Assembly (NCBI RefSeq): GCF_050624435.1
Contig: NC_134539.1
Location: 119,023,525-119,087,524, forward strand
Direction of reading: 5' to 3'
Origin: Tenrec ecaudatus
Taxonomy: Eukaryota; Chordata; Mammalia; Afrosoricida; Tenrecidae
DNA length: 64,000 bases
The notes beneath the pieces were generated by a model. That model did not search any database and was not told the DNA's origin. It saw only the letters and a program-made list of their open reading frames with translations. Numbering within the stretch: position 1 is the first letter of the stretch; every line of letters starts with the position of its first letter. Of the stretch, positions 1-64,000 are shown in pieces. The position numbers and the translations under genes were made by a program.

Positions 1-755
1 TTTCACAACGAATGGACCCACACTTGCAGTTTGGAAGCAAACAAATAAAAGTCTCACTGATCTAAGATAACTTCCTCTTTCTCTAGAGAAATATCATTGC
101 TTTAATGTCATGACATGCAAGGAGAAAACATTGTGCAAGTTTTTACTGTATAAAGAGGGCATAGTTCATTCATATTTTTTTTTACCAGAATCTCCATCAT
201 CTAGCACTAGTCACTATGCCAACAGAGGTACACTGGGATTTATTAATTTTATGAGATTTTTACCATGAATAAAAACCCTCACAATTCTTTTCCATTTATT
301 TTAATATTCTTGTTAAGCTGTGCTTCGTAGAATGGTTGATAAATATAAAATTCCTTTAGCCGTGAGTGTTGAGTATGTGATCTTATTTCACATTGATCAA
401 AGTTGTCCATGCTGGACTCATAAAGATGTTGTGCATTATTTAGGATAAGAAAAAATGTGATTTCAGGAGCCCTCTTCCTGCTTAGAAAGGCAAATTACTG
501 TTGACTATAAAGTTCAGAATAGTATGATAGCTATTGGTTAACCAGTGATTCATGGAACCTCATTTTGCTAAGGCAAAACATTGGCCACAGAGTCATAAAA
601 CTTCATATGTGCCAAAGGAAGTCAATATTTAATATTTAAACTATCTTTTAATATTTAATATCAATATTTTAATATTTAAACAATCTGTTAATAGTTAAAT
701 GATCTTTTCTGCCTCTTAACTGGTTTAAGTACATAGAATCAGAGCAGCATCAACC

Positions 756-802
<47 letters not shown>

Positions 803-1185
803 TCAACAGGGCTGATTGGACCCTCATTGGGCTGTTTTCTTGTAACAGGCAAATACGATTAAAACAGTCTTTATTTTATTGGGAAATGCAAAAAACAAAA
901 TTAGCACAGTTCTAATTTCATAAAATGACAGACTAATTTTGTTTTTCAAAGAAATAAAATGGTGTTTATCATTTTTATTTTATTTATTTTTCAGCTTCAA
1001 GTAGTTATTTATTTTTAAAACATTTCATCTCTCTAGAATAATTACATTGGTACTAAATTTCTTTTAAAATTTATTTATTTATTTTGGTGTTTATCATTTT
1101 CAAAAGTTTTAATCTCCATCCTTGCTGCTGAAAAATTACTCGTTATGTCACCCTTTAAAAAGAAATATTATTTTACTTATTTATT
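1..1185. other. A/T-rich non-coding stretch, no gene seen
   Basis: This is A/T-rich sequence with no open frame longer than about 60 codons and no splice-flanked exon that I recognise. It includes short direct repeats of an atttaatattt type near 625-705 and a GA microsatellite. The T-rich part at 960-1130 may be decayed LINE or SINE sequence, but I cannot assign it. Confidence 0.5.
761..800. repeat. (GA)n microsatellite
   Basis: About 40 bases of uninterrupted GA dinucleotide repeat, likely length-polymorphic. Confidence 0.95.
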
Positions 1186-1200
1186 TTAAAATAAAATTTT

Positions 1201-1822
1201 GTTGGGGGCTCTTAGAGCTCTTATAACTATCCATACATCAATTGTATCAAGCATATTTGTACATATGTAGTCACCATCACTTTCTGAACATTTTCTTTGT
1301 TTGAGCCCTTGGCATTAACTCCTCTTTTTTCCCTCCTTTCCCCCACCCTCCTACTCTTGTGGATCCTTGATAATTATAAATCATTATTATTTTTATATCT
1401 TACATGACAAATGTCTCCCTTCACTCATGTTTCTGTTGTTTGTCCTCTTTGACGGGTGTATGTGTGGGGTTATATGTAGATCACTGTCACAGTTTTCTCA
1501 TTTTCTCCCCCTTTCCCCCCTACCCTCTTGGTATTGCTACTCCCATTTCTGTTCCTGAGCGGCTTATCTGTCCTGGATTCCATGTGTGGAGACCTCTTGT
1601 CTATACCAGTGTACATGTCCCTGTCCAGTCGGATTTTTAAGGTAGAACTGGGGTTGTGATATTGAAGGTGAGGAAGCCTCAAGGAACCAGAGGAATATTG
1701 CGTGCTTCATCAGTGCTATACTGCATCCTGGCTGACTCGTCCCTTCCTCCTGACCCTTCTGTGAGAGGATGTCCAATGGTCTACAGATGGGTTTTGGGTC
1801 TCCACTATGACCTCCCTTGTTC
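1201..1822 (-). mobile_element. 5'-truncated L1 3' end (afrotherian L1 family)
   Basis: Read on the minus strand this is the 3' untranslated end of an L1: a purine-rich G tract, an agttataagagctc-like segment and an A-rich end. Its flanks at 1186-1200 and 1823-1836 are near-identical (ttaaaataaaatttt and taaaaataaatttta), as expected for a target-site duplication. It shares family with the copies at 2291, 6449, 22810, 32308 and others. No ORF2 sequence is present. Confidence 0.8.
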
Positions 1823-1942
1823 TAAAAATAAATTTTAGGGTATTCAAATAATGTATGTTTGAAAAACTGAATTATGGTGGGGTTTTTTGTTTTGTTTTGC
1901 AATTTTTAAAAACTGTGCTACCCAGGAATCATTATCTTCTTC

Positions 1943-3165
1943 TTTTTTTTTTTTAGTGAATCACAGTTTTAATGGCCAGCTTCATGCTTGCTCTCAGCGG
2001 AATCATCTGTCTCTTCTTTGCACATCCCAATCATAATCCCTGGCCACATTGTCTCTGTGGTAGGTAGCTGGTCGCAAAGAAAGTCCAGATCTTCTTCAAG
2101 AGAATCAAGATTCTTTGTGGCAGTTGATACATTCTTTCCCAACAGTGTCCAGGCTTCAGGAATATCATCTTCAAGTATTATGTAGTCGCCAACCGCAGGC
2201 ACACTTTATCAGCAGCAGGCACTGGAGCTTTGCAGTGCAGGGTAGCTGCCAGTCAGCATGTGGCCGCTAGTGAATTGGTGGGCTCTTTCTTTCTTCCTAA
2301 ATCATTTTATTGGGTGCTTCTATAGTTCTTATCACAATCCATATATCCATCCATTGTGTCAAGTACATTGGTACATTCATTGCCATCATCATTCTCAAAA
2401 CATTTGCTTTCTACTTGAGCCCTTAATATCAGCTCCTCATTTCCCTCCCTCCCTCTCCACTCCCCTCGCCCTCATGAACCCTTCATAATTCATAAATTAT
2501 TATTATCTTGTCATATCTTACACTGTCCGAAGTCTCCCTTCACCCACTTTTCTGTTCTCCACACCCCAGGGAGGAGGTTATATGTAGATCCTTGTAATCG
2601 GTTCCCCCTTTCTATCACACCTTCCCTCCACCCTCCAGGAATTGCCACTCACACCACTGGTCCTGAAGGGATCATCTGTCCTGGATTCCCTGTGTTTCTG
2701 GTTCCTGTCTGTACCAGTGTACATCCTCTAGTCTAGCCAGATTTGTAAGCTGGAATTGGGATCATGATAGTGGCAGGGCGGTGGGGGGGTGGGGCATTTA
2801 AGAACTAGAGGAAAGTTGTATGCTTCATTGTTGCTACCCTGCACTCTGACTGCCTTATCTCCTTGGTGGACTTTCTTCTGCTGCATGTGTTTGAGAATTT
2901 ATAAAGCCTGTTTCATTTCTAGAATCTGGCCTTTTAGCCTCTGTTTCTTTTGAGCAAGGTTGAGGTCCATACATTTGTGCTTCTGGTGTTGTTCACCCAA
3001 CTTCCTTACCACTCTAGCTAGCTGCGGTTTCATTCCCAGGCTGTTTTAGGAAGGGATCTGTATATTCCACAAACACCCCCCCAGGAATCCCCAGGTGGAA
3101 CCCACTTCCGCAGGCTATTCCTCACCGCCCCAGCCATCCTTCGAGGCTGCCATCTTGGTAAAGCA
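1943..3165 (-). pseudogene. VBP1P: VBP1 (prefoldin subunit 3) processed pseudogene, split by L1
   Basis: The minus strand carries an intronless, decayed copy of nearly the whole VBP1 coding sequence; VBP1 is a subunit of the prefoldin co-chaperone that delivers nascent actin and tubulin to CCT. The start codon equivalent is at 3153-3151 (MAASKDGWGG, against MAAVKDSCGKG in the functional protein). The middle reads LNLAQKKQRLKGQI, near 2965-2910. The 3' part reads STATKNLDSLEEDLDF, near 2125-2075. Several frameshifts and stops interrupt it. A run of T at 1943-1956 is the inserted poly(A) tail. An L1 at 2291-2862 sits between the codons for KKVHQ and PTNSL, and the protein match resumes on the other side. 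No introns plus a poly(A) tail means an L1-mediated retrocopy. Confidence 0.88.
2291..2862 (-). mobile_element. L1 3' end inserted inside the VBP1 pseudogene
   Basis: A truncated L1 tail in antisense. The pseudogene sequence is duplicated at its borders: ttggtgggctctttct at 2275-2290 and ttggtggactttctt at 2863-2877. The L1 is therefore younger than the retrocopy it interrupts. Confidence 0.85.
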
Positions 3166-3600
3166 CGGGTGCCCAGATGTGTGAGTCAGTATTGAGCACG
3201 TTCGTGTATGTATCCTGCATGTCAGCCTCAGAGACTCCCCAGAGCAGGAAACGAGGGATATGTATCATGACCAAGGGCAGGTGCTGCCCGGTTGTACCTA
3301 TCTGAAACTGGGGGGACGCCTGTACAGGACTAGTTGCTGTCACTAAGGTTGGAATCAGAGATGGGCTGGCGGAATGGAAGGGTGTCTGGCGCATATTTAC
3401 GGGACTGAGCGCATATTTACGTGAAAGGAAAACCAATAGAACAAATGTTTGATTTCACAACATAGTGCTGCTTCTTGACTGCTCCAATATATGAATCACT
3501 GTCGTGAGTGGTTTTTGTCGGCCTCTGGAGTCTTATATCAATCACCCCCCCCTCCCTCCCAGCATCCCTCTCTCCCACCACTCCTGGGGCGTGTGGATCG
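3166..3600. other. Non-coding; open minus frame, origin not recognised
   Basis: A minus-strand frame of 104 codons (3436-3122) is open here, but its last part runs into the VBP1 retrocopy out of that gene's frame. The rest (for example TTGQHLPLVMIHIPRFLLWG) matches no family I know. It has no signal for an exon or start and is most likely chance or repeat-derived. Confidence 0.4.
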
Positions 3601-3609
3601 GAGTGCTGG

Positions 3610-4262
3610 CAGAGAATAATGAAGAGACCATGGACCGCCGGAAGAAGGACAGATCCGCTCTGCAGAAAGTGAGCGCAGAACATATTCCTTAGAAGAGAGA
3701 ATGGTGAGTCTGTTTCTTGCTTTGGACATGCGACCGACAAACTATCAAATGCACCACGGGCAACTAGAAGAATGAACAAATCCATCTTGGAAAAAATCCA
3801 AACACAAACAAGCACAGCCAAGATGCTCCTTAGGAGGGAGGGCGGTGAGCCTTCCTCTCTCGTGCTTCAGCGGGTAATCAGGATGGATCAGCCTTGGAGA
3901 GGGGCTGGAGGATCCTCAGTAGGTGGCTTGGCATCGTGGCTGCAACAGTCAGCTCAAATATAGCAGCAGTTATGAGGGTGACGGAGGGCTGGGTAGAGGG
4001 TCACTGTCTGTCACACGGACTCAGCGGGCACCTGACAGCAGCCACAGCCTCCAGAAAGATCAATCGCTAGAAAGGGAGATCCCGCCCGAGAAGTGGTTGA
4101 TCAGCGGACCCGAGGGAGACCCTCCGGAAGAGGGACTGTCGCAATGGCTCTAATAGTGGACTCCAGCCTACCAGTGACTGAGGATGACGCAAGACTGGGC
4201 ATTGCTCCATTCGGCTGCTCATCAGCCCTCGAGTCAGAGGTGACTTGTCAGCAACTCACGAT
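3610..4262 (+). mobile_element. Three tandem RTE (BovB-like) LINE 3' tails
   Basis: Three successive degraded copies of the RTE C-terminal and 3' tail lie head to tail. The first runs to about 3735, with a gaccatggaccgccggaag block. The second runs from about 3745 to 4050, with aagatgctccttaggaggga, gtggctgcaacagtcagctc and the ggcacctgacagcag end. The third runs from about 4055 to 4262, with gtggttgatcagcggacccg. RTE tails normally occur singly, so this order suggests local duplication or repeated insertion. Confidence 0.65.
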
Positions 4263-5635
4263 ACCAGCAGCAGCATTGGTCAGATTGAAGAATCTGGTCG
4301 GCTCTATGCTCCTTCGAGTGGCATGCCCAGTGAAGCGAGCCGGGCTACTCCCCATGGCCGCTCCAGTCACGGAGGTCTTCCGAGGCAAATAAAAGCAGCA
4401 ATCATTGCTTATTGAAAAGTTACCATGTTCTAGGGCCGGAGGGCGTTGCCTCACAACTGTCCTTCCGGGCATTGACTGGAATCATTGCGCAACCCTGCCC
4501 AGCACACCCCAAACTTCTTCGTTTGCAGAAATACCAATTGTCCTCCCTGTACTTACAGCGCTCGCCATATCCTGTGCTGTCTGCTTGCACAACATGTTTG
4601 TCTAGCATGAGGGGTCTGCTCGCTAATATTTCTAGGGACCTGCAGGCAAACGTTAGCATGTTTGGGCCAAAATGGCCCCTCTTATGGGTGAGTCACTGGG
4701 TTTTCAGACCTCCCCTTCATCTGGGGAAATCATTGAGTGACTTTCCTTTCCCTCTGGTTCCTGACTAATCTGTCCATCAGAAAGGACGGGAAGCCTCCGC
4801 ATGGTTGTCTCATAGATGGCTTCCTTTTTAATAAAGGGGCTAAAGTTGTGATCCTTGCTTGTATAGATAGCTGTTCCTTGAGTTTCCAAGGGAAACTATC
4901 CCAGGACTTCAACCTCGTCGGGTGCACAGCGATGGCTCAGAAAGAAGCCAGAGAGAGCTGCAGGGACAGGGCATGCACGGGGCAGCCAGCTGCATTTGTG
5001 ATAACTTAGCATGAGCTCTTTCCACTGTTGTAGGGGACAAAAGAGACCCCAAATCTCATAATTTAGAGGGAGACTCTTATTAAGCCTTCAATCGGACAAA
5101 GGCAATGAATCCGGGTGAAGGAGACCTTGATCACGAGGCCGTAATGGCATTCAAGGGTTACAGAGACAGCTGTTTACACAGGACAGGAGAGTACACGAGA
5201 GGGAAATGTCACAAACACATGGTTGGCAGCAAACACACACCTTGGGGCTGGGACGGGAGGGGCAGGAATGGGACCATAATTGGATCACATGCATCACACG
5301 AGGCAGAAGCATTTACAAGATTGGTCCAGAGCCCTCTGGCCAACCCAGTCAGGGGTTGACTCATGATTCCTCAACCCTAGTAACTCAATTCCCATGAAGG
5401 ACACACTCAGGACAGTTCCTAAGGGCTGCAGTGGGCTGCCTCGGAGAGTGGTAGGAATCTGTTCTGTAATGCTCTCTGTGTGAGGGCAAAGGTATTCCTA
5501 TTGCAGGTTAATGGCCAGAACGAATTCAAATGGAGGGTTCAGCCATGTAGAGACTCACAAATGGATTTGTTTTTGTGAGTATTAATTAACACAGCATTAA
5601 TTCATTCATTAACCTAGTATTAAAAATTTAAACTC
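4263..5635. other. Unassigned repeat-like region, possibly LTR-derived
   Basis: There is no host gene that I can recognise. The part from about 5027 (tgtaggggacaaaagagacc) to 5470 has the mixed composition of an old LTR or retroviral leader in antisense. I could not find matching ends or flanking duplications, so I make no family call. A 118-codon frame at 4412-4768 has no recognisable similarity. Confidence 0.3.
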
Positions 5636-5639
5636 GAAT

Positions 5640-6365
5640 ACCCATTCAGTCAGCTCCAACTCATGGTAACCCCCATGCACAGCAGAACGAAAGCCTGCCT
5701 GGTCCTGCACCAATCCTTACAGTCATTGCTGCATTTGAACCTATTCTTGCAGCCCGATGCCAATCCATCTCACTGTGGGGCTGCCTCTCTTTTTTCCCAA
5801 GTCTCTGCTTTTGCAAGCATGATGTCTTTCTCCAGGACAGTCCAAAGGACACGAGATGAAGTCTCGCCATCCTTGGTTCTATGGGGCTTTCTGGTTCTGC
5901 TGCAACTGAGACACATTTGTTCATGCTTCTGGCAAACCAAAACCAAACCCACAGTGATTGAGTTGATTCTGACTCACAGAGGCCCTGGAGCACAGAGTAG
6001 AACTGACTCTTTGGGTTTCGGAGGCTGTAAACATCTACAGGTGCAGAAGTCTCATCTTTCTCTTGAGTTAAAACTGGTGGGTTCGAACTGCTGACCTTTC
6101 GGTTAACAGCACAATGTGTAAGCCATTATGCCACCAGCGTTCTTATTGTGACAGTCCATGTTGCATTCAATATTCTCCTAGAGTTCCGTAATTCAAAGTT
6201 ATCAGTTCTTTGCTGGTCTCCCTTATTTATTGTCTGGCTTTTGCGTGCATGTGAGGTGGCTCTAAATGCCATGGGTCGGGTCAGGTGCATCTTAGTCCTC
6301 AAAGTCACCTCTTTGCTTCTTAACACTTTAAAGAGATTTTTGCAGCAGATAGACCCAGTGTGAGA
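5640..6365 (-). mobile_element. RTE LINE 3' end, interrupted by an AfroSINE
   Basis: Antisense RTE tail. The segment before 5943 contains the gcctggtcctgcaccaatcc and gatgtctttctccaggacag boxes typical of the element's 3' end. The segment after 6137 contains the upstream part (gacagtccatgttgcattca, through agtcctcaaagtcacctctt). The two halves would be contiguous without the SINE at 5944-6136. Confidence 0.75.
5944..6136 (-). mobile_element. AfroSINE
   Basis: Antisense AfroSINE, full length. It starts with the aaccaaacccacagtgattg end, carries the tgggttcgaactgctgacct tRNA-derived B-box region, and ends at the 5' head (ttatgccaccagcg). It sits inside an RTE tail. Confidence 0.88.
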
Positions 6366-6448
6366 TATTGTTTTATATTTTCACTGCTGGATCTATGAGT
6401 ACTGATTATAGATTTAAGTAAAATTAAAATGTTGAAGATGCCATTCTT

Positions 6449-7167
6449 GTATCGAAGGGATCAGGTATCGGGCATTATCAAAACAAAAAAATCATATCAT
6501 TGTGAATGAGGGGGTATGTGGAGTGGAGACCCAAAGGCCATTTGTGGGCAACTGGACATCCCCTTAAGAAGGGTTTCAGGGAGGAGACAAGCCAGTCAGG
6601 GTGACATGTAGCAATGATGAAACATACAACTTTCCTCTAGTTCCTAAATGCTTCCTCTCCCCCATATCATGATCCCAATTCTACCTTAAAAATCTGGCTA
6701 GACCAGAGGATGTATACTGGTACAGATAGGAACTGGAAACACAGGGAATACAGGACAGATGATCCCTTCAGGACCAGTGGTGTGAGTGGCGATACTGGGA
6801 GGGTGGAGGGAGGGTGGGTTGGAAAGGGGGAACCGATCACAAGGATCTACTTATAACCTCCATAACCTCCTCCCTGGGGGATGGACAACAGAAAAGTGGG
6901 CTAAGGGAGACGTCTGACAGAGAAAGATACGATAAAATAATAATTTATAAATTATCAAGGGCTCATGAGAGAGGGGGGAGGGGGGAGAGAGGGAAAAAAC
7001 GAGGAGCTGATGCCAGGGGCTTAGGTGGAGAGAAAATGTTTTGAGAATTAAAAGGGTAATGAATGTACAAATGTGCTTTACACAATTGATGTACGTATGG
7101 ATTGTGATAAGAGTTGTATAAGCCCCTAATAAAACAATAAAAAAGTAAAACACCAAAAAAAAAAAGA
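6449..7167 (+). mobile_element. 5'-truncated L1 3' end
   Basis: Sense-strand L1 tail ending in gcccctaataaaacaataaa and a poly(A). It is flanked by gaagatgccattctt (6434-6448) and gaaggtaccattctt (7168-7182), a 15-base target-site duplication with two differences. The frames it carries are not genes. Confidence 0.85.
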
Positions 7168-7434
7168 GAAGGTACCATTCTTTTTTTAAATCATACATTC
7201 GTGAGCTGAAATGGACAAGTAGGTAATTAAATTAGAAAATCAAATGATTTCCTGTGCCCACATGACACCATCAAGAGGAATGAGGGTGTATTTATTGTCA
7301 AAAAGGACATTTCCAGATCTGTACTGAAGGACAATGCTGCCTGTAGTAGGATCATGTCTATCGAAACACAATGAAATCCAATCCAATCAACTATTATTAA
7401 AATTTATGCACCAACCCTGGAAGCTAGTTATGCA

Positions 7435-10270
7435 GACTTGTCTTCTTCTAAGACTTGTTTGTTCTTTTGGCAGTCCATGGTATTTTCAATATTCTTCTCC
7501 AGCACCACAATTCAAATGCATCGATTCTCCTTCTGTCTTCCTTATTCAATGTCCACCTTTTCTATGCATATGAGGCAATGAAAACTAAAAATATCATGGC
7601 TTGAGTCAGGCACACCTTATGCCTCAAAGTAATCCCCCTGCTTTTCAGCACTCTACAGAGGTCTTGTGCAGCAGACTTACCTAGTGTAATGAATCTTTTG
7701 ATCTCTTGACGGCTGCTTCCATGAGCATTGATTGTGGATCCAAGCAAGACAAAAATCCTTGACAACTTCAATCTTTTCTCCCTTTATCAAGATGCTACCT
7801 ATTGGTTCAGTAGAGAAGATTTTCATTTTCTTTACATTGAGCTGTCATCCAGACGAAGGCTGCAGTCCTTGATCTTCATCAGAAAGAGTTCTAAGTCCTC
7901 GCTTTCAGCAAGCGAGGTTGTTCCATCTGCATGCTGAAGGCCGTTAAGAAGCCTTCCTCCAAGCCCGATACCACATTCTTCTTCACATAATCCAGCTTCT
8001 CTGGCCGTTTGTTCAGCAGACAGGTGGAACAAATACGCTGAGAGAATACATGCCTGGCACACACGTTTCCTGATTTTAAATCATGCAGTATTCCCTGTTC
8101 TGCTCCCAGGACTGCTTCTTGATCCAGGTACAGGTGCACAGTGAAGTGTTCTGGAATTCTCGTTCTTCTCAAGGTTCGCAGTAGTTTGTTGTTGTTGTCC
8201 ATGCAGTCAAAGGCATCGTAAATAAAACACAAGTAAACGTCTTCCTGGCATTCTCTGCTTTCAGCCAAGATCCGTCTGACATCAGCAACGATAGCCCTTG
8301 TTCCACATACCAGCTCCCTGTCAATGAACTGCTACAACCATTGCTGGATGATCATCAGCAAGAATTTACTTGCATATGATATCAATGATGTTGCTCTGTA
8401 ATTTGAACATGCTGTTGCATCACCTTTTTTTGGAATGAGCACAAATATGGATCTCCTCCAATCAGTGGACCAAGTAATTATCTTCCAAGTCTTGGCATAG
8501 CCAAATATGTTTTCAGTGCTTCATCCGCTTGTTGAACCATTTTCATTGGTACGCCATCAAATCCCGGAGTCCCGTTTTTGGCTAGTGTTTCAGTGCAGCT
8601 TGGACTTCTTCCTTCAGCACCATTGATCCTGCTCATATGCCATCTGTTGAAATGGTTGCGTGTCCACTAGTTCTTTGTGGTACAGCCACTCTTCTTACCT
8701 CTTCTTATGACGCTTCCTACATCATTCGATATTTTTTTTCATAGAATCTCAATATTGCAACTGAGGCTTGAAGTTTTTCTTGGGTTCTTTCAGTTTAAAA
8801 TATGCTGAGCATAGTCTTCCTTTTAGGTTCACTAACTCTAGAACTTTGTCTAGTCCATTAAAATATTTTGCTTTGTCTTCTCAAGCTGCCCTTTGAAATT
8901 GTTTGCTCAGGTCTTTGAATTCACTTGCTCCACGTGCCTTAACTGCAATTACGAGCAGGCTTCCGTGTCTCTTCTGACATTCACTTGTATCTTTCTTTCC
9001 TGTCTCTTTAATGTTTTCTTCATGTATGATGTTCTTGATGTCGCCCCGTCTTCTATCTTTAGTGTGTTGTGCTTCAAATCTATTATTGAGATGTTCTGGA
9101 AATTCAGATGGAATTGATTCAAGATTTTTATCTTGACTCTCTTGGACTTGTTTTACTTTTCTTCAGTTTCAGCGTGAACTTACACATGAGCAATTGACAG
9201 TGTGTTCCACGGCCAGCCTCAGGCCTGGTTCTAGCTGCAGACAGTGAGCCTCTCCAGCATCTTTCTCCATAGATGTAGTCCATTTGATTTCTGTGTAATC
9301 CATTTAGGGAAGCCCGCCTGCATGGTTGCCTTTTGTGTTGTTGAAAAAAGGTATTTTCTATGAACAAGTTGTTGGTCTTGTAAAATTCTATCATGTGATC
9401 ACCATCTTCCTTTCGATCACCAAAGCTACATTTTTTAACTATTGTTTGTTCTTCTTTGTTTCCAACTTTTGCCTTCCAATCAACAATAATTATCAATGCA
9501 ATTTGACTGCATGTTTGATCAATTTCAGGCTGAGGAAATCAGTTTAATTCTTCAATTTCTGCATAACTAGCTTCTGTGGTCAGTATATACATTTGAATCA
9601 TAGTTGTGTTGATTGGATTTCTTTGCATTTGGATAAACATTATCCTATCACGGGCAGCATTGTCCTTCAGTATAGATCTGGAAATGTCCTTTTTGACAAT
9701 GAATGCACTCTCATTCCTCTGGATGGCGTCCTTCCGGGCCTAGGAAGCCGTACGATTTTCTGATTTAATGACCTACTCGTCCATTTCAGCTCACTGAAGC
9801 TGAGAACATCGATCTTCATGCATTCCACTTCATTTTTAATGACTTCCAGTTTTCCTAGACCCAGCCTTCGTGCATCCCAAGGCCAATTACTAGTTGATGT
9901 TTGCAGCGGTTCCTTCTCCTTGTGAGTCGTGCTCCTCGGGAAATGAAGCCTCACTCCCACGGGCTTCACTTGACCGGTGTCATTCTAGTGCCACTGCTTT
10001 GAGAAGGCGTCTCTTCCTCGTCGCATTTTGAGTGGCCTCCCTCTGAGCTGAGGGGCTCACTTCTGCACTACCAAAGGTTTCCGGTGGCTGTGTCCTCTGA
10101 GTGGACAGCCTATTCCTTCTTGGTCGCCTGTTCTCAGGCCGAAACTTCTGCTAAAGCCTGTCACTGAGGGCGCCCCTGCTGGTATTAGAAACACTGGTGA
10201 CATAGTCGTCCGCATCACAGCAACACACAAGCCACCACAGCACGACAAACTGGCGGACAAGTGATGGAGA
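7435..10270 (-). mobile_element. Nearly full-length decayed RTE (BovB-like) LINE
   Basis: The antisense element is read from about 10270 (5' untranslated region) to 7435. The apurinic-type endonuclease N-terminus is recognisable near 9860-9720 (KLEVIKNEVECMKIDVLSFS then ELKW, matching the GKLEVVKQEM...ISELKW start of RTE proteins). The reverse transcriptase palm is near 8060-7860 (CILSAYLFHLSAEQTAREAG; the YADD box has become HADG). Many stops and frameshifts separate these blocks, so it is dead. The 3' tail beyond the thumb region is missing. It is the longest LINE in the window and a useful marker of afrotherian ancestry. Confidence 0.85.
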
Positions 10271-10799
10271 GAGGTTCTAGGAAGGGAGGAACCAAACAAA
10301 CAAACAAACCCGCTTACTCCGACAATTGTTTGGGGCCTCCATACCAACCCCTGGGCTCCTGAATCTAAGTTACTCATGTCATTGAATCATCTGCCTTCTG
10401 TGCTTCAGTAAGCAACACTTTCCTTCCTCCTAGACCATTAGTCTTGCTTTTTCTGGTAAAAGTTCCCCTTTTTGAAGGAGGAGGGGCGTGGTGGATTGTG
10501 ACCGGCACAACCAAGAGAAATGATGTTGCATTCATCATCAGTTGGGAAGGATTCAGACTCAGTAGCGTTTGTGTTTGCTTTTCTTTTGGGCACCATGGCT
10601 CACACAATAATGGTGTAGGCGCGGAGTAGACTGTACCTTAGTTTCCTAAATTGTACTAGTCTTCCAACTGGCCCTAGGATGTTCCTACTAAAAGCTGAAG
10701 AGCAGACGAGCTGGCTCTTGTAGGGGAAAATTCTGTGGTTGTGGGAACTGGAGTTAGTGGTAGGGCTCATTGCCCTGCCGGGGACTTGAACCAATCAGG
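10271..10799. other. Non-coding, no gene recognised
   Basis: Mixed-composition sequence between the RTE and the ATP6V1D retrocopy. Short open frames on both strands (for example 10607-10374 minus) have no recognisable similarity. No clear repeat was identified. Confidence 0.4.
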
Positions 10800-11393
10800 T
10801 ACCATGAAAATATTGGGCAAAAACCAAATTGAGAGCTTTCCCTCTTGAATGGCACAGAGCTCATGAAGACCTGATTGAAAGCAGCTCAGATAGGCTGAAA
10901 CCTCCTGAAGGAAAAATCTGACACCGTGACTCATTGATTTCGATAGATCCTAAGGAAGGTCATAGAGACCACAATGTTGATGGGCGAAGTGGGGAGCGAA
11001 GCAGCCTTTTCCCTTGCTGAGACCAAGTTCAAAGTTGAGGACTTCAGCACAACCACATGAAGGAAGTCCACATGAAGATCTGGGCAAAGAAAGGTAATGT
11101 GGCAGGGTTACTTTGCCCGTGTTTGAACATTACCATGAAGGAACTGACAATTATGGCCTGGTTTAGCCAGAGGTGGGCAACAATTGACCAACTCAAAGAG
11201 GGGTTATGCCAAGGCAGTGGAAATACTGGTGGAGCTCACTTCACTGCAGACTACCTTTCTGACTGTGAATGAAGCTATCAAGAAAAACTAGCAAGTGTGT
11301 AAATGCCGTTGAGCCTCTGATGAGTATCTTATGTTGTCCCAGAGCTGGATGAGTGAAAGCAAGAAGAGTTCTATAGGTAAAAGAAAGCACCAA
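10800..11393 (+). pseudogene. ATP6V1DP: ATP6V1D (V-ATPase subunit D) processed pseudogene
   Basis: An intronless, degraded copy of the V-ATPase stalk subunit D, part of the central rotor of the proton pump. Recognisable blocks in order: GK-NQIE-FPS near 10815 (functional: GKDRIEIFPS), TTMLMGEV and EAAFSLAETKFKVEDFSTT near 10970-11055 (functional: AAFSLAEAKFTAGDFSTT), IWAKKGNVAG near 11080, YAKAVEILVELTSLQTTFLT near 11205-11265, and PELDE-KQEEFYR near 11338-11385 (functional: TELDEREREEFYR). Multiple stops and shifts break it. It ends in an antisense AfroSINE. The C-terminal quarter was not found downstream. Confidence 0.82.
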
Positions 11394-11545
11394 CTCCCCC
11401 CCCCCAACTCACTGCCATCGAGTCAACGTGGACTCACCACGAGCCCCTGTGGGTTTCTGAGACTGTCACCGTTTATGGGAGTAGAAAGCCCAGCCTTTCT
11501 CTGGTTTCTATCTGCCGACTACAGCGCTCCTGTGTGACTGGCCCT
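11394..11545 (-). mobile_element. AfroSINE
   Basis: Antisense copy (aactcactgccatcgagtca, then a gtgggtttctgagactgt block and a degraded tRNA part). It abuts the ATP6V1D retrocopy and probably cut it. Confidence 0.75.
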
Positions 11546-12260
11546 GCTCTCCACCTTTCCTGAACATCGTCACTTAGTTTCCCCCACTACATGACAGGTC
11601 TCTGTCCTGTCCGTCATGGGAGCCACCAGGGCTCCTAAAGTGGACATAAATGTAACTGTGGTGTAAGCAGAGGAGAATGATTAAGAAACAGAACAGAGTT
11701 GAAGACCAGATCCTTTGGCTGCAGCTCTTTCCAGCAGACCCCCTGCCCCATCACCTGTCTCCACCCAAGAAGAGAGGGAGGTGCTCAGACCTGACTCATC
11801 CTAACTGCACCCCTGCTGACTTGGCATTGTTGCCACTTCCTTTTAAGGTGCCAGCAAAGGATTGCTAAGAATCACACAGGCACAGAATCTGGCCCAGATT
11901 TGAGGTGCTGGCTATGCAGAAGCTGATGGACTCCCATCTATTTTACCTTTTACCTACTAAACTTTATTTTGTTGTTGTTTCTACAACTTAGTGACATTGA
12001 CGGTAGTCTTTGAATTGTGTAACCATTCCCGCCCTCTTTTTCTGAGTTTTCCCTCCCTCGTTAACACAGTTACTGTCCCCTCAGGTTGCTGTGTAACCTT
12101 TCAAGTTACTGTTGTCAATGTGGTCCCATATAGGTAGTTCTTAAGAGAACATAGTTCTCTAAGTAGGTCTCTAATTACGGCTCAGTTTTTAAAGGTCTTC
12201 AGGGGACATTTCTGGTTTAAGGCTCCTGGCTTATATGTATGCCTTTTCTATGTCCATTAC
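11546..12260. other. Non-coding, no gene recognised
   Basis: The only frames here are short. There is a pyrimidine-rich stretch and some generic LINE-like A/T sequence near 11930-12060. Nothing specific was identified. Confidence 0.4.
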
Positions 12261-12264
12261 AGGA

Positions 12265-12460
12265 TTCCTGGGTGATACAAGCAGTTGAGGCTCAGCTGCT
12301 GCCCTACAAGGCTGACGGCTGTGGCTGGACTCCACCCAGTAGCACTGTGGGCAAAAGCCCTGGACACCCGTGTCCATAGAGATGATAACCAAAGACCCCA
12401 TGGAGCAGTTCTACGCTGTTCCATATGGGGTCACCAGGAGTCAGAATCAAATCAATGCGA
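12265..12460 (+). mobile_element. AfroSINE
   Basis: Sense copy with the typical tail blocks gcagttctacgctgttccat and gtcaccaggagtcagaatca. The tRNA-derived head is diverged. Confidence 0.7.
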
Positions 12461-12903
12461 TCTGTGTGTGAGTTTGCTTTACTCTTTATTATAGCATGTA
12501 GAGAGAAGGAGCAGATAAAGATGGGAGACTGAGTGTCCTTTATCGCTTCCATCTGTCCAGTGAACACCCTGTGCGGCCATTTTTCGGGAAGTCTTACAGA
12601 GTACAAACGAGCTGAGCACTGCTTAGGCACAGCCAGGAGCAGGAACCCAGGCCTCTGCATCTTCAAGCTTGCTTCTTCACACAGAACAAAATAACAGCTC
12701 GCACCGTCTTTTATTATGATTAAAAAAAAAACAACAGTGCTGTGGAGAATGTTAGAAAATTCCGAAGCAAAACGAAACAAGCAAAGCCCCAAATCATTTG
12801 CAGGTATTGACCACGGTGATCAATAGACTTGCCCTCAGACAGCACATCAGAAAGTGAACTAATGAAGATACACGTAGGTTAAAATTTAATATCATCATTT
12901 GTT

Positions 12904-13112
12904 CAGGAGCACTGGTGGTGTAGTGGTTACGTGTTGGGCTGCTAAACACAAGCTCAGCGGTTTGAAACCACCAGCTGCTTTGTGGAAGAAATATGAGAAT
13001 TTCCACTCATGAAAAAAAATGTATAGCTTCAGAAACCCACGGGGGCAGTTCTACCCAGTCCTGCAGGGTCAGTATGAGTTGGAATTGACTCCGTGGCAAT
13101 GAGTTTCATCAT
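12904..13112 (+). mobile_element. AfroSINE, near full length
   Basis: One of the clearest copies: head gcactggtggtgtagtggtt, gggctgctaaacacaagctc, then gaaacccacgggggcagttc and ttggaattgactccgtggca. The frames through it are shadows of the SINE. Confidence 0.9.
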
Positions 13113-13559
13113 TTGTTTTCCCTTTTGACTGATTTAAAATTTGTTCTTGTTTTTATTAGTTTTGCTTTCTTTTTGGATTGAAGTATCTCTGCGTTTTATT
13201 TGTTATTGTCATTTGTTTGTTTGATTGATTTTCTTCCTTTTAAATCCAGGATAGGTAAATCTACAGCGAGAGTAACTAGATGCCTTGTTTCTTCGTGTTG
13301 TAACAGGGGAGGATGGGGGAATGGAGAGCTAATAGCAAGAGTGCAACAATGAAGGGAAGGCTGTCTAGTTGATTGTAGTGATGATTTCGCAGTGCTTTCA
13401 GACATGCTCAGACCACTGGATTGCATGGCACTTGAATTACGAGTCAATCTAAGAAAAAGTCAGTAGAAATTCCCTGTGGCTTTCATGTTTTAGTGTTATC
13501 TTCAAGTCTTTTTTGTCTTTGTGTTTTCTTCCAAGAAGGGATTGTAGAAAAAAAGACAG

Positions 13560-14330
13560 TTTCATAAGCTGTGGTTTTTTTCTTTCCGTTTTATTAGCAT
13601 ATAATCTATATGTCATACAGTTCAATAGTTCAATCATATCAAGAAGAGTTGTACAATCATGACCACAATCAATTTTAGACCTTTTTTTATCCCTTGTATT
13701 CCTTGTTATTAGTGTAATTTTTCCCCTTCAAATTATGGCAAAAATATGCACAACAAAACGTTCTCCAATTCAACATGTACATGTTCAACTGCCCCATGTT
13801 TCGCTCAGGGCCACTGATTATCCTCTTCATGTTGTGCAACCATTATTGATCTCCTTCTTCAAATTATTTCACCCCCATTGACATAAGCTCAGTGCCCCTA
13901 AGCATAAACTCTTCATCCGGCCAGGGTGACCATTGGTCAACTTTGGTTTCTATTTTTACTAGTTTTCTTGATATACAATTCACATATCATACACTTCTAT
14001 AGTTAATTTGCTTTTAAAGAGAGTAATATATGCATCATCATAATCAGTGTCAGTGCTCCCTCCTTCCTCCCACATTCCTTGTTTGTGCCCCAATTCCCCT
14101 CCCCTCTTTCACCCCCCCCCTTGTGTCCCTAATAAACCATCGCTTCAGTTATTGTCTCTGTGAACCCACTCCTGTGCTTCTTAAACGGGGAAGCCCAACA
14201 GACACAATAAAAACCCAAGAATAAAACAAAATAGAAAGAAAGAAGAAAAACAATAACATAAAGATAGAAAGAAAAGACCACCAGCCACAGTGGAAAAGCC
14301 AGAGAATGCATTTCTGTTGTGGAACAAACC
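13560..14330 (-). mobile_element. Older L1 3' region
   Basis: Antisense L1-like sequence of an older subfamily: a gttgtacaatcatgaccaca box near 13650, a repeat of it at 13965-14050, then attgtctctgtgaacccact and an A-rich block at 14205-14275. The same order recurs at 56470-56760. Borders are uncertain and more than one insertion may be present. Confidence 0.55.
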
Positions 14331-14524
14331 AGAAATGGTTAAGCCTAAAACAAATTCCGATCGGGTGAAGAAGGCGGTGCACTGACCAAGTATCAATTAT
14401 ACAGTAGTGTGATCCACCACAATCAGGTTTGCAGTGACCTCTGTCTGATAGCAAAGCTATTTGAGTCTCTTGCCTGTGGCCAGAGGGGTCTGCCAGAGAC
14501 GTCATCTGTCTGGTTATTCCGCCG

Positions 14525-16105
14525 ATGGATTTAGACTGTCAAGAAATACATGCAAAGCATGCTTTCCTGAAAACACTTAACTTTGAACAAAGCACCAAAC
14601 TACACAAATGCAGAATGAAACAGCACTTCAACACCACCAAGAGCAGTCATCGTAAACGGTGTGAAGGTCACTTCACTTCGTCGCTGCGCTCTGCTCACTT
14701 TTAAACAGGAGACAGTTAAAACCAAATATTTCCCACAATCAATATCCCAACTCTAGGGCATGTTTCAGAAAGTCTTCAACTTCATGTTTTAAAGCGACGA
14801 GGAGAGTGTGATCGAGATCTGGAACGTGCTGAGTATCCTCCATGACTCTAGTAGGGAGAAGGTGATTGCCTTCTATCAATTTGATCCGGGTCTTGAGCGG
14901 CTGGCTCTCCATCCTCCTCCTGCACCACCGTCTCCTCTGTATGGTCTATGATACCAGTCCCGATCATCCTAACCTCAGTCGTACCCTCTCACAGTAGCCC
15001 CGACAGCGTGAACTGCCACAGGCAGGCCTATGCACCCCATATACTCCTAAGTACCAGGTGTCTGGCGTGTGTGCCCTCTTTGTTATGGAAAAAATCAACT
15101 CTGATCCTAGGCCATCAAGTGCCTTTCCATTGGCACGCTCGTTAGTTTCCTTAGCATCGCCTACAATTTCAAAACACACGAAGGCAAATCCTCCTGAATG
15201 CCTAGCCTGCTGGTCACATACACACAGCAGTGGGGCCATATTTAGAGTACACTTCTCTTAGGTCTCTTTCTGGGGTGTATAAGCTCAACCCAAATACTGC
15301 AAGACAGCAGTTGGGGTGAGGGTTTACTCGATTCCCATCAAGACGCCTGTGGATAGACAGGGGAGAATCTCTACTGTAAGAACTGCTACCGGACAGATAG
15401 GAACTGGAAACACAGGGAATTCAGGGCAGATGAGCCCTTCAGGACCAGCAGTGTGAGTGGCAATACTGGGAGGATTGAGGGAGGGTGGGTTGGAAAGGGG
15501 GAACCGACTACAGGGATCTATATGTGACTTCCTCCCTGGGGGACAGACAACAGAAAAGTGGGTGAAGGGAGACATCAGACAGGGCAAGAAATGACAAAAT
15601 AATAATTTATAAATTATCAAGGGTTCATGAGGGAGTGGGGGGGGGAGGGGAAAATAAGGAGTTGATGCAAAGGTCTTAAATGGAGAGCAAATGTTTTGAG
15701 AATGATGAGGGCAGTGAATGTACAGATGTGCTTTACACAATTGATGTATGTATGGATTGGGATAACAGTTGTATGAGCCCCTAATAAAATGATTAAAAAT
15801 AAATAAAACTGCTACCAGATCGTGGAACCGGACTGAGACGGAGATCTTGTGCAATGCCTTCGTGAACCTCTTCTGGATCTAGACCTAGATTCAGATCTGG
15901 ATCTGGACGTTCATATGGAAGGCCTGAGCTCTTCCTTGGAGCGAGACCTGGCAGATTCCCCAGATCCATGAGCACTCCCACCTCTGGGAGATGAACGGGA
16001 TTCCTGCTCTCCGTAGTCGCCCCTCCACGGGCTTCGTTGGAAGCCGTCAACACCCCGGGCCACAGCAGCTGCTTAGATCGCAGCTCTGAGAGCCGCTCAG
16101 AGATG
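14525..16105 (-). pseudogene. TRA2BP: TRA2B processed pseudogene, split by L1
   Basis: Minus-strand intronless copy of the splicing activator Tra2-beta (RS domain, RRM, RS domain). From 16010 to 15822 the first RS domain reads GEQESRS, SAHGSGESARSRSKEE, then SRSRSESRSRSRRGSRRHCT. After an L1 it resumes at 15392 with [14 protein letters not shown], then [20 protein letters not shown] and [10 protein letters not shown]. The RRM continues as DQQARHSGGFAFVCFE near 15210 and FSITKRAHTPDT near 15085. The C-terminal WRASRSRPGSN region lies near 14905. The match then runs through 3'UTR-like sequence (tgcatttgtgtagtttggtg, read on the minus strand near 14600). Stops and frameshifts are scattered. The GSSR linker after the RRM favours TRA2B over TRA2A as parent. 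Confidence 0.88.
15394..15806 (+). mobile_element. L1 3' end inserted inside the TRA2B pseudogene
   Basis: Sense L1 tail ending in cccctaataaaatgattaaa. Target-site duplication: aactgctaccgga at 15381-15393 and aactgctaccaga at 15807-15819, which are TRA2B-derived bases. It splits the pseudogene within the first RS domain. Confidence 0.87.
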
Positions 16106-16630
16106 ACACACTTGGCTCTCGCCCAAACGAGCTCATTTTTATCAAGGAATCATCCCTTCCCCCGAGTCCTCCCTGAGTGATGTACACTGGGTCCCTCAGG
16201 TCACTTCTTGCTGCTGTCTTTGTCGTTCCTCTCATCCTTCTACTTTTGGGCAGGTCCTCCTTGGTTCCCTGCAGGCCCTGGTTGTACCGGGCAGGGAACA
16301 GCCCAGAGGCCTCTATCTATGACCTGCATTCAAGACAGGGCTGCCCAGGGCTGGGCCTCTCCAGGATGGCACCCGCTGGTACATGTGCGCTGCCCCCAGC
16401 CTGACTCCTGTGCACAATCTCTCCTGTGCGTCCTGTCTCTTCCCCGACACCAGTTTGGGGCACCCACTGCTGCTCCTAACGTAGGCATTCATGAGCTCTC
16501 GAGAGAGCCCATGGGTGACCTGGGTGAAGCAGCAGGGAGATGCAGTGTGCACCTGGCCTGCGAGGGAACCAGAGCCACAGGGAACAGGCAGGAAGAAGCA
16601 GGGAGATGGCATCACTCAGAGTTGAAGGTT
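16106..16630. other. Non-coding, no gene recognised
   Basis: GC-richer unique-looking sequence. A 158-codon plus frame (16208-16684) is open, but I see no recognisable domain, splice context or promoter, and its codon use looks random. I would not annotate a gene here. Confidence 0.4.
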
Positions 16631-16639
16631 GGGGGGAAA

Positions 16640-16985
16640 GGTAGCTGGAACAACATTTGGTCTCCCCCCACCCCTCTTTGTTAGTAGTTGTATCCAGATA
16701 TACTCCCACCAGAAATGCAGTTTCAGCAAGTTCCAATGGCTGGGTATTTTGTCCACACTTACTGTCAGTCATTTAGATCATTGTCTTTCTAGTGGGGAAA
16801 TGGGGGTGGGTGGGTGGGGTGGAGTGGTATCTCTTTGTGGTTTTAATCTGTGACTCCCCAGTGCCCTAGGCTGCTGAGCGTTGCTTGATATCTGTTGGTT
16901 ATGAGAATCCTCTTTGGTCAGGTGCCCATTCAAGTCTTTTGGCCATTTGTCTGTTTGGATTATTTAACATGGAGATGCCTAAACC
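16640..16985 (-). mobile_element. Old L1 3' UTR fragment
   Basis: Antisense L1 landmarks: cccaccagaaatgcagtttc, ctttctagtgggg, gtatctctttgtggttttaa and gtgcccattcaagtcttttg. These match the general mammalian L1M tail and are much more diverged than the young L1 copies in the window. Confidence 0.65.
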
Positions 16986-18000
16986 CACCATTACTTCTCC
17001 ATCCCTTCCTTTCCTGTGCGAAGCCTTAACAGGCCTCTTGTCACCCCATGTTCCGTAGTGGAGCCTCTCTTCCACATGGCTCTCTCCAGGATGTTCCAAC
17101 AGAGGAAGAGCGCTGATTTTTGGCATCACAATAACCATCAGCAAACCCGTACCTGATCTAGTAGCATAGAAGCAGCAGGAAGGGGTCTGTCCTATAGCGG
17201 AGGAAGTGAGCTTCAAGAGCTGCAGTAGAAAATTCAAGTCAGCATGTTCCATCCTCTGTGAGAGCCAGGAATTAGAGAAAGACGTCACTGCTCAGGGCTG
17301 TGAAGTGCAACACCAAGAGGCTCAGTTCTTAACTCTGACGTTTTTTTAATCTCCACGTCTATCTTATTTTTCAGGCTCTAGCTCCCTCTTCAGGGGATAT
17401 AGGTCTTGAGCCAGATGGCCTTGTTCCTTCTCTTTTGGGGGAACTTCATCAGTTCTTGGAAAACATCTTACAGCAGGGCACTGTCTTGTGTAAGTCAGCC
17501 GGATGACGGTGCTCTTAGGGAACAGTTGGATGGGGTGTCTGCATCTCGCTAATGACCCAGTTACGCCTCCGTCCCCCGGAAGATTGTTCAGCTCCAGGAA
17601 CTGGGGGAGATGAAATGCTGGAGGATAGCCCAGAACCCTTTCAAAGCTTCCGTGATGTTCTTGGTGGCTTGAACTTGAACTCTCTCAGGTCATAACACTT
17701 CAGGAATGTGGTTCCAACATCTGCTTACAACTCTTGCCAAAGAAAGGTATAGGTTTCTTTTATTTTGGTCTAAACCATCACAGCAAACCATCTACCCATT
17801 TAACCATTTTCTACACCTGCAATTCCTGCGCATAGGTTACATTTTCCGTAGTTTTCCATCGCTCTTACTATTTCTACTCAATTTATTTCACCACGATTCG
17901 ATTCAGTGTTCCCTAAACTATGATTTAGAGTTACTGCTCCCTGTGATTTCGTATAGATAATTCTTTTTTAAAGAGGCTATGTGCAACAAGAGCAGTCTTG
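16986..18000. other. Non-coding; old L1-like piece near 17755-17975
   Basis: No coding region was recognised. A 129-codon minus frame at 16899-17288 overlaps L1-derived sequence and has no similarity that I know. The stretch from about 17755 has the antisense L1-tail flavour seen elsewhere (ccatcacagcaaaccatcta, then ttagagttactgctccctgt). Confidence 0.4.
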
Positions 18001-18107
18001 AGTCATCGAGCTAAGCTGCGGTCCTGCTCCCAGCAAGCTGTGCAGCCTTAGAAGCCCTATAGAGGGTCGCTGCAAGTTCGAATGGGCCCAATGGCAGTGG
18101 GTTGTTC
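18000..18107 (+). mobile_element. AfroSINE 3' part
   Basis: Diverged sense copy recognised mainly by its end: gccctatagagggtcgctgc, then cccaatggcagtgggttg. Confidence 0.65.
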
Positions 18108-18159
18108 CATATAACGATAACTGTATTTGAGGCTTTGAGAGCATCTCAGGGCACTATTT

Positions 18160-18400
18160 TCCTTTTATTTTTAACGAATCATTTTACTGAGGGTTCCTAC
18201 AGCTCTTATCACAATCTATACAGCAATTGTATTGAGCACATTTGTACATTTGTTGCCATCATCATTTTCAAAACATTTTCTTTCTACTTGAGCCTTTAGT
18301 ATCAGCTCCTCTTTTTTCCCCTCCTTCCCCCACCCTCATGACCCCTTGATAAATTATAAATTATTATTATTTTCATATCTTGCACCATCTGCTGCCTCTC
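18160..18400 (-). mobile_element. L1 3' end, short truncated copy
   Basis: Antisense L1 tail: aatcattttactgagggttc, ttatcacaatctatacagca, then gataaattataaattatt and tatcttgcaccatctgctgc. Confidence 0.75.
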
Positions 18401-18479
18401 AGGACATTGTCTCCTAGGGTTTTCCCAGTCTCAATCAATCAAGTTAAGTCCGGATTCCATAGGAGTTTTTAAAAAGTAG

Positions 18480-18740
18480 TGCATTGTCAGTGGAACATTA
18501 GCCAACAAGTTAGGTTCTCATTTAACCATTTCTATACAAATTGTTCAATGGCATGGGTCCCACGACATTTCCAGAGACATTTTGATCGATGGGTCTTTGC
18601 ACAATGCGCCAGCATTTCCGTGCTTTCTCCTCTGGTGGTCTCATTTCCACTATTTCCCCTCCCTGCCCACAGCTTACCTTCTCATCTTTGTTTTACAGTA
18701 AACGTTGACTTTGGGTCTCATACAGGTAATTAAAAAAGAA
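18480..18740 (-). mobile_element. Old L1-like tail fragment
   Basis: Low-confidence antisense LINE-like sequence (catttaaccatttctataca, then tttgatcgatgggtctttgc). It is similar in style to 17755-17960. Confidence 0.4.
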
Positions 18741-18774
18741 TAACACAGTACTCGTGAATGATTTTGTTTACTTC

Positions 18775-19340
18775 GTTGCGTATTTATTGAGTTAGCTGTT
18801 GGTTTCCAGAAGAATTTGAAATTCCGTTACATCTTTCCAGGCCCGGCCCCTTTTGATCAGGATCCATCTATTGAGACCCTGCCGCTCTGACATGAAGCGA
18901 GGACAAGAGTGGAGAAAGCCTGTGGGCCGGGCCAAACCTGGAAGCTGAGGGCTGGGTGAGGAAATGGTCAGCGAGGGCACCCCGGAAGCCTCGGTGACGC
19001 TGAGCAATTTCATGTTCTTCACCTGCTGCTTTGACTGTTTTGAGGCCTAGAGGCTGGCCCATTCCCTTTGAGTTCGCTCTTCAGCTCCTCCTCGTACCAA
19101 GTTCTCACTCCTGGGTCAGTCTGTCTGAGCCACTGGGGACAGTTCCTACGCCTCCCGAGCCTGCAGAAGTCATCAAAACGCCCAATCAAGTGAGTCCAAT
19201 GCCCCCATGGTGCCTCGCTGTCACTGCCCTGCTCGCCCACCCAGATACCATTCCCAGCTTGTCTCCGGTGCAAAGGTCTGTGTGGTGCTGCCCCGTGGGG
19301 TGCTGTGCCGCTGTGCCTCTGGGAGCCAGGAATATAATAA
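18775..19340 (-). other. Unrecognised region; possible retrocopy of an unknown transcript
   Basis: On the minus strand a frame reads GRFDDFCRLGRRRNCPQWLR, then QTDPGVRTWYEEELKSELKG (19200-19055). Further down is an AATAAA at 18788-18783, shortly before a plausible transcript end. The combination of protein-like text, loss of frame and a poly(A) signal suggests a processed pseudogene. I do not recognise the parent and may be wrong. Confidence 0.35.
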
Positions 19341-20221
19341 ACCTAGTTCTTTGATTTGGCCCCCACTTGTCTGCCAGCTTGTTATGCTGTGGTGGCCTGT
19401 GTGTTGTTGGGATGCTGGAAGCTGTGTCCCTGGTATTCCAAATGTTTGCTGTGTTTTCTCGGACTATGCAAAGGCATTGGCCTGTGTGGATCAGAACAAA
19501 CTATGGATAGTGGAGAAGAATGGGCATTCTGGAATGCCTCATGGTGCTCTTGTGGAACTTGTCCAGGGATCACGGGGCAATGATGCAAACAGAACAAGGG
19601 AACACTGCATGGTGTGAAACTAGGAAAGGTGTGCATCAGGGTTGTATCCTCCCATCATGCTTGTTTAATCTGTATGCTGAGAAATCCATCAGAGAAGCTG
19701 GATTATATGATGAAGAATGTGGCATCTACACTGGAGGAAGGCTTATTAACAACCTGCGATCTGTAGATGACACAACTTTGCTTGATAAAAGTGAGGAGGA
19801 CTTGAAGCACTTGCTGGTGAAGATCAAAGATTGCAGCCTTCGGTGTGGATTACAACTCTTTGTAAACTGGACCAATAGGTAACACCGTGATAACCAGAAG
19901 AGACTGAAGTTGTCAAGGATTTTGTCTTGCTTGGATCCACAATCAATGCTCATGGAAGCAGCCGTCAAGAGAGAAAAAGACACATTTCATTGGGTAAATC
20001 TGCAGCATCAGGCCTCACTAGAGTATTGAAAAGCAAAGATGTTACTTTGATGACTAAGGTGTGCCTGGCCAAAACCGTAGTATTTTCAATTGCTTCGTAT
20101 GCATGTGAAAGTTGGACAATGATTAAGGAAGACCGAAGAAGAATAAATCATCTGAATTGTGGAGCTGGAGAAGAATATTGAAAGTACTATTGACTGACAA
20201 AAGGACAAGCCGATCTGCATG

Positions 20222-20650
20222 TGAGGGGAAGATGAGCCAGCCAGGGTGGAGTATAGTGCACACGGGCACAGATCGGAGCTGGAAACACAGGACAGATGAA
20301 CCCCTCAGGACCAATACTGAGAGTAGCCATACCAGGAGGGGAAGGGGAAAGTCGGGGAGAAGAGGGGAACCGATCACAAGGATCTACATATAACCCCCCT
20401 CCCTGGAAAATGGATAACAGAAAGGTGGATGAAGGGAGATATCGGACAGTGTAAGACATGAAAAAATAATAATAATGTATAAATTATTAAGGGTGAGGGA
20501 GGGAGGCTAGGAAGGGAAAAGTGAGTTGGTACCAAAGGTTCAAGTAGAAAGCAAATGTTTGAACATGATGTACAAATGTGCTGGACACGATGGATGGATG
20601 TGTGGATTGTGATAAGGCTTGTACGAGCCCCCAATTAAATGATTAAAAAA
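20222..20650 (+). mobile_element. L1 3' end inside RTE
   Basis: Sense L1 tail from a gatgagccagccagggtgga block to gagcccccaattaaatgatt and a short A run. Confidence 0.8.
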
Positions 20651-20652
20651 GG

Positions 20653-20996
20653 TATGAACGGGGAACTGACTATAATGATTGACATATAACACACACACAC
20701 ACACATACCAACGAGGGGACAAACAATAGAAATGTGGGCAAAGGGAGACAGCAGATGGTGTAAGATATGAACATGATCATAATTTATACTTTACCAGGAT
20801 CCACAAGGCTGGGAGGGAGGGAAAACAGAAGAGCTGATAGCAATGGCTCAAGGAGAAAGAAAATGCCTCCCTCCCCAAGAAAATATTTTGAAAATGATGA
20901 TGGCAACATATGTACAATTGTGTTTGATACAATTGATGTATGCATTGTCATAAGAGCTCTAAGAGCTCCCAATAAAACGATTTATTAATAATAAAA
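20653..20996 (+). mobile_element. Second L1 3' end, tandem with the previous one
   Basis: A shorter, more diverged L1 tail of the same orientation, ending gagctcccaataaaacgatt. A CA microsatellite (about 20691-20705) lies near its 5' end. Both L1s separate the RTE thumb from its tail. Confidence 0.75.
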
Positions 20997-21265
20997 GAAG
21001 TCTGGCCATAGTGTTCCTTAGAGACAAGGATGGCGAGACTTAGTCTTCAATACTTAGGCCATGTTGTCAGAAGAGACCAATCCCTGGAGCAGGACATCAT
21101 GTTTGGTAAAGTAGAGGGGCAGCAAACGAGAGGGCCACCAACAGTGGCCTCAAGCACAGGCACAATTGTGAGGATGGCACAGGGCTGGGCGGTGCGTTGT
21201 TCTGTTGGGCACAGGGTCCCTAAGAGATGGAATTGACTTGATGGAACCTAATGACAACAACAACT

Positions 21266-21850
21266 TTTCTTGGTCTCTCTGATTCCCCTTTCTCACCCAC
21301 ACCCAACTTAACATCGCATGTGGACAAAGCCAAGGCAAAATTTGGGACTCACTGCTGCCTGCAGCCTTGTGGGATCGAGCCACGCCCCTGTCCCTCTGGA
21401 CCCGGAGGAGGCTGGCGATCATCAGTTGGGACATTCCGGATGCTGCTGTATTGTGCTGTGAAGGACGCATTCTGGGATTTCTTGCATCAGCCCAGGGGTT
21501 CAGGGCGTAAGACAACAGCACAGTGGCTCACTTGTTGGGGTTAATGTGTGGAAATGTTTTTCCATAGTGAGAGGAGGTGCAATGTTGGTGCTAGACGGGT
21601 AGGTACATGGACAGATGTACACATTAACCACTCCTCCCACAGAGGGCTCTCTGCCATAGCAGTTCTGACCACATAGGCTGATGTCATGGAATCCTGGCCA
21701 CCCAAGTTCACAGCAAGGGTGATGTCACTTTGTTCAGGGTGCTTCTGAGGAAATGATAACCAATAAGTAGGAAGCCAAGAGTTAGAGTCACTGTTTTGGT
21801 TCCAAGACAGCGCAACCAAAGCAGGGGCGTCTAAAATATCAGATAACTTT
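21266..21850. other. Non-coding, no gene recognised
   Basis: The short frames on both strands have no recognisable similarity. No clear repeat was identified. Confidence 0.4.
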
Positions 21851-21854
21851 TGCC

Positions 21855-22205
21855 CTACAGTTCTAGAGGCTAGAAATTAAAAATCAAGGTGTCAGCAGGG
21901 TTGGTTCCTTTTGGGGGCTCTGAGGTGACTCTTGTTCTAGGCCTGTCTCCCCAATTCAGTGGCTTCTGGAAATTCTGGATTTTCCTGGACTTGCAGCTGC
22001 CTCAGTCTAATCTGTGCCTCTGTTGTCTCCCCTCTGCATGTCTTAGCCTCTTCTATAAGGACACTGCTCACTGGATTAGGACTCACCCTCCCATGTATGA
22101 CTTCATGCTGACTTAACTGGCAACATCTCAAAACTTTATTTCCAAATAAGAACACACTCAGAGGTTCCCGAAGTTCGGACTTCAGCACATCTTTTCAGTG
22201 GACAC
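21855..22205 (-). mobile_element. Old MaLR (MLT1-type) LTR fragment
   Basis: Fossil class III non-autonomous LTR in antisense. Landmarks: ctacagttctagaggctaga, aaaatcaaggtgtcagcagg, ttctataaggacactgctca and tttatttccaaataagaaca. The divergence suggests an insertion that predates the afrotherian radiation. It is only a fragment. Confidence 0.65.
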
Positions 22206-22540
22206 AACTTAGTCCAGAACAGTTACCACGATGCCAAGCTTAGCTGATTCCATCAGTTGAGAAGAGACCTGCATGTGAACTGGCCCATCGCGTTTTCTCA
22301 GTTCTTGTTGGTCACAGGGGCTTTGACTGCCCAGACGTGACAGATAGATTGCACAGACTCCTGAGCAGCCTAACCCATATTTTGCCCAACTCCAATAGAA
22401 AGACTAGAATTGGGGAAGCCTGAACACGGCATGACTAGAGAAATGAGGCCAACCTTTCAATCACATTGTCATTCAACAAACATTGACAAGCCCCCACAAC
22501 ATGCCTTCCCTGGGTAGCAGACATGAGCAAGTTTTAGATC
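22206..22540. other. Non-coding, no feature recognised
   Basis: Ordinary unique-looking sequence with no open frame or repeat that I can support. Confidence 0.4.
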
Positions 22541-22549
22541 ATGGGTGTC

Positions 22550-22730
22550 CACATTGATCAGAACTGCTTACTGCAAGGTCATGCGCTCACATTCACCAGC
22601 TGCTCCTTGAAGGAAGTCGGGCGCTCTGCCTTTGCAAAGATTCTTTAAAGATGAAAAGCCTCGGGAAACCCCAGACAAGTTTGCTAGGAGTTGGAATCGA
22701 CTCCATGGAAGTGGTTTTTAGATCCATATC
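22550..22730 (+). mobile_element. AfroSINE
   Basis: Diverged sense copy ending in the clear taggagttggaatcgactcc box followed by atggaagtggtt. Confidence 0.7.
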
Positions 22731-22809
22731 AGGAGCCTTAATTGTGTTCGTTTTCTGACCCAGAATGTCTACATTCTGGAATGTATTTCATAGGAAAATA
22801 TCCTATGAA

Positions 22810-23399
22810 GAGCCCCTTTCAGCGGGGTCTAGGGGAGGAGATGAGTCAGTCAGGGTGCGATGTAGCACCGATGAAGAACACAGCTTTCCTCCAGTTCCTA
22901 AATGCTTCCCCCACCCCACTACCATGATCCGAATTCTACCTTGCAAGTCTGGATAGAGCAGAGGTTGTACACTGGTGCAGATAGGAGCTGGAGGCACAGG
23001 GAATCCAGGGTGGATGATACCTTCAGGGCCAGGGTGTGAGGGGCGATACTGGGAGAGTAGAGGGTGAGTGGGTTGGAAAGAGGGAACCTATTACAAGGAT
23101 CTACATGTGACCTCCTCTCTGGGGGACGGACAACAGAAAAGAGGGTGAAGGGAGACGCTGGACAGGGCAAGATATGACAAAATAATAATTTATAAATTAT
23201 CAAGGATTCATGAGGGAGGGGGGAACAGGGAGGGAGGGGAAAAAAAGAGGACTTGATGCCAAGGGCTTAAGTGGAGAGCAAATGCTTTGAAAATGATGAG
23301 GGTAAAGATGTACAGATGTGTTTTACACAATTGATGTATGTATATGTATGGATTGTGATAAGAGTTGTATGAGCCCCTAATAAAATGTTTTTTTTAAAA
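22810..23399 (+). mobile_element. L1 3' end with exact 16-base target-site duplication
   Basis: Sense L1 tail with gagcccctaataaaatg and an interrupted poly(A). It is flanked by identical gaaaatatcctatgaa at 22794-22809 and 23400-23415, which makes it one of the youngest insertions in the window. Confidence 0.93.
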
Positions 23400-23415
23400 G
23401 AAAATATCCTATGAA

Positions 23416-23950
23416 ATAACCGAATTTATGGAGAAAGTGTTGTGCCTACAAATGTTTGGTACATCTTATTTACAGAAATAAAAACTAGATCAATCCAAAT
23501 GTCCTACAATAGGGTAGACTAGTACTCATGCAGTAGGGGAAGCATCAAGTAATGTAGGAAGCTCCTAAAAGCACTGAGATGAGTGAGGAAAGTCATCATG
23601 TTAGGTATAAGGGGAAAATTACAAAACTAAATCTGTCTCATGACTACAATAGTGCCCCTCCAAATTCAGTAAAAACGAAGGGAATAAAGCAAGTAGGAAA
23701 ACGAACAGAAAATGCCTAGCAGAAAATGCACTCGAAAGAAACGAACCAAAATGGTAATCGTGGTAACATTTGGGTCATAGAATTTTTCTGACCTTCAAGG
23801 AAGGAAGTTATATGCTGTTCATGTGGCAGAATCCCTCTATGATGCCACCATAGGGCGTTAAGGACGTGAAGGAAAATCTCACAAAGGCTTACCTGCATAT
23901 GCCCTGCTGCCTGTCCGGCTTCCAGATATTAAACCAATCCCTGTACTTCC
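23416..23950. other. Non-coding, no gene recognised
   Basis: A/T-rich sequence with no supported coding region. Part of it (about 23470-23700) resembles LINE-derived sequence but could not be assigned. Confidence 0.4.
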
Positions 23951-23954
23951 CTGT

Positions 23955-25990
23955 ACTTTTTAAAAGATCATGTTATAGGGGGCTCTTACAGCTCATATAG
24001 CAATCCACACATCAGTTGTATCAAGCATAGTTGTACACAGGTTGCCATAATCATTTTCTAGACATTTACTTTCTATTTGAGCCCTTGGTGTCAGCTCCTC
24101 CCCCTTACCCCATCCTCCTGATGCTTTGATAAATTATAATTATGTTTATATCTTGCACTGACCACTGTCTCCCTTCCCCTATGGTTTCTGTTGTTCATCC
24201 CCTGTGTGTGTGTGTGTGTCTGTGTGCGTGTGGTTATGTGTCGATCATTACAATCAGTTCCTTCTTTCTCGCCCCCCCCCCACTTTTCCCCTACCCTCCT
24301 GCTATTGATACTCCCATTTCTGTTCCTGAGGGGCTCATCTGATCTGGATTCCATGTTCTGTGTGTCCTGTGTCATAACCTCCAGTGTATATGCTCCGTTC
24401 TAACCCCCAGTAATGGCAGGACTGGGGTCACGATAGTGGGTGGGGCAGGGTGGGTGAGGAAACCTCAAGGAACCAGAGGAATATTGTGTGTTTCATTGGT
24501 GCTATACTTCACCTTGTTGACTCATTCCTTCCCCGTGACCCGTCTGTGAGGGGATGTCCCATTGTCTACAGATGAGTTTTGGGTCTCTCTATGACCCCTC
24601 TCATTCTCAACATTTTTTTTTGTTGTTGTTGGTTGGTTGGTTTGGGTCTTCTGATACCTGTTTCCTGATCTCCTTGACACCTTGTGATCCCACAAGCTGG
24701 TGTGCTTCTTCCGTGTGGGCTTGTTGCTTTTCTGCTAGATGGCCTCTTGTTTAACTTCAGGCCTTTAAGACCCAGATGCTATATCTTTTGATAGCTGAGC
24801 ACTGTCAACTTTTTTCATCACATTTGCTTGTGCACCCATTTTGTCTTCCTCGATTGTACCGGGAGGGTGAGTGTCACAGAATGCCAGGTTGTTAGAATAT
24901 GGTGTTCTTGTGTTGAGGGAAGGCTTGAGCAGAGGCCCAAAGTCCAACCACTACCTAAAGGCATTGCCATATAAATATATGTACATAGGCCAATACCTCT
25001 ATTTCTATGAATTAATATATTTACATATGTACATACCTATGTTTATACCTCTGTCCATAGCTTTGCTTCCTAGATCTTTCCTCTGTTTCCTTTTACCTTC
25101 TTCCTGTCCTACCATCATGCTCGCCCTTCTTCTGCCTCTTAGTAATTCCTCTCAGCTAGATTGCTGTTGCTCCAACACCCCCAAGATCTCTACATCCTCC
25201 TCATTGTTGATTTTAATTCTCCAGTTGTTCTCCTGTTTATGGTTGTGTTAGTGTGGGTAGACTAAAACAAATTCTTGGACACTCATATGAGTATAAAAAC
25301 ACTTTATATACAAGAACAGTTGAATATTGAGAAAATGTCCCAGCCCAGTCCAGATCAAGTCAATAAGTTTGATATTATCCCATATGTCTGATACCAATCT
25401 TTAAAGTCCTCTCCAGACTCACACAACACATGCAATGATGCCAAATGCAGGAAGATCACAGGCCAGTGGGTGCAAAGTCTTGTGGATCTAGTTGTGGTAG
25501 AAGCATCTCAGCGCTGGCAGGGGGCTCATGTGGTTCCTCCAGTTGCCAGGGCCTGGGGTCTATCAGTGTAGTGCCATGCATCTTGTCACTCAGGGAGTGA
25601 GCCTTGTCAGTAGATAGTCCCCAAGGAGGTAATACATCAGTTCCCAGAATCCTCAGGAGATGGTCATGTCCACACAGAGGCCTCATTGGCTATATCCTGA
25701 GTGATGGCTAGACTCCACCCCTACACTCTTAATTCCCAAATTGACACCAGATTATATAACCACCACAATGGTGCTATTTGCTCACTGCTCCCTTCCCCTC
25801 TGCCTCCTCCCTCCTCCAAGTTCCCCTGGAACAGTCAGTCCCATTGCTTTCTCCTCTGGCTTGCTCCCTGCCTATCTTACATAGGCAGGCAAATGAACAA
25901 CAGGGAGACAAAGAAAAAAGAAAACAGATGATTAAATAGAAAGAGAGAAATAAATATAAATAAATAGCAACAAAACAAAACAAATTAAGA
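23955..25990 (-). mobile_element. Longest L1 3' copy, interrupted by a solo LTR
   Basis: Antisense L1 tail running from ggggctcttacagctcatat near the 3' end, through ttcaggcctttaagacccag and the tatttacatatgtacatacc segment, to a pyrimidine-rich block and an A-rich end near 25980. The LTR at 25244-25767 lies inside it; without the LTR it is about 1.5 kb. It still contains no ORF2 sequence that I recognise, which bears on the family's structure. Confidence 0.75.
25244..25767 (-). mobile_element. Solo LTR, class III (ERVL/MaLR type)
   Basis: Fossil LTR of 524 bases with TGTG...CACA ends, flanked by 5-base direct repeats atggt (25239-25243 and 25768-25772). Five-base duplications are usual for class III elements. 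By analogy with other MaLR/ERVL LTRs the sense strand is the minus one. No internal retroviral sequence is attached, so it is a solo LTR left by recombination. It looks complete end to end and inserted into an L1 tail. Being inside a lineage-specific L1 makes it younger than that L1, so it dates within the afrotherian or tenrec lineage. Confidence 0.82.
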
Positions 25991-25999
25991 AAGCATGCA

Positions 26000-26765
26000 T
26001 ACTTCCCGGTCTGTCCTCAGAACTTTATGACGATCTCCCCACTGGTCCAGCAGGAACTGCCCCCCCAGCCTGATGTCTGTTTTGGGGGCTCCTTAGGGGC
26101 TTTGTGGCTTTGCTTTGTTCCAGTTGCTGATCTGTTATGTTCCCTTCTTGGTTTGCCCCACTGTGGGTGGGGGGAGACAGACATGTTCTTGTAAGAAGGA
26201 ACTAGGTATGTAATCTCAAAGTGATACCAACATCTCACCTCCTCTAACTATGGAAACCATGTCCCCATTAAGTAAGCAACTGAAAGGAAAAAAAAAAGTA
26301 AGCAACTGAGCTACTTGCAAAGAACCTAAATCCTTGTGGTGATGCAGGTGTTTCGGTCAGATAGAGACTGGTGGGACACTCGAGACTCCGAGCCTTCTTC
26401 ATCCTTCAGGTTTAGAACCGAACTCTCCCTCGAGTCAAAATAATTGACCAGTTGAGATCAAAAGGGCCCCATTTAATTTACCCATGGGCAAAATATAGAA
26501 GGGCTATGAAAGAAGGAAGAATAGAAACACAAAAAGAAAAGGAAAAAAGTGTGAGTGTCCACTTAAGGTGCAACTATTGGTGTTTTCCTGTCCGGAGAGA
26601 AAAAAGAGTGATGAAAACAAAAGGTGCATGGGAACCATGCATCCTTGGATGGCTGGACCACAAGAACAGCTGTCCGCACGATCTTGAGCCCGGAAGGGCT
26701 AGATGGTGTGTGGCTACCAGTACCAGCTAATGTGTAAAAGGGATCACCTTAGAAGGTCCAGGATG
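26000..26765. other. Non-coding, no gene recognised
   Basis: An open frame at 26452-26730 has no recognised similarity. No host exon or clear repeat was seen. Confidence 0.35.
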
Positions 26766-26769
26766 TAGT

Positions 26770-27145
26770 GACAGAAAAAGGTATGTTTCCTAGCAAAAGA
26801 AGAGCCCAACACGAACAAATACATGCAAGCACATGCGCATCACAGCAGGATTCCTGGAAGAACAGTTAAATAAGCCATGGCACATCCTCACACTGGAATG
26901 CTGCGTCACTTTGAAGAATAATGATGGATCTGTGGAACCCGGACACCTGACAACATGGATGACCCGGAGGGCATTTTCCTGAGTGTCCCCTAGAAAAAGC
27001 CAAACACAGCCACTCTCTATACTGTGTCACCTCATGGGAGGGAGGAAGCGGAGAGAGAATGGTGGGGAAGGGAGTGTCTTGGGAACTCTCTCAGTAAATG
27101 GTCAACAACACATGTAAATACATGACAACAATTAGATTGTTTTCA
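26770..27145 (+). mobile_element. Old L1 3' UTR fragment
   Basis: Sense L1M-like landmarks: aacagttaaataagccatgg, tggaatgctgcgtcactttg and ggaacccggacacctgacaa. It is clearly older than the young L1 tails. Confidence 0.55.
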
Positions 27146-27284
27146 TGGGTTAGACGTTAGGTCAACAGGGTCCCCATGAGTGTGGTTTCTTGGCCCATAG
27201 GAGAGATGGCTTTTGAAGTCTGGGGAATGTTCCCATGCTTAGGCCCCAGCTCCCCAAGCTGACCACATAATAAACTGGTTTCTT

Positions 27285-28085
27285 TTTAAAAATTTTATTA
27301 GGGGGTCTCGCATATATAATCACAACCCATAGTTCTGTTAGATCAAACATTGTTGTACTATTGTTGTCATCATCATTTTCAATACTTTTTTTTTTGCTCT
27401 TGTACTCCATGATATCAGTTCCCCTTTATCCCATCCCTCCCATACCCTACTTCCCCCTGAACCCTTAATATAGTATATATTGTTACATGGTGGGGTTTTT
27501 TGTGTGCCATAACTTACACATTCCAATGTATCTATTTGCCTAAAATTCTAATGTTCGTTCTCCTCAATTGGGGTTATACAGTCATCATTGCTATCAGTGC
27601 CCCCTTCCCCCTTGGCCCCCTCTCTTCCCGGATGCTCAGGGAATCATTGCTTTCATTACTGTTTCTGGTTTTTTTAAAAAATTAAAAATCTATTTTGGAA
27701 TTCATGCATTGAAAGACTTTAATTGTACCAATGTGCATACACAGGTCTAGCATGATTAGTGAGGCAAAACTGTGGCCATAATAGTGGGAGGAAGAGATTG
27801 TAAAGAATTGGGTAGTTAAGTGTTTCATCAGTGCTGTACAGCACCCGGGATATATCATCCCTTCCATGTGGCCCTTCTGTGAGGGACTGCCAGTTATCTT
27901 ACAGGTGGGATTTGGGTCTCCACTTTTTCTATGCTCCTTCACATCAATTTGCTTGTTTTTGAACTGTTGATACCTATTCCCATCGACACCTCATGATCAC
28001 GCAGGTTCGTGTGTTTCTTCCATGTGGGCTTTGTCGCTCCCCAGTAACTGCTTTCTTGTTGCTTCTAGATTTTCCACTGAGGTAA
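27285..28085 (-). mobile_element. L1 3' end
   Basis: Antisense L1 tail (aaattttattagggggtctc, cattgctatcagtgccccct, then tttgaactgttgatacctat and tgtgtttcttccatgtgggc). It is more diverged than the 22.8 and 38.7 kb copies and is interrupted by an internal A/T-rich stretch. Confidence 0.7.
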
Positions 28086-28495
28086 GTGATATACACCTGG
28101 ACCAGGACTCAGTGGACCCAGACCTGCTGGACCTTTTGCTTTGTAAATTCAGGAGAAAAGTTGTGTTTACAAATTGAATTAAAAAAAACCAACAGGGGAA
28201 TTTCTAGTCCCTTGCTGGCCATCCATCATCCTCTCTCTACTTTGGGAAGTTTAGGGTCTGTTCATCCTTTCAGAAATATTCTCCCAACCTCAGATCCTCA
28301 GACCTTTCCTCAAAGACTTAAGGAGACTCTGAAGACAGCCTCCCCCTACTATCACACCCTTCCATTTCCCTGTTCCCTGAGGCACTTCCTGGTTTCCTAT
28401 AGGTCCCATGCTGCTGGGGAAACACCATTTCCTGTGCCCTGCCATGTGATCGGACCAAAGGAAGAAAGATCTCTTTGTCTGCTTTCTTAAGAATC
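28086..28495. other. Non-coding, no gene recognised
   Basis: A 134-codon plus frame is open here without a recognisable domain, signal peptide or splice context. I looked specifically for CC-chemokine exons and found none. Confidence 0.4.
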
Positions 28496-28499
28496 ACAG

Positions 28500-28592
28500 T
28501 CAAGAAAGCCCCATGGGACTTGGTTCTGCTCTGAAACACGTGAGCTCACCAAGACTCAGAGTTGCCTTGATGGTAGTAGGTTTGGGTTGGCG
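28500..28592 (+). mobile_element. AfroSINE 3' part
   Basis: Sense fragment: gccccatgggacttggttct, agactcagagttgccttgat, then ggtagtaggtttgggttgg. Confidence 0.7.
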
Positions 28593-28814
28593 TCCACAGG
28601 ACCACTGGTGATGTTGCCTCATCCAGCCAGAGTCGGGGAACAGAGCAAAGAGCAGGAGGGAGGACAGACTTGTGAGAAGAGGTCTGGGAAGAGAGGGCCT
28701 GGGGTGAGGGCTGAAGGATGTGGGCAGAGCAGATCTGAGCTGGGCCTTGCTGGTGCCCAATGCCTTCTAGGTTCCCAACCGTGTCCTTTCTCTTCACGGG
28801 GAACCCCTGGACAT

Positions 28815-29000
28815 AGTTCACTGCTGTTGAGTGGATTCGGAAGCAGAGTGACCCTGTCAGACGAAGTAGAACTGCCCCATCAGGTTTCCAAGGCTGTAAA
28901 TCTTTATGGAAGAAGACTGCCTCATTTTCTCTGGCAGAGTGGCTGGGAGGTTCTAACTGCCGACCTTTGGTGATTGCCCACAGCATCAGCAGAGCTCCTG
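28815..29000 (-). mobile_element. AfroSINE
   Basis: Clear antisense copy: gtagaactgccccatcaggt, ttccaaggctgtaaatcttt, atggaagaagactgcctcat. Confidence 0.88.
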
Positions 29001-29730
29001 CCCTGGACAGCAGGGAAGTAGCAATTAGGGGTGACAAGAGAGGAAGTTTCAAGCGCATCTATGCCCTGTTAATTTGTACATACAAAGAGGGTCTTGGGCA
29101 ACCACAGGGTTCAAAGTGGTTTTTTTGCAAGAGTAGTTCAGCTTCTCACTTAATTGGGGCTGTTTATAGGGAAGTGGTTTCCACAGTGAGAGGAGGTGAG
29201 ATGGTGTCACCCTGGGACCACACTTAGCTGGTTCCGCCTCTGTAACCCCTCCGTAGTCATCGTTTCCCCCTGGTAAAGCAGAAACTTCTGAGGTTATTCA
29301 ACACCTGTTCTAACGGCATCGATGTGACTTGTGTGATGAGGCCACGAGTCTTGAGCAACAAGACCCAACTTGAACTACACCAGCTGGACAGAGAGGTATC
29401 GGCAAAGCCTGAGTTACAAGAGTGAGGAGAGTCGAGCCAGCCTTTGAGACAAGTGCTCATGAGCGATTCCTTCAGGGCCTCCAACGTGCACTAAGCAAAG
29501 GGCATAGAGTTGTTCAGTCTTTGAGTTAATAAGGTTCAAGGTCTTTGAAAGATTACAGAGGTGGCTCTGACTTTTTATTCGTTGACCAAGAAAACCCAAG
29601 TCTAGGAAACAATTCTTATGTAAATTTTCACAAAAAATACATGGGAACATTTGGTCCTCATATGTATAGCAATTTGTGACTAAAATAAAACAAACAAACA
29701 ATCACAAATGCAAGACCACTGATTTTCTTC
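29001..29730. other. Non-coding, no gene recognised
   Basis: Unique-looking sequence without a supported coding region or identified repeat. Confidence 0.35.
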
Positions 29731-29734
29731 TGAC

Positions 29735-29895
29735 CTAGAGTGACCCTTCATAGGGTTTCTGAGACTGAAGATACACAGAGATCTGTAGCTACACAAAAGA
29801 TCGCCTCATCTTTCTCTCATGAAGAAACTGCTGGGTTTGAACCACTGATCTTGGGATTTGCAGTTCAAAGCTTACCTGACAGCCTTACAGTAGGG
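29735..29895 (-). mobile_element. AfroSINE
   Basis: Antisense copy: gtgacccttcatagggtttc, then ctgctgggtttgaaccactg. Confidence 0.8.
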
Positions 29896-30084
29896 GAATA
29901 GATAAGAAAATTATGATGTGTTCACTTGCCAGACTTTTTAAATGATAAAATGATTTGGGAAGTACTTATGTTATAATAATATTTTTTTAACTCGAGATGC
30001 AAATTGGCTTATTCTCGTTTGGATTTACCCCAGAAACTAGGAGTATGGCTAATATCGTATAATAACCTGCCCCCCCCCAAAAAA

Positions 30085-30238
30085 AATCCTAAATCCACTA
30101 CTATAAAGTCACTTCTGGCTCAGAACAATCCAATTTAGGTTTCCTCGGTTGTAAATCTCTATGGGAGCAGATAGCTTCCTCTTGCTGCCATGGAGAAGCT
30201 GGTGGGTTTGAACTGCTGACCTTCATGCTAAAGGACTC
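30085..30238 (-). mobile_element. AfroSINE
   Basis: Antisense copy: aggtttcctcggttgtaaat, ctctatgggagcagatagct, ggtgggtttgaactgctgac. Confidence 0.85.
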
Positions 30239-30569
30239 CCTTCTTTTCCCCAATACAGACAGTCTCAGCTGATGAATCATTATTGTGAGAGTTTCCTTGT
30301 CTTTCCCTTCCCAGTCGTGTGCTTTTATAAAGGAGGTGGGAGGTGATTGTGGTAGGGCCAGCTCTGACACCTTCTCGATGTCTTGGAGTAGCTGGGTAGC
30401 ACCTTTTCTGGTGGTTACCTTTCCATCGTGAGGAATTTAATGTCTCCTTTGTCACAGATTAGGGCAATAGTCATTTATAGAGCAACAGGAAATAAACACG
30501 TCAGCATCTTTTTAAAAAGGAACAACTAATAATTTCTAGGAAAAAGAATTGCTCATCCCATACAAGGGT

Positions 30570-30705
30570 TTAATGCGATGTCACCGCTGATTGAGACTCA
30601 TGACAACCCTGCGGGTTCCAGAGGAGACTGAGCTCCACAGGATGTCCAATGGCGACATGGCATCGCTGGATGGATTCGAATGCTCAACCTTCCAGTCAAT
30701 AGGAA
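30570..30705 (-). mobile_element. AfroSINE, diverged
   Basis: Antisense copy recognised by tgagactcatgacaaccctg and atggattcgaatgctcaacc. Confidence 0.65.
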
Positions 30706-31239
30706 AATGACAAATATGGTCTAGTTAAAAAAATATTTTTCCTGCCTAGAATCATCTAGAGGAAATATATCCTGATATTGAAACACCTGCTTTCCTTGGG
30801 GAAACTATGCTTCTCAGAATTCAAATTTATATGTAAAGGATCCAACTCACAGATCCAGGCATGAGGCTTGATTCATTTAAATCAACCAGGGAAACCCACC
30901 CCTGGTGGGTTGGTGAGGAATGGTATCCTGAACGGGGGTGAGTCAGATCCAAAAGAACCAGAGGGACACAGGCTCTGTTTTCCGGAGGGACGTGCACACG
31001 GAGGCACACAGCAGTGGCAGCTACGGGCAATCATGCCGGAACCCTCTGCAGCTAGAGAAAACGTAATGAATTACTCTCATAGGGCTGCTGCACCCTGCCT
31101 CCCTGAAGTCAGGGCCCCTGTTGTCCCCTTCTGTCTTGAAGCCACAGCCTTGTTGACTTAATCAAGCTTCGTTAAGTTCCGTGGTGCTGTTTTGTTTCCT
31201 CCTTCAAACTGCCACCACCCGGGGAGATACAGAGATATG

Positions 31240-31432
31240 AAACCAAACCAAACCTGCTGCCGCTGCTATCGAGCCCATTGTGACTCACTAGCAACTGCAT
31301 ATACATTGTGGCCCATAGCGACCCTATGTAGGGTTTCACTGTAAATCTTTACAGGAGCAGACTGGTGGGCATGAACTTCCAGCCTTGTGGTTAGCAGCCC
31401 AGTGCCTAGCCCACAGAGCCACCAGAGATCTG
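31240..31432 (-). mobile_element. AfroSINE
   Basis: Antisense copy starting aaaccaaaccaaacctgctg, then atagcgaccctatgtagggt, and ending at the cacagagccaccagag head. Confidence 0.88.
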
Positions 31433-31494
31433 TTGAAAGTAGCAGACCCTGAAGTGTGCAATTAGCTGAACTGAAAATGTAGGGTAGGAAAAAT

Positions 31495-31625
31495 GGTGAT
31501 GTTAGCTGCCTACGAGTCTTGCTGATGGAGACCCCAAGTCTTCTGAGGACCCTCTGGGTGGGTTCAAGCCACCAGCCCTTCACTAGTATGCCAGGACTTG
31601 TGCCACCGAGGTTCTCTTGGTAAGT
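31495..31625 (-). mobile_element. AfroSINE fragment
   Basis: Antisense 5' half: tgggtgggttcaagccacca, then gtgccaccgaggttctcttg. Confidence 0.55.
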
Positions 31626-31639
31626 GGTTGTTGTTTTCT

Positions 31640-31797
31640 GCTAAGTCAATTCCAGATCATAGCGGTAGACAGATAGAGTAGACCTGTCCCAGAGGATTTC
31701 CTTGATTGTAATTACTACAGATTGCCAGGCCTTTTCTCCTACGGAGTTCATGATTTGGACGCTTCACCTTTTAGTTAGCAGTCACCGAGGCTCTTTG
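31640..31797 (-). mobile_element. AfroSINE
   Basis: Antisense copy: gctaagtcaattccagatca, gattgtaattactacagatt, then cttttagttagcagtcaccg. Confidence 0.7.
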
Positions 31798-31804
31798 TTA
31801 AATG

Positions 31805-32095
31805 GAACCAAACCAGAAAACAAACCCACTGCTGTAAAATTAATCCTGACTCATAGCACCCATATATAGCAGAGGTTCCCAAACTTATTTGGCTCACCAC
31901 TTCCTTTTCAGAAATAAAATAATTCAGCACCCCTGACAATTAAAAAAAATGTATGATAGCCCATAATCCAGGATAAGGTATGGGTATCTATAGGGGGCAG
32001 TACCACCTACTTTGGGAAACACTGCTGAATGGGGTTGTCAAGGGTTTGCAAATCTATATGGGTGCAGACAGCCTCATCTTTCTTCATGGAATGGT
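31805..32095 (-). mobile_element. AfroSINE interrupted by a hAT MITE
   Basis: Antisense SINE beginning aaccaaaccagaaaacaaac. It is broken at about 31869 by a short DNA transposon and resumes after 32024 with a ggtttgcaaatctatatggg block. Confidence 0.7.
31870..32024. mobile_element. Non-autonomous hAT-like MITE (155 bases)
   Basis: The ends are near-perfect terminal inverted repeats: cagaggttcccaaactt at the left and the complement of cagtgtttcccaaagt at the right. That is the CAG(A/T)G-type end of hAT elements. Internal landmarks are atgatagcccataatccagg and tatctatagggggcagtac. No transposase is encoded. I could not see a convincing 8-base target duplication, so the outer borders may be off by a few bases. 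Confidence 0.75.
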
Positions 32096-32111
32096 TGTGA
32101 ATATGTTCTTC

Positions 32112-32275
32112 CCAGGCATGGTGGGTTACACATTGGGCTGCTAACCTTAAGGTCAACATTTTGAAACTACCAGCAACTCCGTGGGAGAAAGATGAGGATT
32201 TCTATACTATAAAGATTTAGTCTTGGCAATAAAGCCTCTATGACTCAGAATCAACTCATTGTCAGTGAGCGAATG
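32112..32275 (+). mobile_element. AfroSINE
   Basis: Sense copy: ttgggctgctaaccttaagg, tccgtgggagaaagatgagg, then gactcagaatcaactcattg. Confidence 0.85.
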
Positions 32276-32307
32276 AATAATCACAGACTCCAAAACTGTA
32301 GCTGCCA

Positions 32308-33374
32308 ACTAGGCGGCAGAGGGCATTTATAGAGGTCTAAATACAGGCATGTAGATGTGTAAATATATATAATGATAGGGAAATAGCTCTATATACATAT
32401 ATTTATAGGTTTAATATTAAGGTAGCAGACAGACATTGGGCCTCTACTCAAGTACTCCCTCAACACAAGAACACTTTGTTCTATTAACCTGGCATTCCAC
32501 GATGCTTACCTTCCTGACACGATCGCTGAAGACAAAGTAGGTGCATAAGCAAATGAGATGAAGAAAACTGATGGTTCCCGGCTATCAAAAGATATAGTGT
32601 CTGGGGTCTTAAAGGTTTGAAGATAAACAAAAGTCATCTAGTTGAGAAGCAACAAAACCCACACGGAGAAACCCACCAGCCTGTGTGGTCATGAGGTGTC
32701 AACAGGACCAGGTATCAGGCATCAAAGACCTAGAACAAAATATCATATCATTGTGAATGTGGAGGAGTGAGGAGTGGAGACCCTAAACCCATCTGTAGAC
32801 AATCGGACATCCCGTTACAGAAGGGTCACAAGGAAGAGATGAGTTGTACAGCCCCGATGAAACATAAAACTTTCCTCTGGTTCTTTAATGCTTCCCTGCC
32901 CCCAACTATGATGACCCCAAGTCTGCCTTACAAAGCCAGCTAGACGAGAACATGTACACTGGTACAGATCAGAGCTGGAAACACAGGGAATCCAGGACAG
33001 ATAACCCCTCAGGACCAATATTGAGCATAGCGATACCATGAAGTGTAAGGGTAAGGTGGAGGAAGAAAGGGGGAACTGATCACAAGGATCTACGTATAAA
33101 CCCCTTCCAGGGGGATGGACAACAGATAAGTGGGTTAAGGGAGACATAGATCAGTGTAAGTCATGGAAAAATAATAATTTATAAGTTATCAAGGGTTCAT
33201 GAGGGAGGTGGTGGGGGAGAGGAGGAATGGGGAACTGATACCAAGGACTCAAGTAGAAAGAAAATGTTTCGAAAATGATGATGGCAACAAATGTACAAAT
33301 GTGCCTCACACATGGATGGATGGATGGATATTGAAAAGAGTTGTACAAGCCCCCAATAAAATGATTTAAAAAAA
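32308..33374 (+). mobile_element. L1 3' end, about 1.07 kb, with target-site duplication
   Basis: Sense L1 tail from gcatttatagaggtctaaat to gcccccaataaaatgattta and poly(A). Flanks are ccaaaactgtagctgcca (32290-32307) and cccaaacctgtagctgcca (33375-33393). The pre-insertion site is unrelated sequence downstream of an AfroSINE. Confidence 0.9.
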
Positions 33375-33393
33375 CCCAAACCTGTAGCTGCCA

Positions 33394-34190
33394 CAGCCTC
33401 TCTGCTTCCATCTTGTCCCCTGCTGATATAACTGTAACCTCTGGGGCAGGGGTGCTGATAATTGGCCAAGGCCTCTTTACCAAGAACTAGACTGCTCACA
33501 TCAAGTAAGGAGAATCAGTTTTCCCGAGGAGGGGATGGAAGGGGAATTGCAGCTGAAATGACATCCTAGTTTTGTTTTTCTAAGTCTCTTACAGGCCTTT
33601 CTTCCAAGCCACCCTAGGTGGACCGAACCACCAGCCTTTTGGTTGTGGGCCGGGTATGGGAACCACTGCACTGCCTGCCCAGCAGCACATTCCCAACCGT
33701 AGTTTAAATTCCTAATGTACAGCTTGGGAAGTTCAGCTTCTCGTGATCTTGCAAATCAGTCGAAACTTGTGGTCGTCAGAGGGGAGTTCTGTTGCTCAAG
33801 CAATCGCAAGACCTGGGTCAATGCTCAATACCTGGGGCAAACCTCAGGCTCTGAACTCGCACTGACAGGAAGTAGGTGGCTCCCAGGAAAGGATCCTCCT
33901 TCCTGCGCAGCCCAGATGTGCCCAGGGAGGACATTCCCACGGAGGCAAGTTAGGAACTACCAGCAACAGACTCAGGCTCTGGGCCCAGTCTCAGACTAAA
34001 GTGCTCTATGTCCTGCCCCTTCCCTATACTCCCAGGTGGCGGGGCCCGTGGTTAAGGTCCTACCCGGGGTTCAAGTCTGTGGCGTTGGCATTGACTCGCT
34101 CTATTTCCTCGTCATCTGGGCCAAATCACTTAACCTTTCTGAGCTCTGCTTAATTCTTCTGTCCAATGGGCTAGTCAAAGCACCGCAGTC
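33394..34190. other. Non-coding; one diverged SINE-like piece near 33590-33680
   Basis: The piece near 33590-33680 has caccagccttttggttgtgg, which fits an antisense AfroSINE head. The rest has a few frames under 100 codons without recognisable similarity. Confidence 0.4.
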
Positions 34191-34195
34191 CCTTT

Positions 34196-34410
34196 AAGGA
34201 GCCTGGTGATGCAGGGGTTAAGCATCCAGTTGCTAATTAAAAGATCTTCAGACTAAACCCACTCGTAGGGTGGGGGGGGGGTGGGGGAAGCAAAAGGTGG
34301 CAGTCTGTTCCCATCAAGATCGACAGCCTAGGGAACGCTATGGGGAAGTTCTACTCCGCCTGATGGTGGCTGTGAGTTGTCATTGATTCATGGCAGTAGA
34401 TGGGGTGGGG
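34196..34410 (+). mobile_element. AfroSINE
   Basis: Sense copy: ggagcctggtgatgcagggg, then a G-rich tract, gctatggggaagttctactc and attcatggcagtag. Confidence 0.83.
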
Positions 34411-34436
34411 TGTGGGAGCAGCAGGTGTAATACCTC

Positions 34437-34610
34437 TAGGAGAGCCTAGTGGCATCATGAGTACACGCTGGGCTCCTGACTGCAGTCAGCAGCTCGAAAT
34501 GACCACCTTCTGCTCCTTGGGAGAAAGATGGGGCTTTCTACTCCTCTGAAGAGTGGCAATCTCAGAAACTCTCAAGGGTGGTTCGACCCTGGCCATTGGG
34601 ACGGTAGGGA
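34437..34610 (+). mobile_element. AfroSINE
   Basis: Sense copy: ggagagcctagtggcatcat, then ttgggagaaagatggggctt. Confidence 0.78.
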
Positions 34611-34624
34611 GGTGGGTAACACCT

Positions 34625-35015
34625 TTAACCTGAAGGCACCCTGGGGAAGCACAGGTTGCCACTCACAAGACTAGCAGTTTGAACACAGCAGCAGCTCCGC
34701 GCAGCCCAAACCTGCCCGCCGGTTTCTGTGAGAATGTCTCTGACTCCTGAGGGGACTCCCCAGAGTCAGCACGACGAGCTGCTGGACTAAAAGAGGGAGA
34801 TGATGCCTGAGACAGTGGGCAGGCCCTGAACTCCCCAAGCCAGATCAGGATGAAGGCACCCAGCGCAACCAAGATTTCACTCCTGGGTTCCTCTGTGTTA
34901 AATCCTCCCGCCTCTCACATCTTCGTAGCCAAGCACTTGCCTGGGACGCAGATTCTATGCTGCCTTATCTGGTCGATACGCATCAGAATCGACTCACTGG
35001 CAGTTGGTTTAAAAA
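34625..35015 (+). mobile_element. AfroSINE-derived sequence, diverged
   Basis: The head-like ggcaccctggggaagcacag lies at the left, and a SINE end (catcagaatcgactcactgg, cagttggttt) near 34981-35010. Intervening bases are too diverged to align by eye; two partial copies are possible. Confidence 0.5.
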
Positions 35016-35444
35016 ATTTTTTTAAGCCTTTTAAAAAATGCTGTGTGTGTTATTGCATTGTGAGGATTAAAGGGACAATGCCTATAAAGCATTGTCTAGG
35101 ATAAAAATTAAAAATGTCAGCAATGTATTATTCAGAAAGCTCCATTTATCATAAAAATCCAATGTGGACGACTGTTCTTGATAGCCAGCCAGTCGTGAAT
35201 TTTCCCAGAGCATGCCAGTTAGCATTTGCTTTATAAAATGATATCTCTCTCAATGTTCTGGAATGAGCATGTCGTGCAAAGCGGACGTATCTGTGGTAGC
35301 CCCCTTCTCTCTTCTCCCAACTGTCCCCTGCATTCCCCATCTTCCGATTCGTTTCCCACCGTTCCCCTCAACGCATGATCTTGTTTCGCCAGAAGAACAA
35401 AACAAAACTCAGTGCTGGGTTTCATCTTTTTAAAAGGGGGCATC

Positions 35445-35450
35445 TTTATT
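35445..35450 (-). terminator. Poly(A) signal of CCL3
   Basis: AATAAA on the minus strand, about 390 bases past the stop codon. That gives a 3'UTR length close to human CCL3. Other AATAAA-like hexamers exist in the AU-rich part upstream (35620-35710), so this is the most distal likely site rather than a proven one. Confidence 0.55.
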
Positions 35451-35609
35451 GTTTGGCACATCAGCGGTTGTCTGTCAGTCTGGTGGCTTTGACACACACC
35501 TGCCTGCAGCAGTCACTCGCTCTTAGTCATCACAGTATGAAAGGGGAGGGCGGAGGTGCTGGAAAGGGCACCTGGGATTCTCGCAGAGCTAACAAGTCAC
35601 AGACACAGT

Positions 35610-35720
35610 TCCTCAGGGAAAATAAATAAAAAATGAAATAATGAAAAACAAAAACAAACCAAGCCAACAACAGTGAAAATAAATTAAAAAATTAAATAGT
35701 ACAAATAAATTAGCCGTGAA
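35610..35720 (-). promoter_or_regulatory. AU-rich element in the CCL3 3'UTR
   Basis: The minus strand of this stretch carries repeated ATTTA pentamers within an A/U-only context (ctaatttatttgtactattt is one part). It lies 120-230 bases past the stop codon. Such elements make cytokine mRNAs short-lived through TTP/ZFP36-type proteins. Binding itself is inferred from the family. Confidence 0.65.
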
Positions 35721-35839
35721 GAAGCATCACAGACTGGTTGCTTGGCAACCAGGCCTAGGAGAGGTAGCTGTGGAGGCTCCAGGATGTTTCTGAGGTTTTG
35801 GGAGGTCACTGGATTCTTTGCAGCTTTGAAGTAAGTCAC

Positions 35840-37237
35840 TCAGGCATTCAGCTCCAGGCTGGTGACATACTCCTGGACCCAGGCCTCGCTGGGGTTGGCA
35901 CAGACTTGCCGGTTCTTTTTGGTTATGAAGCTGTGAAGGGGAGACAGAGGTTCAACACGGAGGGACCCGCAGGAGAATCTTGGGTGCACTGTGGCTCCCT
36001 AGTCCTTCCTTGTGAAGCTCAGGGCCTGCTCTCTTTCCCAGGGACCAGCTGCCCAGTTCAGTCTCGAAGCTTCACTTCCTGACTCATGGGGGTCCCCTTG
36101 AGAGGCTCTCACCACTTTCTTTCCATTTTCCTGTCTCGATGGGAAAGCCCGGCCCACTCTGGAAGCCCCTACCAGGCCAGAGCTCACAACAGAGGCTTCT
36201 GTGTGGAGCGTCTTTACTAGGTCCCCAGAGGATGGGGCCTTGTCAGAGGGCTGCACTGGCCTGTGTGTGCCCTTGGGGAGGCTCCCCGCCCAGTGCCTCC
36301 CTTGTTCCCCCAGAAGTGGGCAGGAAGACTGGTACTTACATGATGCCCGGCTCGGAGCACAGACTGTTGGTCTCGTAATAGTCGACCACAAATTTGCGCT
36401 GAATCTTCCGACTAGCATAGGCGAAGCAGCAGGCACTCGGGGTGTCGGCACCAGCTGTGGAGGAAGGGACGGAAGGAATCAGAGTCACGATTCAGAAGAA
36501 AAGGCAAGGCAGCTCTCTGGACCCCCTCAGAGGACGCTCCGAGGAAGACAATTTCACTCAAGGGTCAAGGTTGGAGGTCAAGGCCAGGGGAAGGCATTTG
36601 GGCCTTTTGGCCTGACACATTTTTCTGCCTCTTTCTTTGTTTCTGTCGTATTCTACTTTCTCTTTGAATTGCCATCTTGACTCTTAAAAAACAAAACAAA
36701 ACGTACTGACTTTATTTTGACTTTTTTATGGGATCCAGTATCCAAATAGACTATTCTCTTAGCTCGTCTCCCTCCAAGGGCATCGCATCAGGGTGGAGAG
36801 ATCATACCCCAGGCAAAGAGAAACCTTGGGCATCTCTCATAAGCGTCTCAGGGGCAGGCTCGAGGTAATCGATGGTGACTTCGTGGACGGATGACAACAC
36901 AAGGTAGTAACCCCCCAGGAACGCATTCATTTAGGCCGCCATTTTGCTTTCTGCAAAACGAGATGGTCATTTCCCTACCCCGCCATGATGCTCATGGTAG
37001 CTGAGGCCCAATGATGACGATGAACATGGAATCCTGAGCAGACGGGCTGAGGTGTTTTATAACCCTGTCCAGAGTTCTCTCTTTTCTCTTGGGACTCTCA
37101 GGCAGATCAACGGGGTCCAATCATGGCCAAGGAGAAGGGACAATCACACCCAGAGACTCACCTGGTGCTGAGAAGACCTGGGCACAGAGGGTCGCCAGGC
37201 AAAGGAGGCTGGCAAGGGCAACCACAGGGACCTTCAT
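35840..37237 (-). CDS. CCL3: CCL3 (MIP-1alpha) CC chemokine
   Basis: Encodes a secreted inflammatory CC chemokine of the MIP-1 group. Such proteins act extracellularly on CCR1 and CCR5 to recruit and activate monocytes, T cells and NK cells. Three coding exons are seen: 37237-37162, 36454-36340 and 35930-35840. All have GT/AG borders and consistent phases (1, then 2), giving 93 residues (human CCL3 has 92). Residues 1-23 or so form a signal peptide ([20 protein letters not shown]). The CC pair is at 34-35, with C58 and C74 completing two disulfides. The FVVDYYET core is at 47-54, a basic KKNR cluster (68-71) matches the family's BBXB heparan-binding site, and the C-terminal helix reads [13 protein letters not shown]. 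The neighbouring CCL4 is head to head, as in human, which favours CCL3 over CCL18 or other paralogs. The minus-strand TATA box is at 37351-37346. Confidence 0.92.
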
Positions 37238-37345
37238 GGTGCTGAGCAGATAGAGGCGTGTGATTGGCGTGTCAGTACAGCGCTGTTGGGACTGGATGCT
37301 CACTGCCCCTTGCTCCTCTGGAGACGGGAGTCATCTCTTCTCCTC

Positions 37346-37351
37346 TTTATA
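37346..37351 (-). promoter_or_regulatory. TATA box of CCL3
   Basis: The minus strand reads ctataaagagg. It lies about 110 bases upstream of the start codon, so transcription would start near 37320 with a short leader, as in other MIP-1 genes. Confidence 0.75.
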
Positions 37352-37359
37352 GGCAGTCC

Positions 37360-38280
37360 TGGCTAATGGGGAAATGGAAATCGGGGGCGAAAGAGGAAAT
37401 TTTTAAGCATCGTGGTGTTGTCACTCTGAGTGTAGCGCAAGGCAGGGCGCCCGTTGACCACAGGGGCTCAGGATATCCAAGAATAGCATGTGTGAGCTAT
37501 GCGCCTCAGCCTTCCGCTCATGACTGGTTCTGACTTCTTGTGGGGAAATGCTATCCCTCTTGAGAGAGGTGTGTGTTAGCCTAGGAGTATTCTCCGCAGG
37601 GCCTTTCTCATAGGCATGGATCTGTAGAGGGACTCTTTAGTCCCTTTCCTGTCGCCACGCAGAAATGTCTGTGCTTTCCCAAAAGCACTAGCCACGTGAA
37701 CGGGGCAGTGAGGCCTGGCATAAGAAGCCTCCCTAGATGGAAGGCACGGGAAGGAATCCCCAGGCAGAGGACGAGGAAGTGTGAAGTCATGAGTCAGTCT
37801 TTCCCCCCTTCATCAGTCACTGGGTAACTAGAGGCCCTGGGTGGAGCCTTAGCTGAGGGTCACAAAGATGTTATTAGATGTGGGTGTTTGTATATGTCAA
37901 GAGGCTAAAAATATGTATACCCACTAACCTAGAAGAAAATTTCTAGGAAAAAGTTCTAAGGAAACAAGCCCACATTTGATGGTAGGTTGCCAACACCAAG
38001 ACATTTGACCCAGCCTCACTTACTACTCTAAAACATGGAAACTTCCATTGTCCTCCATCAAGGAATCTTAAGGCCGATTATCGTATACCTACTGGATTGT
38101 TTCTATTTAAGTCCTTAACATTCATAAAGTAAAATGGCATAAGTATACTCCTACCATCAATTATTTTTGTAAAGATGGAAAATTGAACAAATTACACAAG
38201 AGGGAGGATTCTACAAATGCATATGTGTACATGCACATACATATGCTCAAGTTGCCAATGAGTTGGGCCAGAGGGGACCT
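37360..38280. other. Upstream flank of CCL3, no gene
   Basis: The proximal promoter region of the minus-strand CCL3 lies here. The first 70 bases contain C-rich and aaatttcc segments that could bind inducible factors, but no textbook kappaB or CRE site is clear. Further out there is no coding sequence. Confidence 0.45.
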
Positions 38281-38282
38281 GT

Positions 38283-38400
38283 GGTCCAGGATTGATTTTT
38301 CACAGTAGATTGCTTGGCCTTCCTTCCAAGGCGCCTCTGGGGGATTCAAATTTTCAACCTTTTGGTTAGAAGCTAAGCGTCATCCAGGGACTATTGACTA
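38283..38400 (-). mobile_element. AfroSINE
   Basis: Antisense fragment: tccaaggcgcctctggggga, then aaccttttggttagaagcta. Confidence 0.65.
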
Positions 38401-38404
38401 TTCT

Positions 38405-38419
38405 ACACACACACACACA

Positions 38420-38460
<41 letters not shown>
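38405..38460. repeat. (CA)n microsatellite
   Basis: About 27 dinucleotide units with one interruption (acacatacac). Confidence 0.95.
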
Positions 38461-38461
<1 letters not shown>

Positions 38462-38462
<1 letters not shown>

Positions 38463-38660
38463 GTGATGCACTGGGTTATTTGTGAGGCTGCTAAACACCA
38501 AGTCAGCAGTTTAAATCCATCAGCCTGCTCCACTGGGGGAAAGGTGAGTTTGTCTACTTCCATAAAGATTTAGAGTCCTGGAAACCTTTAAGGACCAGTG
38601 CAACTCTGTCCTATAGGATTGCTGTGAATTGGAATGTACTTGATGGCAGTGGATTATATA
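38462..38660 (+). mobile_element. AfroSINE
   Basis: Sense copy: gaggctgctaaacaccaagt, caactctgtcctataggatt, gctgtgaattggaatgtact. Confidence 0.85.
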
Positions 38661-38665
38661 CAGAT

Positions 38666-39864
38666 GAGGGGACTTCCAAAAGTTTGCTGAAAAATAGAAT
38701 GAAATTTCTTTTTTTAAATCGTTTTATTAGGGGCTCATACAACTCTATCACAATCCATACATACATCAGTTGTGTAAAGCACACTTATACATTCATTGCC
38801 CTCATCATTCTCAAAACATTTGCTCTCCACCTAAGCCCCTGGCATCAGCTCCTCATTTTCCCCCCTCACTCCCCACTCCCCGCTCTCTCATGAACCCTTG
38901 ATAACTTATAAATTATTATTTTGTCATATCTCGCCCTGTCCAACGTCTCCCTTCACCCACCTTTCTGTTGTCCGTCCCCCAGGGAGGAGGTTATATGTAG
39001 ATCCTTGTAATTGATTCCTCCTTTTCAACCCACTCTCCCTTCACCCTCCCAATATTGGCACTCACACCACTGATCCTGAAGGGATCCTCCGCTGTGGATT
39101 CTCTGTGTTTCCAGTTCCTGTCTGTACCAGTGTACACCCTCTGGTCTTGCCAGATTTGTAAGGTAGAAATGGGATCATGATAGTGGGAGGGAGGGGAGGA
39201 AACATTTAGGAACTAGAAGAAAGTTGTATGTTTCATTGTTGCTACATCGCACCCTGACTGGCTCGTCTCTTCCCCCAGACCCTTCTGTAAGGAGATGTCC
39301 AGTGATCTACAAATGGGCTTTGGGTCTCCATTCTGCACTCCCCCTCATTCACAAGTATATGATTTTTTTGTTCTTTGATGCCTGATACCTGATCCCTTTG
39401 ACACCTCGTGATCCCACAGGCTGGTGTGCTTCTTCCATGTGGGCTTTGTTGCTTCTAAACTAGATGGCTGCTTGTTTACCTTCAAGCCTTTAAGACCCCA
39501 GATGCTATATCTTTTGATAGCCGGCCACCATTGGCTTTCTTCACCACATTTGCTTATTCACCCACTTTGTCTTCAGCGATTGTGTTGGGAAAGTGAGCAT
39601 CGTAGAATGCCAATTTAATAGAACAAAGTATTCTTGCATTGAGGGAGTACTTGAGTGAAGGCCAAATGTCCTTCTGCTACCTTAATACTAAACCTATAAA
39701 TATATGCCCATGGATCTATTTCCCCATCCTAATATATAAATATATTTACATATTGTACATGCCTTTATTTAGACCTCTATAAATGCCCTTTGCCTCCTAA
39801 CTCTTTCCTCTATTTCCTTTGACTTTAGAATGGAATTTTTCTATGAACTTTTCCAAGTACCCTC
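38666..39864. mobile_element. Short mariner MITE split by an L1
   Basis: The left end (gaggggacttccaaaagttt) and right end (ctatgaacttttccaagtac, then cctc) are inverted repeats of one short mariner-type element. Joined they would span about 80 bases with no coding capacity. The L1 at 38709-39825 inserted in the middle. A second copy of the family is at 49840-49910. Confidence 0.7.
38709..39825 (-). mobile_element. L1 3' end, about 1.1 kb, inside a mariner MITE
   Basis: A well preserved antisense L1 tail, from poly(T) and aatcgttttattaggggctc to tcctctatttcctttgactt. Direct repeats atagaatgaaatttc (38694-38708) and tagaatggaattt (39826-39838) are mariner-derived. It is a good reference copy for the family's 3' region. 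Confidence 0.9.
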
Positions 39865-39869
39865 ACACA

Positions 39870-40490
39870 CACACACACACATATTGTATAATACAGTTTT
39901 TATGAAAGCACAAGCCATAGACTAAGTAAAGATAATCAGAAACAAATGATTTAACACAATTATCATGATTACGTTCATTTGGTGGATCTAGGAGTGATTC
40001 CTTTCCATGCTTTTCTCTTGTCCTGAATTGTTCACACTTTGTTCAGGGACAGTGTGGTGGCCTGGCCATGTGGCCTTCCCACCAACCCTCACACTGATGA
40101 ACAACTGTATCTCAAACTATTGACAGCACCACCAGTTGAAAAGCGGGTTTTGCTGTCAGCGACTCACCTTTAATTGGAAAGAAATGCATGATAATAAAGT
40201 TTCTGTCCAGTAGTCTTTGCTGAAATGAAATCTTGATATCCGATTCCTCTGAATAATTTTACGGATCTGGTAAGTAGCTTTTACATAAATAATGCCAAAC
40301 TTGGAGCAGGTTTCCTCCGCCCCGTTTCAATTCCTAAATTCAGAGATATAAAAGGCTCTTCTTCCTTATTTGAATCTCGTACACATCCTTTATTATTTTT
40401 TTACTACCATATATCTCACTTAAAATGATGTAGAGCTGTGTGTGTGAGTGTGTGTGTGTGTGTGTTTACATGACCGTTGCCCTCTCGATG
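39870..40490. other. Intergenic CCL3-CCL4 sequence, no gene
   Basis: Unique-looking A/T-rich sequence with a GT microsatellite at about 40438-40465. No exon or repeat family was identified. Confidence 0.45.
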
Positions 40491-40494
40491 TCTC

Positions 40495-40980
40495 CAGTCT
40501 AGCAGGGACAGGTTCCCTACTAGAATATGTCTAGTTGCTGGCCAGGAAGCTCAACTCGTGGCTCCGTTATCTATTAGGGAACAAAGCATTGCACAGTCCT
40601 GCGCTATCTCTGTCATCGTTGGTATGCTTGATCTCATTCCTGTCACTCTTGTGTCTGACCATCTCATTGAGGTTCTCCCTCGCTTGACCTGACCTCCTCC
40701 TTTACGGGTCGTGGTGCCCTTTTGTAGGAGCTGGTCCTTCCTGGTGGTATGTCCATTGAATGTAAGTGTGTTCATTCTGTTGGCAGTCCACTGTGTAGTC
40801 CATAGTTTCGGCCAACACCACAGTATAAGCATCGGTTTCTTCCCTTCTTCTTTGTCCAGCTTTTGTATGCATATGAGACGGAGAAACCACAATGACTTGG
40901 ACCATGTTCACCTTAGTCATCACACTTACACATTTGCTTCTCAAAATGTTAAGGAGGTCTTACTGAGTCCAGTGCAGGCT
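40495..40980 (-). mobile_element. RTE LINE 3' end
   Basis: Antisense tail. The minus frame at 40892-40551 includes LDKEEGKKPMLILWCWP and TMDYTVDCQQNEHT equivalents of the RTE C-terminus (normally the KTRRINAFELWCWRRIL and TAKRTN regions), then the 3' end. It is decayed and lacks everything upstream. Confidence 0.72.
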
Positions 40981-40984
40981 CAGA

Positions 40985-42515
40985 GGGAGAGACGCGTTTG
41001 CTGTAGCTGTCGAGGGAGTAGTCAGGGGCAATGTGGATGCTGAAGTTAAACTGGAAGCAAACCAGAAAGGATCCTAAATTCCCCCGACAGGGATTGGCGT
41101 TGACATGTCAGGCAGTGGAGAACCGTGAGGGGAATTAGAGAAAAGCAAGACGTTTTTATTCGAGAAATGTTGTGCTTCCTCTCTGTAGAGAAACCCATGA
41201 GGACTCTGCTTCTCCCCCTTCGCTGAGACCACGGAGGCTGGTGGTAAGGCAGGCAAAGCAAAGAGAAGTTGAGGGACAAAGGCACGTGTCACTGGTCTTC
41301 AGCACCCACGTTTCTTCCCTCCTCACTGCCAGTTTCAAAGACAGGGGGGGTCTCTGTCACATGTTTTAATGGAAAGTCTAGATCATAGACAACGCGCCTC
41401 CTCACCCCACCCTCTCTGCCCCAGCTCTTGATTGAGACAAGACTGGCATTCCCTCTCTTTTGGGGGAGCCCCCTTCTTGCTGTGATTCAGTTTCGGAAAG
41501 CTAGTTTACACGAATCTGGAGGGAGGGTGAGAAGGAGGAAATGAAAAATGCTGAATCAACGACTTTAAAAAGAATGAATCCAAGATTGCAGCATTTGCCG
41601 CATGGTGTTGTACCTATTTGTTGATGTAATTTTTCTAATAAAAATCCAGCCATATTCTGTTGACATATAACCTCCCAAGGGGGCAAAGTTCATTTAACAC
41701 AGCGCAGTGCACAAAGACAAAGTCTACATCCCAGTTTGGTGAGGAGTGACTGCGGTCTTATGAGTTCCTGGGCAGCCATCTGAAGGGCAATAATTGATCT
41801 CTATCTGGAGAAAAGAAGGCTGATGAAAATTGAAGGACGTATGGGACCAATCAGTCCAATGAGCCAAGAGCCATGTGGCCATCCATCTCCGCCCTGAGAC
41901 CAAAAGAAGTGGATGGTGCCCAGTTCCGGCCACCAGCTGCCCTGAAAGGGATCACGTGAGAAGGCTTGGCTAGAGAGGAAGGAGAAGGTGGTACTAACTA
42001 GTCAAAATCATCCAAAGGACTAGACTTATGAGTCTGATAGAATCCGGTGGAACCTTTGAGACAATGACCCTTGCTCATCCTTCCAGTCTGGAAAGAACTT
42101 GTCGCCAGGGCTCAATTCTCAGCTAGACTGAGGGATATCAGGGGAACAAAAGCAGTAGGAGGTCCAAACACCTTAGCAGAGCCAACTATGGGAGATCCAA
42201 AGGGCAGTATGTGCCCAGGGTCAAACTTCATAAGGGAGAGGAAATAAAGCGAAATAGAAACCCGACACACGGGGGCAAGTGGGCTACCTGAGGTTCCACG
42301 GCGAGGGTCGCCATCACCAAGGTGAAACACAGTGTGTGTGCACGGATCGGCTCTGTAAATCTTTACCTACCGTAATTCACTATAAAAAGTTAAAATAAAA
42401 ACTCCCACCACCTAGCACATGGTGATTGTAACTCGACATAGTCCCTAATTTTAAAAATCACATTCTAGTTATTAAAGATTATTGAATGCATCTATGTATC
42501 AGATTCTATCTTCTT
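40985..42515. other. Intergenic, possible old LTR sequence near 41700-42370
   Basis: Several minus-strand frames under 80 codons look like the text of decayed LTRs (a TATTTC/GCTTTATTTCC-type region on the minus strand near 42245), but I could not define ends. No host exon is recognised. Confidence 0.35.
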
Positions 42516-42519
42516 GGTT

Positions 42520-42705
42520 GTGTGCTGCCAAGCTGCTGGTGACGTATTCTGACCCTATATGGCCAAGCAGAACTGCTCCATAGGGTTTCCTACCCCTGGG
42601 GGCTTAGTGGAGTTCGTGCTGGGCTGCTAAGGACCAGCTACTCCACAGGAGAAAGAAAGACCTCCTGCCCGGAAAGAGCTACAGTCTGAGAAACCCACAG
42701 GGGCC
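42520..42705. mobile_element. Two abutting AfroSINE fragments in opposite orientation
   Basis: Positions 42522-42590 are an antisense 3' part (gcagaactgctccatagggt, ttcctacc). Positions 42593-42705 are a sense copy lacking its middle (cgtgctgggctgctaaggac, gagaaacccacaggggcctt). The join resembles a tail-to-head insertion. Confidence 0.7.
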
Positions 42706-42709
42706 TTGC

Positions 42710-43640
42710 CATTCGACCTCCTTTGTTTAGGTATGATCCGCACAGTCAGGCTGCACCAGGTTTGTCCCCCTCGTTCATGTAATTGGAGACAGCATGCTGG
42801 GGTCACTTTCCTAGTGCACGAGAGCTCCCTGGAGCGATCGTGTCTTGTTGCCGCAGCGAGTGCTTGTCAGTCCGTGTGCGTATGTCTCGGTGTTGGATCA
42901 GTAATTTCCCCACATCATCGCTCCTCATCTAGTCTCCTCTGCTCAGCCAACAGCATTTCTTCCTCCCAAGGTTCCACACACTGGTGACTCCTCCCCCGCC
43001 CTTTACTACAGTCATTCAGACGCTCATTGACTCTATTCTATTTGGAAAATATCCTTTTAGTGTCTCTAGCCTCCGCACTCATTCCCACAGCCCCTGATCA
43101 CTTTTCACCATGGCGACTGCAGGAACAGCCCACCAAATGTTTCCCCTTCGAGTTTTCTCTGTCTTCCATCTCGCCCTCACACAGCACAGCAGGGCATTTT
43201 GTTAGAGCTCCAAGCCAGGCTATCGCTCTCGGCTTTAACCTCTCAAGCTTTCAGCATGAAATGGAAGCTTCTCCCAGGTGGCCTGTCCTCTGCTTACCTC
43301 CGTGGGCTGGGTCTCTTCCTCTGGTCAGGCTTCTTGGAAACAAAGACCTGGCCCTCCTGCACTACTTGTGGGGTCCGCAGTGGCCAGCTCCCTGTTCTTT
43401 GCCCGACTAACCCTGCATGCTCACTGTGCCAGGCTAACCATCCTTCACGTCCCAGGCCGACTTAAAACGGACGCAATTCAGAACAACCTGAATGTACTAA
43501 CCTCCATAGCAGGTTTGTTAAGTACATCTTTGGTATATCCATGCGATGACCTACCATGCATGTGTTAATTGATACTATTTAAAAATGTTTTTGAGTGTTT
43601 GATGAGAGAAACATTTTCAAGAAAAAATATTAAATAACAA
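42710..43640. other. Intergenic, no gene recognised
   Basis: A 127-codon plus frame (43027-43410) is open and overlapped by two others in different frames, which argues for chance openness in GC-rich DNA. It has no signal peptide plus cysteine pattern and no chemokine motif. Confidence 0.45.
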
Positions 43641-43654
43641 TGTTAAAAACCTTA

Positions 43655-43790
43655 AACTCACTGCCATCAAGTCAGTTCTGATTCATAGTGACCCTACAGG
43701 GCAAGGTTGAACTGTCCCCGTGGGTTTCCAAGACCGTAATGCTTTACAGGAGTAGACAGTCTCATACAGAAAGATACGGAAATCTTCGTT
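43655..43790 (-). mobile_element. AfroSINE
   Basis: Antisense copy: actcactgccatcaagtcag, tagtgaccctacagggcaag, gtgggtttccaagaccgtaa. Confidence 0.82.
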
Positions 43791-43814
43791 TTGGGTTTAT
43801 ACCTTTCTATATTT

Positions 43815-43995
43815 CCTAAGGAGCTCCGATGGTGCGGTGGGCTAAGTATTGGGCTGCTAACCCCAAGGCCAGTGGTTCAAACTTACCAGCCACTCCACCG
43901 GAGAAAGTAAAGGTTTTCTACTCTCATAAATATTTTCAATCCCACAAGTCCTATATAGGTTCGATATGAGTCTGACTCAAGGGCTGTGGGTTTGG
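43815..43995 (+). mobile_element. AfroSINE
   Basis: Sense copy: ggagctccgatggtgcggtg, attgggctgctaaccccaag, and the gggctgtgggtttgggtt end. Confidence 0.88.
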
Positions 43996-44101
43996 GTTAC
44001 ATTTTCTACAATGAATATGTGCATCTTCTCTAGACTAAAAGGAAAACAACATAGTTTGGGAAGCCTCCTTCAACACCTCACTCCACCACCACCTTCTAGA
44101 G

Positions 44102-44300
44102 CAGCGGTTCTCACCCTGTGGGTCGCAACCCTTTTGGGGGTTGAATGACCCTTTCTCAGGGGTCGCCTGATTCATCACAGTAGCAAAATGACAGTGATGA
44201 ACTAGCAACGAAGATAATTTGATGGCTGGGGGGGGGGGGTCACCACCACATGAGGAACTGTCTGAAATAGTTGCGGCGTGAGGAAGGTTGAGAAGCACTG
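44102..44300. mobile_element. SPIN-family non-autonomous hAT element
   Basis: A 199-base element with inverted ends (cagcggttctcaccctgtgg at the left; complement of cagtgcttctcaacctt at the right). Flanking 8-base repeats are ttctagag (44094-44101) and atctagag (44301-44308), differing only at the first base. The internal text gggtcgcaacccttttgggg, ggttgaatgaccctttctca and ggtcaccaccacatgaggaa is that of the SPIN ('Space Invaders') MITEs. No transposase is present. SPIN is known for horizontal transfer into a few tetrapod lineages, tenrec among them. Confidence 0.88.
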
Positions 44301-44597
44301 ATCTAGAGCACCTGTCACAGAGTAGGTTCTCAAGAAAGCTTCGATAAAATGATGTTTTTCCCCCCTTTTCCTTGTGACCTATATGGAAAGAGGCTAGTGA
44401 TAGGTCTAAAAGTACTGTTTGGAAGGAGGAATATGCTTCATAAGGAAAAGGAACTTGCCCAATACTGTGAGGTTGTGGTTTTGTTCCCCTGACATCACTC
44501 CCCCCCCCCTGCACCCCCAGCTAAAGAGAAGGCAGATACAGGGACCGCACTAAGCGCCCACCTTAACAAGAGCAGGGCTGCCTGGCGGAGAGAGGGC

Positions 44598-44735
44598 GAT
44601 GTTGTTGTCACAGGTGAATGCCCTCAGACTCCATCCTGAACCCTACGTCTGCTTTTTCTTTTTTTCTTCAGCCAACTTCTACTTTCATTTCACCAACTGA
44701 TTTTGCTGCCATAGTGGAAAAGCTATAGAATTCGC
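44598..44735. repeat. Dispersed duplicate block A upstream of CCL4
   Basis: Shares tcacaggtgaatgccctcag, actccatcctgaacc and further blocks with the segment at 46232-46368, in the same orientation. Whether it is a local duplication or an unrecognised repeat family is open. Confidence 0.7.
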
Positions 44736-45235
44736 CTCTTAATTTATTAGCCTGACACCAGGGGCCATGCGTCCCAGCTCACCTTGCATTTCCAGTCTCA
44801 ACATTTGCTCCCAAGAGAATGCTTTGGTTCAGAGAATTCCATCTCCCAGAGGCTAGTGCTTCTGGTTCCCAACAACCAATTCTCTCTTGAACTCCTGAAT
44901 TGCAAGTCTTTCTTGGAATGGCCAAGATGTGTAGATTGACTGCTTTGGTTGTATGCCCCTCAGCAGCTTAGAAGTCTCCAGAGGGTCTCATACCTTCAGA
45001 GCTTTCTTCCATGGGTGACTGCCGAGGGCCACACCAGTAGAGGGAGACTGATCCTCTCTGGACTAGGAATTGGGAGACCTTGAGTCTGGATACCGATCTT
45101 ACACCACCTGGGTCAGGCTGTTCTATCTCTGTAGGTTGTGCTCTCCTCATCTGTGCGATGTGAACACAGAGTAGCATCAGATAAGGCCACAGGCAAGGCT
45201 ATGCTAGAGAGAACAACAAAGTAACAGAATGTCTG

Positions 45236-45530
45236 CAACACAAGACCCTTTACTGCTTTAGCCGTCTGTCCTGCCTGCAGCCTGGGGAGTCGGGGAGAAA
45301 AGATGATGAGACAAATATGAAAGTCCCCCGACTAGAGTGACAAGTCCAGTGGCAATCAGAAGTGTGAGGAGTCCCTGTATTATAGGAATGAGAGGAAATA
45401 GGGACCCATCCTCTTTAAAAGCAGGGAGGTGACCCTGAGGATGTACCTGGAGCTCCCTGGAGCCACAGTTGGCTCTGACCATCAATTCCTGCACCCTGAG
45501 CTGAAGAAGATTGAGTCTTAGTAGCATCTC
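45236..45530. other. Intergenic, no gene recognised
   Basis: An 89-codon minus frame (45527-45258) contains a hydrophobic run (LLTLLIATGLVTLVGG) that might look like a membrane segment. It lacks promoter and splice context and is not recognisable. Confidence 0.4.
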
Positions 45531-45535
45531 TTATT

Positions 45536-45645
45536 GTGTTAAGTGTGATGGAGTCAGTTCCCACCCATAGTGACCCTATGCACAACCGAACAAAACACTG
45601 CCTGGTCCCATGCTGCTCGAGTAGAAACCTTATCATAAAATGACC
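45536..45645 (-). mobile_element. RTE LINE 3' tail fragment
   Basis: Antisense end of RTE: gatggagtcagttcccaccc, then aacactgcctggtcccatgc. Confidence 0.6.
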
Positions 45646-45703
45646 ACAATTTGGGTTGAGAAGTTGCCATCCCCTCTGGGCTGATGGGATCACATTTTAG
45701 ATT

Positions 45704-45922
45704 AGAAACAAAACAAAGCTCACTCCTATTGAGTCGAATCAGATGCACAGTGATCCCATAGAACTGAGTAGAACTTCCCCTATGGATTTCTGAAACTTTA
45801 ACTCCTTATGGGAATAGAAAGCCTCATCTTTTTTTTCTCAGAGTTGGCTGGTGATTTTGAACTGCTGACCTGGCTGTTAGCAGTCTAACACATAAACCAT
45901 TATGCTACTAGGGCACCTCTTA
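45704..45922 (-). mobile_element. AfroSINE
   Basis: Antisense copy: gagtagaacttcccctatgg, ttttgaactgctgacctggc and the attatgctactagggcacc head. Confidence 0.85.
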
Positions 45923-46231
45923 CATTATGGATAGAGTGTCAGAATATCTAATTCATGCTTACTTCATTTACTAAACGGAGTTCACATCCTACATCCATGT
46001 TACACCTATATCCTCTGGATTGTCATTAAATAAGAATTTATTGACCATCCCATGTTTATGCAAAATAAGAAAACTACAATTTGTAATATGTCATAGCCAC
46101 TGCCCTCCTCACCAATCCTCCCTCCCATAGTCAGAGAGAAGGGGTGACAGGAGATCAAGGTCCATTTCCACCTTGAGTGGCAATGGATGGTTTGATTGGC
46201 AAAGAGTGGTGATGGATGGTTGGCAAAGGGG

Positions 46232-46368
46232 GCATGTGGTGATCACAGGTGAACGCCCTCAGACTCCATCCTGAACCTAATTGTGTTTTTGGCTCTTCGA
46301 TGAATGTCTGCTCTCATTTCAGTAGTTGATTTGGCTACCATATTGGCAAAACCACAGGGGAGACAGTC
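46232..46368. repeat. Dispersed duplicate block B upstream of CCL4
   Basis: Counterpart of 44598-44735 (tcacaggtgaacgccctcag, actccatcctgaacct, then tgatttggctaccatattgg). It is preceded by a local imperfect repeat of gatggatggttggcaaag at about 46185-46230. Confidence 0.7.
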
Positions 46369-46880
46369 ACATAAAAGATATGTGTGATGGGTGCGGTGAT
46401 GAAAGTGGCTTCAGGCTCTAGGAGAACAGAGGGGACACAATTCTGTTGGGAAAAACATCTGAGAAGGTTCTCAAGAGGAGGTGAGCATTTTTTGGTTGTG
46501 TGTTCAAGAGGCGACTGTTATCATTCTCCGTCTACAGTTACTCAGAAATGGTGTTGATCTTGAAACAATTGATATGGCTGAACTTCTGAGCACACGTCCT
46601 TTGAATTCTTGGTTTATCATTTCACAAGTATAAAGACAACATTGTTGTTGGGACCTTCGTGAAGAGACGCTGCAACTCCACGGCCAGAGTCTAGGTAGCA
46701 AGTCAAGAGTCAAACTCATTGGGTAGCTGCATGACTCTACCAGGCCCCTCTAGAAGGTGTGAACATTTCATCCTTCCTCTGGGGCGTGTTCTCCCCAGTC
46801 TCGGTCACTGCCTTTGGTGCACCACTTCCCTCTAGGGTACCGCGAATTTCCCCCCACTCCACCTCCCTCCTCTTTCCTCT

Positions 46881-46988
46881 GTGATGTCAGAGCTCTGGGG
46901 GGAGAGAAGCTGTTTGAAACTCCTCACTCTCAGCTAGCTTCAGTTTCCTTATCGACACCATGACATCATCTCTACCCTGGAAATTCCA
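46881..46988 (+). promoter_or_regulatory. CCL4 proximal promoter: CRE/ATF-like and kappaB-like sites
   Basis: A tgacatcatc motif (46961-46970) lies about 95 bases upstream of the predicted start. This is the position and sequence type of the ATF/CREB site known in the human CCL4 promoter. A second, inverted CRE-like gtgatgtcag lies at about 46881-46890. A kappaB-like ggaaattcca is at 46979-46988. Function is inferred from the known human promoter. Confidence 0.65.
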
Positions 46989-47032
46989 CTCACCCTCCTG
47001 CGCTCCCACCTCTGTCCAAGGCCCCAAGGCCC

Positions 47033-47038
47033 TATAAA
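47033..47038 (+). promoter_or_regulatory. TATA box of CCL4
   Basis: TATAAA in the context ccctataaagagg, 28 bases upstream of an agcacaggac start region that matches the 5' end known for CCL4 mRNAs. Transcription therefore starts near 47061. Confidence 0.85.
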
Positions 47039-47138
47039 GAGGAGCTCCCAACTCAGTATCAGCACAGGACAGTCGGAGTTCTGAAGTTTCTGGATTCTGC
47101 AGTCTCAGCGTCTGGAAAGCCTGTCTTCAGCCAAGACC

Positions 47139-48473
47139 ATGAAGCTCTGCGTGGCTGTCCTCTCTCTGCTTGTGCTGGTGGCTGACTTCTGCTCTCCCGT
47201 CCTCAGCGCACCAAGTAAGTCCTCCCTTCCACCTAGGATTTCTAGAGTCAGGATTTATGCCAAGCCCACGACTCTAGTCGGGGTTGGTCTTCATCCAACA
47301 GTGGGACTTGAAGATGGAGCAAAAGGGAACTGAAGGATTCGAGATAGACTTCTGTTAACTGTAAATTAACTGGTAGACATTGAGTCACATTCAAGTGGCT
47401 GGGTGTGGACATATTGTTTTATTCGAGAAAAAAACGTTGAGACTAAGAAAGCCAGGCAGAATAATCGGCTACTTGATCAAATCTAGATCTCCCCATTTGT
47501 GAAACAAAGGGAGCTGGACATTAGCACTGAGATTCAATCTAAATCCAATCTTTCAGATGTCTTCCATGGGAACCTCTAGTCAGTAAGACTCCCACTCAGG
47601 GTACGTGAGATCATGTAGGAGACCAACCGTGTTTAGGGTTCTGGTGGCGCCAGAGGAACGTTGACAAATGAGCAGCTCACGTGAAATGCGTGGCTCCCTC
47701 CCCTTTCTCCTCAGTGGGCTCCGACCCTCCGACTGCCTGCTGCTTCTCCTATACCCTGCGGCAACTTCCTCGGAACTTTGTGATGGATTACTACGAGACC
47801 AGCAGCCTCTGCTCTAAGCCAGCTGTGGTGTAAGTATCTCCGGGAGGTGAGGGCAGAGGCAGGAGGATCGGAAAGGCCCAAGCAACAGGGAAGTGAGCCC
47901 TCTGAGCAGAAGCCCTGTTGTCCAGGGAGCAGTGCTGACATAGGTCACATGGGGGGGCTTTTTGAGTCCCGTGGGGGCGGGAAAGAGTCAAGGGAGCAGA
48001 AGGGCTTCCTGAAGAGAAGTTAACCACGGGTCAGGAAACTAGAAAAAGTGTTTTTAAAAGGTCACAGAGGTTTGAACTGATTTTTAAAAGTCATGCTGGA
48101 AAATGTGTAGAAAAGTCATTGCTCAGGTCAGTAGGAGATATTAATGGCAAGACTCACTGATATCCAGTTTAAGCAACCCTAAACCATCATTGAGTCCAAG
48201 GAGGAGAAGTTACGGGGAGTCTTACTTCAGTGTCACCCCTAGGACCTCCATCCACTAGAGCTGCCTTATGTGCGCCACCAAGGATGGTGTTCACATCGGG
48301 GAGACACAGGCTGCAGGCAGAGAAGAGCCCCAGATGTCCTCAGAGGTTCCTTGGGATTTTAACTTACCCACTTCTTTGTCCCCAGATTCCAAACCAGAAG
48401 GGGCAAGCAAATCTGTGCCAACCCCAGTGACCCCTGGGTCCAGGAGTACGTGGATGACCTGGAACTGAACTGA
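47139..48473 (+). CDS. CCL4: CCL4 (MIP-1beta) CC chemokine
   Basis: Encodes a secreted CC chemokine that signals through CCR5. Three coding exons: 47139-47214, 47715-47829, 48386-48473, with donors GTAAGT and GTAAGT and standard AG acceptors. Exon lengths 76, 115 and 88 give 92 residues plus stop, the human length. Signal peptide is about residues 1-23 ([20 protein letters not shown]). The mature protein starts near [20 protein letters not shown]. Cysteines are at 34, 35, 58 and 74. The [13 protein letters not shown] core is conserved. The basic cluster RRGK at 68-71 fits the family's GAG-binding BBXB site. The end reads [12 protein letters not shown]. Both splice phases match CCL3, as expected for tandem-born paralogs. 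The only in-frame start is the first ATG after the TATA-set leader. Confidence 0.97.
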
Positions 48474-48631
48474 GCCCGCCGAGAGCAGCACGTCTCCAAA
48501 GAAGGACACGCAAGCCTGGGCATTGCTCCGTGAGCCACATCCTCTCCACACTCAGGATTCCTCTCAACATGCCCTATTCGTTCTCTTAATTTAATCTTGA
48601 TGTGTTATTTTAATTGGTGACATTTGTGATT

Positions 48632-48636
48632 ATTTA
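48632..48636 (+). promoter_or_regulatory. AU-rich ATTTA motif in the CCL4 3'UTR
   Basis: A single ATTTA in gattatttatgtctg, within an A/T-rich part of the 3'UTR. It is likely part of the mRNA instability element shared by inflammatory chemokines. The element is weaker here than in CCL3. Confidence 0.5.
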
Positions 48637-48757
48637 TGTCTGTGTTACTGACTCCCACCTGTCCCCCATGGGGACGGTCCATCACTACCCTTTCTCTGCT
48701 ACTGCAGGTACCTCAGTCCTGTCGATGGACTCCATGTGTTTGCATAAAGACCAAACA

Positions 48758-48763
48758 AATAAA
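48758..48763 (+). terminator. Poly(A) signal of CCL4
   Basis: AATAAA in caaacaaataaaatttt, about 285 bases past the stop codon. Cleavage is expected near 48780, before a T/G-rich stretch (gacagtttctttgtggtttt). Confidence 0.85.
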
Positions 48764-48849
48764 ATTTTGTAATAATTGCAGACAGTTTCTTTGTGGTTTT
48801 CTTCTGTATTTGGGGGCGAAGGGAATTGCCGGATAGGGGCCAGCGCAAT

Positions 48850-49240
48850 GCTAACTTCTCAGGCGAAGGGTCTATGGTTCCAACTCATTAGCCACTCTAC
48901 AGGAGAAGACCAGGCAATCCGCTCCTGTCGAGTCGCCTAAACCAACCAAACCCATTGTCAACAAGGCCATGCTGACTCATAGCCTCGTCAGGGTCATGAG
49001 GAGTTGGGAACGACTTGATGCAACATAACAGCAACTTTAATATGGATAGACTCCTGGGTGGAACAAACAATTTGCACTTAGCTACTAACCCAAAGTTTGG
49101 CTGTTCAAACCCACCCAGAGTCACCACAGAAGAAAAACCTGGCAATCTACTGTCATGAAATGACAACCTTTGAAACCCACAGAGTGCAGTTCCTCTCTGA
49201 TCCACAGGGAGGCTTCGTGAGCCAGAATTTACTCAATGAC
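48850..49240 (+). mobile_element. Two consecutive AfroSINEs
   Basis: Diverged sense copies in tandem. The first ends near 49025 (gagttgggaacgacttgatg). The second begins gactcctgggtggaacaaac and ends gagccagaatttactcaatg. Confidence 0.7.
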
Positions 49241-49244
49241 AAAG

Positions 49245-49835
49245 GGTTTTACTTAAAAAAAAATTATTAGGAGGGACAACAGTTTCAAAAAACAGTAGGA
49301 AAGAGCAGTTACTTAGTTATTTCTGTGCACTCAGCTAAATACTCCAAATGCATGACTTCCCTTAATATTTCAAGAAGGATATTGAGGGTTTAAGGCTTGT
49401 GTGGACTAGACTGGGCCATGCCTCCTGGTGGTTTTGCAGTTAGGATGGCGTCACCCACCCCTCCCCCAATGAGATCTGAGAGACGGTAATCACTTCCATG
49501 GCGACATCTGCTATGAGCAGCCAGTTAATGGAAATAGTGCTTTCTCGGGGCTGTGGCCTGCTTCCAAACATATACGGAGGTCCTGGCAAAGCGCTCCCTA
49601 ATGTTGGTGGAGCTCCATCCTGCCTCTGGTGTGCCATCCTCTGACCTCTGCTTCTTTAGACGGGAGTCAACAGCCTTCCTTTTGACCTGCCACCCTTGGA
49701 TTTGTTTGCCGCAGCAACCAGCAGCCTGCTGTCTGACTCATGTGCTGATCTTGGCTTCATTAGCCCTGCAACTGCTTGAGTTAGGAGACGCCTCCAGCCT
49801 CAAATCTGACCCACAGACTTAGAGCTGGCCAGTTT
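49245..49835. other. Downstream of CCL4, no gene recognised
   Basis: Unique-looking sequence. Frames on both strands are short. I searched it for further chemokine exons (CC motif plus DYYET core) and found none. Confidence 0.4.
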
Positions 49836-49839
49836 ATCT

Positions 49840-49910
49840 CCCTCCAAAAGTTCATGGAAAAATGCCATTATCTCCGAATTCCATTTGTTCATGAACTTTT
49901 TGAAATGCCT
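49840..49910. mobile_element. Short mariner MITE
   Basis: Inverted ends ccaaaagttcatggaaaaat and ccatttgttcatgaactttt, then ttgaaatgcc, with about 20 bases between them. It has the same ends as the split copy around 38.7-39.9 kb. There is no coding capacity. Confidence 0.72.
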
Positions 49911-50294
49911 TCATCCATGGACCTGTTACTGGTTTTGCTTCGCTAGAAAAGTCAATCCAAGGCAGCTTTGCCTGAGGGAGGGGACAGATTTGATACCCGC
50001 AGAGGTGTGGAGGGGCCGGCAGCAAAGGAGCTGCCTGCCTTAGCTTCTGCTTTTATTTACCTAGTACAGATCTGATCAATATGCTAGCTCCTGGCCACAC
50101 GTGGCTATTTAAATTCACTTAGATTTCATTCAAGTTGTATTAAGTTCCTCAGTCTCACGAGTGACATTTCAAGTGCTCAATAGCCATCCGTGACTGATGG
50201 CTATTATATTGGACAGTGCAGACCCCGAACATTTCCATCGTCGCAGAAGGTTTTATTGCACATGATGTCGTAGAATATTATCAGGGCCGAGAAT

Positions 50295-50480
50295 AAGGCT
50301 TTCCTTGCAGGTACAAATGATGACTCATTCAATCACTAACCCAAAAGTTGGCTGTTTGACCCCAGAGGTGCCTGAGAAGAAAAGACTGCAGGTCTGTCTC
50401 CAATCCTGGAAATCCTGTGAAGTGTAGCTCTACCCGGCAAGACATGGAGGCACCATGAGACTGTCCATGTGGTCATTGGT
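50295..50480 (+). mobile_element. AfroSINE, diverged
   Basis: Sense copy: aatcactaacccaaaagttg, then gaagtgtagctctacccggc. Confidence 0.65.
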
Positions 50481-50599
50481 GTGCCTTAGGCTTTACAGGC
50501 AACGACAAGAGGAAGTAACTCCGGTGGCCGGAGAAGCTATTTTGTGGTCGGTAGAGAAAGATATACAGCTGATCCTGAGGGAGGGAGTGAAGAGGTCAG

Positions 50600-50845
50600 A
50601 TGAACCTGAGACCTGAGAAAAGGTGTGGATCTCTGGAGTCGGCTGAATAAGGGGCCCCAACGTGTCCATCCATGCCCTGAAACCTGTGACTGCTACCGTG
50701 CTTGGTAAAATGAACTTTGCAGATGTGATCGAGTTAAGGGTCTTGTGGTGAGAAGATGATCCTGGATGACGCAGGGGAGACCTGAGTGTAATCACAGATG
50801 TCCTTATACGAGGGAGCTATTAGACAATTTTACTAAGAAGAGGAG
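50600..50845 (+). mobile_element. Old MLT1-type MaLR LTR fragment
   Basis: Fossil class III LTR piece. Landmarks: gaataaggggccccaacgtg, ctttgcagatgtgatcgagt, aagatgatcctggatgacgc and atcacagatgtccttatacg. It is strongly diverged and so of ancient placental age. Confidence 0.7.
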
Positions 50846-50869
50846 AAGGGAATGTGACAACTGAAGCAC

Positions 50870-51337
50870 TGTTAGGTCTCTCTCTCTGGGACTAGATTCC
50901 AGCCTCGGTCCTTGGCTCCGTGCGAGAAAGATTTCCTGCCGAAGCGGGGCTCTTGATCCAAGTGAATTTAATAAGAATTAAAAGAAGCATCAGGTTTTAC
51001 GCGGCACCCATAGGATTCCTCTGACCACGCGGCCTGGCAGAGACTACCGCAGGTCACACAATGATCTCTCTCCTCCCAAGAAGAGGACCAGACCACCAAG
51101 CAAGATAAGCCCCTCTCCCTTCCTGTCCCTGCCTTTTCAAGGGTTCCCAGGGGAGTCGTGGTGAACGACCCCAGGTTGATCCCATTGGCTGAATTGCAGT
51201 CACCTGGCCCAGGTGGGCTGCTCCAGGTGTAACGCCCATCTAGGCCCACCGGCGGGAAAATCTAGCTTTTTCCTTTGCTGGCTCTCCTGGGCATGCATAA
51301 ATGGACTTCCCAATTCCCTAGGCTAAGCTACCTAACA
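50870..51337 (-). mobile_element. Solo LTR, class I (gammaretrovirus-like)
   Basis: Fossil LTR of 468 bases with TGTTAGG...CCTAACA ends and 4-base flanking repeats gcac (50866-50869 and 51338-51341). A four-base duplication is typical of class I elements. The minus strand holds a U3-like part at the right and an AATTCTTATTAAATTCAC R region near 50966-50983. No internal part remains. It lies just downstream of an MLT1 piece. It looks complete from end to end and is probably moderately young. Confidence 0.85.
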
Positions 51338-51394
51338 GCACCATGCCCCAGTGTTGACTTTATAGTCGGAGAAATGGGCCAGGAAAGGCAAAAC

Positions 51395-51740
51395 CCCTGC
51401 TAGGAGAGTGAGGGAGGGGGAGGGGGCAGCGATGATAGGGATCTACATCTAAACTCCACCCTGGGGGATGGACAACAGAAAAGAGGGTGGAGGGAGATGC
51501 CGGACAGTGTAAGATATGACAAAATAATAATAATTTATAAATTATCAAGGAATCATGAGGGAGTGGCGAACAGGAAGGGAGGGGATAAAATGAGGAGCTA
51601 ATACCAAGGGCTCAAGCAGAAAGCAAATGTTTTGAGAATGATGATGGCAACAAATGTACACATGTGCTTGATACAATGGATCTATGTATGGATTGTGATA
51701 AGAGTTGTATGAGCCCCAAATAAAAAATATAAAAAATAAT
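51395..51740 (+). mobile_element. L1 3' end
   Basis: Sense L1 tail: gatgataggga to tctacatctaaac, ccaagggctcaagcagaaag, gagttgtatgagccccaaat and an A-rich end. Confidence 0.8.
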
Positions 51741-51950
51741 AAAGAAATGTGAAATGTGCAAAGGAGAAAAAAAAGCACCACATTAGAAGTTGGCGGAGAA
51801 ATGAGTCTTCGCCTACAGCCTCTGCAGACAGTGTGGCCTTGATAACACCTTGCTGTTTGGCTCATTGAAAATGGTGGTGGACTTTGAGTTTCCAAACAGG
51901 AGGGAACAAATGTATGTCACTTAAACTCTCAGCTTTGTCACTTGTCTTAG

Positions 51951-52493
51951 TGTCCCGTCCGGCTGGACGTTCACCGTGGGTCCTGGGGGAGAGAGTGGGA
52001 ATTGGGGGGGGGGGGGTAACAAGAGGCACGGAGAATGAGGACAAGACAATATCCTGATCAAGTCCTGTTTTAATGAACAAAGAGTCACAGCTTATAAGGG
52101 CCAGCCAAGGGGGCAGCCTCAGCTGCACATGCAGATTAGGCTACCTTGGCAACAGGCCAATCAGGGAGTTCAGGGGAGCGTGCCCTGCCCATGAGTCAGT
52201 AAGGGCTTACAGTCTTCAATTAGGTACGCAGAGGAGTGGCATGTACATGCAAATCAAGCATAGGGGAAGACGATCTTTTGCCCAATCATGGGGATGCAGG
52301 ACACGGGTGTTTATCTAAAGAGCATCACCCCTTCTTTGCTCAAGCTTTACAGCTGCAGTGCTCTGTCACGTAGGCTGGGGTAGAAGAATGCCCAGAGCTC
52401 AGGCTAATAAATTCCAAGTAATGGCCGGGCCTCACGGCTCCAGGCAAGTCCTAATAAATTCCAAGCAATGGCCGGGCCTCATGGCTCCGGACA
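51951..52493 (-). mobile_element. Solo LTR, probably class II (betaretrovirus-like)
   Basis: Fossil LTR of 543 bases with TGTCC...GGACA ends and flanking cttag repeats (51946-51950 and 52494-52498). The minus strand shows a TATAA-type box (about 52098-52093) followed by an ATTAAA-type signal (about 52077) and a U5 ending in gtccagccggacgggaca. A 5-base repeat is compatible with class II or III; the R-U5 layout favours class II. It carries an internal tandem duplication of about 51 bases at its right end. No gene content remains. Confidence 0.78.
52405..52490. repeat. Tandem duplication inside the LTR (two units)
   Basis: The block ctaataaattccaagtaatg, gccgggcctcacggctcc recurs immediately as ctaataaattccaagcaatg, gccgggcctcatggctcc. 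It lies in the U3 part of the LTR. Duplicated U3 enhancer blocks are common in retroviral LTRs. Confidence 0.85.
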
Positions 52494-52499
52494 CTTAGC

Positions 52500-53920
52500 G
52501 GCTCTGGGACGCGAACACAATCACCTAATTGAAGAGTCACCGACATTGGCCCTTCTCTTCCTAGTCCCTGCAGCTTAGAAAGGAGTGTTCTAGAAGTTGA
52601 ACTGAAATCCATCTGCACGGCCAACCCAGCACGAGGTGGACACATTCTGAGACGGTGGACGATAATGAAAGGGGCACTACCAGGAGGACGGTCTGTTCCA
52701 GCAGAGGATGGCATTGGTGTGGGCAGTGACTTAGGGGCTATCAGGGTGCGTGCTTGCTCTTCCGGAGACCCCTCTGGCTTTCTGGGGCGACGTGGACTCT
52801 GGTCTGGAAGATCTGAGAGGCCCATCGTTTTATGTGACTAAGGAACCGAGCAGTCAAGCCCTGACTTGCCTGTGTTCTGTTATTAGTTAGAGGTTAGGGG
52901 GAGGGCCAGCATCTGCTGCTTCTCTCCCACAGTGGAGTCCTTATCCCACACTCCCTGCCTCTGAGCAAACTAGAAGGGAATCTGCTCCGTTCAGCAAGGC
53001 TAGATTCCCAGGTGCCTCCCTTTCAGGAAAGCCACAGAAGGTGTGGTCACCTCCATGAAGAAATGGCATCAAGGACGCGGGAACACCCTGGTGGGCAATG
53101 TGGGACATTCCCTATTGCCAAACAGAAGGTGTTAGGTTTTTTCCACCTCTTCTTTCTTTCTCCTCTTTGCATACAACTTCCCTTGTCCACCCTGCCCCAG
53201 GGACCTGGGAGCTGCTCACTTGGCCTTCTGGTGGACGTTTCTCTAGGTTTCTGGGTGGGAACTCAAGGCAAACTGGGTGAGGGGAGACAAAGGGTGGAGG
53301 CTGCCATTTGTAACCAAGGTCTGGGGGGTCAGACTTTTGTTTTTCTCCTCTGTTTCTGGACTTCTCTCCCCACTGCCTGCTCCAGCTGTGGGGCTGTTTT
53401 CTCCAGAACGAGGGCACGCACACTCTCTGCTCTCTCCCTACTTCACTCTGTCTCCCCCCAAAACCTTTCCCTCATATTCCATTATGAGAGGCACTTTCCT
53501 CCCAGAAGGTCAGTCGCCAAGCAAGCGGAAGCAGGAATGAAGGAGGACGGAGGATGGGATTAGGGAAAGAAATCGGGTTCTTCCTGTGGGCACATGGCAG
53601 CTCTGAGGGGTGCTCTACACTCGCCCCGTGTGTCAGAGACCTGGGGGACTCACCGTGTCCCTTCCCCAGTTGTCTGCACCCTGTCTCCTTCCAGTCTCCT
53701 CTCTTCCTGGGTTCTCACTGAGGCCAGGAAAGTGGGAAAGAGGGGGGATTTAAGGAGAAATTTAGAGGCAATGTTGTGACTGCATGTTTCTAACAGATTC
53801 ATTTTTAGATGTGTGAAACGGTCGTAAAACACATAAATTCATAAAAATGAGAAATGAGCAAATCTTTCCTTTCCTTGTAATTGAAGGAAGAGACATCTCG
53901 CTTGAATAAGATCGTCTGAA
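52500..53920. other. Non-coding, no gene recognised
   Basis: The longest frame (183 codons, 53012-53563, plus) overlaps open frames in two other phases and on the minus strand, which is typical of GC-rich chance openness. It has no signal peptide, domain or splice context that I recognise. A distal regulatory region for the locus is possible, but nothing in the sequence proves it. Confidence 0.4.
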
Positions 53921-53964
53921 GGATTCTGTGAGTTGGAATCAACCAGATGGTAACAGACATGGAG

Positions 53965-54150
53965 ACACCACGGAGCCCCAGGTGGCACAAATAATTCAGT
54001 TGAAGGAGTGATGGGTCAGAGCCACCCGGGAACAGGAGAAGAAAGGCCCGGGGTGGGTCTCTGGAAGGTCATAGCCTGAGAACCCGACTGAGTTCCTCTC
54101 TGCAAAACATGCACGGGGTCACCATGAATAGGCAGCAGCTCAGCAGCTAC
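53965..54150 (+). mobile_element. AfroSINE, diverged
   Basis: Sense copy starting gagccccaggtggcacaaat and ending ggtcaccatgaataggcagc. Confidence 0.7.
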
Positions 54151-54931
54151 TTTTGTCTGGCTTTATGGAGACACTAGCTATGGGACCCCTGAACCTGGAT
54201 ATAAAGCCAGTAGTTTGATGACAGGAACCCAATGATCCTAAAGTAAATTGTTGGAGACTAAGTAATAGGAACTTTGTATACAATCCAAAAGGATAAAAGG
54301 ATATCCACTTAAAATGTTCTCCTTCTGTGTTCTATCCACCAGCTCCCATCTCGAGAAATAATGAACCACTATTGCCATTCTCTCCTGTATCATTCAGGGT
54401 CAACCACATTTTAAAAGTGTCAGAAAAGGAAAAAACCTAAAGCAATATTGAGGGCCTTAGATTTATCGTCTTAATCAAGAGTGAATTTTAAACCTCTCCT
54501 TGAACAGGCTTATATTTACAAACTTCCTGACAGTTGTTCTCTGGAAAAATTTAATTCAAATATAAAAGGCTTGTTAGAAATTATAATACCAAGCCATGGT
54601 AGTTTCAATCATGTTGCACATGGCTGATCTGGACACTGAATAAGGAAAATGGAAGAATTGATAAGTGGGTGCATCAGAGTGGTCGAGGGACAGCACTGGA
54701 GGCACAGTGTGGGAACTGTGCCTGATCTGACCCCATTGCTCCGGGGCAAACGCTAAGGGTGTGCGACACTGTGGCCAGGGGACCAGAGCAATGAAGCCCT
54801 CAGGGGATACAAAAAGTAGACTTTGTCACCCCAAGAGACTCAACCAGAAAACACTCCTCAAGGTCAACAAACAGACCTGGAAATAAGTATAGGCTTTTCT
54901 TTTTGTCATTGGTTTTGTTGTTTAGGTTTGC

Positions 54932-54969
<38 letters not shown>

Positions 54970-55260
54970 TATTCTTCTCTCTGTGTGTCTGTCTAGACAA
55001 GATAGGTGAGATAAATAATACAAAGGAGAAAATAACGGGTCTGATGTTTCTAGGGGCAAAACAGGAGAGGGTAACGTGGGGGAAAAGAAATGGGTTTTAA
55101 CAAACCCAGAGACAAGGGAACAACAAATGATCTAAACTATATGGCAAGGAGGGTGTAGGACGCTTGGTAGGGCTTGATCAAGGATCATGTAACCAAGAGG
55201 AAATACTGAACCCAAATGAAGGCTGAGCGTGATAGTGGAAGAAGAAGAGAATAAAAGAAA
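54151..55260. other. Non-coding, no gene recognised
   Basis: A/T-rich unique-looking sequence with a GT microsatellite. No exon was identified. Confidence 0.4.
54934..54967. repeat. (GT)n microsatellite
   Basis: About 17 uninterrupted GT units. Confidence 0.95.
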
Positions 55261-55276
55261 ATCAAGAAATAACTGG

Positions 55277-56350
55277 GAGGCAAAGGCCATTATAGAGGTC
55301 TAAATACAGGCATGTGCATATGCAAATATATTTATATATAATGATTGGAAAATAGATCCATGTACATCTATTTAAATATTGAGTATTAAGGTAGCAGATA
55401 GACATTGGGCCTCTACTCAAGTACTCCTTCAATGCAAGAACACTTTGTTCCAATAACCTAGCATCCCATGATGCTCACCTTCCTGACATGATCGCTGAAG
55501 ACAAAATGGGTGCATAAGCAAAGGTGGTGAAGAAAGCTGATGATGGCCAGTTATCAAAAGATATAGCATATGGAGTCTTAACCTCTTGAAGAAAAACAAG
55601 CAGCTATGAGGCTGAGAAGCAACAAAGTATACGAGGAAGTAGCCCACCAGCCTGTGTGATCGTGAGGTGTTGATGGGATCAGGTATCAGGCATCAAAGAA
55701 CAGAACAAAAAAATCATATCCATGTGAATGAGGGGAGTTCATAGTGGGGACCAAAGCCCATCTGTAGACTATTGGAGCTCCCCTACAGAAGGGTCACAAG
55801 GAAGAGATGAGCCAGTCAGGGTACAGCCAAGCACCAATGAAACATACAAGTTTCCTCTAGTTCTTTAGTGCTTGCCTCTCCCCACCCACTATCATGACCC
55901 CAATTCTACCTCACAAATATGTCTAGACCAGAGCATGTACCTGGGTACAGATAAGAGCTGGATACACAGGGAATCCAGCACAGACAAAACCCTCAGGACC
56001 CATATTGAGAGTAGCAATAACAAGAGGGTAAGGGTAACTTGGGGGAAGAAAGGGGGAACTGATCACACATATAACCCCCTCCCAGGGGGGTGGATAACAG
56101 AAAAGTGGGTGAAGGAAGGCAGTGGTCAGTGTAAGACATGAAATAATAATAATAATTTACAAATTATCAAGGGTTCATGAAGGAGGGAGGGTGGGTAAAA
56201 ATGAGGAGCTGAAACCAAGGGCTCAAGTGGAAAGAAAATGTTTTGAGAATGATGAGGGCAAAAAACGTACAAATGTGCTTGACACAAGGAATATATGTAT
56301 GAATTGTAATAAGAGTTGTATGAGCGCCAATAAAATGATTTTCAAAAAAG
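55277..56350 (+). mobile_element. L1 3' end, about 1.07 kb
   Basis: Sense L1 tail from ggccattatagaggtctaaa to gagcgccaataaaatgattt. Candidate imperfect direct repeats are tcaagaaataactgg (55262-55276) and gaagaaaaaaactgg (about 56354-56368). It shares its 5' truncation point, within a few tens of bases, with the copy at 32308. Confidence 0.85.
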
Positions 56351-56459
56351 GATGAAGAAAAAAACTGGTGCAAGAGGAAAAGTAGAGGCAACTAAGCGAG
56401 ACACAGAGGTGAGAGCAGTTCCCTTGTATGACTCAGTAGTGTTCCAGCTCAGACAAGGT

Positions 56460-57245
56460 CTCCTCTCTCTTTCTTAAAAGTTTTACTGACGAATCAAACA
56501 ATTCATTCATTCACTCGAAAGAAAAAGAGCTGTACAATCATCACCACAACCAACCCTGAACATCTTCTTCCTTTTGTGTTCATTGTCAGTAGTAACCAAT
56601 TTCTCCCAAACCACACCCACCATGCTACCAAGAAATCATCAGTCCAGTTACTGTCTCCATAGACCCAGCCGTCCTACATCTCATAAACAAAAACACACGC
56701 AGGCCCCCAAATAATGACAGAAAAAAACATGAAAAACCTCAATATAAAAGAAAGCACAAAATATTAAAAAAGGAAACAAATGTCAAATGGGTTAAAGGGA
56801 AATGAAATAATAAGGGGTTGCATTTTGACCCTACTCCATGTGCAGTCATCCACATTACCATGCACTCGGTCTGAAAGCCCTGTTAGTCACATGCCTCCTC
56901 TGTGGTCAGGGGGGATTTCCCACAGGCTTCATCCACGGGGGAATGGATTTGGGGTTTCACTGTCATCCGTAACCTTTTGCAAGTTGTGTGCTCAGAACTG
57001 AAGTTCTAATGCTGTCCCCTCCTCCAGTCTTGGATTTTATTATTTACAGTTCTTGGATCACACAGGCAGATGTGCTTCTTCTGTGGAATTAGCTGACACT
57101 TGACTTCGATGACTGCTGGTTTTAAGGCAAGACTTTAAGATCCCAGATTCTATTCTTTCTGACAGCCAAGCCCTATCTGATTTTTCCCCCACACTTTGCT
57201 ACAGCACCCATATGTCCTGTGCCCAGGCCTTCTCTCTCACAGAAA
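56460..57245 (-). mobile_element. Older L1 3' region
   Basis: Antisense copy of the older subfamily also seen at 13.6-14.3 kb: gctgtacaatcatcaccaca, ccagttactgtctccataga, an A-rich block, then gatgtgcttcttctgtggaa and aagactttaagatcccagat. Confidence 0.6.
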
Positions 57246-57249
57246 ACCT

Positions 57250-57635
57250 TAAGCTATTTTCACAGAGATTGTCTCAGAGACAAGCACTGGCACCATTAGT
57301 GGATTACACCCCAGAATCCTAGCACTTGACATCATATGGTGCACATGGAGCATGCCGGATAGAAATCTCAGAAATCCTCCCGCCCATGGGAACTTTTAAA
57401 CGCCCCCAGCACATGTGAGAGGGTATTTAGTTCTTTGACCTCCCAAGCTTTGAGGTGTTGACCTGGCTCCTCTCTGGAGGCCAGAATAGTTCTCCAGCAT
57501 GACCTCTCTGTCTGACCAGAGTAATTCTTCCTCTTGGTGAAAAAACAAGAAAGTTGATTCTGGTAACAAACCGATGACTTTGAAGTATGACGCTGACAAA
57601 GAATATTAAATATTTCACAGGTTAACAGACTAAAA
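57250..57635. other. Non-coding, no gene recognised
   Basis: Unique-looking sequence without a supported feature. Confidence 0.35.
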
Positions 57636-57639
57636 TGGT

Positions 57640-57850
57640 GTAAGTGAAGATGACCAGACTTCTCTCACGTACTGTGGACATGTGATCAGGTCACCTGTCC
57701 CTGGGAAAGGACAGGATGGTGGTACAGTAGAGGTCAGTGACCACTCAGAAGACCCTCCATAGGAAGGATTGACAGGAAGCTGCAACAACGTGCTCAGAAG
57801 TAACGACGATGATGAGGGTGGTGCAGACTGAGCACAGTTTTCAGCTCCTA
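57640..57850 (+). mobile_element. RTE LINE 3' tail fragment
   Basis: Sense tail: cttctctcacgtactgtgga, catgtgatcaggtcacctgt, ccctgggaaaggacaggatg, then an aggaagctgcaacaacgtgc block. Confidence 0.65.
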
Positions 57851-58029
57851 TGCTGGGGGGAAACGGACCGGATAGACCCCACAGCTCATCATGATAGGTG
57901 GAATGGTTACGTTTGGCAGTGTGAACCCAGCAGAGCCCCATGGGAGAGCGAGCTGGTGATCTGTTCTGGTAAAGGTCAGGCACAGCTTCACTGCCACAGA
58001 GTCCATTTCAACGTACAGCCATCATGGAG

Positions 58030-58220
58030 GCAGGCGCCCTGGTGCCATAGTGCTTATCCCTTGGGCTGTGGTCTGCATGGTTGGCAGTTCGAAACCACTG
58101 GCAGCTGCTAAAGTGAAAAAGTGAGCTTTCTACTCCCATAGCAGTTACAGCACTGAGAAACCCACAGGGGGTCACTATGAATCCGCATCAGCTTGATGGC
58201 AGTGGGTCTGGTTTTAGAAG
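58030..58220 (+). mobile_element. AfroSINE
   Basis: Good sense copy: gcgccctggtgccatagtgc, gttggcagttcgaaaccact, gagaaacccacagggggtca, then cttgatggcagtgggtctgg. Confidence 0.9.
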
Positions 58221-58874
58221 GCAGGGTCCTTTTTGGAGACTAACTGTGCATGGGAGTAGAAACCTTATCTCTCTCCTGAGCAATGGGCAGAACCCCTTCA
58301 GAGCACTGCTATGCAACCTCCCAGGGGAACTGACTCAAGGAAACCACACAACATTATTATTCAAATAACCACACAATATTATTATTCAAATCGTTATAAT
58401 TCAAATGTGCACGAATTAAATGCCTGCACAGCAGGATCACAACAAACCATTAACAAACCTTTGGGCAGACAGGAAACTGCCAATGCTGAAGTTGCAGAAA
58501 GGTGATGCTAATTCAATTTCCTAAGATAAGTTCATGAGCTTCCTTTGCCATGGGTCAGTGCTTACAAGGAAGGCACTTCAGTCAGAGTTAAGTCTCGCCA
58601 CAGTCCCAATGCCATCTGGAGAACCCTCCACCCACTTTCTGACCACCGACTGCCAAGGTGAAGTCCTAAGTGGACAGGGAGGGGCAGAAGCCCTGACCAG
58701 TGTTCAGGAATAAGGTGGACAGACCCAGCTGGCCTATTGGAAAGACAAATGGGAAAGCAAAGGAACCCAAAGAAGGAGGGAGGCTGGCTTAAGGGAATTC
58801 CCCAACGAACAGCGAGACGTAAATAGAAGTTATCTCCCCCATTCTGGCCTGAAGCAAAGGATCCCTCCTGTCTG

Positions 58875-59396
58875 TTTTTTTTAATAAATCATTTTATTAA
58901 AGGCTCATACAACTCTTTAAAAAATAACCATTTTCTTAGGAACTCATACAATCATATCATAATTCATATATATACATCAATTGTGTAAAGCATATTTGTA
59001 CATTCATTGCCCTCATCATTCTCAAAACATATATTCTCCAATTAACCCCTGACATTAGCTCCTCATTTCCCCCCTCATTCCCCATTCCCCCCTCCCTCAT
59101 GAACCCTTGATATTTTATAAATCATTAGTTGGTCATATCTTACACTGCAAGATGTGTCCCTTCACCCAATTTTCTGTTCTGTCCACAAGCAAGAAGTTAT
59201 ATGTAGATCCTTGTAATAGGTACCCTCTCCCCCCGCCACCTCCCCCCTCCTGGACCCTAGCTCCACCCTCCTGGTATTGCCTCTCTCACCACTGGCCCTG
59301 AAGGAATCATCCGCCCTGGATTCCTTGTGGGATCCAGTTCCTATCTGTACCAGTGGACATCCCCCGGTCTAACAGATTTGTAAGGTAGAGATGGAG
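58875..59396 (-). mobile_element. L1 3' end with target-site duplication
   Basis: Antisense L1 tail from poly(T) and aatcattttattaaaggctc to acagatttgtaaggtagaga. Flanked by ccctcctgtctg at 58863-58874 and 59397-59408. Its first 70 bases look like two L1 ends in a row (a second accattttcttaggaactca start), so it may be a nested or 5'-inverted insertion. Confidence 0.85.
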
Positions 59397-59408
59397 CCCT
59401 CCTGTCTG

Positions 59409-60330
59409 ACAACAAAGGCTTTACAAAGACTTGTGGGAAAGCTAGAGCTGGCGACAACTTGCCCACTGAAAGAATCAGAGGACAGCCAACTTTGCATAGA
59501 AACTGCGGAGTCTGCATGGCTCTGAGGATTGGGTCAGACCTCATTTGGATGGCATGTCAGCCCTTTCCCATCCCTTTTCTGTTTAACGGATATGTGGAAT
59601 AAAATCTTTCTTCCCTCGATAGTATGCCGTTATGCTCATTTCCCCCTAGGACAGCCCGATATGACAGCAAGGTCTGAAACCAGGGGGAAGTGGCCAATAT
59701 AACGTTAGAAATAGTCCATGAAAAGATTTACTTGCGAGAAGCAAGGTAAGAATAGGCCAGTGTGAGTGAAATCAGGGTCCCTGCACTCTGAATAGACGTG
59801 TAAATCGCTTTCACCTTTGGGGGATAATTTAGCCATATCTCCAAATGCACGGAATGTACAGACTTTCAATTTCATGTATAGGTGCCTACTCTGGCGATAT
59901 AGGGGCAAATATAAACAAAGATATATATACATCTAACTGGGAAAACCGAGTCACCACTGTGAAGACAAGAGGCGGGCTGCTAGCATACCACACCTGCTGA
60001 AAGACCTTTGTCCTTGGAGCTGACCAAGGGCTGCAGAGCACACATGCACCATCGCTCCCACCTGCACTTCACATCCCCCAGGAACTGATCTACAAAACCT
60101 GGTCTCCTACCTGAGAAGATTCCCACTCTGAGATTCTCAATTCCACCAAGCACAATCTTTTCTTGGACCCCGATTCCAAGAGGCACAAGGGAAACCGGTG
60201 AGTTAGCAAGGTGTGATTTGTCAGAGTACTAAAAGTTTGGCATTTTCTTTCACAAGAAATAATACGTGAGTCAACAGGGGAATCAGTTGAGCAATAGAGC
60301 AAATTTGGTCACCTGAGGGTACCGCCTAGT
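59409..60330. other. Upstream flank of the WAP gene, no gene
   Basis: Unique-looking sequence. A ggaataaaatctttcttccc segment near 59596 resembles the R region of an old LTR, but no ends were found. The last 100 bases are the WAP gene's promoter flank. Confidence 0.4.
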
Positions 60331-60403
60331 GAATTTGTGTGTTCATTAAACTCTTCCTGCTCTGCTGCCTTTTGCCCCACCTTCTCGAGGGTGACACCGG
60401 GGG

Positions 60404-60410
60404 TATAAAT
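60404..60410 (+). promoter_or_regulatory. TATA box of the WAP gene
   Basis: TATAAAT in cgggggtataaatcgg, 49 bases before the ATG. Transcription should begin near 60433-60438, leaving a leader of about 15-20 bases. Confidence 0.75.
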
Positions 60411-60452
60411 CGGAGCGGAGCTGAGTGTGGGCAGCAGCACATCAAGGCCAAC

Positions 60453-61280
60453 ATGAAGACAGGCATGGTTTTTCTTCTGGTGGTTCTCATCGGCCTGGGC
60501 ATGGAGACGGACTGTGTGAACAGCCTTTCCTCGGAAGGTGACTATGCTGAGGGCATCTCTAGCTGAGAGCAGACATGGCTCAGGCTAGCCTTAGACTGAG
60601 GATGATTTGCCAACAGAAGCAGGAATGGAGATTTGGTAGAGGCCTGACACACATTCTCTGAGCTGCGTGCCCGGTCAATCTCCTGATTAGATTTGGTTGG
60701 GTCTGGGCAGATGTTGAAGGGAGCGAAGGCTCTGTTCTGTGGTCAGGACATGTGTGCTGGGCACAGGACTGTCCAGGGGAGCAGCTCCAGGAGGAACCTG
60801 GGCATGTGTGGGGATGGAGCGATGGTGGTCTGGGGTCAGAGGGAATACAACACCTTCTTATGAAGAAGTGCAAAGGCCGGGGTGATGTGGGTGCAGATTT
60901 CTCATCTTGAGATTCTAAAGCCTTTGTAGCAAGGAAAAGTTTGGCTTGGAAATCGGGGTTTCCAAATGAGGATGGAATGACTGAGGCTGCAGGAAGCACT
61001 CAGGAGCATGCAAGAAGAAATGGAAGAGGCTGATGTCCCATCAGTTATGTGTGCTTCTGACCTCCAGCGTCTGTTTCCTTCTCTGTCCTAGTAACCATTC
61101 AGGGCTGCAAAAAGACGATTTTATATTTCAGGGCGACAAAGACCTGGACGCTGTCCAAAGGTGTCACCAGGAAGTGTTGGGATTTGTGCTGACATGTGTT
61201 CCAGGGATGATGACTGTCCCAGAGGAAATAAATGCTGCAGCAATGGGTGTGGCCATGTCTGCAAACGTCCTGTTTTCTGA
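60453..61280 (+). CDS. Secreted single-WAP protein, Wfdc17/18/21 (WDNM1)-like
   Basis: Two coding exons, 60453-60537 and 61132-61280, joined in phase 1, give 77 residues. Residues 1 to about 20 (MKTGMVFLLVVLIGLGMETD) are a signal peptide. After a short linker comes one WAP four-disulfide core. It starts GRCPKVSPGSVGICADMC and ends CCSNGCGHVCKRPVF. All eight cysteines are at 36, 47, 51, 57, 63, 64, 68 and 72. The KPVF-like end and the exon split just before the WAP domain are typical. Rodent Wfdc17, Wfdc18 (Expi) and Wfdc21 have this length and design and lie beside Ccl3/Ccl4, so homology is well supported. Which one it is orthologous to cannot be told. The family is secreted, and some members bind or inhibit proteases, but the inhibitory activity is uncertain for this group. 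Note that the longest open frame in exon 2 is a different, wrong frame. Confidence 0.9.
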
Positions 61281-61284
61281 GTAA

Positions 61285-62282
61285 GTATAAGTCCATCAAG
61301 AGATGCCCTAGAGGGAGACAAGATTGTGCTGGACTTTGCTCCAAGAGAAAGGGACTGGAAGCAAATGTCATCAGAAAGATTCTAGTGGCTTCATCTAAGC
61401 CCCCCACCCCCATCCCAGAGAGGAAGCGGCATCCCCAGCTAGTCGGAGAGGACCGGTAGAGAGGAATCCATGATCCTGCAGTCACAGGATTACTAGTCCC
61501 CAGGAGTTCTCGGCTGCCTCCTTTCCTCTTGCTACCAAGGGGCCAAGCATCATGCTTACCCGTCCTGGAGAGTGTGTGATCCTGGAGCAAAGCAAGGAAG
61601 ACTCATGCACTCACCATTTCCTATACCAGCCAGACAGCCGCTGATGTAAACTTGAAAAGAAAAATTAAATTCCACATTTCAGGGAGCCGGGTTCATATCA
61701 GTAATTACAACCTAGTGGAAAGACTGTTTAGTACAAATTTATCATATGGTCAGTGAGAGCACTGAGAAGGGTCATTCGTTTTGCATGGGTGTTTTGGACA
61801 GGTTGTCAGGAGAGGGGAGTGTTTAGAGAAGGGCCTTAAAGGATGCTTAAAGTTGACAAGTAAGAGGAAGGTAGTCTCCGTGTTTCCCGCACTGGGATGA
61901 CACCTCCCTGGGATGGCGTGGGAGGTGGGGGTGCTGGAAGAATCAGGGGAGGAGGAGGGGTGGCACAGCAAAGCAGATATCTGCACTTGACCCTGTGAAT
62001 GGGGATATAGGACAAGTTTTTCATTCCCAAGGGGGTGCACAGGACTGTTTTTCTCTGAAAATGGGGGCGGCAGGTCAAACAAGGTGGGAAGTCTATGGGA
62101 GAGGAGAGAATGAGAATTGAACCCCTCTTTGAAGATGACTGTGGATCAGAGGGTCATGGAGGCCCCATCGTGTGTCTATTAAGCCAGAATACAGAGCAAG
62201 GAGCAGCCTGCGAGAGAGACTGACTGACTAGCTGTCGGAGGTTTTGAGCAGAGGGCATGTCATGGTCCACTTTGTATTTCAG
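61285..62282. other. Second intron of the WAP gene
   Basis: Runs from the donor after the stop codon to the 3'UTR exon. A 163-codon minus frame overlaps exon 2 (61590-61099) and is a shadow. No repeat is obvious, and the sequence looks unique. Confidence 0.55.
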
Positions 62283-62540
62283 AATGGTGTTCCTGGAGGC
62301 CCTGGGGATGACAGAGGGAACTTTCATTAACCCTGCGTGATGACCAGCCACAGAAGATGCTCATAAATCCATGAATTCCATGTGTGGCATTACAAGACCC
62401 CCTTCACACTCCATTCCTGACCATTCCTTCTCCTTGACCTTGCACCCCTAAAAGAAGAAGAGCTATAATGGGCTTGTTTCCAAAATAGAAGATGAATACC
62501 TAATAAATGTGTGTTCAAATAAACTCTGTCTATGGCATTA
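62283..62540 (+). other. 3'UTR exon of the WAP gene with poly(A) signals
   Basis: The stop codon TGA is followed directly by a consensus donor (tga then gtaagt), so a non-coding last exon is expected. A good acceptor (ccactttgtatttcag) ends at 62282. The exon then contains two AATAAA signals (62502-62507 and 62518-62523), with cleavage likely just after about 62540. The last exon being wholly untranslated is a known arrangement in WAP genes. Confidence 0.72.
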
Positions 62541-62950
62541 TTCAGGACGAGTCAGTCTTCCTCTTGAAGAATTCATACGTATCATGCTTGGACCAGCAGT
62601 AGCAGGCGTGTTTCCTGCAGTGGGCCCCATGAAGGCCAGGGACTCCGGATACCAAAGAGAACATTCTGCCTCATTCCTGCAGGGCCCTTGGTGGGCCGCA
62701 CAGAGCCCGTCACCACCACAAGGTCAGCCTTGAGAAACAGAGAGATTTCTCCCAAATAGATGTTAGGCAGAGGACACTGCTAGCACCTAATGAGAAGGGA
62801 TTGTCAAGGAGCCTCCTGAAGGCAGTCAGGGGCCAGACCACTGATAGCCCCCCAACCTCCAGGTGCTGATACGGACAATGGGCCACTTCTCCCTGAAGAC
62901 TTGTGACCATTGACTTGGCTTCCTTAGGTGGGGATTACACCTACTGATAA

Positions 62951-63372
62951 TGGTTCCGATGGAGATCCAGAGAACAGGTCAAACCTGCTCAGTGACATCC
63001 AAAGTTAGGCTGCCATCCTGAATCCAGGATCCACCTTTCTTGTCACATGTGTGCCTCCAGTCCCCCCTCTGCCTGTTGTGTGTATGTCCCTAGATTGTCC
63101 CCCTCTCATTGCTGTATAACCTATAGTGCAATGCCTTCCTGTGATGTATGCCTTTACCTGTCAGTAGGGTGCTCTCATGCCCCACTCCCGAAAGTATATA
63201 GGCCTGGGTTTGCAATAAACAGCTGTCTTGCTCGGACTTCCCCCCTCTTGGCCTCCCCTCAGCTCCCTCTCCTCTCCCATCCTCACTCCAGTGTGCCCTT
63301 TCCCTTGTCCTCCTTCCCTTTCCCCTCTCTCCACGTGGACCACCAAGCGGGGCTTAGGTGAGCATGCTACCA
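62951..63372 (+). mobile_element. Solo LTR, class II (betaretrovirus-like)
   Basis: Fossil LTR of 422 bases with TGGT...ACCA ends and identical 6-base flanks tgataa (62945-62950 and 63373-63378). Six-base duplications and the layout (TATA-type gtatataggc near 63194, AATAAA at 63214-63219, then a pyrimidine-rich U5) fit class II. No internal sequence is attached. It looks complete. Because both flanks are still identical it may be fairly young. Confidence 0.88.
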
Positions 63373-63479
63373 TGATAATTGTCTGACTCCATTATATCTA
63401 TCTCTGCTATCGATGACTTTAATGTAATATTTATATATTTCAACCTTACAATTGTGCCTATCAAATCCGCTATCAGTGG

Positions 63480-63680
63480 TGGGGGGATGTCCCATTCTAC
63501 CACAGTCCATGGTTCACTGCTCTGTCTGCTCCATGAGAATAAGATAAGATTGTCTACTCCCGTAAATGTTTAGTCTCACAGACCCTGGAAGGACAGTTCT
63601 CCTCTGTCCCCTCGGGTCGATGTAAGTTGGAACTGATGCAGTGAAGGTGCAGATGAGGTTCTTGGTTTGTTTTGAGACCT
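63480..63680 (+). mobile_element. AfroSINE
   Basis: Sense copy missing much of the tRNA head: ttgtctactcccgtaaatgt, ggacagttctcctctgtccc, aagttggaactgatgcagtg. Confidence 0.75.
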
Positions 63681-63689
63681 TATTCCTTG

Positions 63690-64000
63690 CCTCCTTCCTT
63701 ATTTAAATCTGCAGGCAAAGCAGCGGGCATACTACTACTTTCTTGGGGGGTTTTGTGAGTATACTTTTGGACAAACAAATGAAATGAACTGGTTGTGGAG
63801 CACAACACAGGCCTGTTGCTGCAGCTTCTATTGGGGAGAGACTTGGAAGGAGCAGAGGGAGGAGCAGGTATGGAGATGTCCCATTCAAAGGGAAGGACTT
63901 GGCCTGGAAGGACTGGATGCCCAACTTCAGGAGGATACCTTGACCCTTGGTTGGTAGAGTTTTACGTGGCTTTGTAGAGGTATTTCCGCTTCTGCCCTGA
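63690..64000. other. Window end, no feature recognised
   Basis: No exon or repeat identified. A further WAP-type exon would need a cysteine-rich frame, which is absent. Confidence 0.4.

What the first reader, a model, noticed from the sequence alone, without database searches (positions are those of the whole stretch)
60453..62540. Intact WAP (WDNM1-like) gene beside CCL4 in an afrotherian
A two-coding-exon gene with all eight WAP cysteines, a signal peptide, a TATA box, consensus splice sites and a poly(A) signal lies 12 kb past CCL4. In mouse, Wfdc17/18/21 occupy the same neighbourhood, while in human the family survives, as far as I know, only as the non-coding WFDC21P. An intact afrotherian copy in synteny would mean the gene is ancestral to placentals and was lost in primates, not a rodent invention. 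I saw only one copy here, against several in mouse.
Basis: partly seen in the sequence, partly recalled or inferred. Interest (0 to 1): 0.8.

Follow-up and report, generated by a model that had tools for sequence, protein, structure and literature searches.

The report
Ordinary WFDC18-type WAP gene beside CCL4
This is an intact gene for a small secreted, disulfide-rich defence-type protein next to chemokine genes; close relatives are already recorded in elephant, manatee, cow, bat, camel and rodents, so it is an expected mammalian gene rather than a discovery.

Summary
A 77-residue WAP protein is encoded at 60453-60537 plus 61132-61280, 12 kb past CCL4, with all eight WAP cysteines (Pfam WAP 1.5e-12), GT-AG introns, a TATA box and poly(A) signals. 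The gene is of the 8-cysteine WFDC18/EXPI (WDNM1) type, not the 6-cysteine Wdnm1-like/WFDC21 gene whose human relic is WFDC21P. Relatives are already in databases for elephant (two), dugong, manatee, ruminants, camel, bats, carnivores, pangolin, tree shrew and many rodents. For the other gene, Dijkstra & Ballingall 2014 (PMC4184305, whole text) report intact Wdnm1-like in elephant, tenrec, aardvark, armadillo and the non-human primates examined, broken only in Homo. 'Ancestral to placentals, not a rodent invention' is thus right but known; 'lost in primates' is wrong for WFDC21 and untested for WFDC18. One small extra: the stop is the last codon of exon 2, and exon 3 still carries a frame of the length of the coding tail in camel and cattle, so exon 3 probably once coded. 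The tree alone does not settle the assignment, and the host's afrotherian identity was not confirmed.

The parts
60404..60409 (+). TATA box
   Evidence: TATAAA found by script
60453..60537 (+). coding exon 1: signal peptide and start of mature protein
   Evidence: ATG; most hydrophobic 11-residue stretch is residues 5-15; donor AAG|GTGACT
60538..61131 (+). intron 1, phase 1, GT-AG
   Evidence: two other AGs just upstream (exon starts 61092 and 61103) would shift the frame
61132..61280 (+). coding exon 2: 8-cysteine WAP domain; TGA stop is its last codon (61278-61280)
   Evidence: Pfam WAP 1.5e-12, residues 32-75 of the spliced product; AlphaFold2 mean pLDDT 80.3; Foldseek best PDB match the half-SLPI of 4doq, E 4.4e-3, TM 0.73
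61281..62282 (+). intron 2, GT-AG, directly after the stop codon
   Evidence: donor TGA|GTAAGT, acceptor TTTGTATTTCAG|AA
62283..62540 (+). exon 3, now 3'UTR, with two AATAAA signals (62502, 62518)
   Evidence: 3' end position approximate
62283..62330 (+). 15 sense codons plus TAA at the start of exon 3: likely remnant of an ancestral coding tail
   Evidence: same length as the tail beyond this point in 9 of 100 database proteins parsed (ruminants, camel, three bats); scored against such tails it ranks 2 of 217 (six tails) or 1 of 217 (all seven distinct tails of that length) AG-preceded frames of that length in the window
47714..48470 (+). CCL4, coding exons 2-3 (syntenic anchor)
   Evidence: tblastn 87% and 75% to recalled human CCL4; joined product Pfam IL8 4.5e-22
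35843..36452 (-). CCL3-type chemokine, coding exons 2-3, head to head with CCL4
   Evidence: tblastn; joined product Pfam IL8 3e-21

Best explanation
An intact single-WAP-domain gene of the WFDC18/EXPI (WDNM1) type, one of the WAP genes that sit near CCL4 in placental mammals. Shown: gene anatomy, WAP domain, family match. Inferred: the product is secreted by myeloid or epithelial cells and works as a host-defence protein. The stretch between the second and third cysteines is three residues, where elafin has eight including its elastase-binding segment (recalled), so canonical elastase inhibition is unlikely; inhibition of microbial subtilisin-type proteases (as in horse eNAP-2) and/or damping of NF-kB signalling (as in mouse AMWAP/WFDC17) is the likeliest mode, about 0.5. 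The third exon probably coded for a short tail in the ancestor and became 3'UTR through the stop at the end of exon 2. The confidence given is for identity as a WFDC18-type gene.
For: Pfam WAP. Full-length collinear match to mouse EXPI/WFDC18 (49%) and to WFDC18-type proteins of many placentals, 43-64% identity among the mammalian ones listed. Elephant (P0053, P0066), dugong (P0079) and manatee (P0082) proteins all pass Pfam WAP. C2-C3 spacing against recalled elafin in the alignment. WAP-like model. [quoted passage not shown] AMWAP is reported to inhibit NF-kB translocation (PMC4417279, passages); AMWAP is WFDC17 (PMC4650866, passages). Exon-3 remnant.
Against: The window protein is divergent: its end branch is 0.82 against a median of 0.2 (0, where the length sits on inner branches), and it departs from the family at 4 of the 9 nearly invariant columns that fall in exon 2. 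The AU test did not reject a clade of the window with the two 6-Cys rows; that tree was even slightly more likely (p 0.587). So the assignment rests on cysteine pattern, identity and gene anatomy, not on the tree. No transcript and no dN/dS test. One paper treats eNAP-2 as SLPI (PMC4647707, passages), which would weaken the eNAP-2 analogy. Foldseek E-values are weak (best 4.4e-3, none of 27 under 0.001).
Confidence: 0.85

Rival explanations
1. It is the orthologue of Wdnm1-like/WFDC21 (human WFDC21P, lnc-DC).
For: Same neighbourhood; same plan of two coding exons and a signal peptide (55% over the first 18 residues with recalled mouse WFDC21, E 0.44); the AU test does not reject grouping with the 6-Cys rows (p 0.587).
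Against: Recalled mouse WFDC21 and the two 6-Cys modules in rhino P0062 lack the first and one of the paired cysteines, the window keeps all eight; 35% against 49% identity; 0.83 kb coding span against 3.9 kb in elephant, 2.6 kb in aardvark and 4.3 kb in tenrec Wdnm1-like (computed from positions in PMC4184305).
Confidence: 0.07
2. A decaying gene: intact by chance but no longer under constraint.
For: Long branch; departures at 4 of 9 family-conserved sites in exon 2; lost coding tail.
Against: All eight WAP cysteines, both splice pairs, promoter and poly(A) signals intact; 23 of 100 database proteins parsed end at the same residue, 16 of them from rodents.
Confidence: 0.08

Closest known systems
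WFDC18 / EXPI / WDNM1 (extracellular peptidase inhibitor), with mouse Wfdc17/AMWAP
   Same: signal peptide plus one 8-Cys WAP domain, KCCSNGCGH core, CK.PVF ending as in mouse and rat, three-residue C2-C3 stretch, chemokine neighbourhood (mouse location of Wfdc17/18 recalled)
   Different: more divergent; four residues conserved in the family differ
Elephant G3UDN6 and G3U587, dugong and manatee WFDC18-like proteins
   Same: same length in elephant (77 aa), same domain, same family; 55-59% identity
   Different: the two sirenian models run on past this end, apparently into intron sequence (inferred)
Horse eNAP-2 (equinin)
   Same: RPGRCP start and KCCSN core; 58% over 38 residues to the recalled 46-residue fragment
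   Different: only a recalled fragment was compared; antimicrobial and antiprotease activity reported there, not tested here
Wdnm1-like / WFDC21 / human WFDC21P (lnc-DC)
   Same: WAP-derived gene of the same chromosomal region, two coding exons
   Different: six cysteines, longer intron; intact in the eutherians examined other than Homo (PMC4184305)

Membership tests
WAP / four-disulfide core | eight cysteines in WAP spacing, Pfam PF00095 above its cut-off | tested here: met
   48 bits against a cut-off of 20.8; 8 Cys
WFDC18/EXPI (WDNM1) type | signal peptide plus a single 8-Cys WAP domain with full-length similarity to WFDC18 | tested here: met
   signal peptide judged by hydrophobicity only
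WFDC18/EXPI (WDNM1) type | clusters with WFDC18 in a tree | tested here: inconclusive
   placed on the 8-Cys side of the split from 6-Cys rows (92/93, 88/89), but no starred set holds it and the AU test does not exclude the 6-Cys side (p 0.587)
WFDC18/EXPI (WDNM1) type | location between CCL4 and HEATR6 | tested here: inconclusive
   12 kb past CCL4; HEATR6 would lie beyond the window and the assembly could not be searched (genome search did not answer in ten tries)
Wdnm1-like / WFDC21 | six-cysteine derivative of the WAP domain | tested here: not met
   eight WAP cysteines
SLPI/elafin-type elastase inhibitors | long C2-C3 inhibitory segment | tested here: not met
   three residues against eight in recalled elafin
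eNAP-2-like microbial protease inhibitors | inhibition of subtilisin A and proteinase K | not testable with these tools
   needs recombinant protein

The most novel reading that the evidence does not exclude
Placentals began with two kinds of chemokine-linked WAP gene, an 8-Cys WFDC18 and a 6-Cys WFDC21, and humans lost them in two separate steps: WFDC18 on the primate line after the tree-shrew split, WFDC21 only in Homo. In this species, as in several rodents, WFDC18 also lost its third coding exon through a stop at the end of exon 2.
Probability: 0.4. Interest if true: 0.3.

Novelty: new member of a known kind. Interest (0 to 1): 0.12.

Why it matters
It adds one divergent, apparently unannotated member to a known innate-immunity gene family and corrects a name: the gene beside CCL4 here is not the one whose human relic is the lncRNA WFDC21P/lnc-DC. 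That matters to anyone using mouse Wfdc17/18/21 as models, because the two types may have different histories in primates.

Tried and rejected
Tried without result: search of the window's own assembly for further WAP copies and HEATR6 (ten tries, none answered). Protein search with the window sequence alone found no candidate; this says nothing about absence, because mouse entry P0001 shares five overlapping five-letter words with it and still was not a candidate. The searches with mouse EXPI and with an alignment succeeded. Rfam and tRNA scans were empty.

Literature searches for a statement on WFDC17/18 in primates or elephants gave none on point in what was listed: 0 papers; 15 of 21 listed; 7 of 7; 12 of 17; 15 of 529; 12 of 5,719; 0. 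Only listings and a few passages were seen, so no claim of absence from print is made. Considered and rejected: chance open frame; Wdnm1-like/WFDC21 (cysteine count, intron length). The weak chemokine-like hit at 16424-16570 was tested with Pfam and not supported.

The tail comparison used six tails that I had picked for their matching length and left out one more of that length; one search repeats it with all seven distinct tails of that length (rank 1 instead of 2 of 217). Tails of other lengths (some of them read-through models) were not scored.

The host's identity was tried through repeats. A dispersed repeat of up to 1.1 kb recurs through the window; it looked like an afrotherian element to me, but that is recall and no call supports it.

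Full report
What is there. Exon 1 codes from ATG 60453 to 60537, exon 2 from 61132 to the TGA at 61278-61280, and an exon-3-like stretch starts at 62283 and carries AATAAA at 62502 and 62518. A TATAAA lies at 60404. Donors and acceptors are GT-AG. The product is 77 residues, with a hydrophobic signal core and nine cysteines: eight in the WAP domain and one at residue 21 in the signal region. Pfam WAP scores 48 bits, E = 1.5e-12. The 8-Cys spacing occurs once in six frames of the window and 0 times in 100 first-order Markov simulations. An AlphaFold2 model of exon 2 with 33 relatives has mean pLDDT 80.3. Its best Foldseek matches in the PDB are WAP domains of SLPI, omwaprin and elafin, with modest E-values (best 4.4e-3; 0 of 27 matches reach 0.001).

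Neighbourhood. CCL4 lies at 47714-48470 on + and a CCL3-type gene at 36452-35843 on - (with recalled human proteins). Their hand-joined products match Pfam IL8 at 4.5e-22 and 3e-21. The WAP start is 12 kb past the CCL4 match. tblastn showed no second WAP exon in the window, but the window ends 1.5 kb past this gene, so copy number is not known. Elephant has at least two distinct proteins of this type (P0053, P0066).

Which family member. The mouse EXPI/WFDC18 sequence I recalled matches the window over its whole length at 49%, against 35% for recalled mouse WFDC21. The recalled EXPI sequence is 99% identical to a mouse database entry (P0001); the WFDC21 one was not checked against a database. 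Two 6-Cys modules in a rhino protein (P0062) share WFDC21's missing cysteines, and the same predicted protein ends in an 8-Cys module, a hint that both types lie close together in rhino. In trees of 39 and 36 rows the window falls on the 8-Cys side (support of the split 92/93 and 88/89). These used 30 of the 121 database proteins then held whole, plus pieces of two more; three long or partial rows (elafin, anosmin, one rhino module) were dropped between the two. Against this reading: no starred set holds the window, its end branch is long (0.82; 0, where the length sits on inner branches), and the AU test does not reject a clade with the 6-Cys rows, whose tree was even 0.72 log units better (p 0.587). 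The assignment therefore rests on the cysteines, the identity and the short intron. The window also departs from the family at 4 of the 9 nearly invariant columns that fall in exon 2. Whether it is closer to Wfdc17 or Wfdc18 was not resolved.

Already known. The alignment search gave 1055 proteins with E up to 1 among 1645 candidates, of which 120 were listed. The list names WFDC18, WFDC18-like, extracellular peptidase inhibitor or WAP-domain proteins from elephant, dugong, manatee, cattle kin, sheep, camel, several bats, pangolin, bear, panda, ferret, lynx, lion, tree shrew, mole-rats, squirrels and many mouse-like rodents, next to reptile, bird, fish and invertebrate WAP proteins. I saw no primate name among the 120 listed; the other 935 were not shown, so this does not prove loss. 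For the other gene, Dijkstra & Ballingall 2014 (PMC4184305, whole text without figures) report intact Wdnm1-like frames in elephant, tenrec, aardvark, armadillo, opossum and the primates examined, with a frameshift only in Homo and a changed N-terminus in Pan. A review (PMC3179947, passages) says WDNM1 is present in rats, mice and cattle and related to horse eNAP-2.

How it probably works. [quoted passage not shown] Mouse AMWAP (WFDC17; PMC4650866, passages) is reported to keep NF-kB out of the nucleus (PMC4417279, passages). The window protein has three residues between its second and third cysteines where elafin has eight (elafin recalled), which argues against elafin-like elastase inhibition. 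I therefore think it is a secreted host-defence protein acting on microbial proteases or on myeloid NF-kB signalling, at about 0.5; nothing here tests it. One paper equates eNAP-2 with SLPI (PMC4647707, passages), which conflicts with the WDNM1 link.

The lost tail. Of 100 database proteins whose end could be parsed, 9 (ruminants, camel, three bats) run exactly 16 residues past the position where the window stops, and 23 end at the window's own last residue: 16 from rodents, two from elephant, four from Myotis lucifugus and one from ferret (the last seven are UniRef entries and may be models cut at the exon end). The other 68 have other lengths. In the window the stop is the last codon of exon 2, and exon 3 begins with 15 sense codons and a TAA, which together with the stop codon's place makes the same 16. 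Of 9307 AG-preceded positions on both strands, 217 give 15 sense codons and then a stop. Scored against six tails that I picked for their length, the exon-3 frame ranks 2 of these 217; against all seven distinct tails of that length it ranks 1 of 217. So the third exon was probably coding in an ancestor, and the shortening may have happened more than once.

Species. I could not confirm that the host is afrotherian. The highest identity in the tree set is to a fruit bat (64%), and a clade with the four elephant and sirenian proteins is not rejected (AU p 0.251) and not found. The window's assembly could not be searched.

Verdict. A real, intact, probably functional WFDC18-type gene. No identical protein is among the 120 listed, so it is apparently not annotated in the searched sources. 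It is a new member of a known kind and of low interest.

Noticed in passing
window 1177-1816, 2286-2863, 6454-7148, 15393-15807, 22814-23404, 23956-25099, 32310-33374, 38705-39820, 51406-51743, 55254-56356, 58925-59389 and others: A dispersed repeat family of up to about 1.1 kb in roughly 13 copies on both strands, 68-85% alike in the 60 best pairs; the copy at 32310-33374 ends in AATAAAATG. Perhaps the 3' end of a lineage-specific LINE; it could identify the host clade if compared with a repeat library.
   Followed up: partly
window 62283-62330: Open frame at the start of exon 3 with the length of the coding tail of some other mammals' WFDC18 proteins, cut off by the TGA that ends exon 2.
   Followed up: yes
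window 16424-16570, minus strand: A weak chemokine-like stretch (SPCCF..., E 0.004 to recalled CCL5); Pfam finds no domain in it, possibly chance or a chemokine relic.
   Followed up: partly
P0062 (rhino, Diceros bicornis minor): One predicted partial protein strings two 6-Cys WFDC21-type modules and one 8-Cys eNAP-2/WFDC18-type module together, a hint that the two types are adjacent there and that the gene model is fused.
   Followed up: partly
P0082, P0052, P0081, P0073 (database proteins), perhaps P0079: These annotated WFDC18-like proteins seem to read through the exon-2 donor into the intron: their tails (VSIN.SR and alike) resemble the start of the window's intron 2 in the same frame (VSISPSR), so their C-termini are probably annotation errors.
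   Followed up: partly
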